Both the position numbers and the translations under genes were made by a program. Of a stretch of DNA of 64,000 nucleotides, positions 1 to 64,000 are shown one piece after another; within the stretch, counting starts at the first letter, position 1, and each line of letters begins with the position of its first letter. The notes under the pieces are model-generated. The model was not told where the DNA came from. It saw only the letters and a program-made list of their open reading frames with translations, and did no database searches. Source of the DNA: Thauera humireducens (GTDB taxonomy: Bacteria > Pseudomonadota > Gammaproteobacteria > Burkholderiales > Rhodocyclaceae). The stretch spans positions 3,844,001 to 3,908,000 of the forward strand of contig NZ_CP014646.1 in the NCBI RefSeq assembly GCF_001051995.2, given 5' to 3'.

Positions 1-31
1 CGGGAAGAGGCGGCTGGCAGGAGGAGACAAG

Positions 32-865
32 GTGCATCCAGGCAAGGCCAGTCCGATCCTCGAGGTCGAGGGGCTCACGTTGTCGTTCGGCGGTATCAAG
101 GCGCTGACAGACGTGGGCTTCGAAGTCGCTCCGGGGTCCATCACCACCGTCATCGGTCCGAACGGCGCGGGCAAGACCTCGCTGTTCAACACGATCTCCG
201 GTTTCTACAAACCCTCGACGGGGCGTATCCGCTTCCAGGGCGAGGACATCACCGCCACGCGGCCGCCCGAGCGCGCCAGGCTGGGCCTCGCGCGCAGCTT
301 CCAGAACATCGCGCTGTTCCGCGGCATGACCGTGCTCGACAACATCAAGCTCGGCCGCCATGCCCACCTGCGCACCAACGTGCTCGACGCGCTGTTCTAC
401 TTCGGCCGCGCCCGGCACGAGGAAATGAAGCTGCGCCAGGAGGTCGAGGAACGCATCATCGACTTCCTCGAGATCGACCACATCCGCCACATGCCGGTCT
501 CGGTCCTGTCCTACGGCCTGCAGAAGCGGGTGGAGATGGCGCGCGCGCTGGCGATGCGACCCAAGGTGCTGATGCTGGACGAGCCGGTCGCCGGCATGAA
601 CCGCGAGGAGACCGAGGACATGGCGCGCTTCATCCTCGACGTGCGCGAGGAGTGGGGCGTGACCGTGCTGATGGTGGAGCACGACATGGGCATGGTCATG
701 GACCTGTCCGACCACGTGGTGGTGCTCAACTTCGGCCAGGTCATCGCCGACGGAACGCCGGCCGAGGTGCAGGCCAACCCTGAGGTGATCAAGGCCTACC
801 TGGGTTCGGGCGATGTCTCGGAGTTGCGCCAGCGCCTTCATCAACCGCTTGCAGTGGGGGCCTGA
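32..865 (+). CDS. livG: LivG-type ABC transporter ATP-binding protein
   Basis: This is one of two cytoplasmic ATPases of a branched-chain-amino-acid-type (HAAT) importer. A Walker A motif GPNGAGKT lies at residues 42-49, the variant signature LSYGLQKR near 160, Walker B with LDEP near 185 and the switch histidine in VEHDM near 218. At 277 aa it is slightly longer than typical LivG (about 255). The start is a GTG preceded by a strong GGAGGAG ribosome site. It opens an operon with livH, livM, a binding protein and livF, then acyl-CoA catabolic genes. The family assignment is firm. The substrate is not readable from sequence; the neighbours suggest an organic or aromatic acid rather than an amino acid. 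Confidence 0.93.
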   Translation: MHPGKASPILEVEGLTLSFGGIKALTDVGFEVAPGSITTVIGPNGAGKTSLFNTISGFYKPSTGRIRFQGEDITATRPPERARLGLARSFQNIALFRGMTVLDNIKLGRHAHLRTNVLDALFYFGRARHEEMKLRQEVEERIIDFLEIDHIRHMPVSVLSYGLQKRVEMARALAMRPKVLMLDEPVAGMNREETEDMARFILDVREEWGVTVLMVEHDMGMVMDLSDHVVVLNFGQVIADGTPAEVQANPEVIKAYLGSGDVSELRQRLHQPLAVGA

Positions 866-866
866 G

Positions 867-1751
867 ATGGACTTCGACTGGCTTTTCCTGGCCGAGATCG
901 TGCTGGCCGGCCTTGGCGCCGGCGGCCTGTACGCACTGACTGGCCTCGCTTTCGTGATGATCTACAAGGCCACGCGGGTGGTGAACCTGGCCATCGGCGA
1001 GATGCTGATGATCGGCGCCTACCTGTGCTTCGGCCTCGCCACGGCGATGAACATGCCGATGTGGCTGGCGATCCTGGTTGCGGTGATCGGCAGCGGGGTG
1101 GCGGGCGCGACGCTCGAGCGGGTGGCGATCCGGCCGATGCTGGGCGAGTCGCCGATCTCGGTGTTCATGGTGACCGTGGGCCTGGCATCCATCCTGGTCG
1201 GCGTGGTCGAGCTGATCTGGACCTCCGAGCCGCGCCGCCTGCCGGAGTTCATGCCCAGCGCGCCAGTGATGATCGGCGAGGCCTTCGTGCCGCCCAAGGT
1301 GTTCTACGGCTTCCTCGTCGCGGCGGTGTTGATCGGCGTGGCCCTGGCGGTGTTCCGCTTCTGGCGCGGTGGCGTGGCGCTGCGGGCGACGGCATCGGAC
1401 CAGCAGGCGGCCTACTCGATGGGCATCAACGTGCCCAAGGTGTTCTCGCTGTCCTGGACCGTGGCGGCAATGATCGCGGCGATCGCCGGCGTCATCGTCG
1501 GCGCGGTGGGCGGCATCTCCTCGACCATGGGGGTGTTCGGCCTGTCGGTGCTGGTGGTGGTGATCGTCGGTGGCCTGGACAGCGTGCTCGGCGCGCTGGT
1601 CGCCGGCCTCTTCATCGGCGTCGTCGAGTCGCTCGCCGGTGGCTTCCTCGGCGGCGAATTCAAGCTGCTGGCCACCTTCATGATCCTGATCGTCGTGCTG
1701 CTGGTCCGTCCCTACGGTCTGTTCGGCACCCACGAAATCGAGAGGTTGTAA
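867..1751 (+). CDS. livH: LivH-type ABC permease
   Basis: Integral membrane permease of the HAAT importer, 294 aa, almost entirely hydrophobic helices. The pattern GGLYALTGLAFVMIYKATRVVNLAIGE near the N-terminus is typical of LivH. I placed the start at the ATG one base after the livG stop; an upstream start in this frame would only add livG-overlapping sequence without hydrophobic character. It pairs with LivM to form the membrane channel and couples to LivG and LivF. Its stop codon TAA shares one base with the livM ATG, so the two are translationally coupled. Confidence 0.92.
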   Translation: MDFDWLFLAEIVLAGLGAGGLYALTGLAFVMIYKATRVVNLAIGEMLMIGAYLCFGLATAMNMPMWLAILVAVIGSGVAGATLERVAIRPMLGESPISVFMVTVGLASILVGVVELIWTSEPRRLPEFMPSAPVMIGEAFVPPKVFYGFLVAAVLIGVALAVFRFWRGGVALRATASDQQAAYSMGINVPKVFSLSWTVAAMIAAIAGVIVGAVGGISSTMGVFGLSVLVVVIVGGLDSVLGALVAGLFIGVVESLAGGFLGGEFKLLATFMILIVVLLVRPYGLFGTHEIERL

Positions 1752-2791
1752 TGCGCATCGGAACCGCACGCTCCAGCTACCGCCACGACGAGTCGCTGTT
1801 CGACAGCCGCACCCAGCACGCCTGGCTGGCCGTCCTCGCCGTCGCGCTGCTCGGCTTCCCCTTCCTGGCCGACGAGTACTGGCTGTACCTCGCCTGCCTG
1901 GTGGCGATCAACATCGCCAGCACCACCGGACTCAACATCCTCACCGGCTACACCGGGCTGGTGAGCCTGGGGCAGGCCGCCTTCATGGGCATCGGCGCCT
2001 ACACGGTGGCTGCGCTGGAGCTAAAGTTCGGCACGCCGGTGCTGCTCAACCTGCTCGCCGGCGGCTTCGTCGCCATGCTCGGCGGACTGGTGGTGGGCCT
2101 GCCCTCGCTGCGGGTGAAGGGGCTGTACCTGGCGATCGCGACCATCGCCGCGTCGGTGGTGCTGCACTTCGTGTTCGCCAACTGGCATGCGGTCACCGGC
2201 GGCCACGCCGGCATCACGGTGGCGCCGGCGGAGATCCTCGGCCTCAGCTTCGACACCTCGTTCCGCCTGTACTGGCTGTTCGTGCCGATCACCATCCTGA
2301 TGGTGCTGGGCGCGGCCAACCTGTTCCGCACCCGTATCGGCCGCGCCTTCATCGCGATCCGCGACCGCGACATCTCGGCCGAGGTGCTGGGCATCCCGCT
2401 GCTGCGCTACAAGCTGCTGTCCTTCGGCCTGTCGTCCTTCTATGCCGGCGTGGCGGGCGGCATGTGGGCCTACTTCTTCCGCGTGGTCACGCCGGAGAGC
2501 TTCCCGCTGATCATGTCGATCTTCTTCCTCGCCGCGGTCATCGTCGGCGGCATGGGCACCATCCTCGGCGCCATCCTCGGCGCGGTCTTCATGACCATGG
2601 TGCCCGAGGCCCTCAAGCTCATCGTCGGCTGGCTGCCGCTGTCGGCCGACGCCACGCTGATCCTGTCGCCGGTGCGCACCATCGTGTTCGGCGCGCTGAT
2701 CGTCGGCTTCCTGGTGTTCGAGCCGCTCGGCCTGCAGGAAATCTGGCGCCGCATCCGCCGCTTCTTCCACCTCTGGCCGTTCCGGGCCTGA
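1751..2791 (+). CDS. livM: LivM-type ABC permease
   Basis: Second membrane permease of the importer, 346 aa. After a short polar N-terminus it has many hydrophobic segments and the family motif TGLNILTGYTGLVSLGQAAFMGIGAY around residues 60-85. The open frame extends far upstream inside livH, but that part is arginine-rich shadow sequence, so the start is the ATG overlapping the livH stop. It is followed by a 49-base gap holding the ribosome site of the binding-protein gene. Confidence 0.92.
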   Translation: MRIGTARSSYRHDESLFDSRTQHAWLAVLAVALLGFPFLADEYWLYLACLVAINIASTTGLNILTGYTGLVSLGQAAFMGIGAYTVAALELKFGTPVLLNLLAGGFVAMLGGLVVGLPSLRVKGLYLAIATIAASVVLHFVFANWHAVTGGHAGITVAPAEILGLSFDTSFRLYWLFVPITILMVLGAANLFRTRIGRAFIAIRDRDISAEVLGIPLLRYKLLSFGLSSFYAGVAGGMWAYFFRVVTPESFPLIMSIFFLAAVIVGGMGTILGAILGAVFMTMVPEALKLIVGWLPLSADATLILSPVRTIVFGALIVGFLVFEPLGLQEIWRRIRRFFHLWPFRA

Positions 2792-2840
2792 GTTTTCCTC
2801 GCCTCACTGCATCACCACATATAAAGAGAAGGAGACAAGC

Positions 2841-4010
2841 ATGAGAAGAACCGTACTCAAGAGCCTGCTGGCCACCGCGGTCCTGGCCGCCACCGCAGGC
2901 TTGCCGGCTGTCCAGGCTGCGGACAAGGAAATCGTCATCGGCGGCTCGATCCCGATGAGCGGCGTGTTCGCCTTTGCTGGCATCGGCATCCACGCCGGCA
3001 TCCAGGATTACGTGAAGATGGTCAACGACGCCGGCGGCATCGAGGGCCACAAGCTGCGCTACGTGCCCGAGGACAGCGCCTACAAGGTCGACCAGTCGGT
3101 GGCCGCATTCAAGAAGATCACCAGCCAGAACAAGGTGAACTTCTACTACGGCGACTCCACCGCCTTCAGCAAGACCATCAACCCCGAGCTCGACCGCGCC
3201 GGCAGCATGATCATGTCGGGCGCGTCCTTCGCCACCGAGCTCAACGACCCGAAGAAGTACCCCTACCAGTTCATCGCCGGCCCCGACTACACCCAGCAGT
3301 TCGGCATCCTGCTGCGCTACATCGCAAAGGAAAAGCCGGGCGCCAAGGTGGCCTTCGTCTTCTCCGACACCGAGTTCGGCCGCGACCCGATCGAGACCAG
3401 CCGCGGCGTCGCCAAGGAACTGGGCCTCAACGTCGCCATCGAGATCATGACCCCGCCGGGTGCGGTCGACGTGTCGACCGAGATCGCCAAGCTGCGCCGC
3501 GCGCGGCCCGACTTCACCATCTTCCACGGCTACATCCTGGGGCCGATCCCCGAGTTCATCGGCCAGGCACGCCAGCTCGGGCTGGACACCAAGTTCATGG
3601 GCACCTTCTGGACCATGGACAACAGCACCGTGATGCAGATGGGCGACGTGGCCGAGGGCTTCATGGGCGTGATGCCCTACAACTACTACTACGACACGGC
3701 CACGCCGGCGCCGATGCTGGACAAGATCCGCGCGATGCGAGCGGAGTACCAGAACGTGCCCTACATCCAGGGCTTCCTGTCCGCCATGCTCTACGCCGAA
3801 TCCGCCCGCCGCACGATCGCCGCCGGCAAGGAGATGACCGCGGCCAACTTCAAGGTGGCGCTGAACTCGATCGAGAACTTCGACACCGGTGGCCTGATCG
3901 GCGTGCCCATCACGATCCGCGGCAACACCATCCCGGTCGGCCGCATCTATCGCGCCGACACCAAGGCCAAGCGCATGGTGCCGGCCTCCGACTGGATCGT
4001 GCTGGAGTAA
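2841..4010 (+). CDS. Periplasmic substrate-binding protein of HAAT family (LivK-like)
   Basis: A 389-aa type I periplasmic binding protein (Peripla_BP_6 family). It has a clear signal peptide: a basic start, a hydrophobic run of alanine and leucine, and a probable cut after VQA at residue 26. The mature protein begins with EIVIGGSIPMSGVFAF, the usual ligand-domain opening of this family. The ATG has a good GAAGGAGA ribosome site. It should capture the substrate and deliver it to LivH and LivM. Binding proteins of this family in proteobacteria handle amino acids, amides, urea and also aromatic acids such as p-coumarate. The synthetases downstream make a carboxylic acid the more likely ligand here, which is an inference. 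Confidence 0.9.
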   Translation: MRRTVLKSLLATAVLAATAGLPAVQAADKEIVIGGSIPMSGVFAFAGIGIHAGIQDYVKMVNDAGGIEGHKLRYVPEDSAYKVDQSVAAFKKITSQNKVNFYYGDSTAFSKTINPELDRAGSMIMSGASFATELNDPKKYPYQFIAGPDYTQQFGILLRYIAKEKPGAKVAFVFSDTEFGRDPIETSRGVAKELGLNVAIEIMTPPGAVDVSTEIAKLRRARPDFTIFHGYILGPIPEFIGQARQLGLDTKFMGTFWTMDNSTVMQMGDVAEGFMGVMPYNYYYDTATPAPMLDKIRAMRAEYQNVPYIQGFLSAMLYAESARRTIAAGKEMTAANFKVALNSIENFDTGGLIGVPITIRGNTIPVGRIYRADTKAKRMVPASDWIVLE

Positions 4011-4013
4011 GCG

Positions 4014-4822
<809 letters not shown>

Positions 4823-4826
<4 letters not shown>

Positions 4827-6685
4827 GCGAGAGGATGGCCATGAGCAAGAATCCCGAAGTCAATCCGCTTCCCCGGCTGACCCTGCCGCAGATGCTGCGC
4901 GAGCAGGCGAAGCAACACCCCGGGCGCATCGCCATCCGCCAGAAGGATTTCGGCATCTGGCAGGGCATCACCTGGGACGACTATTACCGCCGTTCGAGTC
5001 ACGTCGGCCTGGGGCTGCGTGCGCTCGGCCTGTCCGCCGGCGGCCACGTCGGCGTGCTCGCCGAGAACCGCATCGAATGGGTGCTGACGCAGATGGGCTG
5101 CGGGCTGGTGGGTGGCATTGCGGTCGGCGTCTATCCGACCAGCCCGGCGCCCGAGGTGGCTTACGTGCTCAACCACGCCGACGTCGAGGTGGTGGTATGC
5201 GAGGACCAGGAGCAGACCGACAAGGTGGTCGAGGCGCTCGACCAGCTGCCACACCTGCGCGCCATCGTGGTGATGGAGACCAAGGGGCTGCGCAACGCCG
5301 ACGAGCGTGTGCGCGACCGCATCCTGTCCTTCGCCGACCTGGAGACGCTCGGCGTCGAGTACGAGGCCACCCATCGCCATCTGGTCGAGGAGACGCTGGC
5401 GGCGCAGCGGCTCGAGGACATCGCGCTGATGATCTACACCTCGGGCTCCACCGGCAAACCCAAGGGCGCGATGATCAGTTACGCCAACATCCGCGGCGTG
5501 GCGCCCGGCATCGCCGATCGCCTCGGCCTGTCGGCGGACACCAGCCACCTGTCCTACCTGCCGCTGTGCCACGTCGCCGAGCAGATGCTGACCACCTTCT
5601 GCCCGATCTACCTGGGCTCCACGGTGGCCTTCGGCGAGTCGATCCGCACCGTACAGGAAGACCTGCGCGAGATCGCGCCGACCATGTTCCTGGGCGTGCC
5701 CCGCATCTGGGAAAAGCTGCACTCGGCGATCAGCATCAAGATGCAGGAGAGCGGTCCGCTGCAGCGCTGGCTGTTCGACCGCGCAATGGCGGCCTGCGCG
5801 CCCTTCGCGCACAAGGCGGCCGCGCAGCGCACGGCGGGCGAGCGTCTCACCTACGCCGTCTGGTACTGGATCATCCTGCGCGCGCTGCAGAACTTCATCG
5901 GCCTGCGCCGGGCGAAGGTGGCGCTGACCGGCGCCGCGCCGATCCCGCCCGCGGTGGTGCAGTTCTTCCGCACGCTGGGCGTGCCGCTGGTGGAGGTCTA
6001 TGGCCTGACCGAGTCGACCGGCATGATCACCGGCCAGCCGCTCGATGCCGCCCGCTTCGGCTCGGTCGGCACGCCCATCCTCGGAGTCGAGCACCGGATC
6101 GGCGAGCGCGGCGAGCTGCTGATCCGGGGCGAGATGGTGTTCGCCGGTTATTACAAGAACCCGGAGGCGACCGCCGACAGCATCCGCGACGGCTGGCTGC
6201 ACACCGGCGACGTGGTCGAGGCGCGCGACGGTCAGCTCTACATCGTCGATCGCCTGAAGGACATCATGATCACCGCCGGCGGCAAGAACCTGACGCCGTC
6301 CGAGATCGAGAAGACGATGAAGGCCAGCCCCTACATCAAGGAGTGCATCGTCGTCGCCGACGGGCGCAAGTTCGTCTCCGCGCTGATCCAGATCGACTAC
6401 GAGACGGTGGCGAAGTGGGCCGAGGGCCGGCAGATCCTCTTCACCCACTTCCGCTCGCTGGTCGAGCACCCGGAGGTGCGCGCCCTGATCGACGCCGAGA
6501 TCGCACGCGGCAATGCCCAGCTCGCGCAGGTCTCGCACATCCGCCGCTTCCACCTGCTGACCAAGGAGCTGGACCACGACGACGGCGAGGTGACGGCGAC
6601 GATGAAGGTGCGCCGTTCCAGCATCTACAAGACCTATGCCGACGTGATCGAAGCCATGTACCGGGGAGAGGCCGCCCATGCCTGA
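4823..6685 (+). CDS. AMP-forming long-chain-type acyl-CoA synthetase
   Basis: A 620-aa member of the ANL superfamily, FAA1/FadD15-like subgroup, which converts a free carboxylic acid, ATP and CoA to acyl-CoA, AMP and pyrophosphate. The phosphate-binding loop YTSGSTGKPKG is near residues 204-214, the adenine-binding YGLTESTG near 392, TGDVVE near 460 and a catalytic lysine region near the C-terminus. The GTG at 4823 overlaps the livF stop; in-frame ATG codons at 4835 and 4841 follow a GAGAGG sequence and are equally plausible starts. Fusion to the transporter operon suggests it activates the imported acid. Chain length or aromaticity cannot be read from sequence. Confidence 0.9.
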
Positions 6686-7493
6686 ACATTCGCAAGTCGC
6701 CAGCGTCCGCCTCGAGCGCGACGGGGGCATCGCCTTCATCACGCTCGATCGCCCGGCCTCGCGCAACAGCCTGGACCTGTCGATGGGCCTTGCCCTGCGC
6801 GACGCCGTCAGGTCGCTGGCGGCCGCGCCGCCGCGGGTGGTCGTGCTGCGGAGCAGCGGCGCGCACTTCATGGTCGGCGGCGACGTGCGCCGCTTCGACA
6901 TCCTGCTCGGTCAGTCGCAGGCGGACTGCACCGAGGAAATCGGCCAGCTGATCGATGCCGTGCATGAGGCTGTCGCCGGCCTGACGCGGTTGCCCTGCCC
7001 GGTGGTGGGCCTGGTGGGCGGCTCCGCGGCGGGTTTCGGCATGTCGCTGGCGATGGCCTGCGACCTGCTGGTCGCGGCCGACGATGCGCGCTTCGTGCTC
7101 GCCTACAGCGCCATCGGCACCACGCCCGACGGCGGTGCGAGCTGGCATCTGTCGCGCCGCGTCGGCCTGCAGCGGGCGCTGGCGATCGCGCTGCTCAACC
7201 CGCAGATCGACGCCGCGCAGGCGAAGGACATCGGCCTGGTGGCCGAGGTGGTGCCGGCCGCGCAACTCGCCGAGGCCGGACTGGCGCTGGCGCGCCGGCT
7301 GGCCGAGGGGCCGGCGGCGGCCCAGGCCGGCATCAAGCGTCTGCTGCGAGCAGGCCTCGACGCCGACCTGGAGACGGCGCTCGCCGCCGAGAAGGCGAGC
7401 TTCCTCGCCATGTCGGCGACGCCGGACTTCGCCGAGGGCGTGCGCGCCTTCTGCGAGCGTCGACCGGCACGCTTCGGCCACGCATCCGGATGA
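6678..7493 (+). CDS. Crotonase-family protein, PaaG/isomerase-like
   Basis: A 271-aa enoyl-CoA hydratase/isomerase-fold protein overlapping the synthetase by 8 bases. The oxyanion-hole glycines are present (GGD at 68-70; AAGFG at 117-121). However, the two glutamates used by true crotonases for hydration are absent: Ser123 and Tyr143 occupy those columns. An aspartate in TPDGG (Asp151) matches the acid of PaaG-type isomerases. It is therefore more likely a double-bond isomerase or a PaaG-like enzyme than a classical hydratase. It acts on acyl-CoA esters in the cytoplasm. The family call is firm; the reaction is inferred from motif comparison by eye. Confidence 0.85.
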   Translation: MPEHSQVASVRLERDGGIAFITLDRPASRNSLDLSMGLALRDAVRSLAAAPPRVVVLRSSGAHFMVGGDVRRFDILLGQSQADCTEEIGQLIDAVHEAVAGLTRLPCPVVGLVGGSAAGFGMSLAMACDLLVAADDARFVLAYSAIGTTPDGGASWHLSRRVGLQRALAIALLNPQIDAAQAKDIGLVAEVVPAAQLAEAGLALARRLAEGPAAAQAGIKRLLRAGLDADLETALAAEKASFLAMSATPDFAEGVRAFCERRPARFGHASG

Positions 7494-7639
7494 AGACCTC
7501 CGGCTGAGGATTCCCGGCCAGGGCCACCCGCCGCGCCCGTCGCGGACCTCTTTTACCCCAGCAGCTTTTCGGCGTGCTCAGGCATGCCGGGCATCGTTTC
7601 GCCCGTCGTTCGCGGACGACGGTCTTGCAAGGAGACATC

Positions 7640-8776
7640 ATGGACTTCCAGTTGAACGCGGAGCAGCGCGAGATCCGCGATCTGGCACGCCGCTTTGCCG
7701 AGCGCGAGATCTCGCCGCGCGCGGCCGAGGCCGACGTCGCCAAGGCCTTTCCCTTCGAGGTGCACCAGCGCGCGCAGGAACTCGGCCTGCTCGGCATCAA
7801 CCTGCCGGAGGCCGTGGGCGGCGGTGGCCTCGGCTGCCTCGAGCTGGTGCTCGTCACCGAGGCCTTCTGCCGCGGCTGCCTGGGCATCGGCACCGCGCTG
7901 TGCGTGAATGCGCTGGCCACCGAGCCGATCGTGATCGCCGGCAGCGACATGCAGCGCGAGCGCTACCTGCGCCCCGCGGCCAATGGCGCGCTGGCGAGCT
8001 TCGCGATGACCGAGCCGGGCGCCGGCTCCGACGTCGCCGGCATCCGCACCCGCGCCGAGCGGGTGGATGGCGGCTACCGCCTGACTGGCAGCAAGATCTG
8101 GATCTCCAACGCCAACCTTGCCGAGTTCCTGGTCGTCTTCGCCAAGACCGCGCCCGACGCCGGTCACCGCGGCATGACCGCCTTCATCGTGCCGCGCGGC
8201 AGCAGGGGCGTGGCGATCGGCGAGCCCCTGGGCAAGCTCGGCCAGCGCTGTGCGCCCACCTGCGAGGTCTTCCTCGACCAGGTGTTCGTGCCCGAGGACC
8301 ATCGCCTGGGCGAGGAGGGCAGCGGCTTCGCGCTGGCGATGGCGGTCTTCGACCACTCGCGGCCGATGGTGGCGGCCTTCGGCGTCGGCCTGATCGAACG
8401 CTGCCTCGACGAATCGCTGGCCTACGCCACCCAGCGCAACAGCATGGGCAAGCGCCTGATCGACCACCAGGCGGTGGCGCACAAGCTGGCCGAGATGCGC
8501 ATGAAGCTCGAGGCCGCGCGCCTGCTCACCTACCAGTCGGCCTGGCTGCTCGACCAGGGCAAGCCGAACACCATCGAGGCCTCCATCGCCAAGGCCTTCG
8601 CCGCCGATGCCGCGATGTGGGCGGCGACCGAGGCCGTGCAGATTTTCGGCGGCATGGGCTACTCGACCGAATACCCGGTGGAAAAGCTCTTCCGCGACGC
8701 CAAGGTGCTGCAGATCTACGAAGGCACCAGCGAGATCCAGCGCAACATCATCGCCCGCGAACTGCAGCGGGCCTGA
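7640..8776 (+). CDS. Acyl-CoA dehydrogenase
   Basis: FAD-dependent acyl-CoA dehydrogenase of 378 aa, which introduces the 2,3 double bond and passes electrons to ETF. The N-terminus [20 protein letters not shown] is typical. The flavin-binding stretch [12 protein letters not shown] is near residue 122, WISN near 155, and the catalytic glutamate lies in [11 protein letters not shown] near the C-terminus. The frame is open further upstream, but the ATG at 7640 has a GGAGA ribosome site and the correct family start. The 146 bases before it contain no clear gene or terminator. It fits the first step of beta-oxidation in this operon. Confidence 0.93.
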
Positions 8777-8792
8777 ACCTGAGGACCCAGCA

Positions 8793-9992
8793 ATGACCCC
8801 AAGCACCCCCTCCAATCCGAACGAAGCGCTGATCCTGGGCGCCGTCCGTACCCCCTTCGGCCGCCGCGGCGGCGCGCTGCGCGAGACCCGTCCGGACGAG
8901 CTGCTCGCCACCGCCATCGGCGGCGTGCTGGCGCGCACCGGACTGCCGGCCGAAAAGGTCGGCGACGTGCTGGCCGGTTGCGTCAGCCAGGCCGGCGAGC
9001 AGGGCGCCAACATCGCCCGCCAGGCGCTGCTGGTCGCCGGGCTGCCGGCCGAGGTGCCGGGCGTGTCGATGAACCGCATGTGCGGCTCCAGCCAGTTCGC
9101 CACCCATGCCGCGTCGCAGGCGGTGGCTGCGGGCGATCTCGACTTCGCCATCGGCTGCGGCGTCGAGAGCATGAGCAGGGTGCCGATGTTCCTCGACCTG
9201 ACCCTGGGGCAGGGCGACTTCCGCGGCTTCGACAATCTGCATCCGAAGATCCTCGAGCGCTTCGCCATCCCGCACCAGGTGGAGAGTGCCGAACGCATCG
9301 CCGACCAGTGGCAGATCTCGCGTGCCGAGATGGACGACTACGCGATCGAGAGCCACCGCCGTGCCGAGGCCGCACGCGCGGCCGGCCTGCACGCCGAGAT
9401 CCTGCCGGTGACGGGTGTGGACAAGGAAGGCGGCGCGATCACGCTGGCGCACGACGAAGGCATCCGCGCGGTGATCGACGTCGAGCGCATGCGCGCGATG
9501 CAGCCGGTGTTCCGCCAGCCGGGCGAGGGCGGTGTTACCGCGGCCAACGCCAGCCAGATGTCCGACGGCGCGGCCGCGGTGCTGGTCGGTCGGCGTGAGG
9601 CCGCCGAAGCGCTGGGCATCCGGCCGCGCGCGCGCTTCCGCGCCCGCGTCGCGGTCGGCTCCGATCCGGTGATGCAGCTCACCGGGGTGATCCCGGCGGC
9701 GCGCCGCGCGCTGGAGATGGCCGGGCTGTCGATCCGCGACATGGACTGGATCGAGGTCAACGAGGCCTTCGCCAGCGTGGCGCTGTGCTTTGTGCGCGAG
9801 TTCGCGCCCGACATGGACCGCTTCAACCCCTGGGGCGGCGCGATCGCACACGGCCACCCGCTGGGCGGCACCGGCGCCGGCCTGATGGCCAAGATGCTCG
9901 CCGGCCTGGAGCAGCGCGACGGCCGCTTCGGCCTGCAGGTCATGTGCATCGGCCACGGCATGGCCACCGCCACCATCATCGAACGCATCTGA
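8793..9992 (+). CDS. Thiolase (acetyl-CoA acyltransferase)
   Basis: A 399-aa thiolase that cleaves 3-ketoacyl-CoA with CoA. It has the usual opening [11 protein letters not shown], the nucleophilic cysteine in NRMCGSSQ (Cys97), WIEVNEAFA, and the histidine in [12 protein letters not shown]. The C-terminal cysteine lies in [11 protein letters not shown], a variant of the common C-GGGQG pattern. The start is the ATG 16 bases after the dehydrogenase stop; the longer upstream frame is shadow sequence of the dehydrogenase gene. It would supply the last step of the beta-oxidation cycle. Confidence 0.93.
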
Positions 9993-10011
9993 GACACAAG
10001 GAGCACACGCA

Positions 10012-10779
10012 ATGAAGATCGCAAACTCGGTATTTCTCGTCACCGGCGGCGCCTCGGGCCTGGGCGCGGCTACCGCGCGCATGGTGGTGGGCGGCGGCGG
10101 CAAGGTGGTGATCGCCGACCTCAACGAAGAGGCGGGCAAGGCGCTGGCGGCCGAACTGGGCGCGGCGGCCTGCTTCGTGCGCACTGACGTCACCGACGAG
10201 GTGTCGACGCAGGCAGCGGTCGATGCCGCGGTGAAGGGCTTCGGCGGTCTGCACGGCCTGGTGTGCTGCGCCGGCGTGGCGCCGGGCGAAAAGGTGGTGG
10301 GCAAGGAAGGCCCGCACCGCCTCGACAGTTTCATGCGCGGGGTGACGATCAACCTCGTCGGCACCTTCAACCCGATCCGCCTCGCGGCCGACGCCATGAG
10401 CAAGGCCGCGCCGAACGAGGAGGGCGAGCGCGGCGTGATCGTCACCACCGCCTCGGTCGCCGCCTTCGACGGTCAGATCGGCCAGGCGGCCTACTCGGCG
10501 TCCAAGGCCGGCGTGGTCGGCATGACGCTGCCGATCGCGCGCGAGCTGGCGCGCTACGGCATCCGCGTCATGAGCATCGCGCCCGGCATCTTCGAGACGC
10601 CGATGCTGCGCGGCCTGCCGCAGCAGGTGCAGGATTCGCTCGGCCAGATGGTGCCTTTCCCCTCGCGCCTGGGCCGTTCCAGCGAGTACGCGCAGCTGGT
10701 GAAGTCGATCTGCGAGAACCCGATGCTCAACGGCGAGGTCATCCGCCTGGACGGCGCGATCCGCATGGCAGCCAAGTAA
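10012..10779 (+). CDS. Short-chain dehydrogenase (3-hydroxyacyl-CoA dehydrogenase type)
   Basis: Classical SDR of 255 aa. The cofactor motif TGGASGLG is at residues 11-18, an acidic residue follows the second strand (IADLNEE, favouring NAD), and the active-site YSASKAG is near 161. The C-terminal half resembles HSD17B10-type 3-hydroxyacyl-CoA dehydrogenases, including ETPML and a final stretch ending GAIRMAAK. In this operon it most likely oxidises the 3-hydroxyacyl-CoA intermediate before the thiolase. The start has an AAGGAG ribosome site. The SDR family is certain; the substrate is inferred from context. Confidence 0.88.
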
Positions 10780-10801
10780 GGCGACTTGCCCGCGTACGAT
10801 G

Positions 10802-10821
10802 GGGGCGCCTGCGGGCGCCCC
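10802..10821 (+). other. GC-rich hairpin between the SDR and ligase genes
   Basis: An 8-bp perfect inverted repeat (GGGGCGCC and GGCGCCCC) around a 4-base loop, with no T-run on either side. It lies in the short gap before the second ligase. It may slow transcription or mark an mRNA processing point, but it is not a convincing terminator. Confidence 0.4.
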
Positions 10822-10840
10822 GCAAGCACTGAATGAGGAC

Positions 10841-12424
10841 ATGAGCATGACCGCAGCACTCCTGACAGCCACGCCCGCCGATGTGCGCCGTGCCGGGCGC
10901 AACCTGATCGGCGACGCCTTCGCGCGCTCGGTGCGCCGCAATCCCGAACGCGAGGCCCTGCGCTTCGAGGGCCGCAGCTGGCGCTACGCCCAGCTCGAGC
11001 GCGCCGCGAACCGCGTCGCCAACCGGCTGCTGGCGCTGGGCCTGAAGGCCGGCGACCGCGTCGCCGCCTATGGCCGCAACTCGGACGCCTACGTGCTGCT
11101 GTGGCTGGGCTGCGTCAAGGCCGGCCTGATCCACGTGCCGATCAACTATGCGCTGCTCGATGCCGAGCTGCGCTACATCGTCGAGCAGTCCGGCGCGCGG
11201 GCGCTGTTCTGCGACGCCGACATGGCGATCCATGTCGAGGCGCTGGGCTCCACACTGCCTTGCGAGTGGCACGGCACGCTGCATGGCGGGCAGGATCGCG
11301 ACATCCTCGCCTGGGCCCAGGCGGGTGGCAGCGATGCTGCGCCGGCACTCGACCTCGACGAGGAAAGCATCGCCCAGCTGCTCTACACCTCCGGCACCAC
11401 CGCCGCGCCCAAGGGTGCGATGATGAGCCATCGCGCCCTGCTGGCCGAATACACCAGCACGCTGCTGGCCACCGACATCCGCGGCGAGGACTGCTCGCTG
11501 GCCGCGCTGCCGCTCTACCACTCGGCGCAGATGCACGTGTTCCTGATGCCGCAGCTGCTGGTGGGCGCCACCACGCTGCTGATCCAGGCACCGCAGCCCG
11601 AGCGCTGCTTCGAACTGATCGCGCAGGAAGGCGTGACGTCCTTCTTTGCGCCGCCGACGGTGTGGATCGCCTTCCTGCGCCATCCGGCCTTCGACCCGGC
11701 GCGCCTGACCTCGATGCAGAAAGGCTACTACGGCGCCTCGATCATGCCGGTGCCGGTCGTGCACGAACTGGCATCGAAGCTGCCGGCACTCAAGCTCTAC
11801 AACTGCTACGGCCAGAGCGAGATCGCGCCGCTGGCGACGGTGCTGCGCCCCGAGGAGCATGCGGATCGCCCCGCCTCCGCCGGACGGCCGATCTTCAACG
11901 TCGAGACGCGCATCGTCGACACCGACCTGAACGACGTGCCGGCGGGCGAGATGGGCGAGATCGTGCATCGCTCGCCGCAGCTGATGAGCGGCTACTGGGA
12001 CAAGCCCGAGGAAACCGCGGCCAGCTTCAAGGACGGCTGGTTCCGTTCCGGCGACGTCGGCTACATGGACGAGGCCGGCTATCTCTACATCACCGACCGC
12101 ATCAAGGACATCATCAAGACCGGCGGCGTGGTGGTGGCGAGCCGCGAGGTGGAGGAATGCCTCTACACCCACCCCGCGGTGGCGGAGGTGGCGGTGATCG
12201 GCCTGCCCGACGAGCGCTGGATCGAGGCGGTGACGGCGGTGGTCGCGCTCAAGCAGGGCGCGCAGGCCACGGCCGAGGACCTGATCGCGCACGTGCATGC
12301 CCACCTCGCGGCGTTCAAGGTGCCCAAGCGCGTGTTCTTCGTCGAGGACATGCCGCGCAACGCCTCGGGCAAGCTGCTGAAGCGCGAGCTGCGTGTGCGT
12401 TACGCCAGCGAGGCGACGGACTGA
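10841..12424 (+). CDS. AMP-forming acyl-CoA synthetase / CoA ligase
   Basis: Second ANL-superfamily CoA ligase of the operon, 527 aa. It has LLYTSGTTAAPKGAMMSH near residue 180, YGQSEIAPL near 322, and the hinge region SGDVGYMDEAGYLYITDRIKD near 400. The catalytic lysine sits in NASGKLLKRELR near the C-terminus. Start codons at 10841 and 10847 are both possible; the first has a GAGGA site five bases upstream. It is only distantly like the 620-aa synthetase at 4823, so the two probably activate different acids or different intermediates. It ends 21 bases before a terminator-like hairpin. Confidence 0.9.
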   Translation: MSMTAALLTATPADVRRAGRNLIGDAFARSVRRNPEREALRFEGRSWRYAQLERAANRVANRLLALGLKAGDRVAAYGRNSDAYVLLWLGCVKAGLIHVPINYALLDAELRYIVEQSGARALFCDADMAIHVEALGSTLPCEWHGTLHGGQDRDILAWAQAGGSDAAPALDLDEESIAQLLYTSGTTAAPKGAMMSHRALLAEYTSTLLATDIRGEDCSLAALPLYHSAQMHVFLMPQLLVGATTLLIQAPQPERCFELIAQEGVTSFFAPPTVWIAFLRHPAFDPARLTSMQKGYYGASIMPVPVVHELASKLPALKLYNCYGQSEIAPLATVLRPEEHADRPASAGRPIFNVETRIVDTDLNDVPAGEMGEIVHRSPQLMSGYWDKPEETAASFKDGWFRSGDVGYMDEAGYLYITDRIKDIIKTGGVVVASREVEECLYTHPAVAEVAVIGLPDERWIEAVTAVVALKQGAQATAEDLIAHVHAHLAAFKVPKRVFFVEDMPRNASGKLLKRELRVRYASEATD

Positions 12425-12445
12425 GGGGCGCGTCGGCAGTGAAAC

Positions 12446-12471
12446 GGCCCGGTAGCGGTCGCTGCCGGGCC
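12446..12471. terminator. Hairpin between convergent genes
   Basis: A 12-bp stem (one G-T wobble) with a very tight loop separates the ligase stop from the stop of the CoA-transferase on the other strand. On the minus strand it is followed by GTTTC, on the plus strand by no T-run, so it is best as a terminator for the minus-strand gene and may act as a weak bidirectional one. Confidence 0.6.
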
Positions 12472-12476
12472 ATGGC

Positions 12477-13676
12477 TCAGATGGCGCCGGCGGCGCGCAG
12501 CGCGGCGATGCGCCCGGCGTCGTAGCCCAGCGCGGCGAGCACGCGGTCGGTGTGCTCGCCCAGCGCCGGGCCGATCCACTCGGTGCCGCCCGGCGTCGCC
12601 GACAGCTTGGGCACGACGCCCGGCATGCGGCAGTCGCGGCCATTGGGCAGCTTCACGGTCTGCAGCATCTCGCGTGCGAGGAACTGCGGGTCGGCGAACA
12701 TGTCGGCCACCGAGTAGATGCGCGAGGCCGGAACCTCGGCGGCGGTGAGTGCGGCCAGCACCGCAGCCTCGTCGTGGGCGGCGACCCAGGCGTCGATCAG
12801 CGCGTAGAGTTCGTCGCGCCGGGCGTCGCGGCCGGCGTTGTCGGCCAGCGCCGGATCGTCGGCGAGGTCGGGGCGGTCCATCGCCAGCATCAGGCGGCGG
12901 AAGATGGCGTCGCCGTTGGCGCCGATGGTGACGTGCTTGCCGTCCTTCGTGGTGTGGGTGTTCGACGGCGTGATGCCGGGCATGATGTTGCCGGTGCGCT
13001 CGCGCACGAAGCCGAACACGTCGAACTCCGGCACCAGCGACTCCATCATCGCGAACACCGCCTCGTACAGCGCGACATCGACCACCTGGCCCGCGCCGCC
13101 ATTCACTTCCTTGTGACGCAGCGCCATCAGCGCGCCGAGCGCACCCCACAGCGCGGCGATCGAATCACCGATGGAGATGCCGGTCTTCACCGGCGGCCGG
13201 TCGGGGAAGCCGGTGACGTAGCGCAGCCCGCCCATGGATTCGCCGATGGCACCGAAGCCCGGCTGCTGCGCCATCGGCCCGCTCTGGCCGAAGCCCGACA
13301 GGCGCAGCATCACCAGCCCCGGGTTGATCGCCGACAGCGCGTCCCAGCCCAGGCCGAGCTTTTCCAGCACGCCGGGGCGGAAGTTCTCGACCACGATGTC
13401 GGCCTCGGCCACCAGCCGGCGCACCACCTCGAGCCCGTCCGGATGCTTGAGGTTCACCGTCACCGACTGCTTGTTGCGCGACTGCAGGTACCACCACAGC
13501 GAGGTGCCCTCGTAGAGCTTGCGCCACTTGCGCAGCGGGTCGCCGCCGTCGGGCGATTCGATCTTGATCACTTCGGCGCCGAACTCGGCGAGGATGCGGG
13601 CAGCGAAGGGGCCGGCGATCAGCGTGCCGAGCTCGATGACCTTGAGGCCGGCGAGGGGTTTTGCGGGTGCGCTCAT
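12477..13676 (-). CDS. Family III (CaiB/BaiF/Frc) CoA-transferase
   Basis: A 399-aa family III CoA-transferase, which moves CoA between carboxylic acids through an aspartyl-CoA thioester. It has the N-terminal GLKVIELGTLIAGPFAAR, VVENFRPGVLEKLGL near residue 95, and the probable catalytic aspartate Asp171 in SIGDSIAAL. It converges on the catabolic operon and may offer an ATP-free route to the same CoA ester or handle a related acid. It has no partner gene on its own strand. The family is clear; the donor and acceptor are unknown. Confidence 0.92.
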   Translation of the reverse strand: MSAPAKPLAGLKVIELGTLIAGPFAARILAEFGAEVIKIESPDGGDPLRKWRKLYEGTSLWWYLQSRNKQSVTVNLKHPDGLEVVRRLVAEADIVVENFRPGVLEKLGLGWDALSAINPGLVMLRLSGFGQSGPMAQQPGFGAIGESMGGLRYVTGFPDRPPVKTGISIGDSIAALWGALGALMALRHKEVNGGAGQVVDVALYEAVFAMMESLVPEFDVFGFVRERTGNIMPGITPSNTHTTKDGKHVTIGANGDAIFRRLMLAMDRPDLADDPALADNAGRDARRDELYALIDAWVAAHDEAAVLAALTAAEVPASRIYSVADMFADPQFLAREMLQTVKLPNGRDCRMPGVVPKLSATPGGTEWIGPALGEHTDRVLAALGYDAGRIAALRAAGAI

Positions 13677-13902
13677 GGTGGGGCGGGGCGGTGAAGAGGG
13701 TGCGTCATTATCTCAGCGTTGGCCTGCACTTCCCCGAGTTCGTCGTACGCGGGCAGAGGCGGCTTGCGCCCGGTGGCGGCGCTCTGAGAGTACGAGGTGC
13801 AGGGCAGTTTGTGCACAGGCAGGCGGTGGTATCCGGTGGAGATGGCCTTGATGAGGCGGAGCAAGCCATAATCGGGGCCATTTCCCGCATGCCCCCGCGC
13901 CC

Positions 13903-14508
13903 ATGTCGCCCCTCGACCGCCGCCAGTTCTCGCCCTCAGCCGCGCGCAACCGTGACCCCATCCTCGCCGTGCTGCAGCGCGTGCTGCCGGACGCGGGCCT
14001 GGTGCTGGAACTCGGTAGCGGCACTGGCGAGCATGCGATGCACTTTGCCCGCCACCTGCCCGCGCTGCGCTGGCAGCCGAGCGATGCCGACCCCGCGGCG
14101 ATGGGATCGATCGCGGACTGGGCGGCGCACAGCGCGTTGGCCAATGTGCTGCCGCCGCTGTGCTTCGACCTTGCCGCCAGCCCCTGGCCGGTCGACGCCG
14201 CAGACGCCATCGTGGCGATCAACGTGCTGCACTACTCGCCGTGGCAAAGCACGCCCGCGCTGTTTGCCGGCGCGGCCGCGGTCCTGCCTGCAGGCGGCGT
14301 CGTGGTGTGCTACGGCCCCTACCGTCGCGGCGGCGCCCACACCGCGCCGAGTAACGCCGACTTCGACGACTGGCTGCGCAGCGTCGATCCGCGCTTTGCC
14401 GTGCGCGACCTGGAAGCGGTTGAGGCCGAGGCGCAGCGCTGCGGCTTCCGGCTCGATGAGGTGATCGACATGCCTGCGAACAACTTCAGCCTGGTTTTTC
14501 GTCGCTGA
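13903..14508 (+). CDS. DUF938-family SAM-dependent methyltransferase-like protein
   Basis: A 201-aa protein starting SPLDRRQFSPSAARNRDPIL, the characteristic opening of DUF938 proteins. The SAM-binding loop LELGSGTGEHAMHFA is near residue 36, and INVLHYSPW near 105 corresponds to motif IV. The substrate of this family is not established. The 226-base gap upstream contains no other gene that I can support. The gene ends just before ybaK, which runs toward it. Confidence 0.85.
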   Translation: MSPLDRRQFSPSAARNRDPILAVLQRVLPDAGLVLELGSGTGEHAMHFARHLPALRWQPSDADPAAMGSIADWAAHSALANVLPPLCFDLAASPWPVDAADAIVAINVLHYSPWQSTPALFAGAAAVLPAGGVVVCYGPYRRGGAHTAPSNADFDDWLRSVDPRFAVRDLEAVEAEAQRCGFRLDEVIDMPANNFSLVFRR

Positions 14509-14526
14509 GGGGGCGGGCGCGCGCGC

Positions 14527-15009
14527 TCATTGCCTGATGTCGCTCCACGTGGCGCCGGTCAAGGCCTGCAGCTGCGCGGGGGAGAGCGGGAAGACCGAGA
14601 ACGGGGTACCGGCGGCCGCCCACAACCGGTCGAAGCGCTGGAGGTCCGTGTCCAGCAGCAGCTTCACCGGCTGCACATGGCCGATCGGGGCGACGCCGCC
14701 GATGGCGTAGCCGGTGGCCGTGCGGACGAAATCCGCGTCGGCGCGGCCCAGTGCTTCGCCGACCAGCGCGGCGACCTTGGCCTCGCTGACCCGGTTGTCG
14801 CCGCTGGCGACCACGACGACGGCCTGTCCGCTGTCCTCGCCGCGGAACACGATGGACTTGGCGATCTCCGCGACTTCGCAGCCGATGGCTGCGGCTGCCT
14901 CGGCGCTGGTGCGGGTGGGCTGTTCAAATTCGACCACGCGGCTGTCGAGGCCGGCGTCGGCAAGGCGCTGCTGGGTGCGCAGGGCGGTGGGGTGTCGGGC
15001 GGGCTTCAT
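14527..15009 (-). CDS. YbaK/EbsC-family aminoacyl-tRNA deacylase
   Basis: A 160-aa YbaK/ProX-type editing domain protein. The family motifs are visible: EIAKSIVFRG near residue 47, VASGDNRV near 68, and GYAIGGVAPIGH near 104. Members hydrolyse mischarged tRNAs, such as Cys- or Ala-tRNA(Pro). Which tRNA this one edits cannot be told by eye. It is transcribed alone, convergent with the DUF938 gene and divergent from the cation transporter. Confidence 0.88.
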   Translation of the reverse strand: MKPARHPTALRTQQRLADAGLDSRVVEFEQPTRTSAEAAAAIGCEVAEIAKSIVFRGEDSGQAVVVVASGDNRVSEAKVAALVGEALGRADADFVRTATGYAIGGVAPIGHVQPVKLLLDTDLQRFDRLWAAAGTPFSVFPLSPAQLQALTGATWSDIRQ

Positions 15010-15146
15010 GCGATCGGATACCGGATTCGGACACGAGGCCGAAGGGTAACTGGTTTTGGGGGCCGCGGCCGAATGCGGCCGGCGGTTCGCATCGGGCGCC
15101 CGAGGGCGGAGAATGGCGGATTGACGATCAATCCTCTGCGAATGTG

Positions 15147-16085
15147 ATGCCGATCAAGCCCGCCTGCTCCGGAGGCTGCCATTGCAGCACCGCCAAGACC
15201 CTGAAACGCCACGTCGAACTGGACCAAGCCTTGGCGGCCGATGTGGCCGCAGCGCTCGGAACGGAGGCCGCCGCCGCGAAGGGAAGCTGGCGCCGCAGTG
15301 TCTTTCGCATCCCCGGGATGGATTGCCCCTCCGAGGAGCAGATGATCCGTCTGCGCCTGGCAGATGCCCCGGTGAGCGCGCTGCGCTTCGACCTGCCAGG
15401 GCGGACATTGACGGTGGATCATGGCGGCGAAGCCGAGGCCATCCTCTCGCGGTTGCTGCCGCTGGGGTATGGCGCCGTGCTGGCGCAGTCCGATGCGCTG
15501 CAGTCGGCAGAGGTGCCAGCGGCGCCGCTCGCAAACGATGCCGACGAGGCGCGCGTGCTGTGGGTCCTGCTGGCGATCAACGCCATGATGTTCGTGGTGG
15601 AGCTCGGTGCCGGGTTGTGGGCGCGTTCGGCGGGGCTGGTGGCCGACGCCATGGACATGTTCGCCGATGCCGCGGTGTACGGCGTCGCGCTCTATGCGGT
15701 GGGTTGCTCGGCGCGGCACAAGCTGGGGGCGGCGCGCCTCGCGGGCGTTCTGCAACTTCTGCTGGCGCTGGTTGCACTCGGCGAGACGGCGCGTCGCATG
15801 CTCACGGGGGCCGCGCCCGAGCCGCTGGGCATGGTGAGCATCGCGGTTCTGGCGCTGGCAGCCAATGTTGTCTGCCTGTGGCTGATCTCGCGCCATCGCG
15901 ACGGCGGTGTGCATATGAAGGCGAGCTACATCTTCTCGGCCAACGACGTGATCGCCAACCTGGGGGTGATCGCCGCCGGCGTACTGGTCGGCTGGATCGG
16001 CAGTCCGTGGCCGGACTGGATCATCGGTGTGGCGATTGCTGCGGTGGTGCTGGCGGGGGCGCTGCGGATCCTGCGCCTGCGTTGA
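15147..16085 (+). CDS. CDF-like cation efflux protein with N-terminal metal-binding region
   Basis: A 312-aa inner-membrane protein. The first 25 residues are cysteine-rich (CSGGCHCS), followed by a heavy-metal-associated-like domain with the site IPGMDCPSEEQ near residue 57. The C-terminal two thirds have about six membrane segments. VADAMDMFADAA carries the aspartates expected for the zinc site of cation diffusion facilitators, and SANDVIANLGV supplies the second pair. It lacks the cytoplasmic C-terminal CDF domain. A GTG codon directly precedes the ATG and could be used. Its last 65 bases overlap the convergent permease gene. The metal is not determined. Confidence 0.82.
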   Translation: MPIKPACSGGCHCSTAKTLKRHVELDQALAADVAAALGTEAAAAKGSWRRSVFRIPGMDCPSEEQMIRLRLADAPVSALRFDLPGRTLTVDHGGEAEAILSRLLPLGYGAVLAQSDALQSAEVPAAPLANDADEARVLWVLLAINAMMFVVELGAGLWARSAGLVADAMDMFADAAVYGVALYAVGCSARHKLGAARLAGVLQLLLALVALGETARRMLTGAAPEPLGMVSIAVLALAANVVCLWLISRHRDGGVHMKASYIFSANDVIANLGVIAAGVLVGWIGSPWPDWIIGVAIAAVVLAGALRILRLR

Positions 16086-17160
16086 CATGGGGTGTGGCGG
16101 GCGGCTTCAGGTCCGACTCCTCTATCCACTCGCGCCACACCGCCATCAGCACGGCCAGCACCACGGGTCCGAGGAACAGGCCGACCAGGCCGAAGGCCGC
16201 CAGGCCGCCGAGCACGCCGAACATTACCAGCAGGAAGGGAATGCGGGTGGCGTTGCTGATCACCAGCGGACGCACCAGGTTGTCCACCCAGCTCACCACC
16301 AGCGCGCCCCACAGCAGCAGGCCAATGCCCTCGGCCGTATCGCCGCTGACCAGCAGCCATACGCCGATCGTGCCCCAGGCGAACGGCGTGCCGAAGGGAA
16401 TCATCGCGATCAGGGCGGTGAGGGCGCCGAGCAGCACCGGCGCGGTCACCCCCGCCCACCAATAACCCAGTCCGGCGACGAAGCCCTGCGCGAGTGCCGT
16501 CGCCACCAGACCCCAGACCACGGCCTTGGTCATCGAGCCGACGGCCGCGAGGTAGTCGTCGACCCGTTCGCCGAGAAAGCGGTGCAGCACGCTATGCACC
16601 TGCCGCAGCACCCGTTCGCCGTCGCGGTAGAGGAAGAACACGGTGATCAGTGCGAAGCCGAGCTTGGCGGCGTTGCGGCCGACGTCGCCGATCAGCGCGA
16701 CGGCCAGGTCGGCGCCTTGCCTGACCCACTCGTTCATCTGCGCGCGGAAGGTCTCGGGGTCGCCGGTCAGTTCGTCGAGCATGCGCTGCAGGTCGTCGCC
16801 GATCCAGGGCAGGTTGCGGATGAAGTCGGGCAGCGCGAGCGTGCCCTGGCGCAGCTCCGTGGTGACGACCGAGATCGCCACCCCGATCTCGCTGCGCAGC
16901 AGCGTCGCCAGCCACAGCGCAGGCAGCACGAAGGCGGCCGTCAACAGCAGCGTCATGAGCAACCCGGCCAGCGTCGGGTAGCGCGACAGCTGCTGTCGAA
17001 GGCGACGGTAGAGTGGCCAGGTCGCGTAGGCGATGATCACCGCCCATGCGACGGGGACGATGAAAGGCTGCAGCACCGCATAGCTGAGCACCAGCAATCC
17101 GCCGAGCAGAAAACCGAGAATGACGCGTCGGGCGATTTTTTCGGCGACCTGGTCGATCAT
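16021..17160 (-). CDS. AI-2E family transporter / PerM-like permease
   Basis: A 379-aa membrane protein of the UPF0118 (AI-2E exporter/PerM) family. Hydrophobic pairs flank a long central soluble part, and C-terminal helices include GVTAPVLLGALTALIAMIPFG and the family motif LVRPLVISNATRIPFLLVMFGVLGG. The frame is open for 75 codons upstream, but that region covers a terminator and lacks membrane character, so I start at MIDQVAEKI. Known members move autoinducer-2, export sodium or are of unknown role. The proline-rich C-terminus overlaps the 3' end of the convergent cation transporter gene. Confidence 0.87.
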   Translation of the reverse strand: MIDQVAEKIARRVILGFLLGGLLVLSYAVLQPFIVPVAWAVIIAYATWPLYRRLRQQLSRYPTLAGLLMTLLLTAAFVLPALWLATLLRSEIGVAISVVTTELRQGTLALPDFIRNLPWIGDDLQRMLDELTGDPETFRAQMNEWVRQGADLAVALIGDVGRNAAKLGFALITVFFLYRDGERVLRQVHSVLHRFLGERVDDYLAAVGSMTKAVVWGLVATALAQGFVAGLGYWWAGVTAPVLLGALTALIAMIPFGTPFAWGTIGVWLLVSGDTAEGIGLLLWGALVVSWVDNLVRPLVISNATRIPFLLVMFGVLGGLAAFGLVGLFLGPVVLAVLMAVWREWIEESDLKPPATPHVNAGAGSAAPPPAPPQQSPHR

Positions 17161-17347
17161 GGGCAGCTTCTCTGGCGGTTGGATTGACAGCGAAGGGCTG
17201 GCGGACCGATCGGTGCAGTCGCCGCTTGCCCTGTCCGACCTCGGGCCGGGTTGGCTGTTCCGCAATGCAGCCCCAAAGCGGTGGCGTTCGTCAAGCCCGG
17301 CGATGGACTGGCGCCGCGCTGCGTGTTGGTGAGGCGGGGGCGCAGAA

Positions 17348-17385
17348 ATGCAAAAGGCCAACTCCGTGGAGCTGGCCTTTTGCAT
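17348..17385 (-). terminator. Strong terminator downstream of tRNA-Met
   Basis: A long inverted repeat: 17 of 18 positions pair, starting with ATGCAAAAGGCCA, around a two-base centre. Both flanks include four A or T bases, so it can stop transcription from either side. It sits ten bases past the tRNA 3' end on the minus strand. Confidence 0.85.
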
Positions 17386-17394
17386 GAATCGGGG

Positions 17395-17471
17395 TGGTGG
17401 TGATGGGCGGAATCGAACCGCCGACCTATGGGTTATGAATCCATCGCTCTAACCGTCTGAGCTACATCACC
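17395..17471 (-). tRNA. tRNA-Met (anticodon CAT)
   Basis: A full cloverleaf read on the minus strand: acceptor GGTGATG pairing with CATCACC, D stem GCTC/GAGC, anticodon loop TTCATAA, and T arm GGCGG-TTCGATT-CCGCC. The discriminator base is A and CCA is encoded. The D-loop and lack of initiator features favour elongator methionine, although a CAT anticodon can also belong to lysidine-modified tRNA-Ile. The anticodon stem ATGGA/CCCAT leaves an A-C pair at position 31:39, where a Watson-Crick pair is usual. Confidence 0.95.
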
Positions 17472-17484
17472 AACAGAGCGCGCG

Positions 17485-17514
17485 AATATAGCGGGCTTTT
17501 CCGTAGCCCGTCAA
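17485..17514 (-). promoter_or_regulatory. Sigma-70 promoter of tRNA-Met
   Basis: On the minus strand TTGACG is separated by 18 bases from TATATT. The -10 box ends 13 bases before the tRNA 5' end, so the leader would be only a few bases, as expected for a tRNA gene. Confidence 0.8.
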
Positions 17515-17611
17515 TAGCTCGAAGCGCAGAAGTGTTGGATCTGCGGCCCGGGAGGCGCTGCGTCAGAATGCCGACAGGGGAGTGTAACGATTGATTTATA
17601 AGGGTTTTGCA

Positions 17612-17640
17612 TTGACATTGAGGGGGTGATCGGGGATGAT
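17612..17640 (+). promoter_or_regulatory. Probable promoter of the miaB operon
   Basis: A perfect -35 TTGACA followed after 17 bases by GATGAT (4 of 6 matches to the -10 consensus). It lies just upstream of the small secreted-protein gene and divergent from the tRNA promoter. Confidence 0.5.
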
Positions 17641-17685
17641 GCTGCGCCTGTATATCCTTCTGCCGGATCCTGCCGGCTGACGTCT

Positions 17686-18012
17686 TTGCGTAAAATTCCC
17701 TTCTCCCTGCTGTTGCTGTCCCTGGCCGGTGCTCCGGGGCCGGCGGCAAATGCTGCGCCGACGCGAGCGTTTCCAGAAGATGCTCGCAAGACCACGATTA
17801 CATTTGCGCCGGCCGGTGCCGTGCTTGTAGACGACGAGCCGGTGCCCCTGAGTCCCGGCGCGCAGATTCGCGACCGGGCCAACCGTATCGTGCTGCCGTC
17901 GCACATTCGCGGTGAATACAAGGTGCGCGTCAAGTTCGACAATCGGGGACAGGTTCATCGGGTATGGATCCTCACCCCCGAGGAAGCGGCCGTTCCAGAC
18001 CCCAAGCGGTAA
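17686..18012 (+). CDS. Small secreted protein of unknown function
   Basis: A hypothetical protein of about 108 aa with an N-terminal signal peptide (RKIPFSLLLLSLAGAPG, then alanine-rich sequence) and a short mature domain. That domain ends with SHIRGEYKVRVKFDNRGQ and a C-terminal ILTPEEAAVPDPKR. I favour the TTG at 17686 because it places the signal peptide at the start and lies downstream of a promoter; a GTG at 17626 would add 20 residues. The gene precedes miaB by 24 bases and is probably cotranscribed with it. I do not recognise the domain. Confidence 0.6.
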   Translation: MRKIPFSLLLLSLAGAPGPAANAAPTRAFPEDARKTTITFAPAGAVLVDDEPVPLSPGAQIRDRANRIVLPSHIRGEYKVRVKFDNRGQVHRVWILTPEEAAVPDPKR

Positions 18013-18036
18013 TCCCGCAGCGATTTCCTTTCCCAG

Positions 18037-19389
18037 ATGAAGAAACTCTACATCCGCACTTTCGGGTGCCAGATGAACGAGTACGACTCCGACAAGATGG
18101 CGGACGTGCTCGGTGCTCACGAAGAGCTGGTCAAGACCGACAACCCCGAAGAGGCGGACGTGATCCTTTTCAACACCTGTTCTGTGCGCGAGAAGGCGCA
18201 GGAGCGGGTGTTCCACGATCTCGGCCGTGCGCGTCTGCTGAAGCTGCAGAAGCCCGGGCTGATCATCGGCGTCGGCGGCTGCGTGGCGAGCCAGGAAGGC
18301 GAGGCCATCGTCAAGCGCGCGCCCTATGTGGACGTGGTCTTCGGTCCGCAGACCCTGCATCGCCTGCCGAAGCTGATCGAGGCGCGCAAGCAGACCGGGC
18401 GCTCGCAGGTTGACATCTCCTTCCCCGAGATCGAGAAGTTCGACGCCATGCCGCCCGCGCGCGTCGAAGGCGCGAGCGCCTTCGTATCCATCATGGAAGG
18501 CTGCTCGAAGTACTGCACGTTCTGCGTCGTGCCCTACACCCGCGGCGAGGAAGTGTCGCGTCCGCTGGAGGACGTGCTGGCCGAAGTGGCCGGGCTGGCG
18601 GCGCAGGGCGTGAAGGAAGTGACGCTGCTCGGCCAGAACGTGAATGCCTGGCGCGGCGAACTGACGCGCGAAGACGGCGAGCAGGGTGATTTCGCCTTCC
18701 TGCTCGAATGCGTGGCCGAGATCCCCGGAATCGAGCGCATCCGCTACACCACCTCGCATCCGCGCGAGATGACGCAGCGCCTGATCGACTGCTACGCGAA
18801 GATCCCCAAGCTGGTGTCGCAGTTGCACCTGCCGGTGCAGTCGGGCTCGGACCGCGTGCTGGCGGCGATGAAGCGCGGCTACTCGGTGCTGGAGTTCAAG
18901 TCCGTCGTGCGCAAGCTGCGTGCTGCGCGACCGGACCTGTCTCTGACCTCCGACTTCATCGTCGGCTTCCCCGGCGAGACGGCGGACGATTTCGAGAAGA
19001 CCATGAAGCTGATCGACGAGATCGGCTTCGACGGCTCCTTCAGCTTTGTTTACAGCGCGCGCCCCGGCACGCCGGCCAGCGATCTTGAAGATCCGGTGCC
19101 GCAGGAGACCAAGCTCGCCTGGCTTGCCCGACTGCAGAAGCGCATCGACGAGCAGTACCAGGCCAACAGCGAGGCGATGGTCGGCAGCGTGCAGCGCATC
19201 CTGGTCGAGGGAGCAGCGAAGAAGAATGCCGAGGCCGAGATGATGGGCCGCACCGACAACAACCGCGTGGTCAACTTTCCCTCCGATTCGCCCAATCGCG
19301 ACCGCCTCATCGGCCAGTTCGTCGATGTGCGCATCACCGCCGCGCTGCCGCACAGCCTGCGCGGCGAAATCCTCGTCCGGGAATCCTGA
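18037..19389 (+). CDS. miaB: tRNA-2-methylthio-N6-dimethylallyladenosine synthase MiaB
   Basis: Radical SAM methylthiotransferase of 450 aa that modifies A37 of tRNAs. The N-terminal UPF0004 domain has three cluster-binding cysteines ([24 protein letters not shown]). The radical SAM motif [17 protein letters not shown] is near residues 155-170, and a C-terminal TRAM domain follows. Length and motifs match E. coli MiaB. It heads the conserved set miaB-ybeZ-ybeY-ybeX-lnt and ends directly before the phoH-like gene. Confidence 0.97.
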
Positions 19390-20386
<997 letters not shown>

Positions 20387-20406
<20 letters not shown>

Positions 20407-21157
20407 TCCCGCGGCAAGCAGCCCGAAGATCGTCGCCATCGATGCCGATGGCAAGGCGACCCGCATCAAGGCCGAACGCCTTGAGATCGACCTGGGCGAC
20501 GGCCGCAAGCTGCTGCTTGCCTTTCCCGAACGCGCCTGGGGCGACCTCGAGATCGAGGCCGAGACCGACAGCGAGGCGGCCGTGCCGATGCTGTCGCTGC
20601 AGCCCGGCGCCTGCAACCTGATGACGCTGCGTGTCGACGTGCATCACGACCTGCTGCCGGTCGAGCCGATTGACCTGCCGCAAGGCGAGAATCCGCCGCT
20701 GCTGACACTGGCGGTGCAGAAGGCGCTCGAGGGCGTAGACAAGGTCAGTGCGCCCAAGAAGCACCAGATCCGCCGCTGGGCGCAGGCTGCGCTGCAGCGT
20801 GATGCCGAGGTGGCGGTGCGACTGGTGGGCGAGGCGGAGGGGCGCAAGCTCAATCACGAGTTTCGCGGCAAGGACTACGCCACCAACGTCCTCACCTTCG
20901 CCTACGGCGAAGGGGAAGAACTGCCCGGTACCGCAGACCTGCCGTTGGCGGGCGACCTCGTGCTGTGCGTGCCGGTCGTCGTGCGCGAAGCGGCCGAGCA
21001 GGGCAAGACGCTGGACGCACACTTCGCCCACCTCGTGGTGCATGGTATGTTGCACCTTCAGGGCTATGACCACGAGAACGAGGTCGATGCCCAGGTAATG
21101 GAAAAACTCGAAACGGAAATCCTCCGCGGTCTGGGCTACGCCGACCCGTACGCCTGA
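20387..21157 (+). CDS. ybeY: Endoribonuclease YbeY with N-terminal extension
   Basis: The C-terminal 150 residues are a standard YbeY single-strand endoribonuclease, used in 16S rRNA maturation and ribosome quality control. The zinc-binding motif is [16 protein letters not shown] near residues 214-229. The whole protein is 256 aa, about 100 more than usual. The extra N-terminal part contains [20 protein letters not shown] and [19 protein letters not shown], resembling a small beta-rich domain that I cannot name. The ATG at 20387 has GAGGGAG upstream and overlaps the end of ybeZ. A start inside the fused region that would give ordinary YbeY is not evident. Confidence 0.92.
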
Positions 21158-21216
21158 GTTCGTGCGGCGTGCTGCCGGCATGGCGGGCGCCGCAGGCGGA
21201 GTTTCGTTCCCCCGAC

Positions 21217-22056
21217 ATGGACAGTCCTGCAAAACCGTCGCTGATCGACCGTATCTCGGCCCTGCTTTCACGCGAGCCGGAAGACCGTGAAGACCTGCTC
21301 GCGCTGCTGCATGCGGCCTTCGAGCGCGACCTGATCGATGCCGACGCGTTGTCGATCATCGAAGGCGCGCTGCAGGTGTCCGACATGCAGGTGCACGATG
21401 TCATGGTGCCGCGCGCGCAGATGGACTGCGTGAGTCTCGACACCCCGGTCGAGGAGATCGCCGGTTTCGTCGTCGACAAGGGGCATTCGCGTTTCCCCGC
21501 GATCGGCGAGGGCAAGGACGACGTGGTCGGCATCCTGTTGGCCAAGGACCTGCTGCGCTATTTCGCCGGACGGGAGTTCGACCTGCGCGGCATGCTCCGT
21601 CCCGCCGTCTTCATCCCCGAGTCCAAGCGCCTCAACGTGCTTTTGCGCGAGTTCCGCGTCAGCCACAACCACATGGCGATCGTTGTTGATGAGTACGGCG
21701 GCGTCGCCGGCCTGGTGACGATCGAGGACGTGCTGGAGCAGATCGTCGGCGACATCGAGGATGAATACGACCTTGACGAGCTCGGCGACAACATTCGTCT
21801 GGCCTACAACGGCCGCTATCGCGTGAAGGCGACGACCGAGATCGAGGCCTTCAACAAGGCCTTCGCCACGCAGTTCGGCGACGATGAGTACGACACCGTC
21901 GGCGGCCTGCTGATCCGGCAGTTCGGCCGCCTGCCACATCGCGGCGAGACGATCGAGCTCGATGGCGTGAAGTTCCAGATCCTGCGCGCCGACAGCCGGC
22001 GCCTGCACTCGCTGCTGGTCGAGCGGCTGCCCCAACCCGAAGCGGCCGCCGAGTGA
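21217..22056 (+). CDS. corC: CorC/YbeX-family CBS-domain protein
   Basis: A 279-aa protein with paired CBS domains (VHDVMVPRAQMDCVSLDT near residue 60; NHMAIVVDEYGGVAGLVTIEDVLEQIVGDIEDEYD near 150-185) and a C-terminal CorC_HlyC domain. YbeX/CorC is linked to magnesium and cobalt export and to ribosome metabolism. It lacks membrane segments, as usual. The chosen ATG gives the typical beginning; the longer open frame upstream has no family support. It overlaps lnt by one base (TGATG). Confidence 0.92.
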   Translation: MDSPAKPSLIDRISALLSREPEDREDLLALLHAAFERDLIDADALSIIEGALQVSDMQVHDVMVPRAQMDCVSLDTPVEEIAGFVVDKGHSRFPAIGEGKDDVVGILLAKDLLRYFAGREFDLRGMLRPAVFIPESKRLNVLLREFRVSHNHMAIVVDEYGGVAGLVTIEDVLEQIVGDIEDEYDLDELGDNIRLAYNGRYRVKATTEIEAFNKAFATQFGDDEYDTVGGLLIRQFGRLPHRGETIELDGVKFQILRADSRRLHSLLVERLPQPEAAAE

Positions 22057-23564
22057 TGCGCTGGCGCGTTGGGCTGGCGCTGCTCGCGGGGAGCGCGGGC
22101 GTCATGGCGTTCGAGCCCATTGCGTGGTTCCCGCTCATGTTCCTGTGCCTGGCCGTGCTGGCCCGCTTGCTGCGCGACGTGGAGCGCACGCGCGAGGGTT
22201 TCTGGCTCGGGTTCGCGTGGGGCTGGGGCGCCTTCATCGCCGGCGTGTCCTGGCTCTATGTCGCGCTCAACCGTTACGGCGGCATGCCCGCCCCCCTGGC
22301 CGGACTGGCGATCGCGCTGTTCTGCGCTTACCTTGCGCTCTATCCGGCGCTGGTCGGAGCGCTCTTCGTACGCCTGCGCAGCCTCGGCCTTGGCCGTGCG
22401 CCACTCGCCGGGAGCGCGCTGTTCGGCGCGTCGTGGCTGCTCGGCGAATGGCTGCGCGGCGTCGCATTCACCGGTTTTCCGTGGCTTGCGGTGGGCTATT
22501 CGCAGACCGTGCCCAGCCCGCTCGCGGGCTACCTGCCGGTGATCGGTGTGTATGGCGTGGGTGGCCTGCTGGCTTTCGTCGCCGCCTGGCTGGGGCTGGC
22601 CGACTGGCGGCGCGTTCGTGGTCTGTGGCGGCCGGCGCTGATCTGCGTCGCCGTGCTGGGCGGCGGAGCCCTGCTGTCGATGCGCGCCTGGACCACGCCG
22701 GTCGGCGAGCCCGTGCGCATCGCGCTGGCGCAGACGAATTTCGAACAGGGCCTGAAGTGGGATCCCGAACGCTTTGCCGATGTGCTCCAGGTCAACCTGG
22801 ACCTCGTCCGCGACGCTTTCCTGCGTCCTGATCCGCCGGCCATCCTGGTGCTGCCGGAGACGACGCTGCCGACGCTGCTCGATCGCCTGCCCGAAGGCTA
22901 TCTGGAGGCGCTCGCGCGCCTGGCGCAGGAGGCGGGCGGCGACGTGGTGCTGGGTGCGTTCCGGCGCGACGATGGCGGTCACATCTACAACGCGGCGGTC
23001 AGCCTTGGTACGGCACCGGTCCAGCACTACGCGAAGCAGCACCTCGTGCCCTTCGGCGAGTATTCGCCGCCGCTGTTCGGCTGGTTCTACCAGCTCGCCA
23101 GTATTCCGATGTCCGACCAGACGCGGGGTGCTCCCGACCAGGCGCCAATGGTGCTCGACGGCCAGCAGGTCGCGCTCAACATCTGCTACGAGGATCTGTT
23201 CGGCGCCGAGATCATCCGCGCGCTGCCGCAGGCCACCCTGTTGCTGAACATCTCCAATCTCGCCTGGTACGGCGACTCCTTCGCCCAGCCCCAGCACCTG
23301 CAGATCGCGCGGGTGCGTGCGCTCGAGACCGGCAGGCCGATGCTGCGCTCGACCAATACCGGCATGACCGCGCTCGTGATGCCCGACGGCAGCGTGACCG
23401 CGGTGCTGCCCGAGTTCGAGCGCGGCGTGTTGCATGCGAGCGTGCAGGGCTACGCCGGCCTCACGCCCTATGCGCGTTGGGGAGACCGACTTGCGCTGGC
23501 CGCGGCCGTGTTCGTGCTGGTGCTGATCGGTCTGCGGCGCGCGCGTCGTGCCGGATACCGGTAA
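22056..23564 (+). CDS. lnt: Apolipoprotein N-acyltransferase Lnt
   Basis: Inner-membrane enzyme of 502 aa that adds the third acyl chain to lipoproteins. N-terminal membrane helices are followed by a periplasmic nitrilase domain. The catalytic triad is visible: Glu in LVLPETTLPTLL near residue 267, Lys in YAKQHLVPFGEY near 328, and Cys in LNICYEDLFG near 380. A final helix lies at the C-terminus. The ATG overlaps the corC stop; a GTG three bases earlier is an alternative. Confidence 0.95.
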   Translation: MRWRVGLALLAGSAGVMAFEPIAWFPLMFLCLAVLARLLRDVERTREGFWLGFAWGWGAFIAGVSWLYVALNRYGGMPAPLAGLAIALFCAYLALYPALVGALFVRLRSLGLGRAPLAGSALFGASWLLGEWLRGVAFTGFPWLAVGYSQTVPSPLAGYLPVIGVYGVGGLLAFVAAWLGLADWRRVRGLWRPALICVAVLGGGALLSMRAWTTPVGEPVRIALAQTNFEQGLKWDPERFADVLQVNLDLVRDAFLRPDPPAILVLPETTLPTLLDRLPEGYLEALARLAQEAGGDVVLGAFRRDDGGHIYNAAVSLGTAPVQHYAKQHLVPFGEYSPPLFGWFYQLASIPMSDQTRGAPDQAPMVLDGQQVALNICYEDLFGAEIIRALPQATLLLNISNLAWYGDSFAQPQHLQIARVRALETGRPMLRSTNTGMTALVMPDGSVTAVLPEFERGVLHASVQGYAGLTPYARWGDRLALAAAVFVLVLIGLRRARRAGYR

Positions 23565-23612
23565 AATCCCCGTCTTTGCGTGCGCAGCGCGGCCAATGGG
23601 CCGCCCGAGACC

Positions 23613-24538
<926 letters not shown>

Positions 24539-24539
<1 letters not shown>

Positions 24540-26626
24540 TGACCAGCGCGACCCTGCTCGTTGAACTGCTCACCGAAGAGCTGCCGCCCAAGGCCCTGCC
24601 GCGCCTGGGCGAGACTTTCGCCACCAGGATCGCCGACGGCCTCAAGGCCAAGGGCCTGGCGCCTGCCGACGCCGCCTTCCGCACCTTCGCCAGCCCGCGT
24701 CGGCTGGCAGTGACGGTGGCGCAGGTGGCCTCGGAGGCCGCCGCCAAGGAGGTCACCGAGAAGCTGATGCCGGTGTCCGTGGCGCTCGACGCCGAGGGCA
24801 AGCCGACGCCGGCGCTGCTGAAGAAGATGGAAGCCAAGGGCATCCCCGTGGACGCCGTCACTGGCTTCGAGCGCCGCATGGACGGCAAGGCCGAGGCGCT
24901 GTTCCACACCGCCTTGGTGCCGGGCGCCAGGCTCGCCGACGTGCTGTCGGCGATCGTGCAGGACGCGATCAAGGCGCTGCCGATTCCCAAGGTCATGCGC
25001 TGGGGCGACGGCGACGCCACCTTCGTGCGCCCGGTGCACAAGCTCACCGTCCTGCACGGCGCCGAGGTGGTGCCGGGCCGCGTGCTCGACCTCGACTCGG
25101 GGCGCACCACGCGTGGCCACCGCTTCATGAGTCGCGGCGACATCGACATCGCGACCGCGGATGCCTACGAGCCCACGCTGCTCGCCGAGGGCAAGGTCAT
25201 TCCCAACTTCGCCGAGCGCCGCGCCAACATCGAGCGCCAGCTGCTCGCCGAGGCCGCGAAGCAGGGCGCGCTGCTCAACGAATATGCCGACCTGCTCGAC
25301 GAGGTCGCGGCGCTGGTCGAGCATCCGACGGTGTATGTGGGCGAGTTCGAGGCCGAGTTCCTCGCCGTGCCGCAGGAGTGCCTGATCCTGACGATGCGCG
25401 CCAACCAGAAGTATTTCCCGCTCTTCGATGGCGCCGGCAAGCTGCTGAACCGCTTCCTCATCGTCTCCAACATGCAGGTGGCAGACCCGACCAACATCGT
25501 CGCCGGCAACGCCCGCGTGGTGCGGCCGCGCCTGTCGGATGCGCGCTTCTTCTTCGAGCAGGACAAGAAGCAGACGCTCGAGGCCCGCCTGCCGCGCCTC
25601 GCGCCGGTGGTCTATCACAACAAGCTCGGCAGCCAGCTCGAGCGCGTCGAGCGTCTCGAGGCGCTGGCCGGTGCGATCGCCGCGCAGCTCCACGGCGACG
25701 TTGCCGCGGCGAAGCGCGCCGCGCGCCTGGCCAAGGCCGACCTCGTCACCGACATGGTGGGCGAGTTCCCCGAGTTGCAGGGCATCATGGGGCGCTACTA
25801 CGCGCTCGCCGACGGCGAAGGGCTGGTGGTGGCGGACGCCATCCAGGCCCACTACCAGCCGCGCTTTGCCGGCGATGCCTTGCCGGCCGGCAATGTCGCC
25901 GCGGCGGTGGCGCTGGCCGACAAGCTCGACGCCCTGGTCGGCTTCTTCGGCATCGGCATGGTGCCCACCGGCGACAAGGACCCGTTCGCGCTGCGTCGCG
26001 CTGCGCTCGGCGTGCTGCGCATCCTGATCGAGGCGCCGCTGCCGCTCGAATTGCCCAAGCTGATCGACACCGCCGCCGCCGGCTTCAAGCCCGGCCTGCT
26101 CACCGCCGAAGGCTTCGCCGCGCAGCTGCAGGACTTTATGTTCGAGCGCCTCAGGAACCTGCTGCGGGAGAGCGGTCGCGACGGCGCCGTGATCGACGCC
26201 GTGCTCGCCTTGAAGCCCGCGCGCATCGACCTGGTGCCGGCCAAGCTCGCCGCGGTGGAAGCCTTCCGCGCCCTGCCCGAGGCCGAGGCGCTGGCTGCCG
26301 CCAACAAGCGCATCGTGAATATCCTGAAGAAGGCCGAAGCCGCGCCCGGTGAGCCCGATCTCGCGCTGCTGCAGGAAGAGGCCGAGAAGGTGCTGTTCCA
26401 CCAGGTGGTCGAGGTCGCGCCGCTGGTGCGCTCGCACGTCGCCAACGAGGACTACACCGACGCGCTGTGTGCGCTGGCCGGTCTGCGCGCAGCGGTTGAC
26501 CAGTTCTTCGAGGACGTCATGGTGATGGCCGAGGAGCCGCTCACCCGCCAGAACCGACTCGCGCTGCTGGCCCAGCTTGCCGGCCTGATGAACCAGGTGG
26601 CGGACATCTCCCGTCTGTCGGCCTGA
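24539..26626 (+). CDS. glyS: Glycyl-tRNA synthetase beta subunit
   Basis: The tRNA-binding beta subunit, 695 aa (E. coli GlyS is 689). The N-terminus [17 protein letters not shown] is diagnostic; HD-type sequence and a C-terminal anticodon-binding DALR-like region follow. The open frame extends into glyQ, but only the TGATG start is supported. About 56 bases separate it from gmhB, and no clear terminator lies between them. Confidence 0.97.
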
Positions 26627-26682
26627 CCCGCGCGCGCTCCGCCGCTGGGCGGGGCGCGTTCCGCAATGCCGGAACCACGACC

Positions 26683-27222
26683 ATGCCGATGAAGCTCATC
26701 ATTCTCGACCGCGACGGCGTGATCAACGCCGACTCGGATCAGTTCATCAAGTCGCCCGATGAATGGAAGCCCATTCCGGGGTCGCTCGAGGCCATTGCGC
26801 GCCTCAACCAATGGGGCTGGCGGGTGGTCGTCGCGTCCAACCAGTCGGGCGTCGGACGCGGGCTGTTCGGCATGGACACGCTGAATGCGATCAACGACAA
26901 GATGGTGCGCAGCCTCGCGCAGGCCGGCGGCCGGCTCGATGCGATCTTCTTCTGCCCGCATGCCGCCGATTCGACCTGCGACTGCCGCAAGCCGAAGTCC
27001 GGACTTTTCCAGCAGATCGCGGAACGTTTCAACGCCGACCTGACGGGCGTGCCCTGCGTCGGCGACAGCTTGCGCGACCTGCAGGCGGGCGTGAGCATGG
27101 GCTGCGAACCCTACCTCGTGCTGACCGGCAAGGGCATGAAGACGCGCGAGGACCCCGAACTGCCGCCGGGCACGAAGATCTTTCCGGATCTCGACGCCGT
27201 CGCGGCGGCCCTGACCGCCTGA
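26683..27222 (+). CDS. gmhB: D-glycero-beta-D-manno-heptose-1,7-bisphosphate 7-phosphatase
   Basis: HAD-family phosphatase of 179 aa in ADP-heptose synthesis for the LPS inner core. The nucleophile motif LDRDGVIN is at residues 8-15 and SNQSGVGRG near 56. The zinc-binding loop CPHAADSTCDCRKPK is near 92-106, and motif IV CVGDSLRDLQAG near 126. Length and the glyS-gmhB-plsC order are common in betaproteobacteria. The zinc cysteines separate it from ordinary phosphoglycolate phosphatases. Confidence 0.93.
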   Translation: MPMKLIILDRDGVINADSDQFIKSPDEWKPIPGSLEAIARLNQWGWRVVVASNQSGVGRGLFGMDTLNAINDKMVRSLAQAGGRLDAIFFCPHAADSTCDCRKPKSGLFQQIAERFNADLTGVPCVGDSLRDLQAGVSMGCEPYLVLTGKGMKTREDPELPPGTKIFPDLDAVAAALTA

Positions 27223-27273
27223 CTCCGGCGACGTTCCGCACGGCGCCTTCCCCGTCTCACTGCGAGCTTCATC

Positions 27274-28047
27274 GTGCATCTGATCCGCTCCGTCCTCTTT
27301 GCCATCGTGCTCACGCTGATCACGGTGCCCTACGCCCTGTTCGCGACGCTGATCTTCTGGCTGCCGCCGATGACGCGCCATCGCCTGATCACGACGTGGG
27401 TGCCGATCATGATGTGGGTGATCAGGCATGTGCTGGGGATCCGCTACCGCATCATCGGTGCCGACAACATCCCGGCCGGGCCCGCGGTGGTGCTGTCGAA
27501 GCACCAGTCGGCGTGGGAAACGATCGCGTTGCAGCAGATCTTTCCGCCGCTGTGTTACGTGCTCAAGCGCGAACTGCTGCGTGTGCCCTTCTTCGGCTGG
27601 GCGCTCGGCATGATCCCGGGCATCGCGATCGACCGTGCGGCGGGCAAGGATGCGATGGCGCAGGTGGTGGAGCAGGGGCGTGAGCGCCTCAAGGAAGGCC
27701 TGTGGGTCGTGGTGTTTCCGGAAGGCACGCGCGTCGCGCCCGGTGCGGTGCGACGCTACAAGCCGGGCGGGGCGATCCTGGCCAAGCGTGCCGGCGTGCC
27801 GGTGGTGCCGGTGGCGCACAACGCGGGCGAGTTCTGGCGGCGCAACGCCTTCATCAAGCGCCCGGGGGAGATCGTCGTCAGCATCGGGCCGGTGATCGAG
27901 GTCAAGGGCGTCAAGGCCGACGACATCAACCAGCGCGCCGAGGCGTGGATCGAGAACGAGATGCGCCGCCTGTTCCCCCATCACTACGCGGGTGCTGGCG
28001 ATACCGCTGGACGGGGAGCTGCAGAGGACGTCTCGTCGCCCGAGTGA
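27274..28047 (+). CDS. plsC: 1-acyl-sn-glycerol-3-phosphate acyltransferase
   Basis: A 257-aa PlsC-family membrane acyltransferase making phosphatidic acid from lysophosphatidic acid. An N-terminal hydrophobic region is followed by the catalytic block KHQSAWET. Here the usual HX4D is HX4E, a variant seen in a subset of PlsC proteins. FPEGTRVAPG lies near residue 149. The start is GTG. The gene sits between gmhB and a pterin dehydratase gene, 80 bases from the latter. Confidence 0.88.
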   Translation: MHLIRSVLFAIVLTLITVPYALFATLIFWLPPMTRHRLITTWVPIMMWVIRHVLGIRYRIIGADNIPAGPAVVLSKHQSAWETIALQQIFPPLCYVLKRELLRVPFFGWALGMIPGIAIDRAAGKDAMAQVVEQGRERLKEGLWVVVFPEGTRVAPGAVRRYKPGGAILAKRAGVPVVPVAHNAGEFWRRNAFIKRPGEIVVSIGPVIEVKGVKADDINQRAEAWIENEMRRLFPHHYAGAGDTAGRGAAEDVSSPE

Positions 28048-28127
28048 CGCTGCGTTGGCGAGCGGAGGACGTGGCATTCGGCCGGTCGCATGACTAAAGT
28101 GGAAGTCCGATCCCCCAGGGGACCACG

Positions 28128-28502
28128 ATGAGCGACCGCTTGCCGGTGATTTCCGATGACGATATCCGCGGCCGTCTGGCGGCGGAACTGCCCCACTGGT
28201 ATCTCGAGAATGGCTGGATCCGGCGCAAGTACCGGACCGAAGGCTGGAAGGGCACGCTGATGGTGGTCAACACCATCGGCCATCTGGCCGAGGCCGCCTG
28301 GCATCACCCGGACCTGACCGTGTCCTATGCCTTCGTGATCGTGAAGCTCACGACCCATTCGTCCAAGGGCGTGACCGAGCGCGACTTTGCGCTGGCGAAG
28401 AAGATCGAGGACGTGGTGCAGTGGCAACCCGGGCGCGAGGGGGGCGTGCTGGAAGGCACGCCCGGTGACGACCCCCGTTTCCGCTACATCAAGTACGACT
28501 AA
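28128..28502 (+). CDS. phhB: 4a-hydroxytetrahydrobiopterin dehydratase
   Basis: A 124-aa pterin-4a-carbinolamine dehydratase (PhhB/DCoH family). The active-site signature AAWHHPDLTVSYAFV, with the histidine pair, is near residues 61-75, followed by KLTTHSSKGVTERDFALAKKIE. It recycles oxidised pterin cofactor; phenylalanine hydroxylase, its usual partner, is not in this window. Members without that partner may serve molybdopterin-related or other pterin metabolism. It is followed by a strong hairpin terminator. Confidence 0.9.
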   Translation: MSDRLPVISDDDIRGRLAAELPHWYLENGWIRRKYRTEGWKGTLMVVNTIGHLAEAAWHHPDLTVSYAFVIVKLTTHSSKGVTERDFALAKKIEDVVQWQPGREGGVLEGTPGDDPRFRYIKYD

Positions 28503-28549
28503 GGCTGCGCGAGCGCAGCCCGGCGTGTCTCGTCGGCGCCGTAGACGCA

Positions 28550-28576
28550 AAACGGCCCCGCACTGCGGGGCCGTTT
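28550..28576. terminator. Bidirectional terminator between phhB and phasin
   Basis: A perfect 12-bp stem (AAACGGCCCCGC and its complement) around a three-base loop, with A or T runs at both sides. It lies between the convergent phhB and phasin genes and can serve both. Confidence 0.88.
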
Positions 28577-28599
28577 CGTGAAGCTCGAACCGTCTGGAC

Positions 28600-29166
28600 T
28601 TAGGCGGCCTTCTTGGCGCTGGTCTTGGCGGTGGTGCTGACGGCCTTGACGGTGGCGTTGGTCGCGGCGGCCACGTTGGCTTCGGCGATCTCGGCGACCT
28701 GCTTGGCGGCCTTGCTCATGCTGTCGTAGGCGCTGTTGGCGGCGGCGATGGCCGACTTGACGGCGGCGACGGCCACGTCCGAACCGGCCGGAGCCGACTT
28801 GGCAGCCTTGTCCAGCGCGGTGGCGACGCCCTTGTTCAGCTCGGCAACCTGGCCTTCCAGGACCTTCGACACTTCTTCCTGGCTCTGCGAGGTGATCTCG
28901 TAGACGCTGCGGGCGTAGGCGACGGCCTTCTCGACGATCGGCTGGGTCAGCGAAGCCTGCAGGTTCACCAGTTCCTGCACGTCCTTGACGGCCAGCAGAG
29001 CCTTGGTGTTGGCAACGCCGTCTTCCAGGATCGAACGGGCGGTGTTCAGGTTCAGGGCAGCCAGGCGCTCGGCGCTGGCGAAGGCGGCGTTAGCCAGGGT
29101 CAGCAGGGTCTCGACGTTGGCCTTGTTGGTGGCGGCGAACTGCTCGGGGGTGACGAAAGCGGACAT
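28600..29166 (-). CDS. phaP: Phasin (polyhydroxyalkanoate granule protein)
   Basis: A 188-aa alanine-rich, helical phasin_2-family protein. It starts MSAFVTPEQFAATNKANVE, with the central VQELVNLQASLTQPIVEKAVAYARSVYEI typical of PhaP proteins that coat PHA granules. The C-terminus is a lysine- and alanine-rich tail. It has no signal peptide or membrane segment. It is a single-gene unit with its own sigma-70 promoter, a palindromic operator candidate and a terminator. This implies PHA storage; the synthase genes are not in this window. Confidence 0.92.
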   Translation of the reverse strand: MSAFVTPEQFAATNKANVETLLTLANAAFASAERLAALNLNTARSILEDGVANTKALLAVKDVQELVNLQASLTQPIVEKAVAYARSVYEITSQSQEEVSKVLEGQVAELNKGVATALDKAAKSAPAGSDVAVAAVKSAIAAANSAYDSMSKAAKQVAEIAEANVAAATNATVKAVSTTAKTSAKKAA

Positions 29167-29244
29167 TTGAATCTCCTCGAATGGTGGTCAGTGCAGGAAC
29201 ATCGGGTTCGGTCTGCCGCGATGTTGCGATGCAGCATGGTTTGA

Positions 29245-29272
29245 ATTATAGGGGGGTCGTCATTCAAGTCAA
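29245..29272 (-). promoter_or_regulatory. Phasin promoter
   Basis: Read on the minus strand: TTGACT, 16 bases, then a perfect TATAAT. It is among the strongest promoter matches in the window and lies about 80 bases upstream of the phasin start, consistent with an abundant granule protein. Confidence 0.85.
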
Positions 29273-29279
29273 GAAAATG

Positions 29280-29294
29280 TTGTGCATTGCACAA
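29280..29294. promoter_or_regulatory. Palindromic operator candidate upstream of phasin
   Basis: TTGTGCATTGCACAA is a perfect palindrome around one central base, seven bases upstream of the phasin -35 box. Its core TGC-N3-GCA resembles sites reported for the PHA regulator PhaR. PhaR binding is an inference. The rest of the 330-base gap between the phasin and the hydratase gene holds only the phasin promoter and the hydratase terminator. Confidence 0.6.
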
Positions 29295-29452
29295 TGTTGG
29301 TTCGATAACTTCAATCTATCCCTGTGTCTCTTGCTGCGCCTGAAGTCTTTCGCCGGTGCGCATCCCCGTATCTCCGGCATGGAGTCTGCCAAGGCTGCCT
29401 TACAGAGACATGACGAAGTCGTTCCGCGGCGCAGCGATCGGCGCACAAAATA

Positions 29453-29478
29453 GAACGGCCGCCCGAGGGCGGCCGTTC
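29453..29478 (-). terminator. Terminator of the lpt-hydratase operon
   Basis: A 12-bp stem starting GAACGGCCGCCC with a tight loop. On the minus strand it is followed by TATTTTG, forming a good intrinsic terminator 19 bases after the hydratase stop. Confidence 0.85.
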
Positions 29479-29497
29479 CGGCGGATGCGGCGCTGCG

Positions 29498-30274
29498 TCA
29501 GTCGTGGCGGAAATTGGCCTTGCGTTTCTCGACGAAGGCGGCCATGCCTTCCTTCTGGTCGTTGAGGGCGAAGGCCGAGTGGAACACGCGGCGCTCGAAC
29601 AGCAGGCCTTCGTTCAGGCTGCTTTCGAAGGCGCGGTTGACCGATTCCTTGATCATCATGACCACCGGCAGCGAGAAACCGGCGATCGTTTCCGCCGCGG
29701 CGAGCGCCTCGTCGAGGAGCGTGTCGGCCGGGACCACGCGCGAAACCAGGCCCGCCTTCTCGGCTTCGGTGGCGTCCATGAAGCGGGCGGTCAGGCACAG
29801 GTCCATCGCCTTGGCCTTGCCGACCGCACGCGGCAGGCGCTGGGTTCCGCCAGCGCCGGGGAGAATGCCGAGCTTGACCTCCGGCTGGCCGAACTTCGCC
29901 GAATCGGCCGCGATGATGATGTCGCACATCATCGCCAGCTCGCAGCCACCGCCGAGCGCAAAACCCGCAACGGCCGCGATGATCGGCTTGCGACAGGTCT
30001 TGACGCGTTCCCAGTTGCGGCTGATGTAGTCGCCCTTGTAGGCGTCCATGTACGAGAAGCTCGCCATGGCACCGATGTCGGCGCCGGCGGCGAAGGCCTT
30101 CTCGGAACCGGTGATGACGATGGCACCGATGTTGTCGTCGGCCTCGAAGCCGTCGAGCGCGGCGCCAATCTCGTCCATGACCTGATCGTTCAGCGCGTTC
30201 AGGGCCTTGGGACGGTTCAGGGTGATCAGGCCGACGCGGCCGCGGGTTTCGGCAATGATGAGTTCGAAGCTCAT
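29498..30274 (-). CDS. Enoyl-CoA hydratase
   Basis: A 258-aa crotonase with both catalytic glutamates in place: [11 protein letters not shown] near residues 110-120 and [22 protein letters not shown] near 135-155. It hydrates 2,3-enoyl-CoA to 3-hydroxyacyl-CoA and resembles PaaF/short-chain hydratases. It follows lptA by 31 bases on the same strand and is the last gene before a terminator, so it may ride on the kdsD-lptC-lptA transcript. It could also supply hydratase activity to other pathways, such as PHA metabolism through the nearby phasin, though that is only proximity. Confidence 0.93.
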
Positions 30275-30305
30275 GCTGACTCCAGTGGTGTTGCAGGAAA
30301 TACCG

Positions 30306-30866
30306 CTATTGCGCAGCGGCGGGCTTGTTGTCGTTCTTGGGCTGGATCACGGCGCGGACGCGGGTGTCACCACTGGCGGCGGGCTTGCCGCCGCCCGGCG
30401 CATTGGTGGCGAGGTAGTTTTCGGTGATCGCGTCGTATTCGATGTAGGCGCCGCGCACCTCGTCGCCGCCGCTGGTGACACGCGCGCGGTTGAAGAGGCG
30501 GGCGCGCTCATTGCGGCTGTCGTACTCGATGCGCTCGGCTTCGCCGTCGACGAACTCGTTGGTGCCTTCGCGTTTCTGGCGGAAGGTCGCGAGCTTGCCG
30601 CCGCTGGCGGTGGCGACGCCGTTCTGGAAGCCGGCGGCATCCTGGGTGACGACCAGCTTGTCGCCCCTGATGACGAGGCTGCCCTGGGTGAGGACCACGC
30701 CGCCCTCGAAAACGTGCACCTTGTTGCGGTCGTCGACAGTCATGTTGTCGGCTTCGATGTTGACCGGCTGGTCACGATCGGAGCGCTCGGCGAACGCGGG
30801 CGGACTCATGGCAAACAGGGTGGCGAGGACGATTGCGAGCGGAGCGGAGACGAGTCGGGCGTTCAT
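30306..30866 (-). CDS. lptA: LPS transport periplasmic protein LptA
   Basis: A 186-aa OstA-family protein forming the periplasmic bridge that carries LPS to the outer membrane. It has a signal peptide (ending near SPPAFA) and the domain opening [32 protein letters not shown], followed by beta-strand repeats and a proline- and lysine-rich tail. The frame is open upstream across lptC, but the ATG at 30866, overlapping the lptC stop by four bases, is the real start. LptB, usually next, is missing here. Confidence 0.92.
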
Positions 30867-31438
30867 GAAGCGGATCCTTGGCGGCGAGGCATGTTGACGC
30901 GCACCTGGCCGAGCAGTTCGAGGGTGCCGAAAAGGTTGTCGGCGCGCATGCCGAGGGCGTCGGCACGCGTGTTGCCCCGGGTCAGGACCACGGGGGAGTC
31001 GGTGAGCGCGCGGTACGAGTCCGGCCACACCGTGAGGGTTTCGGAGTCGAGGGCGAGCGCCGGGTCGTCGGCCACGCCGGGGCGGCGCACCTTGACCTCG
31101 CCCCGCATGTCGACCTGTTCGCCGCCGGGCGAGACTTCGGCCTGCATCGCAGTGATGCGGGTTTCCCGCCCCTGGTTGATCATGCGCAGGCGCGGTTGCG
31201 CGAGTTGCGTGATGTCCCCCTGCGGGAAGTGCGTCATGCGGTCGGCGAACAGTTCGTAGCGCTGCGACCCGTCGGCGGCGAAACCGACCACGCGCGTGTG
31301 CTCGGCGATGAAGTCGGGGCCAGTCTGTTCCGCCTGGCTCCCCACGGGATCGTCGATCCGCGTGACCCGCTCGAGCCAGACGGACGCGCCGGCCAGCAGG
31401 GCGAGGACGATGATCGGGTACAGGCGGTAGGTGTTCAC
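30863..31438 (-). CDS. lptC: LPS export protein LptC
   Basis: A 191-aa bitopic inner-membrane protein. One N-terminal helix (YRLYPIIVLALLAGASVWL) is followed by a periplasmic beta domain with the LptC-like stretches DFIAEHTRVVGFAADGSQRYELFADRMTHFP and VSPGGEQVDMRGEVKVRRPG. It links the LptBFG ABC complex to LptA. The start is GTG, three bases after the kdsD stop. The usual kdsC between kdsD and lptC is absent. Confidence 0.9.
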   Translation of the reverse strand: MNTYRLYPIIVLALLAGASVWLERVTRIDDPVGSQAEQTGPDFIAEHTRVVGFAADGSQRYELFADRMTHFPQGDITQLAQPRLRMINQGRETRITAMQAEVSPGGEQVDMRGEVKVRRPGVADDPALALDSETLTVWPDSYRALTDSPVVLTRGNTRADALGMRADNLFGTLELLGQVRVNMPRRQGSAS

Positions 31439-31441
31439 GGC

Positions 31442-32422
31442 TCAGATCACCTTCGCGAGCATCAGGTCGTGCGTCGTCAGGGCGCCTGCGAGGCAACCCT
31501 TCTTGCCGACGACCAGCAACTGGCTGATGCGCATGCGCTCCATCAGCTCGGCGGCCTCGACGGCGAGCGCATCCGGTCCGATCGAGCGCGGGTTGCGGGT
31601 CATCACGTCGGCCAGTCGGGCGCTGCGCACGTCGCAGCCGCGCTCGAGCGCTCGACGCAGGTCGCCGTCGGTGAAGATGCCGATCGGCTTCGCGCCTTCG
31701 TCAGTGATCGCGGTCATGCCCATGCCGCCGGCCGTCATCGCCAGCAGGGCCTCCGTCAGCGGTGCGTCGGGGGCAACGGTCGGTACCGTTCCGGCCGGGC
31801 GCATGACATCGCGGACATGGGTCAGCAGGCGGCGACCGAGTGCGCCCCCGGGGTGTGAGCGGGCAAAGTCGTCGGCGCCGAAGCCGCGCGCGTCCAGCAG
31901 TGCGACGGCGAGCGCATCTCCAAGCGCCAGCGTGGCTGTGGTGCTCGCGGTGGGTGCGAGGTTCAGCGGGCAGGCTTCCTCGGCGACTGCCGCCTCGAGA
32001 TGGACGTCGGCCTGTTGCGCAAGCGGCGACTCGGGGCGGCCGGTGATCGAGATCAGCTTCGCACCCTGCCGCTTCACCAGCGGCACGATGGTCAGGACTT
32101 CCTCGCTGGTGCCGGAGTTCGACAGCGCGATCACGACATCCTCCGGCGTGATCATGCCGAGATCGCCGTGTGCCGCCTCGGCGGCGTGTACGAAATAGGC
32201 CGGCGTGCCCGTACTGGCAAGCGTGGCCGCGAGCTTGCGACCGATGTGGCCCGACTTGCCGATCCCGGTCACGATGACACGGCCGTGGCGCTGCAGGATG
32301 AGTGCGACCGCGCGCTCGAATTCCTCTCCCAGGCGGTCGGCGAGGGCCGATACCGCGGCGGCTTCGATGCGGAGCACGCGGCGTGCAAGGGCGAGGGTCG
32401 GGCTGTCGGCGGTGGAACTCAT
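31442..32422 (-). CDS. kdsD: Arabinose-5-phosphate isomerase (KpsF/GutQ family)
   Basis: A 326-aa enzyme with an N-terminal SIS sugar-isomerase domain (VIVTGIGKSGHIGRKLAATL near residue 48; SNSGTSEEVL near 100) and two CBS domains in the C-terminal half. It makes arabinose 5-phosphate for KDO synthesis. The size equals E. coli KdsD (328). The start MSSTADSP is chosen because the extra upstream frame has no domain character. It begins the operon kdsD-lptC-lptA-hydratase. Confidence 0.93.
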   Translation of the reverse strand: MSSTADSPTLALARRVLRIEAAAVSALADRLGEEFERAVALILQRHGRVIVTGIGKSGHIGRKLAATLASTGTPAYFVHAAEAAHGDLGMITPEDVVIALSNSGTSEEVLTIVPLVKRQGAKLISITGRPESPLAQQADVHLEAAVAEEACPLNLAPTASTTATLALGDALAVALLDARGFGADDFARSHPGGALGRRLLTHVRDVMRPAGTVPTVAPDAPLTEALLAMTAGGMGMTAITDEGAKPIGIFTDGDLRRALERGCDVRSARLADVMTRNPRSIGPDALAVEAAELMERMRISQLLVVGKKGCLAGALTTHDLMLAKVI

Positions 32423-32511
32423 CGAGGTGGTCGAATCCGTGCTGTGAAGGGCTGCATCGGGCGCCAGGAGCGCGCAAGCGGGCGAATGGCGCTCTGCAGC
32501 AATGACTCGCG

Positions 32512-32519
32512 ATTCTATA
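32512..32519 (-). promoter_or_regulatory. Extended -10 element upstream of kdsD
   Basis: On the minus strand TATAGAAT lies about 90 bases before the kdsD start, in a 246-base gap. No good -35 box is visible at the usual spacing, so only the -10 element is claimed. Nothing else recognisable lies in this gap. Confidence 0.4.
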
Positions 32520-32668
32520 CCAGTCGACCGCCGGCCCGCTGTCCGGGAATGTGCCCGACCGTGGTGAATGCCCGCCGTGCTGGCGCAGGCGGGTTGCAAG
32601 CGGATGTCGGGGCGGGACGGCTCGGGCGTGGCAGGGCAGCTTCGAGCGCATGCCCGCGCAAGCGGGCC

Positions 32669-33307
32669 TTACAGGCTGGCACACACCGTGTAGCTTGCCG
32701 CGTCGTCGAGCGGGGCGTCGGCCGAGATGGCGGTGAGCGTGCCGCCCGCGTCGCTGCCGGCGCGCATCGAGCCGGTCGCCGGATCGCCGTCGTCGAGTGC
32801 GATGTCGAGCTGGCGGACCAGCTTGCCAGGGATGCTCGCCGAACAGGTCAGGATGCCGCCACCGATGCCGAGCAGGGTGCCGGCACGCTGCACGCCCAGA
32901 CGGCCGCCGAGTGCGTTGCGCGGAAGGTAGCTCGCGCTGCCGGTGTCGGTGCTGCCGCTGGCGAGGTTGGCCAACCTGACGTGTTGCCAGAAGCGGAAGG
33001 CGTCGCTGTCGGCGGTATCGTTCCAGGCGCCGTCGATGATCCCGTTGCCGTTGCCCAGCGTAGTGCACTCGCTGCCGCCCGGGCACAGGTGAAGGCGCGC
33101 ACGGGCGTCATCGCCGGGCAGTGCCCGGAAGCGGTCCTGGTAGGCGTGGATCAGAGCAGGAATGCTGCGGAAGTCCTGCGCAAGGTTCTTGACCTTGGCG
33201 CTGTCGATCAGCTCCTGTCCCTTGAGTACGCCCCCGAGCAGCAGGCCGACGATGAGCAGCACGACGGCGATTTCGACGAGGGTGAAGCCTTGTTGGCGGA
33301 ATTGCAT
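32669..33307 (-). CDS. Prepilin-like protein with type IV/II cleavage motif (212 aa)
   Basis: A 212-aa pseudopilin. After a short leader the prepilin peptidase site is QQGFTLVEIAVVLLIVGLLLGG, with cleavage after glycine, phenylalanine at +1 and glutamate at +5. Next comes KGQELIDSAKVKNLAQDFRSIPALIHAYQDRFRALPGDDA, a stretch found in a group of betaproteobacterial pilin-like proteins. The C-terminal part has four cysteines. It is the last gene of the nine-gene operon, and its placement suggests it may be the main fibre subunit. No peptidase is encoded nearby, so a chromosomal PilD must process it. Confidence 0.85.
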   Translation of the reverse strand: MQFRQQGFTLVEIAVVLLIVGLLLGGVLKGQELIDSAKVKNLAQDFRSIPALIHAYQDRFRALPGDDARARLHLCPGGSECTTLGNGNGIIDGAWNDTADSDAFRFWQHVRLANLASGSTDTGSASYLPRNALGGRLGVQRAGTLLGIGGGILTCSASIPGKLVRQLDIALDDGDPATGSMRAGSDAGGTLTAISADAPLDDAASYTVCASL

Positions 33308-33339
33308 GGGTGTCTCCTGTGGAGGGTGGAAGGCGGATG

Positions 33340-34044
33340 TCAGAGGCGACCGGCCTGCGCCATGCGTGCGATCAGCAGCGGGCGGCCGATCCAGACGAGG
33401 AGGTCGTCGTAGTCGGGGATGCTTTCGCCAGCCTGATAGGTGGATGAGTAACTGGCGTTGAGTCCGTCGGCGCGGCGATTCGGGCCCGTCGAATAGATGA
33501 TCGCGACCGCCTGCGAGTCGGTGACGGTGATGCGGCTGCCGTCGTGGGCGCGGATCTGCAGGTCGTCGGTCGGGGCGGTCACCGCGCTGATGACGGTGTC
33601 GGCGAAGGCACGGTCGACCCGGTAGTGCCAGTGTCCGCCCCAGTGGTCGCCGGGGCTCCTGCGTGGCAGTCCCCAGGCATCGGTGGCCGACAGCCCGAGG
33701 GTCAGCCACGGCAGCCGACCCTCGCGGGCGGTGTTGCAGGGCGGGCTGTCCTCGATCCCGTAGCCGGGCGCGCCAGGGTCGTCCTCGGTGCTGGGACAGG
33801 GCAGGCGGCCGTGGATGATGGCGAACCCGATGAGCGCCTGCTGGATGTCGCGCAGGCGGTCAACGGTGAGCTGACGGTCGCGAGCCTCGATGCGTGCGCC
33901 TAGCGGCACCATCAGTCCGCCGGCCAGAAGCGACAGGATCACCAGCACGATTGCGAGCTCGGCGAGGGTGAATCCGCCTTGAGCAGGACAGGGCGTGCGG
34001 GCGCGGCGCGTTGGCTGCGGAGGAGGGCTATTCAGGGAATGCAT
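33340..34044 (-). CDS. Pseudopilin with LPCP/LPW module (234 aa)
   Basis: A 234-aa pilin-like protein with a longer leader (about 30 residues, proline- and arginine-rich) before the cleavage site QGGFTLAELAIVLVILSLLAGG. The mature part holds ALIGFAIIHGRLPCPSTEDD and GRLPWLTLGLSATDAWG, a cysteine-containing module also present in the neighbouring 411-aa protein. The start at 34044 overlaps the upstream gene by 13 bases. It is probably a minor pilin of the same machine. The family is seen among betaproteobacterial pilin-like proteins, but its function is not known to me. Confidence 0.82.
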   Translation of the reverse strand: MHSLNSPPPQPTRRARTPCPAQGGFTLAELAIVLVILSLLAGGLMVPLGARIEARDRQLTVDRLRDIQQALIGFAIIHGRLPCPSTEDDPGAPGYGIEDSPPCNTAREGRLPWLTLGLSATDAWGLPRRSPGDHWGGHWHYRVDRAFADTVISAVTAPTDDLQIRAHDGSRITVTDSQAVAIIYSTGPNRRADGLNASYSSTYQAGESIPDYDDLLVWIGRPLLIARMAQAGRL

Positions 34045-35267
34045 CGGACGACGTCCTGGGTGGCGGGCAGGCGGGGATCGATGGTGCGGAACAGGGGCGC
34101 ACCGGCGAATCGGGGAATGCCGCTTGCGTAGTTGTGCGCGTTGTCGCCTTCGAGATACTGCGCGGCGTCCTCGCGTTCGGCAGTGGTCGTGCGCCGCTGG
34201 CGCTCGGGGCCTTCGCGGATGCGTTCGCCACCGAAGAGCAGCGCAGCCCGGCAAAGGTGGAGGGTGTCGCTGTCCGTGTCACGGACCGTCACACAGGGAG
34301 AGCCATCGATGCAGGCAGCGATGCGGAATTGGTCGCGCCAGTTGTCGTGTGCGACTGCATGCTCGCCGGGGAGCGCAAGTACGGTCGCCAGCGGCAGGGG
34401 GCCGGTCGCCACCAGGCCGCCGGCTGCGGCCGTGAGATGGGTGGCGATGAAGTCGGGGCTGGCCAGTGCGGCGTCGAGCGCGGTGGCGGCGCGTGCGCCG
34501 ATCTGCTCGATCCGGTCCGCATGGTCGTGGCGGCGGCGCAAGGCATCATGGATGTCGTCGATGCCGATCCAGGCAAGCACGTCGTTGCCGGCCACGTCTG
34601 CCGTGCCACCCTGGCGGAAGTCGCTCGGAACGACGAGGCTGTTGCCGCCGTCGAGGAAGGCGGGCAGGTCGTCGATCGCCGATGCGCTGCCCGGGCAAGG
34701 TCCCGCGCCGGTGTTGATGCGGATCTGGCCTGTCAGTGCCGCGCCGGGCGCGATGATGACGGCGATTGCGAGGCTGTCCGGCCCGGCCGCCGCTATCTGC
34801 CGCCCGGCACGGTCGAAAAGTCCGAACTGGCCGGGACTGTCCCAGTTCAGTACCAGCGGTTTCGGGTTGTTCTTGACACTGCCGGCGACGGCATACCACA
34901 GGCATTCGTGCCATCCGTCGCGCAGTTCCGGCAGTGCCAGGGTTCGCCATGGCAGGCGGCCAAGGCTCGGGATGCTGCGTGCGCCGCAGGCGCCCAGCGT
35001 GCTCGAGCCGCTGTTGCCCGCATCGGGGCAGGGCAGATGACCATGGCCTTCGCCAGGGTGGCGCTCGGCGTAGCTGATCGCATAGCCGATCAGGGCCTCG
35101 CGTGCTTGAGAGAGTGCTTCGACGCTGCGTGCCTGCGCGCGCGATTCGGCAAGGATGCGCAGTTCGCCCTGTGCGAGCAGGCCGGCGGCCGACAGGAGTG
35201 CGCTCAGGAGCAGGACTGCGAGCAGGCCGTTGCCGGCGACACGATGGCAGGGGCGGCGGGCGCTCAT
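34032..35267 (-). CDS. Large GspK/PilX-like minor pilin candidate (411 aa)
   Basis: A 411-aa protein. A hydrophobic segment after NGLLAVLLLSALLSAAGLLAQ lies close to the N-terminus and lacks the +5 glutamate, as in GspK. A helical part leads to ALIGYAISYAERHPGEGHGHLPCPDAG and LGRLPWRTLALPELRDGW, the same module as in the 234-aa neighbour. The remaining 300 residues include several cysteines and are unlike anything I recognise. By position, size and N-terminus I propose a tip-located, GspK/PilX-class minor pilin. That is inference. The start overlaps the preceding stop by four bases. Confidence 0.72.
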   Translation of the reverse strand: MSARRPCHRVAGNGLLAVLLLSALLSAAGLLAQGELRILAESRAQARSVEALSQAREALIGYAISYAERHPGEGHGHLPCPDAGNSGSSTLGACGARSIPSLGRLPWRTLALPELRDGWHECLWYAVAGSVKNNPKPLVLNWDSPGQFGLFDRAGRQIAAAGPDSLAIAVIIAPGAALTGQIRINTGAGPCPGSASAIDDLPAFLDGGNSLVVPSDFRQGGTADVAGNDVLAWIGIDDIHDALRRRHDHADRIEQIGARAATALDAALASPDFIATHLTAAAGGLVATGPLPLATVLALPGEHAVAHDNWRDQFRIAACIDGSPCVTVRDTDSDTLHLCRAALLFGGERIREGPERQRRTTTAEREDAAQYLEGDNAHNYASGIPRFAGAPLFRTIDPRLPATQDVVRCIP

Positions 35268-35689
35268 CGGAGGGTGTCGCGTTGGCGCTGGACGTGGAGC
35301 CGCGGCAGGCTGCTGTCGGCGGACCGGGCGGACGGCGGCCAGCTGTCGCCGACCTGCAGTCGCAGCTGCGATGCGGGCTGAGGGATGAGCTCGAGCGCCG
35401 GATAGGGCGCGAGCCGAAAGAGCGGAGCCGGTGCGAGCGGTTCGGCATCGAGCCAGATCGTGGCCCGCCCGGTGCTGCTGCGCAGGAGCCCGTCGATGCG
35501 ACGGGACACGGGGGCCGCGTCCGGCTCACCGTGGTCGACGACCGTTTCGCGGGGCTGGTCGAGGGCGTGACGCTCCGCCGGGGTATGGAACAGGCGACCC
35601 AGATCGGCGGCCGCCACGTTCGTCCCCCAGAATGCGAGCAGCAGCGTGAGAGCGCAGACGGAAACGGGACGCGGGCGGACTGTGCTCAT
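35264..35689 (-). CDS. Small periplasmic protein of the pilus/secretion operon
   Basis: A 141-aa protein with a signal peptide (VCALTLLLAFWGTNVAAA). The mature domain begins GRLFHTPAERHALDQPR and ends in a beta-rich stretch LELIPQPASQLRLQVGDSW. Its position after the PilO-like gene is where PilP or MshK sits in related systems. I therefore suggest it bridges the inner-membrane complex and the secretin, without a confident domain match. It overlaps both neighbours by four bases. Confidence 0.65.
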   Translation of the reverse strand: MSTVRPRPVSVCALTLLLAFWGTNVAAADLGRLFHTPAERHALDQPRETVVDHGEPDAAPVSRRIDGLLRSSTGRATIWLDAEPLAPAPLFRLAPYPALELIPQPASQLRLQVGDSWPPSARSADSSLPRLHVQRQRDTLR

Positions 35690-36282
35690 GGCGTCTTGGC
35701 GATAGCAGGCAGGGCGACACTCAGCCAGGAGAGGCGGCAGTCCGCCGTGATGCGGGCCGGCGCCTGGCTGACCACGCGTTCCAGCCTGCAGGCGCGCACG
35801 CGGACATGGGGCGTGGATTCGATGACGTCGAGCAGGCGCGGCAAGTGGCCCTCGTGGCGGAGGGCGAAGCGGGTGGTGGCCTCGCTGTGGAGCAGGAGCG
35901 ATGCGGGCTTGCCGGCCGGCGGTTGTGGAGGCGAGAAGGACGTCGAGAGGATGCGGGCGGGCTTGTTCTCTCTGCCGAGCCGCTCGACGGCTTCCTGCAG
36001 CGCGAGTGACCAGGACTGCGGGCCGGGCGTGCGCGCCAGCGCTTCGAGTGCCTGCCAGTGCTCCGCGGTGCGCCGCGTCGCGTCGGCGCGTGCGGAGATC
36101 GACTGCAGTTCGGCGTCGATCTGCGCATCCGCACGACGAACGCGGTCGAGGGCGGACGCCGCGTCATCGACCCTGGCGATCGAGCCGATCAGCAAGGCTG
36201 CCGCCACGACGAGCCCGCCCACGGCAAGCCCAGGCGCAGCGAATCGCGCAAGCTCGGCCTGGCGTGATTCGGCCGCCTTCAT
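35686..36282 (-). CDS. PilO/GspM/MshJ-like inner-membrane assembly protein
   Basis: A 198-aa protein with one N-terminal membrane helix (GLAVGGLVVAAALLIG), a coiled-coil-like helix (ALDRVRRADAQIDAELQSISARADATRR) and a small C-terminal alpha/beta domain. This is the architecture of PilO, GspM and MshJ. It lies directly after the PilM/PilN-like gene with a four-base overlap. The call rests on topology, size and position rather than on a sequence motif. Confidence 0.65.
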   Translation of the reverse strand: MKAAESRQAELARFAAPGLAVGGLVVAAALLIGSIARVDDAASALDRVRRADAQIDAELQSISARADATRRTAEHWQALEALARTPGPQSWSLALQEAVERLGRENKPARILSTSFSPPQPPAGKPASLLLHSEATTRFALRHEGHLPRLLDVIESTPHVRVRACRLERVVSQAPARITADCRLSWLSVALPAIAKTP

Positions 36283-37655
36283 GGGCGTTCACGGCCAAGC
36301 GTGTCGAGTGCGGTGCGCACGGAGATCACGGATCGTCCATCCGGACGCCCGGACTCGATTTCCAACGGGCCCAGGCGCTCGAGCCGCAGGGCGATCGCTT
36401 CGAGGTCCCGGGGCGCGGCGTGCATGAGCGTCAGCGTGATGAGGGCATCGGGCGCTTCCAGCGCCCACGAGAGCGAATCCAGGCTGGCGGAGGAGCCGTC
36501 CTCGAGGGCGTGGGAGACGTGTTCCAGGAGGGCGAGGGTCGGGACGCGCAGGTGTGCGGACTGCTCGAACTGCTCGACACTTGCCTGGATGAGGTCGGCC
36601 GTGGCGGGCAGCGGGGGAATGGAGGCCTCGATGCGCGCGACCAACGCACGCTTCGCGCTCAGCGAGGCTTCAAGCGCCGTGCGCGCCTGCGTCAATCGTG
36701 AAGCGTTCTGCCAGTTCAGCATCGCCGCCGCCATGCCGGCCACGCAAAGGGCGGCCGAGGCGCCGACAAGCAGGCGCCTCGGTCCTGACATGCACCCCGG
36801 AGGCATGGGCGTCTGCCAGCCCAGTCGGGGCGAGGCCTTATCCAGCCAGTGGAGCAGAAGACGAGTGCAGTCCAGGTCCTGGCCTTCCGTGGCGGCGATG
36901 CCGAGCGAAACGGGATCGAGCCAGTGCAGCTCGAGTCCGTATGCAGCGGCAGACGAGGACGTAAAGAGGGGTGGCAGCACCGCTTCAGGGGCGATGATGC
37001 TGACCAAGGGCTGTGCGGTTCCGCCGACGACCGTGCTTGCGTAGCGTGCGGTGCGTGCGATCTCGAGCAGCCACTCGGCGTTCTGCGCGGCTGCGCCCGA
37101 CGGGTAGTCTTCGACGAGACGGGACAGGCGGGCACGTCCTTCGGCGATCAGCGTCACACGCATGCCGGCCCGGCTGAAGCTGACGAGCAAGCCGTCGGCG
37201 AGCCCGCTGCAGGCGGCCAGCAGTGCGCTCGCCGGGATGGTGCATTCGATGCGGGCGCGCGCCGATTGCAGGGCGTCGATCCAGGGGGCGATCCGCTCCG
37301 GCCGGGTGAGGCCGCTGAAGAGCACGCGTTCGGTAGCGGCACCGCGCTGGCGGGGCTTGTCCGGCAGCGTGTCGGCACGGGCCCAGATCGGTTGAGGAAA
37401 CCATTGCGCAAGCCTGCGGGCGATGAGCGCGCGGCGATCCGCCCCGCGGACCCGTGGCAGGACCTCGGTCTCATGGGCTTCTTCACCGAGATCGACCAGG
37501 ACGCGGAAGTGCGAGCCGCGCGGGCGTGCCGCGACCCAGCGGGCGAAGTCCGTCGTCTGGTGAGGGGCGAAGCACTCCGCGCATTCAGGCCTATGGCTAT
37601 GCATTTGCCATGCCTCGAGGCCGAGTGAATCGATGCGCAGAAGCAGGCGGTTCAT
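36279..37655 (-). CDS. GspL/PilMN-like inner-membrane assembly protein
   Basis: A 458-aa protein. The first 290 residues form a cytoplasmic actin-like region as in PilM, MshI or GspL. A membrane helix follows (RRLLVGASAALCVAGMAAAML, about residues 298-318), then a coiled coil and a periplasmic ferredoxin-like part as in PilN. It thus looks like a PilM-PilN fusion, the layout of GspL. It should connect the ATPase to the PilO-like partner. The evidence is topology and operon position; the sequence is divergent. Confidence 0.68.
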   Translation of the reverse strand: MNRLLLRIDSLGLEAWQMHSHRPECAECFAPHQTTDFARWVAARPRGSHFRVLVDLGEEAHETEVLPRVRGADRRALIARRLAQWFPQPIWARADTLPDKPRQRGAATERVLFSGLTRPERIAPWIDALQSARARIECTIPASALLAACSGLADGLLVSFSRAGMRVTLIAEGRARLSRLVEDYPSGAAAQNAEWLLEIARTARYASTVVGGTAQPLVSIIAPEAVLPPLFTSSSAAAYGLELHWLDPVSLGIAATEGQDLDCTRLLLHWLDKASPRLGWQTPMPPGCMSGPRRLLVGASAALCVAGMAAAMLNWQNASRLTQARTALEASLSAKRALVARIEASIPPLPATADLIQASVEQFEQSAHLRVPTLALLEHVSHALEDGSSASLDSLSWALEAPDALITLTLMHAAPRDLEAIALRLERLGPLEIESGRPDGRSVISVRTALDTLGRERP

Positions 37656-37658
37656 GGG

Positions 37659-38858
37659 TCAGAGCGGAAGGCGGGTGATGAGGCCGTAGATCGGGCCGAG
37701 GATGGCGCTGGCGACCCACAGCAGCAGGGCACCCAGCATGACGGTGAGTCCGGGCTCGATGGCCGCCTGCAGGCGGCCGATGGCGATCTCCACATCGCGC
37801 CGGCACAGCAGGGCGATGTTCTCGAGGGCACGGTCGAGCGCGCCGGTCTGTTCGCCGACCTGGGCCATCCGGGTGAGCAATGCGGGAAAGCGGCTCGCCG
37901 TCTCGAACGCTGCGGAAAGCGGGCGGCCTTGTTCCACCTGCCGCGTTACGTCGTGCAAGGCGGCGCGCAGGGCGAGATTGCCCGTGGTGTCTTGTGAGAT
38001 GCGCAAGGCATCGATCACGGGGACGCCGGCGGCATAGAGACTGGCGAGGGTGCTGGCGAAGCGGGCGAGCCCGATGTCGCGCAGGATGCCGCCGACAAGC
38101 GGTAGCGACAGCAGCAGGCGGTGAGCGTGCACGCGAGCCGGCTCGGAATGGGCGAGTTGCCATTGCAGGGCGGCGGCCAGGCTGCCTGCGCCCAGCAGCA
38201 TCAGCCAGCCATGGCGGGTGACGAGCGCGGACAGGGCAAGCAGCAGTTGCGTCTGCAGCGGCAATTGTTCGCCGCTGCTGCGGAAGAGCTTTTCCATCTC
38301 GGGCACGACCTGAACCAGCGCCACGACGAGCGCGGCCAGAATCAGCGCGGCGACGATCGCCGGGTAGATTGCGACGCGCCTGGCGTGTGCGACGAGTGCC
38401 TCCTCCCGCTCCAGTGCCGCGCCGATTTCGCGGACGGCCTCGCTCAGCCGCCCTGCATGCTCGCCCGCCTTGATCAGCGCGACCAGCGCAGGGGCGAACA
38501 CGCCTTCCTGGCGCGCGATCGCCTCGGACAGGGGGCGTCCGCGCTCGACATCGGCGAGCAGCATGCCGATGAGGGCACGGGTGCGCGCGTGTGTCGTGGC
38601 GTTCCGCATGGCCGTCAGCGCCTCGAAGGGCGGGACGCCTGCGGCGAGGAGTTGTTCGAAGTGGAAGCAGAAATGGATCAGCTCCCGACGCGGTACCTTG
38701 GCGCGCGTCCGCCAGCGTAGACGGACGGGTTCGCCATTGATCAGCACCAGGCCCATCGTCTGCAGGCGCTGTTCGAGATCGAGCAGGTCGGCGGCGTCGA
38801 GTTCGCCCCGCACCCGACGGCCGTCGGCTGCCATGGCGCGATAGCGATGGAGGTTCAT
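37659..38858 (-). CDS. GspF/PilC/MshG-type inner-membrane platform protein
   Basis: A 399-aa T2SSF-family protein with two copies of the domain. The first has FCFHFEQLLAAGVPPFEALTAM near residue 62, and the second FASTLASLYAAGVPVIDALRISQ near 265. Three membrane segments follow the usual pattern. The N-terminal YRAMAADGRRVRGELDA is also typical. It is the platform rotated or pushed by the ATPase. The upstream open frame is arginine-rich shadow sequence, so the ATG overlapping the ATPase stop by four bases is the start. Confidence 0.92.
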   Translation of the reverse strand: MNLHRYRAMAADGRRVRGELDAADLLDLEQRLQTMGLVLINGEPVRLRWRTRAKVPRRELIHFCFHFEQLLAAGVPPFEALTAMRNATTHARTRALIGMLLADVERGRPLSEAIARQEGVFAPALVALIKAGEHAGRLSEAVREIGAALEREEALVAHARRVAIYPAIVAALILAALVVALVQVVPEMEKLFRSSGEQLPLQTQLLLALSALVTRHGWLMLLGAGSLAAALQWQLAHSEPARVHAHRLLLSLPLVGGILRDIGLARFASTLASLYAAGVPVIDALRISQDTTGNLALRAALHDVTRQVEQGRPLSAAFETASRFPALLTRMAQVGEQTGALDRALENIALLCRRDVEIAIGRLQAAIEPGLTVMLGALLLWVASAILGPIYGLITRLPL

Positions 38859-40567
38859 GCGGCGACTCCCCGTTCGTCCGCATGCGCGGCGAGGTCGATG
38901 ACGCGGCTCAGCTCTGCCAGCGAGGTACTGCCGTCGAGCACGCGCCGGATGCCGTCGTCGGCGAGGCTCGCGTGTCCGCCGGCGCGCAGTGCGGCCCGCA
39001 GTCGGCCGAGGCTGGCGCCCTCGTGGATGAGTTCGTCGAGCGCAGGGTCGATCCTGACCAGCTCCATGATCGCCAGACGCCCGCGGTAGCCACGGAAGTC
39101 GCATGCAGGGCAGCCGACGGGATGGAAGATTCGGGGCGGGGTGGCGGGGGACAGCCCAAGCAGCCTGCAGGCGTCCGCGCTTGCCGCAGCCTCGGACCGG
39201 CAGTCGGGGCACAGTCGGCGTACCAGGCGTTGCGCGATGATGCCGGCGAGACTCCCGGCCAGCATGTCCGCACGCAGGCCGATGTCGACAAGCCGCTGCA
39301 GCGTGCCGGCGGCCGAGTTGGCATGCAGGGTCGAGAACACGCGATGCCCCGTGAGCGCGGCGCGCAGTGCCATGCGTGCGGTGTCGGTGTCGCGGATCTC
39401 GCCGATCAGGAGGATGTCGGGATCCTGGCGCAGCAGCGCACGCACGCCGTCGGCGAAGTCCAGGCGCGAGGCCTCGCCGACCGAGGTCTGACGCAGCTGG
39501 GCGAGCGGATATTCCACCGGATCCTCCAGCGTCATGATGTTCACCGCCTCGACGTTCAGGTGATTCAGGATCGAATACAGCGTCGTGGTCTTGCCGCTGC
39601 CGGTGGGGCCGACGACCAGCGTCAGGCCTTCGGGGCGGGCAAGGATGCGGTCGAGGGTCGTGCGTTGGCCGTCGGTCAGACCCAGGGCGTCGAGCGGTAC
39701 GATGCCCTTCTCGCGATCGAGGACGCGCAGCACGATGTTTTCGCCGTGCAGGGTGGGCTGGGTGGCGACACGGAAGTCGATCGGGCGGCCGGCCAGCGTG
39801 ATCGAGATGCGTCCATCCTGAGGGCAGCGTGACTCGGCGATGTCGAGCCCGGCCATTACCTTGAGGCGGACAGCCAGTTCCGGCCAGAACGACTTGTGCA
39901 GTGCGCGCACCTGGCGCAGCGTGCCGTCGACGCGCTGACGGATGCGCAGGAAGCAGGCCTCAGGTTCGAAGTGGAGGTCGGAGGCGCCGCGTGCAGCGGC
40001 GTCTGCAAGCATCGCGTCGACCAGACGCACAATCGAGTTCCCGTCGGTCGTCGCTGCAGGCCCCAGAAGGGCGCTGCGCGCGTCGCGCTGCTCGATCTCG
40101 TGCACGATGTCGTCGATCGTTGCAGGCTGGCCGTAGTGGCGGTCGATCGCACGCGACAGCTCGGCGTCGGCCGCCAGGCGCAGCGCGATTCGAACCTGTG
40201 GCCCAAGCTCGGCGCGCAGCCGATCCTGGGCGACGATGTCGTCCGCGCTGGCCGCGGCGATGGTCAGCGTCTGCGACGCATGGTCATAGTGCAGCGGCAA
40301 CAGGCGATGCCGTTGCGCCAGCGCTCGCGGCACGCGTGCAAGGGCGTCGGGGTCGGCGAGGGTGTCGCCGAGGTCGACGCTCGTGTGCCCGTAGTGCGCA
40401 GCGAGTGCGTCGCGCAGCGCGGTGTCGCTGACGAAGCCGAGTTCGACCAGCAAGCGTCCGAGCGGGCGTTGGCGCCGCTGCTGCTCGTGCAAGGCGATGC
40501 GTAGCTGGTCGTCGCCGATCAGGCGCGCCGCGGTGAGGATCTGGCCAATGAGGACGGGTGCGTTCAT
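38855..40567 (-). CDS. GspE/PilB/MshE-type assembly ATPase
   Basis: A 570-aa hexameric secretion ATPase. An N-terminal MshEN-like domain (GQILTAARLIGDDQLRIAL, GRLLVELGFVSDTALRDAL) precedes the core. Walker A GPTGSGKTTTLYSIL is near residue 319, the Asp box EDPVEYPL near 346, Walker B LLIGEIRDTDTA near 383, and the His box near 410. The zinc site has two CxxC pairs, CPDC and CPAC. All catalytic elements are intact, so the machine should be active. No retraction ATPase (PilT) is present in the operon. Confidence 0.94.
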   Translation of the reverse strand: MNAPVLIGQILTAARLIGDDQLRIALHEQQRRQRPLGRLLVELGFVSDTALRDALAAHYGHTSVDLGDTLADPDALARVPRALAQRHRLLPLHYDHASQTLTIAAASADDIVAQDRLRAELGPQVRIALRLAADAELSRAIDRHYGQPATIDDIVHEIEQRDARSALLGPAATTDGNSIVRLVDAMLADAAARGASDLHFEPEACFLRIRQRVDGTLRQVRALHKSFWPELAVRLKVMAGLDIAESRCPQDGRISITLAGRPIDFRVATQPTLHGENIVLRVLDREKGIVPLDALGLTDGQRTTLDRILARPEGLTLVVGPTGSGKTTTLYSILNHLNVEAVNIMTLEDPVEYPLAQLRQTSVGEASRLDFADGVRALLRQDPDILLIGEIRDTDTARMALRAALTGHRVFSTLHANSAAGTLQRLVDIGLRADMLAGSLAGIIAQRLVRRLCPDCRSEAAASADACRLLGLSPATPPRIFHPVGCPACDFRGYRGRLAIMELVRIDPALDELIHEGASLGRLRAALRAGGHASLADDGIRRVLDGSTSLAELSRVIDLAAHADERGVAA

Positions 40568-42261
40568 GGCTGGCTGGGCAGGACGGGAAGCTCGGGACGT
40601 AGGGGTATGGATGGATGATTGCGCTGGCCAGGCGATGGGGTGCTGACGAGGAAGTCTGCGTCAGGCAGCTGGCCGACATAGGGCGCGTAATCGGCATTGG
40701 TGCTCGGGTCGTCGATCAGCAGTGGGCGCAGGAAGATCAGCAGCTCGGTCCGGCGCGCGGTGTTGTCGCGGCGGGTAAACAGCTCACCCAGCAGCGGGAC
40801 GTCGCCGAGCAGCGGGATTCGGCCGGTGTCGTGATCGACGCGGTCTTCCATGAGCCCCCCGAGCACGGCGATCTGACCGCTGCGAAGGCGCAGCATGGAC
40901 TCGATCTCGCGCGTACGGATCTGCGGCACGCGGTTGGGGATGTTGCGCAGCGAGGGGTTGGGGTCGTCCTTGAAGCCGGCGATGCCGGAGATGGTCGGCC
41001 GGATGTTCAGCGTGATCTCGCCGCCGGCGCTGATCTGCGGTGTCACCGACATGACCATGCCCACCGATACCGATTGCGGTGTCGTGGTCGCGGTGATCTT
41101 CTCGCGCTCGCTGTCGCCATATTCGGTCGTGGAGGCGTCAACGAGGAAGTAAACATATTCCTCGACGACCTTGAGCATCGCCGTCTGGTTGTTGAGTACC
41201 GACAGCCGCGGGCTGGACAGCACCTTGACCGTGCCGAAAGTCTCGAGGAGTTCCACCTTGATGTCGAAGCTGCCGGACAGGTAGCTCAGGGTGGGTGATC
41301 CCGCGGCCGCGCCATCGTTGCTGCCGCGCGGCGCGACATGCCAGCCGGGCAGGCCGAGCCGCGTCCAGTCGATGCCCTGCCGATAGCCGTCTGCCAGCGT
41401 GACCTCGACGATCGTCGCCTCGATCAGCACCTGGCGGCGCGCGGCCGCCTGGACATCGCCAAGAAAGGCGCTCAGCTGTTCGTGCTGGCGTGCGGTCGCG
41501 CGCACCATGACGATCCCGCTGCCCGGGTTGAGCATGATGTCCGGGCAAGTGGCGCTGTCGGCCTTGCACGCGGACGCGCCGCTCGCCGGGTCGGACAGGA
41601 TGGCGCGGATGTTCGACTGCAGCACCTCCCAGAAGTCGTTCGTCGAGCGCGTCTCGATCTGAGTCACGGAGGTGTTGCCGGCGCCGTTCGGGCCGTTGGC
41701 CCCGCTGCTGGCCCCGGTTGCGATCTGCGTGCTGGTGGCGACGGTCCCCCTCATGCTGCGGCTGAGGTTGACGTAGTCGAGCACGTAGCTGCGCAGGAAC
41801 GGGGTGTCCGGTCGCACGCTGAGATGGTCGCCGGCGAGCGTGTAGCGGATCGGAGCCAGTTGGGCGATGCGGGCAAGCAGGCGGTCGAGCGGCTGGTCGA
41901 TAGCGTTGAGCGTGACGCGTCCCTCGAGTCCGGGATGCAGGTCGAGGTTCAGGCGCGCATCGCGGCCGATGGCGAGCAGGAGTTGGGTGACCGGGAGATC
42001 ATGCACCGCGACCGAATAGGTTTCGTCGCGCCGGAGCGGGTGCGCCCGCTGCGGCGCCGCGGGCGGGGTGCTTGCCGGTGCCGGCGGAGCAGCTGGCGAC
42101 GCGGCCGCAGCGTGGGGAGCAGTCTGTGGCGAGAGTGAGTGTCCCGCCGTCAGATGTCCGCCTGGCGTCGGTGCGGGCGGCAGCGTCGTGCAGGCGCCGC
42201 CAGCGAGTCCGACGCAAAGGGCGTACAGGGCGAGTCGAGCGGCGTGCTGGTGTGCGGGCAT
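40564..42261 (-). CDS. MshL/GspD-type outer-membrane secretin
   Basis: A 565-aa secretin lipoprotein. The signal sequence ends in the lipobox LAGGAC (Cys24), followed by an alanine- and proline-rich linker. An STN-like N0 domain (VTQLLLAIGRDARLNLDLHP) and an N1 region come next. The C-terminal pore domain holds VKVLSSPRLSVLNNQTAMLKV and LRSGQIAVLGGLMEDR. It has far fewer N domains than GspD and is closest in layout to MshL. It is the first gene of the operon. The ATG lacks a clear ribosome site and lies ten bases from an AT-rich inverted repeat. Confidence 0.92.
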   Translation of the reverse strand: MPAHQHAARLALYALCVGLAGGACTTLPPAPTPGGHLTAGHSLSPQTAPHAAAASPAAPPAPASTPPAAPQRAHPLRRDETYSVAVHDLPVTQLLLAIGRDARLNLDLHPGLEGRVTLNAIDQPLDRLLARIAQLAPIRYTLAGDHLSVRPDTPFLRSYVLDYVNLSRSMRGTVATSTQIATGASSGANGPNGAGNTSVTQIETRSTNDFWEVLQSNIRAILSDPASGASACKADSATCPDIMLNPGSGIVMVRATARQHEQLSAFLGDVQAAARRQVLIEATIVEVTLADGYRQGIDWTRLGLPGWHVAPRGSNDGAAAGSPTLSYLSGSFDIKVELLETFGTVKVLSSPRLSVLNNQTAMLKVVEEYVYFLVDASTTEYGDSEREKITATTTPQSVSVGMVMSVTPQISAGGEITLNIRPTISGIAGFKDDPNPSLRNIPNRVPQIRTREIESMLRLRSGQIAVLGGLMEDRVDHDTGRIPLLGDVPLLGELFTRRDNTARRTELLIFLRPLLIDDPSTNADYAPYVGQLPDADFLVSTPSPGQRNHPSIPLRPELPVLPSQP

Positions 42262-42270
42262 GTGCGAATG

Positions 42271-42307
42271 CTAAATGCATTTCAAGAGAAATGAAATATG
42301 CATTTAG
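42271..42307. promoter_or_regulatory. AT-rich inverted repeat before the secretin operon
   Basis: CTAAATGC and GCATTTAG pair outside, ATTTCA and TGAAAT inside, giving a 14-bp interrupted stem with a two-base bulge and a seven-base loop. Alternatively the 10-base arms CTAAATGCAT/ATGCATTTAG form a two-half-site operator. The element is strikingly AT-rich for this genome. It occupies the leader of the secretin operon, between it and the divergent mlaF gene. Confidence 0.65.
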
Positions 42308-42445
42308 AGTTGCGCGTCGGTCTGTCGGGCGATGCGATGTGAGTGCTTCCGTGCAATAGTTGGCTGTTGCGTTGCAGCACCGCGCCGGGAGCGATCTTTC
42401 TCCTCTGTTAGAATGCGCGGTTCGAATCCAGCTGCAGGGCCTCTT

Positions 42446-43264
42446 GTGATCACAGCCGAGCACGGCGCTCCCCTCGTTTCCCTTCGCGACGTCCGCTTCG
42501 CCTACGGTGAGCGGTCGGTGCTGCGTGGTATCGACCTGAGCGTGCATCGTGGCCAGGTCGTGGCGATCATGGGCGGCAGCGGTTGTGGCAAGACCACGCT
42601 GCTGCGCCTGATTGGCGGGCAGCTCAAGGCGAGCTCGGGTGTGGTCGAGGTCGATGGGCGCGACGTGGGCAAGATGGGGCGTTCCGACCTCTACGCAATG
42701 CGTCGCCGGATGGGCATGCTGTTTCAGTTCGGTGCGCTATTCACCGACATCAGTGTGTTCGACAACGTGGCCTTTCCGTTGCGTGAGCACACCAACCTGC
42801 CGCCGTCGATGATCTCCGACCTGGTGTTGATGAAGCTGCAGGCGGTGGGTTTGCGCGGCGCGGCCTCGTTGCGCCCGGGTGAGCTGTCGGGCGGCATGGC
42901 GCGTCGGGTCGCGCTTGCCCGTGCGGTGGCGCTGGACCCGATGCTGATCCTCTACGACGAGCCCTTTGCCGGGCTGGACCCCATTTCGCTCGGTATCGTC
43001 GGGCAGTTGATCCGGCGCCTGAACGACGCGCTTGGCGCCAGTTCGGTCATGGTCACGCACGACGTGCATGAGTCGCTCGAGATCGTGGACTACATCTACT
43101 TCGTTTCCGAGGGGCGCATCGTCGCGCAGGGTACGCCCGACGAGATCCGGGCCTCGTCCGATCCCTTCGTACATCAGTTCGTCAATGCGGAGGCCGATGG
43201 ACCCGTGCCTTTCCATTACCCGGCGCCGCCGATCGACAGTCTGCTGCAGGGAGTGCGTCCATGA
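42446..43264 (+). CDS. mlaF: Phospholipid ABC transporter ATP-binding protein MlaF
   Basis: A 272-aa ATPase of the Mla system, which keeps outer-membrane lipid asymmetry. Walker A GGSGCGKTT is near residue 43, the signature ELSGGMARRVALARA near 146, Walker B ILYDEPFAGLDP near 167. The GTG start is chosen because the domain begins soon after (VSLRDVRFAYGERSVLRGIDL); in-frame ATG codons further upstream lie in non-coding-looking sequence. It overlaps mlaE by four bases. Confidence 0.94.
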   Translation: MITAEHGAPLVSLRDVRFAYGERSVLRGIDLSVHRGQVVAIMGGSGCGKTTLLRLIGGQLKASSGVVEVDGRDVGKMGRSDLYAMRRRMGMLFQFGALFTDISVFDNVAFPLREHTNLPPSMISDLVLMKLQAVGLRGAASLRPGELSGGMARRVALARAVALDPMLILYDEPFAGLDPISLGIVGQLIRRLNDALGASSVMVTHDVHESLEIVDYIYFVSEGRIVAQGTPDEIRASSDPFVHQFVNAEADGPVPFHYPAPPIDSLLQGVRP

Positions 43265-44064
43265 ACGCCTTTTTCGGCGGCATCGTTGGCGGGCTGCGTC
43301 ACATCGGCAAGCTGACCATCGACGGCGTCTGGCGCCTGGGGTTCATCACCCGCTTCCTGTTCGCCCTGCTGCTGGCGTCGGGCCAGTCGGTGCGCCGCAT
43401 TCACCTGACGATTCGCGAGCTTTACTTCAGCGGCGTCCTGTCGCTGCTGATCATCATCGTCTCGGGCCTCTTCGTCGGGCTGGTGCTCGGCCTGCAGGGC
43501 TACGACATCCTGCAGCGCTATGGTTCGGCCGACGCCGTTGGCGTGATGGTGGCCTTGTCCCTGTTGCGCGAGCTCGGTCCGGTGATTGCCGCCCTGCTGT
43601 TCGCCAGCCGCGCGGGCTCGGCCATCACTGCCGAAATCGGCCTCATGAAAGCGACAGAGCAACTGAAGGCGATGGACATGATGGCGGTCAATCCGATCGC
43701 ACGCGTGGTCGCGCCGCGCTTCTGGGGCGGCGTGTTGTCGATGCCGCTTCTCGCCGCGCTGTTCTCGGCGATGGGAATCTTCGGAGGCTGGCTGATCACG
43801 GTGGTGGTCATCGGCGTTGATGACGGCGCCTTCTGGTCGCAGATGCAGGCAGCGGTTGAATTCGAATACGACGTGATGAACGGTGTGATCAAGTCCTTCG
43901 TATTCGGCGCCGTGGTGTCGCTCATCGCCGTGTTCGAGGGCTACGACTGCGAGCCCACGGCGGAAGGCGTTTCGCGCGCCATCACGCGTACTGTCGTCAC
44001 GTCGGCGCTGGCCATCCTCGCGCTCGATTTCGTGCTCACCTCTTTCATGTTCCGGGGTCAATGA
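43261..44064 (+). CDS. mlaE: Phospholipid ABC transporter permease MlaE
   Basis: A 267-aa integral membrane permease. It contains the family stretch LLRELGPVIAALLFASRAGSAITAEIGLMKATEQLKAMDMMAVNP near residues 97-140, diagnostic of MlaE, and about five membrane helices. It partners with MlaF inside and the MlaD ring outside. The stop overlaps the mlaD start. Confidence 0.95.
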   Translation: MNAFFGGIVGGLRHIGKLTIDGVWRLGFITRFLFALLLASGQSVRRIHLTIRELYFSGVLSLLIIIVSGLFVGLVLGLQGYDILQRYGSADAVGVMVALSLLRELGPVIAALLFASRAGSAITAEIGLMKATEQLKAMDMMAVNPIARVVAPRFWGGVLSMPLLAALFSAMGIFGGWLITVVVIGVDDGAFWSQMQAAVEFEYDVMNGVIKSFVFGAVVSLIAVFEGYDCEPTAEGVSRAITRTVVTSALAILALDFVLTSFMFRGQ

Positions 44065-44531
44065 TGAGTCGTACCGCGCTCGACCTGTGGGTCGGCATTT
44101 TCGTCGCCATCGGCTTTGCCGCGCTGGTGTTCCTGGCGATGAAGGTTGGCAATTTTTCGGGTCTCGATGGCCGTGAGACCTATCGCATCGAGGCGCCGTT
44201 CGACAATATCGGCGGCCTGAAGGTCAGAGCGCCGGTCAAGAGTGCCGGCGTGCTGGTCGGCCGCGTGCAGTCGATCCGCTTCGATACCGAGACCTATCGC
44301 GCGGTCGTGCAGATGGAGATCGACAAGCGCTTTGAATTCCCGGCCGATACCTCGGCATCGATCCTGACTTCGGGGCTGCTCGGCGAACAGTACATCGGGC
44401 TCGATGCCGGTGCCGACATCGAGCCACTGAAGGACGGCGACCGCGTGCTCATCACGCAGTCGGCCGTCGTCCTCGAGAAGCTGATCGGCCAGTTCCTGTT
44501 CGACAAGGCAGCCGAGCCGGCTGCCCAGTAA
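44061..44531 (+). CDS. mlaD: Phospholipid-binding MCE protein MlaD
   Basis: A 156-aa MCE-domain protein. One N-terminal membrane anchor (VGIFVAIGFAALVFLAM) is followed by the MCE fold with YRIEAPFDNIGGLKVRAPVKSAGVLVGRVQSI and LTSGLLGEQYIGLDAG. It forms the hexameric periplasmic ring on MlaE. Two consecutive ATG codons could serve as start (44061 and 44064). Confidence 0.95.
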   Translation: MMSRTALDLWVGIFVAIGFAALVFLAMKVGNFSGLDGRETYRIEAPFDNIGGLKVRAPVKSAGVLVGRVQSIRFDTETYRAVVQMEIDKRFEFPADTSASILTSGLLGEQYIGLDAGADIEPLKDGDRVLITQSAVVLEKLIGQFLFDKAAEPAAQ

Positions 44532-44562
44532 GGCTTGCGGGCCTGCCGTGGAGAAAACAACG

Positions 44563-45405
44563 ATGAATGCAGTGGCGAAACTTTCGCGCAAACCCCTTGC
44601 CGTGGCGGCCCTGTCGGTCAGCGTACTGTCCGGCTGTGCCACGACCGCCAACCCGGATGATCCGCTCGAGGGGTACAACCGGGCCATGTTCAGCTTCAAC
44701 GAGCAGCTCGACAAGGTGGTCGTGAAGCCTGCGGCGCAGGCCTACGAGTTCGTGTTGCCGCAGTTCGTGCGCACCGGCGTGGGCAACTTCATCGGCAACC
44801 TCGAGGATCCGTGGATCGGCCTCAACAGCCTGATGCAGGGCAAGGGTGCGGACGGAATGTCCGACCTGATGCGTTTCTTTGTGAACTCCACCTTCGGCCT
44901 GCTGGGTGTGCTCGATGTCGCCACCGAAATGGGCTTGCCGAAGCACGACGAGGACCTTGGGCAGACGTTGGGGCGCTGGGGTGTGGGTGAAGGCGCCTAT
45001 ATCGTGCTGCCCCTGTTCGGTTCGCGCACCGTGCGCGACGCCGTCGCGCTGCCTGCCGACCGGGCGGGCCAGAGTCCGCTCAATATCGATCACGTGCCCA
45101 CGCGTAACAGTTACACCGCGCTGCGCATCACGCATGTCCGCTCCACCTTCCTCGGTGCCGAGAAGACCGTGGACGAGGCCACCATCGACAAGTACGCCTA
45201 CACGCGCGACTTCTACCTTGAACAACGTCGTTACAAGGTTTCCGACGGCAATGTGACGCGTGAGTACGAGAATTTCGACGCGCGCAGGGCGCCCGAGTTG
45301 GGCGAGGAGCTCGACATGGCTGCGACCGCAGCCGTCGAGCGATTGGAACTGAACCGCATGGGTGGCGACAAACTGGCTGATTCAAGCATCCGAACCGGTA
45401 ACTGA
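44563..45405 (+). CDS. mlaA: Outer-membrane lipid asymmetry lipoprotein MlaA (VacJ)
   Basis: A 280-aa lipoprotein with lipobox LSGCAT (Cys25) and the MlaA domain, starting DPLEGYNRAMFSFNEQLDKVVVKPAAQAYEFVLP and including NFIGNLEDPWIGLNSLMQGK and NSTFGLLGVLDVATEMGLPKHDEDLGQTLG. It removes misplaced phospholipids from the outer leaflet. In E. coli mlaA is elsewhere, while here it sits inside the operon between mlaD and mlaC, the betaproteobacterial order. The ATG at 44563 has GGAG upstream. Confidence 0.95.
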   Translation: MNAVAKLSRKPLAVAALSVSVLSGCATTANPDDPLEGYNRAMFSFNEQLDKVVVKPAAQAYEFVLPQFVRTGVGNFIGNLEDPWIGLNSLMQGKGADGMSDLMRFFVNSTFGLLGVLDVATEMGLPKHDEDLGQTLGRWGVGEGAYIVLPLFGSRTVRDAVALPADRAGQSPLNIDHVPTRNSYTALRITHVRSTFLGAEKTVDEATIDKYAYTRDFYLEQRRYKVSDGNVTREYENFDARRAPELGEELDMAATAAVERLELNRMGGDKLADSSIRTGN

Positions 45406-45406
45406 C

Positions 45407-46039
45407 ATGACTTTCAAGAGACTGATTGCACTTGCCTTTTTTATGCTTGCCGGGCTGCTGCCGGCCGCGCAGGCGTCGGCGCAGCAGGCGCCCGATGCGC
45501 TGGTGCGTGATGTGACCAACGAGGTGCTCGAGATCGTGCGCGCCGACAAGGCGATCCAGGCGGGCGACGTGCATCGTGTCATCGAGCTGGTCGACGCCAA
45601 GGTGCTGCCGCACTTCGACTTCCGGCGCATGACCATGCTGGCCGTCGGCCGCGACTGGCGCGATGCTTCGCCTGCGCAGCAGGCGCGCCTGACCGAGGCT
45701 TTTCGCACCTTGCTCGTGCGCACCTACTCCAATGCGCTGACCCAGTACCGCGACCAGACCATCGACTTCAAGCCCACGCGCTTCGCCGCGACGGACAAGC
45801 GGGTGCAGGTTCGTACCGAGGTACGTCAGAGCGGCGCCCAGCCGATCGGCATCGATTACATGCTCGAGAAGTCCGATGCGGGTTGGAAAGTGTTCGACGT
45901 CATCGTCGCGGGGGTCAGCCTGGTCACGAACTACCGCAGCAGCTTCACGCAGGAGATCCGCAGCGGTGGCGTTGACGGCCTGATCAAGTCGCTCGAGGAC
46001 AAGAATCGATCGCTCGAGGCGGAGCAGCAGCGTTCATGA
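45407..46039 (+). CDS. mlaC: Periplasmic phospholipid carrier MlaC
   Basis: A 210-aa Ttg2-family protein with a signal peptide (LIALAFFMLAGLLPAAQASA). The domain includes KVLPHFDFRRMTMLAVGRDWRDASPAQQARLTEAFRTLLVRTYSNAL, characteristic of MlaC. It shuttles phospholipid between MlaA and MlaFEDB. It starts one base after the mlaA stop and overlaps mlaB by four. Confidence 0.95.
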   Translation: MTFKRLIALAFFMLAGLLPAAQASAQQAPDALVRDVTNEVLEIVRADKAIQAGDVHRVIELVDAKVLPHFDFRRMTMLAVGRDWRDASPAQQARLTEAFRTLLVRTYSNALTQYRDQTIDFKPTRFAATDKRVQVRTEVRQSGAQPIGIDYMLEKSDAGWKVFDVIVAGVSLVTNYRSSFTQEIRSGGVDGLIKSLEDKNRSLEAEQQRS

Positions 46040-46323
46040 GCGATGTGACGAAGGTGTTCGCGCCGCAGGGCGCGCTCACCATGCTGAGCGCGGCGGCGGT
46101 GCTGGAGGAGGGGCGGCGCCTTGCGGCCGAGGCGCCGTTGGCCGTCGATTTCGCTGCGGTGACGGCGGCCGACTCGGCAGCGCTCGCGCTCATCCTCGAC
46201 TGGCTGCGTGCTGCACGTGCAGCCGGCCAGCGTGTCGTGCTGCGCAACCTGCCCGCGGCGCTGATCAGTCTCGCGGCGCTCTACGACATCGACACGCTCC
46301 TGCCCCTGGAGCCGAAGGCATGA
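46036..46323 (+). CDS. mlaB: STAS-domain protein MlaB
   Basis: A 95-aa STAS-domain protein with VDFAAVTAADSAALALILDWLRAAR, the core of the fold, and a downstream RNLPAALISLAALYDID. It binds MlaF and stimulates the ATPase. It is linked by four-base overlaps to mlaC and to the next ABC gene, suggesting one long transcript. Confidence 0.9.
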   Translation: MSDVTKVFAPQGALTMLSAAAVLEEGRRLAAEAPLAVDFAAVTAADSAALALILDWLRAARAAGQRVVLRNLPAALISLAALYDIDTLLPLEPKA

Positions 46324-47216
46324 CGATACCGGCCATTCGCGTCAGTGCCGTCACCAAGCAGTATGGTTCGCTGAGGGCGCTGGGTGGCGTCGACCTCGAG
46401 ATTGCGCAGGGCGAGTTCTTCGGCCTCCTTGGCCCGAACGGCGCGGGCAAGACCACGCTGATCTCCGCGCTTGCCGGTCTGGTTCGGCCCGACAGCGGCT
46501 CGCTCGAGATCATGGGGCACGACGTGGCGGGTGATTACCGCAACGCCCGCCGCAATCTCGGCGTGGTGCCGCAGGAACTGGTGTTCGATCCCTTCTTCTC
46601 GGTGCGCGAGTTGTTGCGCATCCAGTCAGGCTATTTCGGTATCCGTGGCAATGACGACTGGATCGACGAGATTCTCGCCAGCCTCGACCTGACGCACAAG
46701 GCCAGCGCCAACATGCGCACCCTGTCGGGCGGCATGAAGCGTCGCGTGCTGGTGGCGCAGGCCCTGGTCCACCGGCCGCCGGTCATCGTGCTGGACGAGC
46801 CTACGGCGGGTGTCGACGTCGAGTTGCGCCAGGGGCTTTGGCAGTTCGTGCGCAAGCTCAATCGCGACGGTCACACCATCGTGCTGACGACGCATTACCT
46901 CGAGGAAGCCGAAGCCTTGTGCGGCCGCATCGCCATGCTCAAGGCAGGCAAGGTCGTTGCGCTGGATACCACCGGCAACCTGCTGCGCCGCTTCGCCACC
47001 CACAGCCTGCGCGTGCGTGTCGATAACCTCGATGCGGCGCTTGCGCTCGGTGGCCTGGCGGCTGAGGACGGCTGGGTGGAGTTCGGCTTCGACAGTTATG
47101 GCGAGGTCGAGAGCCGGCTCGCAAGCTTGCGTGAATCGGGTGCCGGTTTGCGCGAAATGCAGCTGGGAGAGCCCGATCTCGAGCGAGTGTTCGTGGAGGT
47201 CATGCATCGTGCCTGA
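46320..47216 (+). CDS. ABC-2 type exporter ATP-binding protein (YadG-like)
   Basis: A 298-aa ABC ATPase. Walker A GPNGAGKTT is near residue 38, the signature TLSGGMKRRVLVAQAL near 138, Walker B VIVLDEPTAGVD near 158, and a switch histidine in TTHYLEEAE near 184. It is encoded with the ABC-2 permease that follows. The pair resembles YadG/YadH, whose substrate is unknown. The location directly after mlaB is conserved in betaproteobacteria and suggests envelope lipid traffic. Confidence 0.9.
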   Translation: MTIPAIRVSAVTKQYGSLRALGGVDLEIAQGEFFGLLGPNGAGKTTLISALAGLVRPDSGSLEIMGHDVAGDYRNARRNLGVVPQELVFDPFFSVRELLRIQSGYFGIRGNDDWIDEILASLDLTHKASANMRTLSGGMKRRVLVAQALVHRPPVIVLDEPTAGVDVELRQGLWQFVRKLNRDGHTIVLTTHYLEEAEALCGRIAMLKAGKVVALDTTGNLLRRFATHSLRVRVDNLDAALALGGLAAEDGWVEFGFDSYGEVESRLASLRESGAGLREMQLGEPDLERVFVEVMHRA

Positions 47217-48036
47217 GACGCACAAGTCCGCGCCCGGCAGGCCGGCGCCCCGTATCGAGCCGATGCCGGTCGATTCGCCGCTGACCGGTTTTCGCACCCT
47301 CTTGTACAAGGAGGTGCTGCGTTTCTGGAAGGTCAGCTTCCAGACCGTCGCGGCGCCGGTGCTCAATGCCCTGCTGTTCCTGCTGATCTTCTCGCATGTG
47401 CTCGACCGCCATGTCACCGTCTACGGCGACGTGGCCTACACCAGTTTCCTGGTGCCGGGCCTGGTCATGATGTCGGTGCTGCAGAATGCGTTTGCCAACA
47501 GCTCGTCGTCGCTGATCCAGAGCAAGATCACCGGCAACATCATCTTTGTGCTGCTGCCGCCGCTGTCCTATCGTGAGTTTTATGCGGCCTATGTGGTTGC
47601 CTCGACCCTGCGCGGGCTCTTCGTCGGCGCTGGCGTGCTGCTGGTGGCGATGCCCTTCGTGGACCTGAGCATCGCCAAGCCGTTGTGGGTGCTGACGTTC
47701 GCAGTGATGGGCGGCGTGATCCTGGGATCGTTTGGTGTGATTGCGGGCATCTGGGCGGACAAGTTCGATCAGCTCGCCGCGTTCCAGAATTTCCTGATCA
47801 TGCCGCTGACCATGCTGTCGGGTGTTTTCTACTCCATCCACTCGCTGCCGCAGGTCTGGCAGGACGTGTCGCATTTCAACCCGTTCTTCTTCATGATCGA
47901 CGGGTTCCGCTACGGTTTCTTCGGCCAATCCGACACCTCGCCCTGGCTCTCGCTCGGGGTTGTGTCGTTGTGTTTCGTGTCGCTCGCTGCGCTGACCCTC
48001 GCGATGCTCGCGCGGGGCTACAAGCTGCGGGCGTAA
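47209..48036 (+). CDS. ABC-2 type permease (YadH-like)
   Basis: A 275-aa membrane protein of the ABC-2 family. It has about six helices, beginning around LYKEVLRFWKVSFQTVAAPVLNALLFLLIF, and includes the family pattern SGVFYSIHSLPQVWQDVSHFNPFFFMIDGFRYGFFG. The start is GTG with a GGAGGT ribosome site eight bases upstream, overlapping the ATPase stop by eight bases. The long frame further upstream is shadow of the ATPase gene. Confidence 0.9.
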   Translation: MPETHKSAPGRPAPRIEPMPVDSPLTGFRTLLYKEVLRFWKVSFQTVAAPVLNALLFLLIFSHVLDRHVTVYGDVAYTSFLVPGLVMMSVLQNAFANSSSSLIQSKITGNIIFVLLPPLSYREFYAAYVVASTLRGLFVGAGVLLVAMPFVDLSIAKPLWVLTFAVMGGVILGSFGVIAGIWADKFDQLAAFQNFLIMPLTMLSGVFYSIHSLPQVWQDVSHFNPFFFMIDGFRYGFFGQSDTSPWLSLGVVSLCFVSLAALTLAMLARGYKLRA

Positions 48037-48047
48037 AAGGATGAATC

Positions 48048-49563
<1,516 letters not shown>

Positions 49564-49742
49564 AAGCCGGGCGCCCTGTGCGGTGCCTGGTCTGAAGTGC
49601 GAAGACGCGGGTGGTGGCGGGTGCACGCAACCGCCGCTGCCACCTCTGCTGAAGAGCCCGATCGTCGGGATCGTCCGCTGCGGTACGGGACCTCAGCGTC
49701 GGGCTGCGATGCGGCGTGCGTTTGCTCCAGCCCGGCTCAGGC

Positions 49743-50150
49743 TCAGAGTTCGAACTGGCCGTTCGCCTCAGGTTGCCAGGTGACCTCGATCACTTTGAGA
49801 CGGATTGACTTCCCGTCCATGCCTCCCCAGTCGATCGACTGGCCTGCCGAGAGACCCAGCAGGGCGCTGCCCGCGGGCGAGAAGATCGACACCCGATGAG
49901 CTTCGGCGTTGGCGTCCTTGGGATAGGCCAGCGTCAATTCGTATTCACGGCCCGTGCCTTCCTCGACGAAGCGGGCACGGCTGTTCATCGTGATGACGTC
50001 GGCCGGCATGTCCTCGGGCTCGCGCACGTCGGCGCGCTCGAGTTCCTCGCGCAGGCCGTCGAGGTCGCCGCGGCTGCGGAAGGCGGGGAGGGTGAGCAGG
50101 CCCTCGAGGCGCTCGAGGTCGCTGCTGGAGACGATGATCGACGGTTTCAT
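49743..50150 (-). CDS. rnk: Nucleoside diphosphate kinase regulator Rnk
   Basis: A 135-aa GreA/GreB C-terminal-domain protein of the Rnk type. An N-terminal part MKPSIIVSSSDLERLEGLL precedes the GreA-like SRARFVEEGTGREYELTLAYPKDANA and VSIFSPAGSALLGLSAGQSIDW. Rnk binds RNA polymerase and affects nucleotide-linked regulation. It lies on the minus strand between murA and hisG. An intrinsic terminator pattern sits 50-80 bases upstream of its start in the same orientation. Confidence 0.88.
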   Translation of the reverse strand: MKPSIIVSSSDLERLEGLLTLPAFRSRGDLDGLREELERADVREPEDMPADVITMNSRARFVEEGTGREYELTLAYPKDANAEAHRVSIFSPAGSALLGLSAGQSIDWGGMDGKSIRLKVIEVTWQPEANGQFEL

Positions 50151-50191
50151 GGTGCGGGTTTCCTGCTTGAGGTGCACGCCGACGCTGCGGC

Positions 50192-50232
50192 GAAACAAAA
50201 GAAAAGGCCGAACCGCCACCTGCGGTTCAGCC
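50192..50232 (-). terminator. Terminator-like hairpin in the rnk 5' region
   Basis: On the minus strand a GAACCGC/GCGGTTC stem, extended by GGC/GCC pairs, is followed by TTTTCTTTTG. It faces rnk and not hisG. It could end antisense transcripts from the his region or act as an attenuator in the rnk leader. Confidence 0.6.
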
Positions 50233-50246
50233 AGATAGGCCGAAGG

Positions 50247-50273
50247 TTAACAGAAGCAGCGCCGGGTTACAAT
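50247..50273 (+). promoter_or_regulatory. Possible hisG promoter
   Basis: TTAACA and TACAAT are separated by 15 bases, a short spacing. The -10-like box ends 30 bases before the hisG GTG. Confidence 0.35.
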
Positions 50274-50302
50274 GATGGCTCACTCAGCTCAAGGCTTTTC
50301 AC

Positions 50303-50947
50303 GTGTCCAGCATCACGCTTGCCCTGTCCAAGGGGCGCATCTTCGAAGAGACGCTGCCGTTGCTCGCTGCCGCGGGCATCGTGCCTACCGACAACCCCGA
50401 GACCTCGCGCAAACTGATCATCAGTACCAACCGGCCCGACGTGCGCCTGGTCATCGTGCGTGCCAGCGACACGCCGACCTACGTGCAATACGGTGCGGCC
50501 GACCTCGGCATAGCCGGCCGGGATGTGCTCGTCGAGCATGGTGGCGCCGGCCTGTACCAGCCGCTGGACCTCGAGATCGCGAAGTGCCGCCTTTGTGTTG
50601 CGGTGCAGAAAGGCTTTGATTACGCCGCTGCGACGCGACCGGGCGGACGCATCCGCGTTGCCACCAAGTACATCAGCGCGGCCAAGGCGCACTTCGCCGG
50701 CAAGGGCATGCATGTGGATCTGATCAAGCTCTACGGCTCCATGGAACTGGCGCCCCTGGTCGGGCTGGCCGATGCCATCGTCGACCTGGTGTCGACCGGA
50801 GGCACGCTGCGTGCGAACAATCTGGAAGAGGTCGAGGAAATCATGCCGATCAGCTCGCGTCTGATCGTCAATCAGGCCTCGCTCAAGCTCAAGCGCGAAC
50901 TGCTGCAGCCGGTGCTCGACGCCTTTGCCGGTGCGGTCAAACCGTAA
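50303..50947 (+). CDS. hisG: ATP phosphoribosyltransferase, short form
   Basis: First enzyme of histidine synthesis, joining ATP and PRPP. At 214 aa it is the short HisG (HisG-S) lacking the C-terminal regulatory domain, so it needs HisZ to be active and feedback-regulated. [20 protein letters not shown] is near the N-terminus and [21 protein letters not shown] near 160-180. hisZ is not in this window. The start is GTG. Confidence 0.95.
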
Positions 50948-50957
50948 GGATTTTTTC

Positions 50958-52265
50958 ATGAGCCAGACGCCCATCCGCCGCCTCGATGCGCGCGAACCCG
51001 AATTCCTTTCCACTCTGGATGCGTTGCTTGCCTTCGAGTCCGAGGCGGACGAGCGCATCGATACCGCGGTGACCGAAATTCTTCGCGCGGTGCGCACCAC
51101 AGGCGACGCCGCCGTGGTCGAGTTCACCCGCCGCTTCGACGGTCTGGATGTGCATTCGATGGGTGCGCTGGAACTGCCCAAAGCCGAGCTTCACTCTGCG
51201 CTCGACAGCCTGTCGTCGGAGCAGCGCGAGGCGCTGACCATCGCCGCGGACCGTGTGCGTGTCTACCACGAGCGGCAGAAGGGCGAGTCCTGGGAGTTCA
51301 CCGAGGCCGATGGCACGCGGCTAGGGCAGAAGGTCACGCCGCTCGATCGCGTCGGACTCTATGTGCCGGGCGGACGCGCCTCGTATCCCAGTTCGGTGCT
51401 GATGAACGCCATCCCGGCCAAGGTCGCCGGCGTCGGCGAGTTGATCATGGTCGTGCCGACGCCGCGCGGCGAGAAGAATCCCCTGGTGCTGGCGGCCGCG
51501 GCAATCACGGGTGTCGACCGCGTGTTCACCATCGGCGGTGCGCAGGCGGTTGCAGCACTTGCCCATGGCACGCAGACCATTCCGCAGGTGGACAAGATCG
51601 TCGGTCCCGGCAACGCCTACGTCGCCGAGGCCAAGCGCCGTGTGTTCGGCACTGTCGGCATCGACATGGTCGCCGGCCCGTCGGAAGTGCTGATCATCTC
51701 CGACGGCTCCGGGCATGCCGACTGGGTTGCGATGGATCTCTTCGCTCAGGCCGAGCACGACGAGCTGGCTCAATCCATCCTGCTGTGCACCGACGCGGGC
51801 TTCATCGACGCGGTGCATGCGGCGATCGACCGCCTGCTGCCGACCATGCCGCGCCGCGAGACCATCGCCAAATCGCTCGCCAACCGCGGGGCCCTGATCC
51901 ATGTCGACAGCCTCGAGCAAGCCTGCGCGCTCGCCAACCGCATCGCGCCCGAGCACCTCGAGTTGTCGCTGGATGATGCCGAATTCTGGATCGACCACAT
52001 TCGCCATGCCGGCGCGATCTTTGTTGGCCATTGGGCAGTGGAAGCGCTGGGTGACTATTGCGCCGGCCCCAACCACGTGCTGCCGACCATGCGCAGCGCG
52101 CGCTTCTCGTCGCCCCTGGGCACCTACGACTTCCAGAAGCGCACCAGCATCGTGAATATCTCGCAAGCCGGTGCTCAGCACCTCGGCAAGGTCGCTTCGA
52201 TCCTCGCGCACGGCGAGGGCTTGCAGGCCCACGCCCGCTCCGCCGAGATGCGGCTGAAGGTCTGA
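50958..52265 (+). CDS. hisD: Histidinol dehydrogenase
   Basis: A 435-aa zinc enzyme performing the last two oxidations to histidine. It contains [28 protein letters not shown] near residues 133-160 and [14 protein letters not shown] near 264, with the conserved glutamate-histidine pair used in catalysis and metal binding. The ATG lies ten bases after the hisG stop, after an AAGGA site. Downstream the his cluster is interrupted by hisC on the other strand. Confidence 0.97.
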
Positions 52266-52313
52266 AGTCGACGGGCTCGACGCCCGCGTGGCGATGAGCC
52301 GGGTGTGAATGGG

Positions 52314-52388
52314 GTATCCGTGGCGCCGGCGAGGACTGTCTGAGCCGAGCGCAGCGAAGGCGAGTTCCGCAGCCGGCAGAACGGATAC
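52314..52388. repeat. Imperfect intergenic inverted repeat between hisD and hisC
   Basis: GTATCCGT and ACGGATAC frame a 75-base element; inside them GCCGGC occurs on both sides, and the centre carries the phrase ACTGTCTGAG with AGTTCCGCAGC. It lies between convergent genes and could fold as a long interrupted stem. The composition is like dispersed intergenic repeats seen in related genomes, but I cannot count copies from one window. Confidence 0.5.
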
Positions 52389-52441
52389 ACCAGGCACGTC
52401 CGGCGGGTTGGAGCCAAGCCGCCGAGACGCGCCGAGGTGTC

Positions 52442-53515
52442 TCAGCGGCCGAGAATGTCCTTCAGTGCCCCGACCAGAATGCCGCACTGCTCGTCGGTGC
52501 CGATCGTGATCCGCATGAACTGATCGATCCGCGCCGCCTTGAAGTGGCGCACGATGATCGCGCGCTTGCGCAACTCGGCAGTCAGCTCGGCCCCATCGCG
52601 CTGCGGATGGCGGGCGAAGATGAAGTTTGCTGCCGAGGGCAGCACCTCGAAGCCCAGCGCCCGCATGTCGGCCACCAGCTTCTCGCGCGTCGCGATGACC
52701 TTGCGGCAACTCTCCTGGAAGAACGCCTCGTCCTCGACCGACGCCACCGCGCCCGCAATCGCCAGCCGGTCGAGCGGGTAGGAATTGAAGCTGTTCTTGA
52801 CCCGCTCCAGCGCCTCGATCAGGTCCGCATGCCCCGCGGCAAAACCGACCCGCAGGCCCGCGAGCGAGCGGCTCTTCGAGAAGGTATGCACCACGAGCAG
52901 GTTCGGATACCTGTCGATCAGGCCGATCGCGCTCTCGCCGCCAAAGTCCACATAGGCCTCGTCCACCAGCACCACCGCGTCCGGGTTGCCGGCAACGATG
53001 CGCTCGACCGCCTCCAGCGGCAGCAGGCGGCCGGTCGGCGCGTTGGGGTTCGGGAAAATGATCGCGCCCGGGCGTTCGCCTCCTTGCGGAAGATAGTCAT
53101 CGACCCGGATCGAGAAGTCCTCCGCCAGCGGAATCATGCGGTGTGCGATGTCGTACAGCCCGCAGTAGACCGGGTAGAAGCTGTAGCTGATGTCGGGGAA
53201 CCACAGGGGACGATCCTGTTTGAGCAGCGCCATGAATGCGTGCGCGAGCACCTCGTCGGAGCCGTTGCCAACGAAGATCTGTTTTGGCTGCAGGCCGTGG
53301 CGCCTGGCGAGCGCGGCCTTGAGGGCGTCCGCATTCGGGTCGGGATAGAGGCGCAGGGAATCACCCGTCGCCGCGCGGATCGCCTCGAGCGCCTTGGGCG
53401 AGGGGCCATAGGGGTGCTCGTTGGTGTTGAGCTTGACCAGGTTGTCGAGCTTGGGCTGTTCGCCCGGGACGTAGGGGGTCAGGCCGTGTACGACGGCGCT
53501 CCAGAAGCGGCTCAT
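52442..53515 (-). CDS. hisC: Histidinol-phosphate aminotransferase
   Basis: A 357-aa class I/II PLP aminotransferase. It has [20 protein letters not shown] at the N-terminus, [15 protein letters not shown] near residue 70, the lysine motif [20 protein letters not shown] near 220, and an arginine for phosphate near the end. It converts imidazole-acetol phosphate to histidinol phosphate. It is encoded opposite to all other his genes here, an unusual arrangement, with its own start region divergent from hisB. Confidence 0.95.
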
Positions 53516-53606
53516 GGTTTCGTCTGCAAAAGGAAGGCGAGCAGGGGATCGGGTGGCAGGTCGGCAACGCAATGGCGTGGCGCTGGTCTACGCCAGAGTC
53601 CGTGCG

Positions 53607-53637
53607 TTGCAGTCAATTTGCCGGGCGATGTTATCAT
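53607..53637 (+). promoter_or_regulatory. Probable promoter of the hisB operon
   Basis: TTGCAG is followed after 18-19 bases by TTATCAT. Because hisC is inverted, hisB and the genes after it need a separate promoter, and this is the best match in the 158-base divergent gap. Confidence 0.45.
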
Positions 53638-53673
53638 GCCCGGCACCTGTCACCCTGGAGCCATCAGCCAGTC

Positions 53674-54261
53674 ATGCGGCAAGCCGAAGTCACTCGCAAT
53701 ACCCTCGAGACGAAGATCTCAGTGCGCATCAATCTCGATGGCACGGGCAAGGGCAAGCTCGATACGGGCGTTCCCTTTTTCGACCACATGCTCGATCAGA
53801 TCGTCCGCCATGGCCTGATCGACCTCGACATTCACTGCGAGGGCGACACGCATATCGACGACCATCACACCGTCGAGGATGTCGGCATTGCGCTGGGCCA
53901 GGCCTTTGCCAAGGCAATCGGCGACAAGAAGGGCCTGCGCCGTTACGGTCATGCCTATGTGCCGCTGGACGAGGCACTGTCGCGCGTGGTGGTGGATTTT
54001 TCCGGTCGGCCGGGGCTGCATTACTTCGTCGCCTACACGCGGGCCCGCATCGGCAATTTCGATGTCGACCTGGCGCGCGAGTTCTTTCAGGGTTTCGTCA
54101 ATCACGCCGGTGTCACGCTCCACATCGACAACCTGCGCGGTGAAAATGCGCATCATCAGTGCGAGACGGTGTTCAAGGCATTCGCACGCGCGCTGCGCAT
54201 GGCTGCCGAGGCCGACGAGCGCGCAGCCGGGACCATCCCCTCCACGAAGGGCGCGCTCTGA
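53674..54261 (+). CDS. hisB: Imidazoleglycerol-phosphate dehydratase
   Basis: A stand-alone 195-aa HisB (no phosphatase domain). It contains [39 protein letters not shown] and the second metal-binding [15 protein letters not shown] near residue 165. The start [12 protein letters not shown] is the usual one; the longer frame upstream covers the promoter. It leads the operon hisB-hisH-hisA-hisF-hisI-hisE. Confidence 0.97.
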
Positions 54262-54322
54262 GCGACTTTTCCTCGCGGCCGTATTCGACGGCCGCCCTCC
54301 TGTTCGATAGCGAGTCAAGCCG

Positions 54323-54961
54323 ATGACCACCGTGGCCATCATCGATTACGGCATGGGCAACCTGCGCTCGGTCGCCAAGGCGATCGAGCATGTGGCACCC
54401 GGCCACGACGTCTTCATCACCTCCGAGCCGGCGCGCGTTGCGGCCGCGGAGCGGGTCGTGTTCCCCGGTCAGGGCGCCATGCCCGACTGCATGCGCGAAC
54501 TCGATGCACGTGGCCTGCGTCAAGCTGTTGTGGATGCTGCTGCGGGCAAGCCCTTTCTGGGTATCTGCATCGGCCAGCAGATGCTGTTCGAGCACAGTGC
54601 CGAAGGCGACGTCCCCGGATTGGGTATTCTGTCCGGCGATGTCGTACGCTTTCCCGAGGCGAAGATGCGGGCGGCCGATGGCGGCCGGCTGAAGGTGCCG
54701 CACATGGGCTGGAACGAGGTCTGGCAGCGGGGTGCGCACCCGATGTGGGACGGCATCCCGGACGGTGAACGCTTTTACTTCGTGCACAGCTATTTCGTCG
54801 CGCCGGCCGATCCGGCGCTGACCGCGGCCGAGACCGATTATGGCGTTCGCTTTACCAGTGCGGTAGCGCGGGCTAATATCTTCGCGGCCCAGTTCCACCC
54901 CGAAAAGAGCGCGGCTGCCGGACTCCGGCTGCTGGCCAACTTCATCCGCTGGCAGCCCTGA
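54323..54961 (+). CDS. hisH: Imidazole glycerol phosphate synthase subunit HisH
   Basis: A 212-aa class I glutamine amidotransferase subunit delivering ammonia to His[15 protein letters not shown] is at the start, the nucleophile cysteine in [14 protein letters not shown] near residue 80, and the His-Glu pair in [13 protein letters not shown] near 193. It lies 61 bases after hisB. Confidence 0.97.
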
Positions 54962-55005
54962 GCGCTGCCGCCCCACATTCCCGTTCCACTACTTCAGATA
55001 CCGGT

Positions 55006-55755
55006 ATGCTGCTCATTCCCGCCATCGACCTCAAGGACGGTCAGTGTGTTCGCCTCAAGCAAGGCGAAATGGAGGACGCCACGGTGTTTTCCGAAGATCC
55101 CGGTGCCATGGCGCGCCACTGGATCGACGCTGGCGCCCGTCGCCTGCACCTGGTGGACCTGAACGGCGCCTTCGCCGGAAAGCCCAAGAACGGCGCTGCG
55201 ATCCGCGCGATCACCGACGTGGTCGGCGACGACATCCCGGTGCAGTTGGGTGGGGGCATCCGCGACCTCGACACCATCGAGCATTACCTGGACAACGGCA
55301 TCAGCTACGTGATCATCGGCACTGCCGCGGTGAAGAATCCGGGCTTCCTGCATGACGCCTGTGGCGCCTTCCCCGGGCACATCATCGTGGGCCTCGATGC
55401 CAAGGACGGGAAGGTCGCGGTCGATGGCTGGTCCAAACTCACCGGCCACGACGTCGTCGATCTGGCGAAGAAGTTCGAGGACTACGGCGTCGAGTCGGTG
55501 ATCTACACCGATATCGGGCGCGACGGCATGCTGTCCGGCGTGAACATCGAAGCCACGGTACGCCTGGCGCGCGCGCTGCGCATCCCGGTCATCGCCAGTG
55601 GCGGCATCACCGACCTGCGCGACATCGACGCGCTCTGCGCAGTCGAGGACGAGGGCGTGATGGGGGCAATCACCGGGCGCGCCATCTACGAGGGTACGCT
55701 CGATTTCGCCGCGGCCCAGGCTCGTGCCGACGAACTCAACGGGGTGTCCGAATGA
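55006..55755 (+). CDS. hisA: Phosphoribosylformimino-5-aminoimidazole carboxamide ribotide isomerase
   Basis: A 249-aa TIM-barrel isomerase. [20 protein letters not shown] is at the N-terminus, with catalytic Asp8, [14 protein letters not shown] near residue 80, and [14 protein letters not shown] near 168, with the second catalytic aspartate. It is followed by hisF after 22 bases. Confidence 0.97.
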
Positions 55756-55777
55756 CCCTCGCCGCCGAGCGCTGCTG

Positions 55778-56536
55778 ATGCTGGCCAAACGTATCATTCC
55801 CTGCCTGGATGTGAGTGCCGGGCGCGTCGTCAAGGGTGTCAATTTCGTCGAGTTGCGGGACGCGGGCGACCCGGTCGAGATCGCCCGCCGCTACGACGAG
55901 CAGGGCGCAGACGAACTGACCTTCCTCGACATCACGGCGAGTTCCGACGATCGCGACATCATCCTGCATGTCGTCGAGCAGGTCGCCGAGCAGGTGTTCA
56001 TCCCCCTCACCGTGGGTGGCGGCGTGCGGGTGGTCGACGACGTGCGCAGGCTGCTGAATGCCGGCGCGGACAAGGTCAGCATGAACACTGCGGCGGTCAA
56101 TAACCCGCAACTGGTGCACGATGCCTCGAGCAAGGTTGGCAGCCAATGCATCGTCGTGGCGATCGACGCCAAGCAGACGGCACCGGGTAAGTGGGAGGTG
56201 TTCACCCATGGCGGTCGCAAGAACACCGGTCTCGATGCCATCGACTGGGCACGCAAGGTTGAATCGCTGGGTGCAGGCGAGATCCTGCTGACGAGCATGG
56301 ATCGCGACGGCACCAAGAGCGGCTTCGATCTCGCGCTGACGCGCGCGGTTTCGGACGCCGTGCGCATTCCGGTCATCGCCAGTGGTGGTGTCGGTACCCT
56401 CGAGCATCTGGCCGAGGGCGTCTCCGAGGGGCGTGCGGACGCGGTGCTGGCGGCAAGCATCTTCCATTTCGGGCAGCACACGGTGCGTGAGGCCAAGGAG
56501 TTGATGCGCGCGCGCGGCATCGAGGTGAGACTGTGA
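55778..56536 (+). CDS. hisF: Imidazole glycerol phosphate synthase subunit HisF
   Basis: A 252-aa cyclase barrel. It starts [22 protein letters not shown] (catalytic Asp11) and carries [24 protein letters not shown] and [18 protein letters not shown] (Asp near residue 130 and beyond). The ATG at 55778 is taken because the preceding codons lie in the spacer after hisA. The stop overlaps the hisI GTG by four bases. Confidence 0.97.
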
Positions 56537-56928
56537 GCGAAGACACGCGCTGGCTGAACGAGGTCAAGTGGGACGAGCATGGCCTGGTGCCGGTGATCGC
56601 GCAGGAGGCGTCGAGTGGCGATGTGCTGATGTTCGCGTGGATGAACCGCGAGGCGCTGCAGCGCACCGCCGAGACGGGCGAAGCCATCTACTGGTCACGT
56701 TCGCGGCGTAAGCTTTGGCACAAGGGCGAGGAGTCCGGCCATGTGCAAAAGGTGCTCGACATCCGCATCGACTGCGACAACGACGTGGTCTTGCTCAAGA
56801 TCGAGCAGGTGGGCGGCATCGCCTGCCATACCGGGCGCCACAGCTGCTTCTTCCAGAAGTATTTCGACGATGGCCGCTGGGAGGCCGTCGAACCGGTTTT
56901 GAAAGACCCGCAGGAGATCTACAAGTGA
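56533..56928 (+). CDS. hisI: Phosphoribosyl-AMP cyclohydrolase
   Basis: A 131-aa stand-alone HisI. It has [28 protein letters not shown] and the metal-binding cysteines in [12 protein letters not shown] and [11 protein letters not shown]. It is separate from HisE, unlike the fused E. coli protein. The start is GTG overlapping the hisF stop. Confidence 0.96.
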
Positions 56929-57263
56929 TCGATATCGAAGTGCTGCGTCGCGTGTCCGATACACTGGTCGCGCGCAAGAAGGCCGACCCCGATTCTTCCT
57001 ATGTCTCCAGCCTGTACGCCAAGGGTACCGACACCATCTGCAAGAAGGTGGCGGAAGAGGCCGCCGAGACGATCATGGCCGCCAAGGACAAGGACATGCT
57101 GCACCTGGTCTGGGAGGTCACGGACCTGTGGTTCCACTCGATGGTGCTGTTGGCGCATCACGGGCTGTCGGTCGAGGACGTGCTGGCCGAGTTCCGCCGC
57201 CGCGAGGGCGTGTCGGGCATCGACGAGAAGAAATCGCGTACGGCACAGCAGGCGGACTCATGA
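56925..57263 (+). CDS. hisE: Phosphoribosyl-ATP pyrophosphatase
   Basis: A 112-aa MazG-like His[29 protein letters not shown] is followed by [15 protein letters not shown] and the second acidic helix [33 protein letters not shown]. The GTG overlaps the hisI stop by four bases, and the stop overlaps the next gene by four. It is the last histidine gene in the window. Confidence 0.96.
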
Positions 57264-57607
57264 GCGACTGCATCTTTTGTCGCATCGTCCGCGGCGAGAT
57301 CCCGTCGAAGAAGGTCTACGAAGACGAGCATGTCTTCGCCTTCCATGACATCAATCCGGTTGCGCCGGTGCACGTGCTGGTGGTCCCGAAGGTGCATGTC
57401 GACTCGATGGCGCACCTCGATGAGGAACACGAGGCGGCCATGGGGCGTCTCATGGTTGCAGCGGGCAGGATCGCGCGCGAGCAGGGTTGTACGGATGGCT
57501 TCCGGACCATCGTGAATACCGGAAGGGTTGGGTTGCAGGAGGTGTATCATCTGCACCTTCACATTGTGGGTGGCCCCAATCCCCTGCCGCCCATGTTGAA
57601 GCGTTAA
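57260..57607 (+). CDS. HIT-family nucleotide hydrolase (HinT-like)
   Basis: A 115-aa histidine-triad protein. [41 protein letters not shown] is near the start and the triad HLHLHIVGG near residue 100. HinT enzymes hydrolyse phosphoramidates of AMP or GMP. The frame extends back into hisE, but the ATG at 57260 fits the family. The hisE-HIT-tatA order is common in betaproteobacteria. Confidence 0.94.
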
Positions 57608-57617
57608 GGAGAGCGGT

Positions 57618-57848
57618 ATGGGTTCATTCAGCATCTGGCACTGGCTGATCGTTCTGGTCATCGTCCTGCTGGTGTTCGGAACGAAGAAGCTGCGCAACAT
57701 CGGTTCGGACCTCGGTGGTGCAGTCAAGGGTTTCAAGGACGGCATGAAGGAAGGCGAGAATGCCGCCGATGCCTCCCAGCAGAAGATTGCGGGCGGTCAG
57801 ACGATCGAGGGTGAGGCGCGGGAGAAGGTCGACAAGACCGCTTCCTGA
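57618..57848 (+). CDS. tatA: Twin-arginine translocase subunit TatA
   Basis: A 76-aa protein. The N-terminal helix [38 protein letters not shown] is followed by a short amphipathic helix and a polar tail. The FGTKKL hinge is typical of TatA. It has an AAGGAGAG ribosome site. A hairpin terminator lies just after it, before tatB. Confidence 0.95.
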
Positions 57849-57868
57849 GCTTCGCGTCTCGAAGTAGG

Positions 57869-57902
57869 AGGGGCGCCCTGACTGGAGCGCCCCTTCGTTT
57901 TC
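57869..57902 (+). terminator. Hairpin after tatA
   Basis: The arms AGGGGCGC and GCGCCCCT enclose a 10-base loop and are followed by TCGTTTTCG. It fits an intrinsic terminator or a leaky one between tatA and tatB. Confidence 0.7.
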
Positions 57903-57944
57903 GTGCGGCATGCTGCGGCGTGACCGCATCTCAAGCGGCAGAAC

Positions 57945-58406
57945 ATGTTCGACTTCGGCTTTTCGGAACTCATCGTCATCGGCGTGGTGATGCTCGTCGT
58001 GGTCGGCCCCGAGCGGCTGCCCAAGGTCGCACGCACGGCCGGTCATCTCCTCGGGCGCGTCCAGCGCTATGTGTCCGACGTGAAGTCGGACATCCAGCGC
58101 GAAATGCAGCTCGAAGAACTGAAGAAGCTGCAGGAACAGGTCAAGCAGCAGGCGCAGGAGCTCGAGTCGTCGGTGCGCGCGGGAGCGGCCGGTGTCGAGT
58201 CCGAGGTGAATCGCACGGCAAGCGAGGTTCGCTCGATGCTGCCCGACGCGCCGGCGTCGGCGGCCGGTGCGGTAGCCGCGTCGCAGCTGCTCGGGCAGAC
58301 GGCGTCCGCGCCGGCTGGGCCGGCCGATGCACAACTCGAACTCGGACTCGATCCGGCAGCCGGTCAGGCTGCTGCGGCAGGGGCGGCTGACAAGACCAAG
58401 GCATGA
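57945..58406 (+). CDS. tatB: Twin-arginine translocase subunit TatB
   Basis: A 153-aa protein starting MFDFGFSELIVIGVVMLVVVGPERLPKVARTAG, the TatB signature with its glutamate in the membrane helix. A long amphipathic helix (YVSDVKSDIQREMQLEELKKLQEQVKQQAQELE) and an alanine-rich tail follow. It overlaps tatC by four bases. Confidence 0.95.
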   Translation: MFDFGFSELIVIGVVMLVVVGPERLPKVARTAGHLLGRVQRYVSDVKSDIQREMQLEELKKLQEQVKQQAQELESSVRAGAAGVESEVNRTASEVRSMLPDAPASAAGAVAASQLLGQTASAPAGPADAQLELGLDPAAGQAAAAGAADKTKA

Positions 58407-59218
58407 GCACTCAACAGGAAACCTTCATCTCCCACCTGGTCGAGCTGCGCGATCGCCTGATCCGTGCATTGTTGGTCGTGGTGGTTGTCTTCGTCTGCCT
58501 GATGCCCTGGGCGGGAGACATTTACGACATCCTCGCCAAGCCGATGATGGACACCTTGCCCGAAGGCACGCACATGATCGCCACGGGCGTCGTGACGCCC
58601 TTCTTCGTGCCGGTGAAGGTCACCATGATGGTCGCCTTCGTGCTGGCGCTGCCCTGGGTGCTCTTTCAGGCCTGGGCCTTCATCGCCCCAGGCCTGTATG
58701 CACACGAGAAGCGCATGGCGCTCCCGCTGGTCGCGGGTAGTACACTGCTCTTCATCATCGGCATGGCCTTCTGCTACTTCTTCGTGTTCGGCATGGTATT
58801 CAAGTTCATCGCCGAATTCGCGCCGAAGAGCATCGTGCCAGCGCCGGATATCGAGCAATACCTGTCCTTCGTGATGTCGATGTTCATCGCTTTCGGCGTG
58901 ACCTTCGAGGTGCCGGTGGCGGTCATCCTGCTCGTCAAGGCGGGCATCGTCGATGTCGCCAAGCTCAAGGAGGTTCGTCCCTACGTCATCGTCGGTGCGT
59001 TCGTGATTGCAGCGATCGTGACGCCGCCAGACGTGATCTCGCAACTCATGCTCGCAATCCCGATGTGTCTGCTGTACGAACTGGGCATCATCCTGGCGGG
59101 CTGGATGTCGAAGCCTGTGCCTGCTGCGGCCGAAAGCGCCTACGTCGCGCCGTCCATCGAGGACATGGACCGCGAACTCGACCGGATCGAAGCCAGCGAG
59201 CGTAGCGACAAGGGTTGA
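58403..59218 (+). CDS. tatC: Twin-arginine translocase subunit TatC
   Basis: A 271-aa membrane protein with six helices that recognises twin-arginine signal peptides. It begins ETFISHLVELRDRLIRALLVVVVVF and contains LPWVLFQAWAFIAPGLYAHEKR, FEVPVAVILLVKAGIVD and VRPYVIVGAFVIAAIVTPPDVISQL, all TatC hallmarks. It ends 22 bases before the stop of the convergent protease. Confidence 0.96.
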   Translation: MSTQQETFISHLVELRDRLIRALLVVVVVFVCLMPWAGDIYDILAKPMMDTLPEGTHMIATGVVTPFFVPVKVTMMVAFVLALPWVLFQAWAFIAPGLYAHEKRMALPLVAGSTLLFIIGMAFCYFFVFGMVFKFIAEFAPKSIVPAPDIEQYLSFVMSMFIAFGVTFEVPVAVILLVKAGIVDVAKLKEVRPYVIVGAFVIAAIVTPPDVISQLMLAIPMCLLYELGIILAGWMSKPVPAAAESAYVAPSIEDMDRELDRIEASERSDKG

Positions 59219-59239
59219 TCGCGCTGCCCGGGAAAGGGC

Positions 59240-60400
59240 TCAGCGGCTGGGTGCCGGCGTTGGGCGTCGGCCCACTTCCACTGTCAGTTCAACCTCACGA
59301 TCGCCGCGGCGCACGAGGAAGCTTGCGCGGCGTCCCGGCGGCAGGGCTGCCACCAGATCCAGCATGGCCTTGGGGTCGCGCACGGTTTCGCCGCCGACGG
59401 CGATCAGCACGTCGCCCGGCTTGATGCCGGCGCGGTCTGCCGGGCTGGCGCGCAGCACGCCTGCAATCAGCGCGCCGCGGGTGTCGGCAAGGCCGAACGA
59501 TTCTGCCAGTTCCGGCGTGATGTCCTGAATTTCCACCCCGACCCAGCCACGCGTGACCTCGCCGGTGGCGACGATCTGCTCGAGCACGTTGCGCGCGATC
59601 GACACGGGAATGGCGAAGCCGATGCCGAGCGAGCCGCCCGAGCGCGAATAGATGGCCGTATTGATCCCCACCAGGTTGCCGCCGTTGTCGACGAGGGCGC
59701 CGCCCGAGTTGCCCGGGTTGATTGCCGCGTCGGTCTGGATGTAATTCTCGAACGTGTTGATTCCGAGCTGGCTGCGACCAAGCGCCGAGACGATGCCCAT
59801 CGTGACGGTCTGGCCAACGCCGAAGGGGTTGCCGATCGCCAGGACGACGTCGCCGACGCTCAGCGCATCGCTCGCTGCAAGCGTGATCACCGGCAATTGG
59901 CCATCGGTGTCGATCTTGAGCACCGCGAGGTCGGTCTCCGGGTCGCGTCCGATCAGCCGAGCGCCGAACTTGCGCCCGTCGTTGAGCGCGATCTCGATCT
60001 GGTCGGCCGTCTCGATGACGTGGTTGTTGGTGATGATGTAGCCGTCCGGGCTCACGATCACGCCTGATCCCAGCCCGGACTGGCGCTGGCTGGGGCCGTT
60101 GTTCGGCCGCTCGCCGAAGAAGTGCCGGAACACCGGATCGTCGAGTAGCGGGTGGCCCGGGGCGACGCCGGCCTTGCTGGTGAAAATGTGCACGACCGCC
60201 GGCATCGAGCGCTGCGCTGCCGCCGCATAGGAGCCTGCTGCGGGAGGTCGTTCTCCGTCTGCGCTCGGGGCTTCGAGGATGGCCACTACCGATGCGGGTG
60301 CCGTGTCGCGGAGCCACTCGGGTTTGAGTGTACTCAGGACGAAGAGCCCCGCGACGCTGATGGTCACGGCCTGGGCGAAGATGAGCCACAGACGGCGCAT
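59240..60400 (-). CDS. DegS-like periplasmic serine protease with one PDZ domain
   Basis: A 386-aa HtrA-family protease anchored by an N-terminal helix (LWLIFAQAVTISVAGLFVL). The triad is visible: His in ITNNHVIETAD near residue 116, Asp in DPETDLAVLKI near 146, Ser in INPGNSGGALVD near 220. A single PDZ domain (GALIAGVLRASPADRAGIKPGDVL) ends the protein. One PDZ plus a membrane anchor suggests DegS-type envelope stress sensing rather than DegP. The start is placed at MRRLWL because the upstream frame is shadow sequence. Confidence 0.92.
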   Translation of the reverse strand: MRRLWLIFAQAVTISVAGLFVLSTLKPEWLRDTAPASVVAILEAPSADGERPPAAGSYAAAAQRSMPAVVHIFTSKAGVAPGHPLLDDPVFRHFFGERPNNGPSQRQSGLGSGVIVSPDGYIITNNHVIETADQIEIALNDGRKFGARLIGRDPETDLAVLKIDTDGQLPVITLAASDALSVGDVVLAIGNPFGVGQTVTMGIVSALGRSQLGINTFENYIQTDAAINPGNSGGALVDNGGNLVGINTAIYSRSGGSLGIGFAIPVSIARNVLEQIVATGEVTRGWVGVEIQDITPELAESFGLADTRGALIAGVLRASPADRAGIKPGDVLIAVGGETVRDPKAMLDLVAALPPGRRASFLVRRGDREVELTVEVGRRPTPAPSR

Positions 60401-60482
60401 AATGATGAACTCGAATGGCTGAGGGTGTCCGGGCCTCCGTCGCAAGGATGCCCGTCGGACCCCGGAAGGGAATGGAGAGAGC

Positions 60483-61238
60483 ATGCAACTCATCGAGCTC
60501 ATCGAGCGTCTCGACGCCCTGCTCGACGCTTCACGCGTGAAGGATTATTGCCCAAACGGTTTGCAAGTGGAAGGACGGGGCGAGGTGCGCCGCGTGCTGT
60601 GCGGTGTGACGGCGAGCCAGCACTTGCTCGATCATGCCGTTGCCGGCGGATATGACGCGGTGTTCGTGCATCACGGCTACTTCTGGAAAGGCGAGGATGG
60701 GCGGGTCAATGGCATCCGGCGCCAGCGGCTCAAGACCCTGCTCGCCAATGACATCAGCCTGATTGCCTATCATCTGCCGCTCGACCTGCATCCGGAACTC
60801 GGTAATAACGCGCAGCTGGGGCGCTTGATGGGATGGCGGCCGGACGGCCGCTTCGCCGATCAGGACCTGGGCTGGATTGGTCGACCCGCCGAATCGGACG
60901 CGCCAGAGTCGGCCGAGCAACTTGGACGCTCGATCGCGGCGCGGCTGGGGCGTGACCCGCTGCTCGTCGGTGACGGCGCACGCAAGGTGAGACGGGTGGC
61001 GTGGTGCACCGGCGGCGCTCAGGGCTTCTTCGAGCAGGCCATTGCGGCCGGGGCGGATCTTTACGTATCGGGCGAGATCTCGGAGCAGACCGTTCATCTT
61101 GCCCGTGAGTCAGGCGTGCCCTACATCGCGGCCGGTCATCATGCGACCGAGCGCTATGGTGCTCGCGCGATCGCGGCTCATCTCGGCGACAGTCTCGGTC
61201 TCGCGGCCGACTTCGTCGATCTGCCGAATCCGGTGTGA
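60483..61238 (+). CDS. Nif3-family dinuclear metal protein
   Basis: A 251-aa NIF3/YbgI-family protein. It has DALLDASRVKDYCPNGLQVEG at the start, VFVHHGYFWKGE near residue 61 and DLYVSGEISEQTVHLARESG with AAGHHATERYG near 215, which supply the metal ligands. Its function is debated in the literature (metal-dependent hydrolase or GTP cyclohydrolase-related). It diverges from the protease gene over 82 bases, as is common in betaproteobacteria. Confidence 0.92.
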   Translation: MQLIELIERLDALLDASRVKDYCPNGLQVEGRGEVRRVLCGVTASQHLLDHAVAGGYDAVFVHHGYFWKGEDGRVNGIRRQRLKTLLANDISLIAYHLPLDLHPELGNNAQLGRLMGWRPDGRFADQDLGWIGRPAESDAPESAEQLGRSIAARLGRDPLLVGDGARKVRRVAWCTGGAQGFFEQAIAAGADLYVSGEISEQTVHLARESGVPYIAAGHHATERYGARAIAAHLGDSLGLAADFVDLPNPV

Positions 61239-61258
61239 GCGCGCAGCGCCGGCCTGCC

Positions 61259-63133
61259 TCAGGCTTGGGTCGGCGCTGCGCGGTAGGGGCCCAGTCCCTG
61301 CTCGAGCACGGCCGACAGCATCAGGATGTCGTCGATGACCGTGAACGGGAATCCGGCACGGGAACCGTCACGATTGTCGCGCAGCAGGTGCTGCAGGTAG
61401 GCCTGGCACTCGCGGGTGCCCCACAGCTGCTGCACGCGTGTGGCGATGTGCGGCATGTCTTCGAGCTGGATCGCGTTGTGTCTGATGGCGTCGTAGTTGT
61501 CCCAGGTTACCGCGAGGACGTTGAAGGTCTTGTTCAGCTCGCGTGCGACGGCACCGAAGTCCTCCCGCAGACCGGCGGCTCGATAGACTTCGAGCAGTTT
61601 CAGCCAGGGGGTGACGGCTTGCTTCGGGTTGCCGCGAATGAATTCGGCGAGCGTGTCCGCGGCACCGTGCAGTCGGCCGAAGCTCACCATGATCTCGGCA
61701 AGTTCCACGGCTGACCGGTGCTCATCGCCTGCGTCGTCCGAGGGGTGGTCGACTGCGTAACCTCCGATGGGGAGGAGGGTCGAAGTGCTCCAGTCGATGC
61801 CTTCGTCGTAGCGCCGGGGCGAGGCTTGTGGTGTTGGCGCGTCGACGGCGACAGCGTTGCGTTCGTGTACAGGGCTGGCAGGCTGGGCGGGCGCTGGCGG
61901 CTGATCGTCGCGAGCCGTGGGCGCGGTCGCGGTCGCGAGTCCCGGTGATGTCGGACGGCGACGGCGCAGCGCCATGGCAAGCGCGAGGGCTGCTATGGCC
62001 AGCCCTGCAATCAGATACGTGTCGCGATGATCCGGGCTGCTCGCGGGCGCGTCTTCTGGAGTGCCCGGCGATGTGGCAGCGGGGACTGCTGGCGCGCTTG
62101 CTTGCATCGCGGCCTGGTCAAGTGCCTCGATGCGGGCCTGCAGCCGATCGCGAGCCTCTTCCAGTTCCTTGATGCGTGCCAGCAACTCCATCTCGGCGAT
62201 GATGCTGCGATCGATCGCCGCAGCGAGCTTGTGCTCGCGTTCGAGCAGCTCCGACGCCCTGGAGCCGGGCGCTTCGCCGGATGCCGCTGCTGTCGCCCTG
62301 GCGGGAGCGGCTGTCGGTTTGTCGCTCTCGACGATGACGCGGTCGCGGGTGTCGCTCCGCGGCGGTTGTGCCGCTGCGACAGCAGGCGTTCCCGCGGCCG
62401 GGCCGGGTGGCCTGGAGGCGGCGGGCGTCTGCGCTTGTGCGGCGCGCGGTTTGTCCGCCCGCTTTGCTGGCGCACCGTTGGAAAGCGTGCGCAGGTCGGG
62501 TACCGTCAGTGCGGTGCCAACTGGGAGCGGACGGGCTTGCGAGCCGGCTTGCTCGAACAGGCCGGGGTTGGCCGCCGCCGTTGCGCGGATGAAACGTCGC
62601 CGGGCCGCGGCATCGTCGGGATACAGCGAATGTGCGAGCGAGTCGAGCGATTCTCCCGGTGCGGTGGTCCAGGTGCGCCCGGTGCTAGGGGTGCTTTTCG
62701 CCGGGGCTGGCCTTGAGGTCTGTTGCACGGGCGAAGTGGGCGCTGCCGGCTTCGAGACCGGATAGGGCAGGAGCAGGGTGTACTCGCGCCGCAGGCGGTT
62801 CTCGCACACGTCCTCCAAGGCCACGCGCACGACGGGCTCGTTGATGGCGCGGGAGGTGGTCACCGCGACACGCGGACTGGCGCCGCCAATCACGGACAGT
62901 CGCGCCCCGGCGACCCAGGGCAGGTCGCCCGCGTCATCCCCGGCGGTGCCAATGCGCAGGCAGTTCGCGGTCTCCTGGTCGAATCCGCCGACGATGCGGA
63001 TCTCGGCGCGTAGTGGCTCGCCGATGGGCGACAGCGACACGACGTCGCCCAGCACCGAAGCGAAGACGCTGGGCGATGAAAACATGAGGGTGGTGGCCAG
63101 CGCCACTGCGGTGCGTATCGGTGTTGTTCTCAT
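61259..63133 (-). CDS. FimV-like LysM-related pilus assembly/polarity protein
   Basis: A 624-aa protein. A signal peptide and an N-terminal FimV-type domain (LGDVVSLSPIGEPLRAEIRIVGG) come first. A LysM-like region follows near residues 150-210 (APGESLDSLAHSLYPDDAAARRRFIRATAAANPGLF), then a long alanine- and proline-rich linker with a coiled coil (ELLEREHKLAAAIDRSIIAEMELLARIKELEEARDRL). One membrane helix (YLIAGLAIAALALAMAL) and a cytoplasmic tail with VELAEIMVSFGRLHGAADTL end it. The layout is that of FimV. The GTG at 63142 is an alternative start. It is 19 kb from the secretin operon. Confidence 0.82.
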   Translation of the reverse strand: MRTTPIRTAVALATTLMFSSPSVFASVLGDVVSLSPIGEPLRAEIRIVGGFDQETANCLRIGTAGDDAGDLPWVAGARLSVIGGASPRVAVTTSRAINEPVVRVALEDVCENRLRREYTLLLPYPVSKPAAPTSPVQQTSRPAPAKSTPSTGRTWTTAPGESLDSLAHSLYPDDAAARRRFIRATAAANPGLFEQAGSQARPLPVGTALTVPDLRTLSNGAPAKRADKPRAAQAQTPAASRPPGPAAGTPAVAAAQPPRSDTRDRVIVESDKPTAAPARATAAASGEAPGSRASELLEREHKLAAAIDRSIIAEMELLARIKELEEARDRLQARIEALDQAAMQASAPAVPAATSPGTPEDAPASSPDHRDTYLIAGLAIAALALAMALRRRRPTSPGLATATAPTARDDQPPAPAQPASPVHERNAVAVDAPTPQASPRRYDEGIDWSTSTLLPIGGYAVDHPSDDAGDEHRSAVELAEIMVSFGRLHGAADTLAEFIRGNPKQAVTPWLKLLEVYRAAGLREDFGAVARELNKTFNVLAVTWDNYDAIRHNAIQLEDMPHIATRVQQLWGTRECQAYLQHLLRDNRDGSRAGFPFTVIDDILMLSAVLEQGLGPYRAAPTQA

Positions 63134-63350
63134 TGTCCGCACTTCCGGCGGTCTGGATGCGATAGCTTGCTTTTAGCAGAGTCCGGTCGTGGCTTCCAGC
63201 ATATGCGGCAGGCTTGTGTGCCGCGCGCCACGCGTGGCGTGAACTATGGTGTGCTGTGCCGGGGATTTGCAAGTGGGGCTCGACATTCCTTAAGGTGTCT
63301 GCAATCGGTTAAGATCAACGGCCCCATACGCCACCGTACGCGAAACGAAG

Positions 63351-63905
63351 ATGCCGCTACCTGTTCCCACGGCGCCTCGTCGGCGCTTTCACACTCGTCG
63401 CATCGAGGTCGAGGGCTTCCTGCGAGAGGATGGTCTCTACGACCTGGAGGCGTCGCTGACGGACGTCAAGGACGTCGACTATCCGATCGCCTCGGGTATG
63501 CGCCCGGCGGGCGTGCCTGTGCATCTGATGCGGGTGCGCGTTACTTTCGATGCGGCCTTCAACATCGTCGAGGCGGTCGCCTGTTCGGACGAGGTGCCCT
63601 ATCCGGGCAACTGCGACACGATCGGGCCGCGTTACGCGAGGCTGGTGGGGCTCAATCTCGTGCGTGGGTTCCGCCGCACGGTCAATGAGATGTTCGGCGA
63701 AACGCTGGGCTGCTCGCACATGACCGAGATGCTGCAGTCGCTGCCCACTGCCGCCATCCAGACTGTGGCCACCTTCAGCCGCGACACGGATGACAGCGCC
63801 GGCAAGCCGCCACAACTCGACCGCTGTCATGCGCTCGACACCGCGGGTGAAGCCGTGCGGCGCTACTACCCGAAGTGGTACCGGGGGCAGGACGAGACCG
63901 CCTGA
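63351..63905 (+). CDS. DUF2889-family protein
   Basis: A 184-aa protein. It starts PRRRFHTRRIEVEGFLREDGLYDLEASLTDVKD and contains CSDEVPYPGNCDTIGPRYARLVGLNLVRGFRRTVNEMFGETLGCSHMTEML, the conserved blocks of DUF2889 with three cysteines and a histidine. No function is established. It diverges from the FimV-like gene across 217 bases in which I see no convincing promoter. Confidence 0.87.
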   Translation: MPLPVPTAPRRRFHTRRIEVEGFLREDGLYDLEASLTDVKDVDYPIASGMRPAGVPVHLMRVRVTFDAAFNIVEAVACSDEVPYPGNCDTIGPRYARLVGLNLVRGFRRTVNEMFGETLGCSHMTEMLQSLPTAAIQTVATFSRDTDDSAGKPPQLDRCHALDTAGEAVRRYYPKWYRGQDETA

Positions 63906-63925
63906 GCGGCCCGTTGAGCGGGCAC

Positions 63926-63952
63926 TGTGCACTGCGCAAAACTGGTTATAAT
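63926..63952 (+). promoter_or_regulatory. Promoter-like region at the window edge with TGTGCA-type half sites
   Basis: TGTGCACTGCGCA, a near-palindrome, is followed by TATAAT (63947-63952). No good -35 box is visible at standard spacing. The motif is a degenerate copy of the phasin operator candidate at 29280. The regulated gene would start beyond the window. Confidence 0.45.
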
Positions 63953-64000
63953 TATGGAGTCTTGCGGTAAACACGTACTCGTGCGTGACAGCCGGAAGTT

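Follow-up and report, generated by a model that had tools for sequence, protein, structure and literature searches.

The nine genes that fill the minus strand between positions 32669 and 42261 of the window (here, the whole 64,000-nucleotide stretch of Thauera humireducens DNA that was analysed) raise the question of which machine they encode. They were delimited by ORF inspection together with profiles and are named O1–O9 (Table 1). An earlier note had described a nine-gene secretin/ATPase/pseudopilin locus, unlike a full T2SS or type IV pilus, and had taken it for a minimal MSHA-like system; the locus itself is borne out, with coordinates and profiles in agreement. The reading that we prefer, with a probability of roughly 60%, is that the operon encodes a type IV filament machine, inherited vertically, whose lineage is distinct from MSHA and probably its sister.

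Table 1. Genes of the operon, with positions in the window and assignments
Gene	Position	Strand	Length (aa)	Product	Evidence or assigned role
O1	40564..42261	-	565	MshL-related secretin	Pfam Secretin 138 bits
O2	38855..40567	-	570	Assembly ATPase with altered MshEN (c-di-GMP type) domain	T2SSE 407 bits, MshEN 57 bits
O3	37659..38858	-	399	Inner-membrane platform	T2SSF 153 bits
O4	36279..37655	-	458	GspL / fused PilM-PilN-like	Weak assignment; conserved place between platform and O5
O5	35686..36282	-	198	PilO/GspM-like	Weak assignment; place conserved
O6	35264..35689	-	141	Small periplasmic protein, possibly MshK/PilP-like	Weak assignment
O7	34032..35267	-	411	Large pilin-like protein without Glu5	Probable tip subunit
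O8	33340..34044	-	234	Prepilin with Glu5	N_methyl 27.3 bits; probable minor pilin
O9	32669..33307	-	212	Prepilin with Glu5, short leader	N_methyl; probable major pilin

All nine frames are intact and under purifying selection. Compared with Thauera propionica (L016), dN/dS was 0.13, 0.11, 0.22, 0.42, 0.43, 0.34, 0.23, 0.21, and 0.08 for O1 to O9, respectively. The genes had been said to be joined nearly throughout by four-base overlaps, which was found at only five of the eight junctions; O3/O4 and O8/O9 are separated by gaps of 3 and 32 nt, and O7/O8 overlap by 13 nt, given the start adopted for O8. On one side of the operon lies a kdsD-like gene with SIS and CBS domains, on the other an ABC transporter operon of mla type (window 31442–32599 and 42332–43264). 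Both neighbour types are kept in two related loci (L028 and L062), with a KefB-like transporter in addition (names given by eye except for Pfam matches).

The export core of the machine was readily recognized. MshL (TIGR02519) was the best secretin profile for O1, in keeping with the MshL-like secretin of the earlier note, though its score of 233.8 bits lies below the MshL cut-off of 250.2; GspD scored 154.6 bits and the type IVB secretin profile 64 bits (cut-off 288). A lipobox pattern was identified in 40 of 49 secretins of the lineage (start codons being picked to fit), with the GGAC of O1 outside these 40. O1 is possibly a lipoprotein via Cys24, and the pilotin listed as missing in the earlier note may be accounted for by a secretin lineage that looks lipoprotein-like (lipobox-type Cys). 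The MshE/GspE-type ATPase and the GspF-type platform were likewise confirmed, O2 having T2SSE and MshEN domains and O3 matching T2SSF, with GspF as its best family (267.8 bits, under the cut-off of 424). In the MshEN domain of O2 the hydrophobic core is mostly kept, while the stacking Arg/Lys and one Gln, which are kept in 13/13 canonical MSHA rows, are mostly lost; control of O2 by c-di-GMP may be weaker. The MSHA pili of Vibrio cholerae are described in one report (PMC7096442) as retractable and controlled by c-di-GMP, and PilT is reported in another (PMC9815625) to promote both extension and retraction of these pili.

The assignment of O4 and O5 as PilMN-like and PilO-like proteins fits their topology and conserved place; the profile scores are weak and below cut-offs. 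No family was found for O4 or O6 at E 0.1 in profile searches, which also detected no GspC among the nine proteins. When compared with five MSHA profiles, O4 was closest to MshI2 (46% probability), O5 also to MshI2 (28%) and not to MshJ, and O6 to MshK (5%). O5 gave weak matches only, the best being to NCBIfam GspM at 16.2 bits (cut-off 60), and O6 has a signal-peptide-like start by eye. The likeness of O4–O6 to MSHA parts, as read from these sequences, is weak.

A prepilin motif with Glu5 was found in O8 and O9 but not in O7, the third pilin-like protein. The O9 leader has seven residues (MQFRQQG) before the mature F. With Foldseek, ranks 1–15 for the O9 model were all type IVb pilins, a single one at E < 0.001, and its VIA scores were modest, with Clostridioides difficile PilA1 (7.2) tied to within 1. 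O9 is likely the major subunit by its predicted major-pilin fold, so that the major pseudopilin thought to be missing is probably present within the locus. O7 was modelled by AlphaFold with a mean pLDDT of 90.7 and N-terminal helices at residues 13–32 and 35–69; no solved fold was matched by Foldseek, and profile searches gave a Wzy_C match only, far below cut-off. Eight Cys residues of O7 are invariant across 15 aligned rows, two of which are invariant and four nearly so in 44 rows. Its length is 385–426 residues in the 40 loci of the reduced clade described below and 268–1180 in the other 40, some of these being cut by contig ends; no Pfam domain was found in ten large relatives. O7 is a probable tip subunit.

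The genome consists of one contig (C1) of 4.17 Mb, in which four secretins, eight ATPases above the T2SSE cut-off and one Peptidase_A24 gene were identified. By neighbours, size and trees, three sets of genes were assigned to other machines, namely type IVa pili (PilB at 2310052, PilD at 2312868, secretin at 3782984, and PilT/PilU-size genes at 2724034 and 2725453), a T2SS (714837 and 716531) and a Tad-like system (2285642 and 2286899). As these are all located elsewhere, the operon constitutes a fourth machine. It does lack a prepilin peptidase, PilT and GspC, as had been noted, but most of the parts regarded as missing are accounted for elsewhere or within the locus. The sole Peptidase_A24 (PilD) gene, at C1:2312868, must serve all its users in the genome, and the two PilT/PilU-size ATPase genes lie outside the operon. 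Ten N_methyl matches were obtained in the genome, which leave no MSHA pilin set, with the reservation that this profile misses pilins without Glu5. The strongest of them is in a 75-residue frame (C1:2742625–2742702; L173) that belongs to none of the four systems' regions and may be a piece of a pilin. By eye, a PilE/FimT/PilV/PilW/PilX cluster followed by a 1404-residue PilY1-like protein is present at C1:819100–826700 (L172). An isolated ATPase of 815 residues, combining GAF, MshEN and T2SSE domains, was also observed about 5 kb past the right end of the window (C1:3913167–3914405; L004/L170); T2SSE frames of 797 and 807 aa in one other genome (G270) and of 1042 aa in another (G364) may be its kin.

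The trees place the operon outside both T2SS and type IVa pili, in line with the claim that it is unlike a full T2SS or type IV pilus; T2SS rows were labelled by size and likeness and type IVb rows were left out. The lineage forms a clade of its own in the platform tree (22 of 58 rows, 100/100), in the ATPase tree (21 of 54 rows, 100/100) and, for the C-terminus of the secretin, in a quickly built tree (21 of 45 rows, support 98, with one type IVa row). Canonical MSHA-type rows form a separate clade of 15, 15, and 14 rows in the platform, ATPase and secretin trees (100/100, 100/100, and 99, respectively). A sister position to MSHA has a branch support of 89 in the secretin tree and is not rejected for the platform (p-AU 0.178) or the ATPase (p-AU 0.312); in the free platform and ATPase trees the lineage is not next to MSHA, and these motor trees both flag odd composition in the window and several relatives, with a long-branch warning for the ATPase. 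The structure of the locus and its separation from MSHA are well supported, and sisterhood moderately so. Two genomes (G270 and G364) hold both the operon type (L165 and L164) and MSHA-clade ATPase/platform pairs (L190 and L189). Two loci found by the MshL profile (L146 and L160) join neither clade firmly; in the platform tree they lie apart from canonical MSHA and beside the operon lineage, with support of 28/9 on long branches. No published description of the lineage was found in literature searches.

To follow the operon across genomes, O7 served as a marker; it gave 142 relatives on genome contigs, and the 80 best loci were retained and scanned with profiles made from all nine proteins. 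The complete nine-gene set in the same order was present in 34 of these 80 loci; L079 has two O9 genes, and L086 has O9 on the opposite strand. This conserved order, together with dN/dS values of 0.08–0.43, indicates that the locus is more than a chance assembly. Incomplete loci were often, but not always, cut by contig ends. O5 was undetected in L022, L023, L026, L027, L030, L033, L037, and L039, as was O6 in all of these except L026; O6 was also undetected in L055 and L077. O1 was undetected in L038, L040, and L043, and both O1 and O2 in L048 and L051, despite kilobases of upstream DNA. Relatives of Thiotrichaceae type carry partial sets only (O3–O8 in L076, O5–O8 in L081), and O7 and O8 occur alone in L074, L078, L092, and L095, with about 4–10 kb available upstream. 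Five loci of Thiotrichaceae type or from other gammaproteobacteria (L074, L076, L078, L083, and L084) have two to three O8-type pilins after O7; O9 is absent from the stretch fetched for them, and they are mostly without a nearby secretin or ATPase. In L087 (14617–16359) and L088 (14258–17465), O8 and O9 are separated by a protein carrying an ATPase domain of histidine-kinase type, accompanied in L088 by a protein with a guanylate/adenylate cyclase domain; L068 has nearby a response regulator whose HTH is of Fis type. Taking an O7 match as a marker and not as proof of a whole operon, since weak matches may be O8-type pilins, such a match at E 1e-3 was given by 121 of 150 genomes of the family, 93 of which reached E 1e-25 or better; for the order, 123 of the 300 sampled genomes matched at E 1e-20.

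Wider relatives carry two further genes, one upstream of O1 (M; AAA_22 and SPOR domains in the single example scanned, L062) and one between O1 and O2 (N; TPRs in L068), which in profile comparison match MshM (probability 100) and MshN (99.96), respectively; these matches, too, favour a sister position to MSHA. O1 and O2 are both present in 49 loci, of which 28 have a gap of 48–277 nt and no N, and 21 have N within a gap of 898–1804 nt. M is present in none of the 28 reduced loci (in 25 of them the sequence upstream of O1 extends for 1.4 kb or more), compared with 16 of the 21 N-bearing loci. The 28 belong to Thauera, Azoarcus, Parazoarcus or unnamed betaproteobacteria, names that occur in none of the 21. 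In the ATPase tree, the seven reduced rows group together (100/99) inside the full ones, which fits a single loss. The MshM-like and MshN-like helpers are absent from the loci of the Thauera/Azoarcus clade, which has lost them. The locus is therefore reduced and not primitively minimal, so that of the proposed minimal MSHA-like system the likeness to MSHA stands and the minimality does not. No orthologue of either helper was detected in the genome itself, the best match to M being the ATPase of an XrtA/PEP-CTERM system (429.7 bits, cut-off 324.5) and the best match to N a glycosyltransferase with TPRs. The second match to M, a 463-residue ExeA-type ATPase assigned to no named family (C1:1471248–1471925; L178), scored 111.6 bits, and 74 bits against the XrtA-ATPase model (cut-off 324.5); with such a score, it could do the job of M in trans.

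We infer a filament, most likely a thin pilus at the surface, with O7 at its tip, a lipidated secretin and a role in attachment, the folds of O7 and O9 being predicted ones. The single PilD would trim O9 and O8, and probably O7 as well, of their leaders. O7, lacking E5, and O8 would initiate the filament and end at its tip, while O2 and O3, working at the inner membrane, would supply it with O9 subunits. O4, O5, and O6 would connect the platform with the secretin, and the filament would exit through O1; being possibly a lipoprotein itself, O1 may get to the outer membrane unaided. The resulting fibre would most likely serve surface attachment via the tip protein, in the Thauera/Azoarcus clade after loss of the MshM-like (AAA and SPOR) and MshN-like (TPR) helpers.

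A different use of the same parts would be secretion of T2SS type, with a short O9 pseudopilus in the periplasm and export of a cargo whose gene is unlinked. The GspL/GspM-like topology with its weak GspM match, the absence of a retraction ATPase from the operon, the below-cut-off GspF match of O3 and the presence of an E5-less subunit, as at T2SS tips according to PMC10191384, argue in this direction; we consider it unlikely, and the differences from T2SS are given below. Ranked beneath it, and also improbable, is a dual-use pilus of toxin-coregulated type, whose filament would in addition export either a soluble protein or the large protein of its tip. The predicted O9 fold, nearest by Foldseek to type IVb major pilins, and the single large tip-type pilin, very variable in size among relatives, are consistent with this, but no obvious cargo gene adjoins the system in the 11 loci listed and the ten large O7 relatives showed no Pfam domain.

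That the operon is a canonical MSHA pilus with the remaining msh genes elsewhere in the genome appears very improbable. It would agree with MshL as best secretin profile and with the prepilin peptidase and PilT-size genes found elsewhere, but MSHA rows cluster without the operon in three trees, no M or N orthologue was found in the genome and its ten N_methyl matches leave no MSHA pilin set. In addition, when 58 prepilin frames taken from 13 loci of canonical MSHA type (L147–L159) were compared with the nine proteins, the best scores were 14.4 bits (O9) and 13.7 bits (O8), and no match to O8 or O9 persisted once the shared helix was removed, so that there is no pilin kinship past this helix. 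Full MSHA orthologues with the missing genes elsewhere, the outcome named in the earlier note as speaking against its proposal, are contradicted by the trees, the pilins and the search for M and N. Least credible of all is a degenerate relic on its way out; two helper genes are absent and the c-di-GMP motif is altered, but the nine frames are open, dN/dS is 0.08–0.43 and the same reduced set recurs in 28 loci.

Extending the preferred reading of a separate filament lineage, it is possible, at somewhat less than even odds, that the operon represents one more major type among bacterial type IV pili, a sister of MSHA that is common in Burkholderiales and has full sets also in Methylococcaceae; the tied fold match, the partial sets of Thiotrichaceae relatives and trees without type IVb rows lower these odds. 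Such a type would combine an MSHA-like export core with a major pilin of predicted fold nearest type IVb and a type IVa-like leader, and with a tip pilin varying up to about threefold in size, and its Thauera/Azoarcus branch would manage without MshM-like and MshN-like factors of its own. If the lineage is a separate sister, it would provide an unexamined surface fibre for many denitrifying, wastewater and iron-oxidising bacteria (by locus names). The full and reduced loci, with and without M and N, offer a natural contrast on the role of these factors in secretin assembly, which also bears on secretin insertion without them.

When compared with known systems, the operon resembles MSHA in its MshL-type secretin, MshEN ATPase, platform, a trio in the I-J-K place and, in wider relatives, MshM and MshN. 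It also resembles MSHA in having no prepilin peptidase gene, a gene which all MSH loci lack according to Denise et al. (2019; PMC6668835). It differs in forming its own platform, ATPase and secretin clade and in being without MshM and MshN. The MSH model of that article has five mandatory genes and a quorum of three mandatory and four in all; homologues of mshL, mshE and mshG are present in the operon, the latter two outside the MSHA clade, and neither mshM nor mshA is, an absence that the quorum tolerates. With so low a quorum, its programme might still call the locus MSH. Acquisition of MshN, a trait of MSHA according to Pelicic (2023; PMC10191384), was seen neither in the window nor in any of the 28 reduced loci. 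With type IVa pili the operon shares a PilB/PilC-type motor and platform and the use of PilD, but it belongs to its own clade, has no PilT or PilY1 and stands beside a separate type IVa set in the genome. T2SS pseudopilins number five; the operon has three pilins, no GspC and its own clade, with a T2SS-type set elsewhere in the genome, and its likeness to T2SS lies in the secretin, the GspE/F-like motor, the GspL/M-like topology and the E5-less subunit. Compared with type IVb pili (ETEC pilus 9iuf, TCP and CofA type), which have a long leader, that of O9 is short and the type IVB secretin score is weak, but the predicted O9 fold has its top Foldseek ranks among them, and in both the pilins are few, with one of them large.
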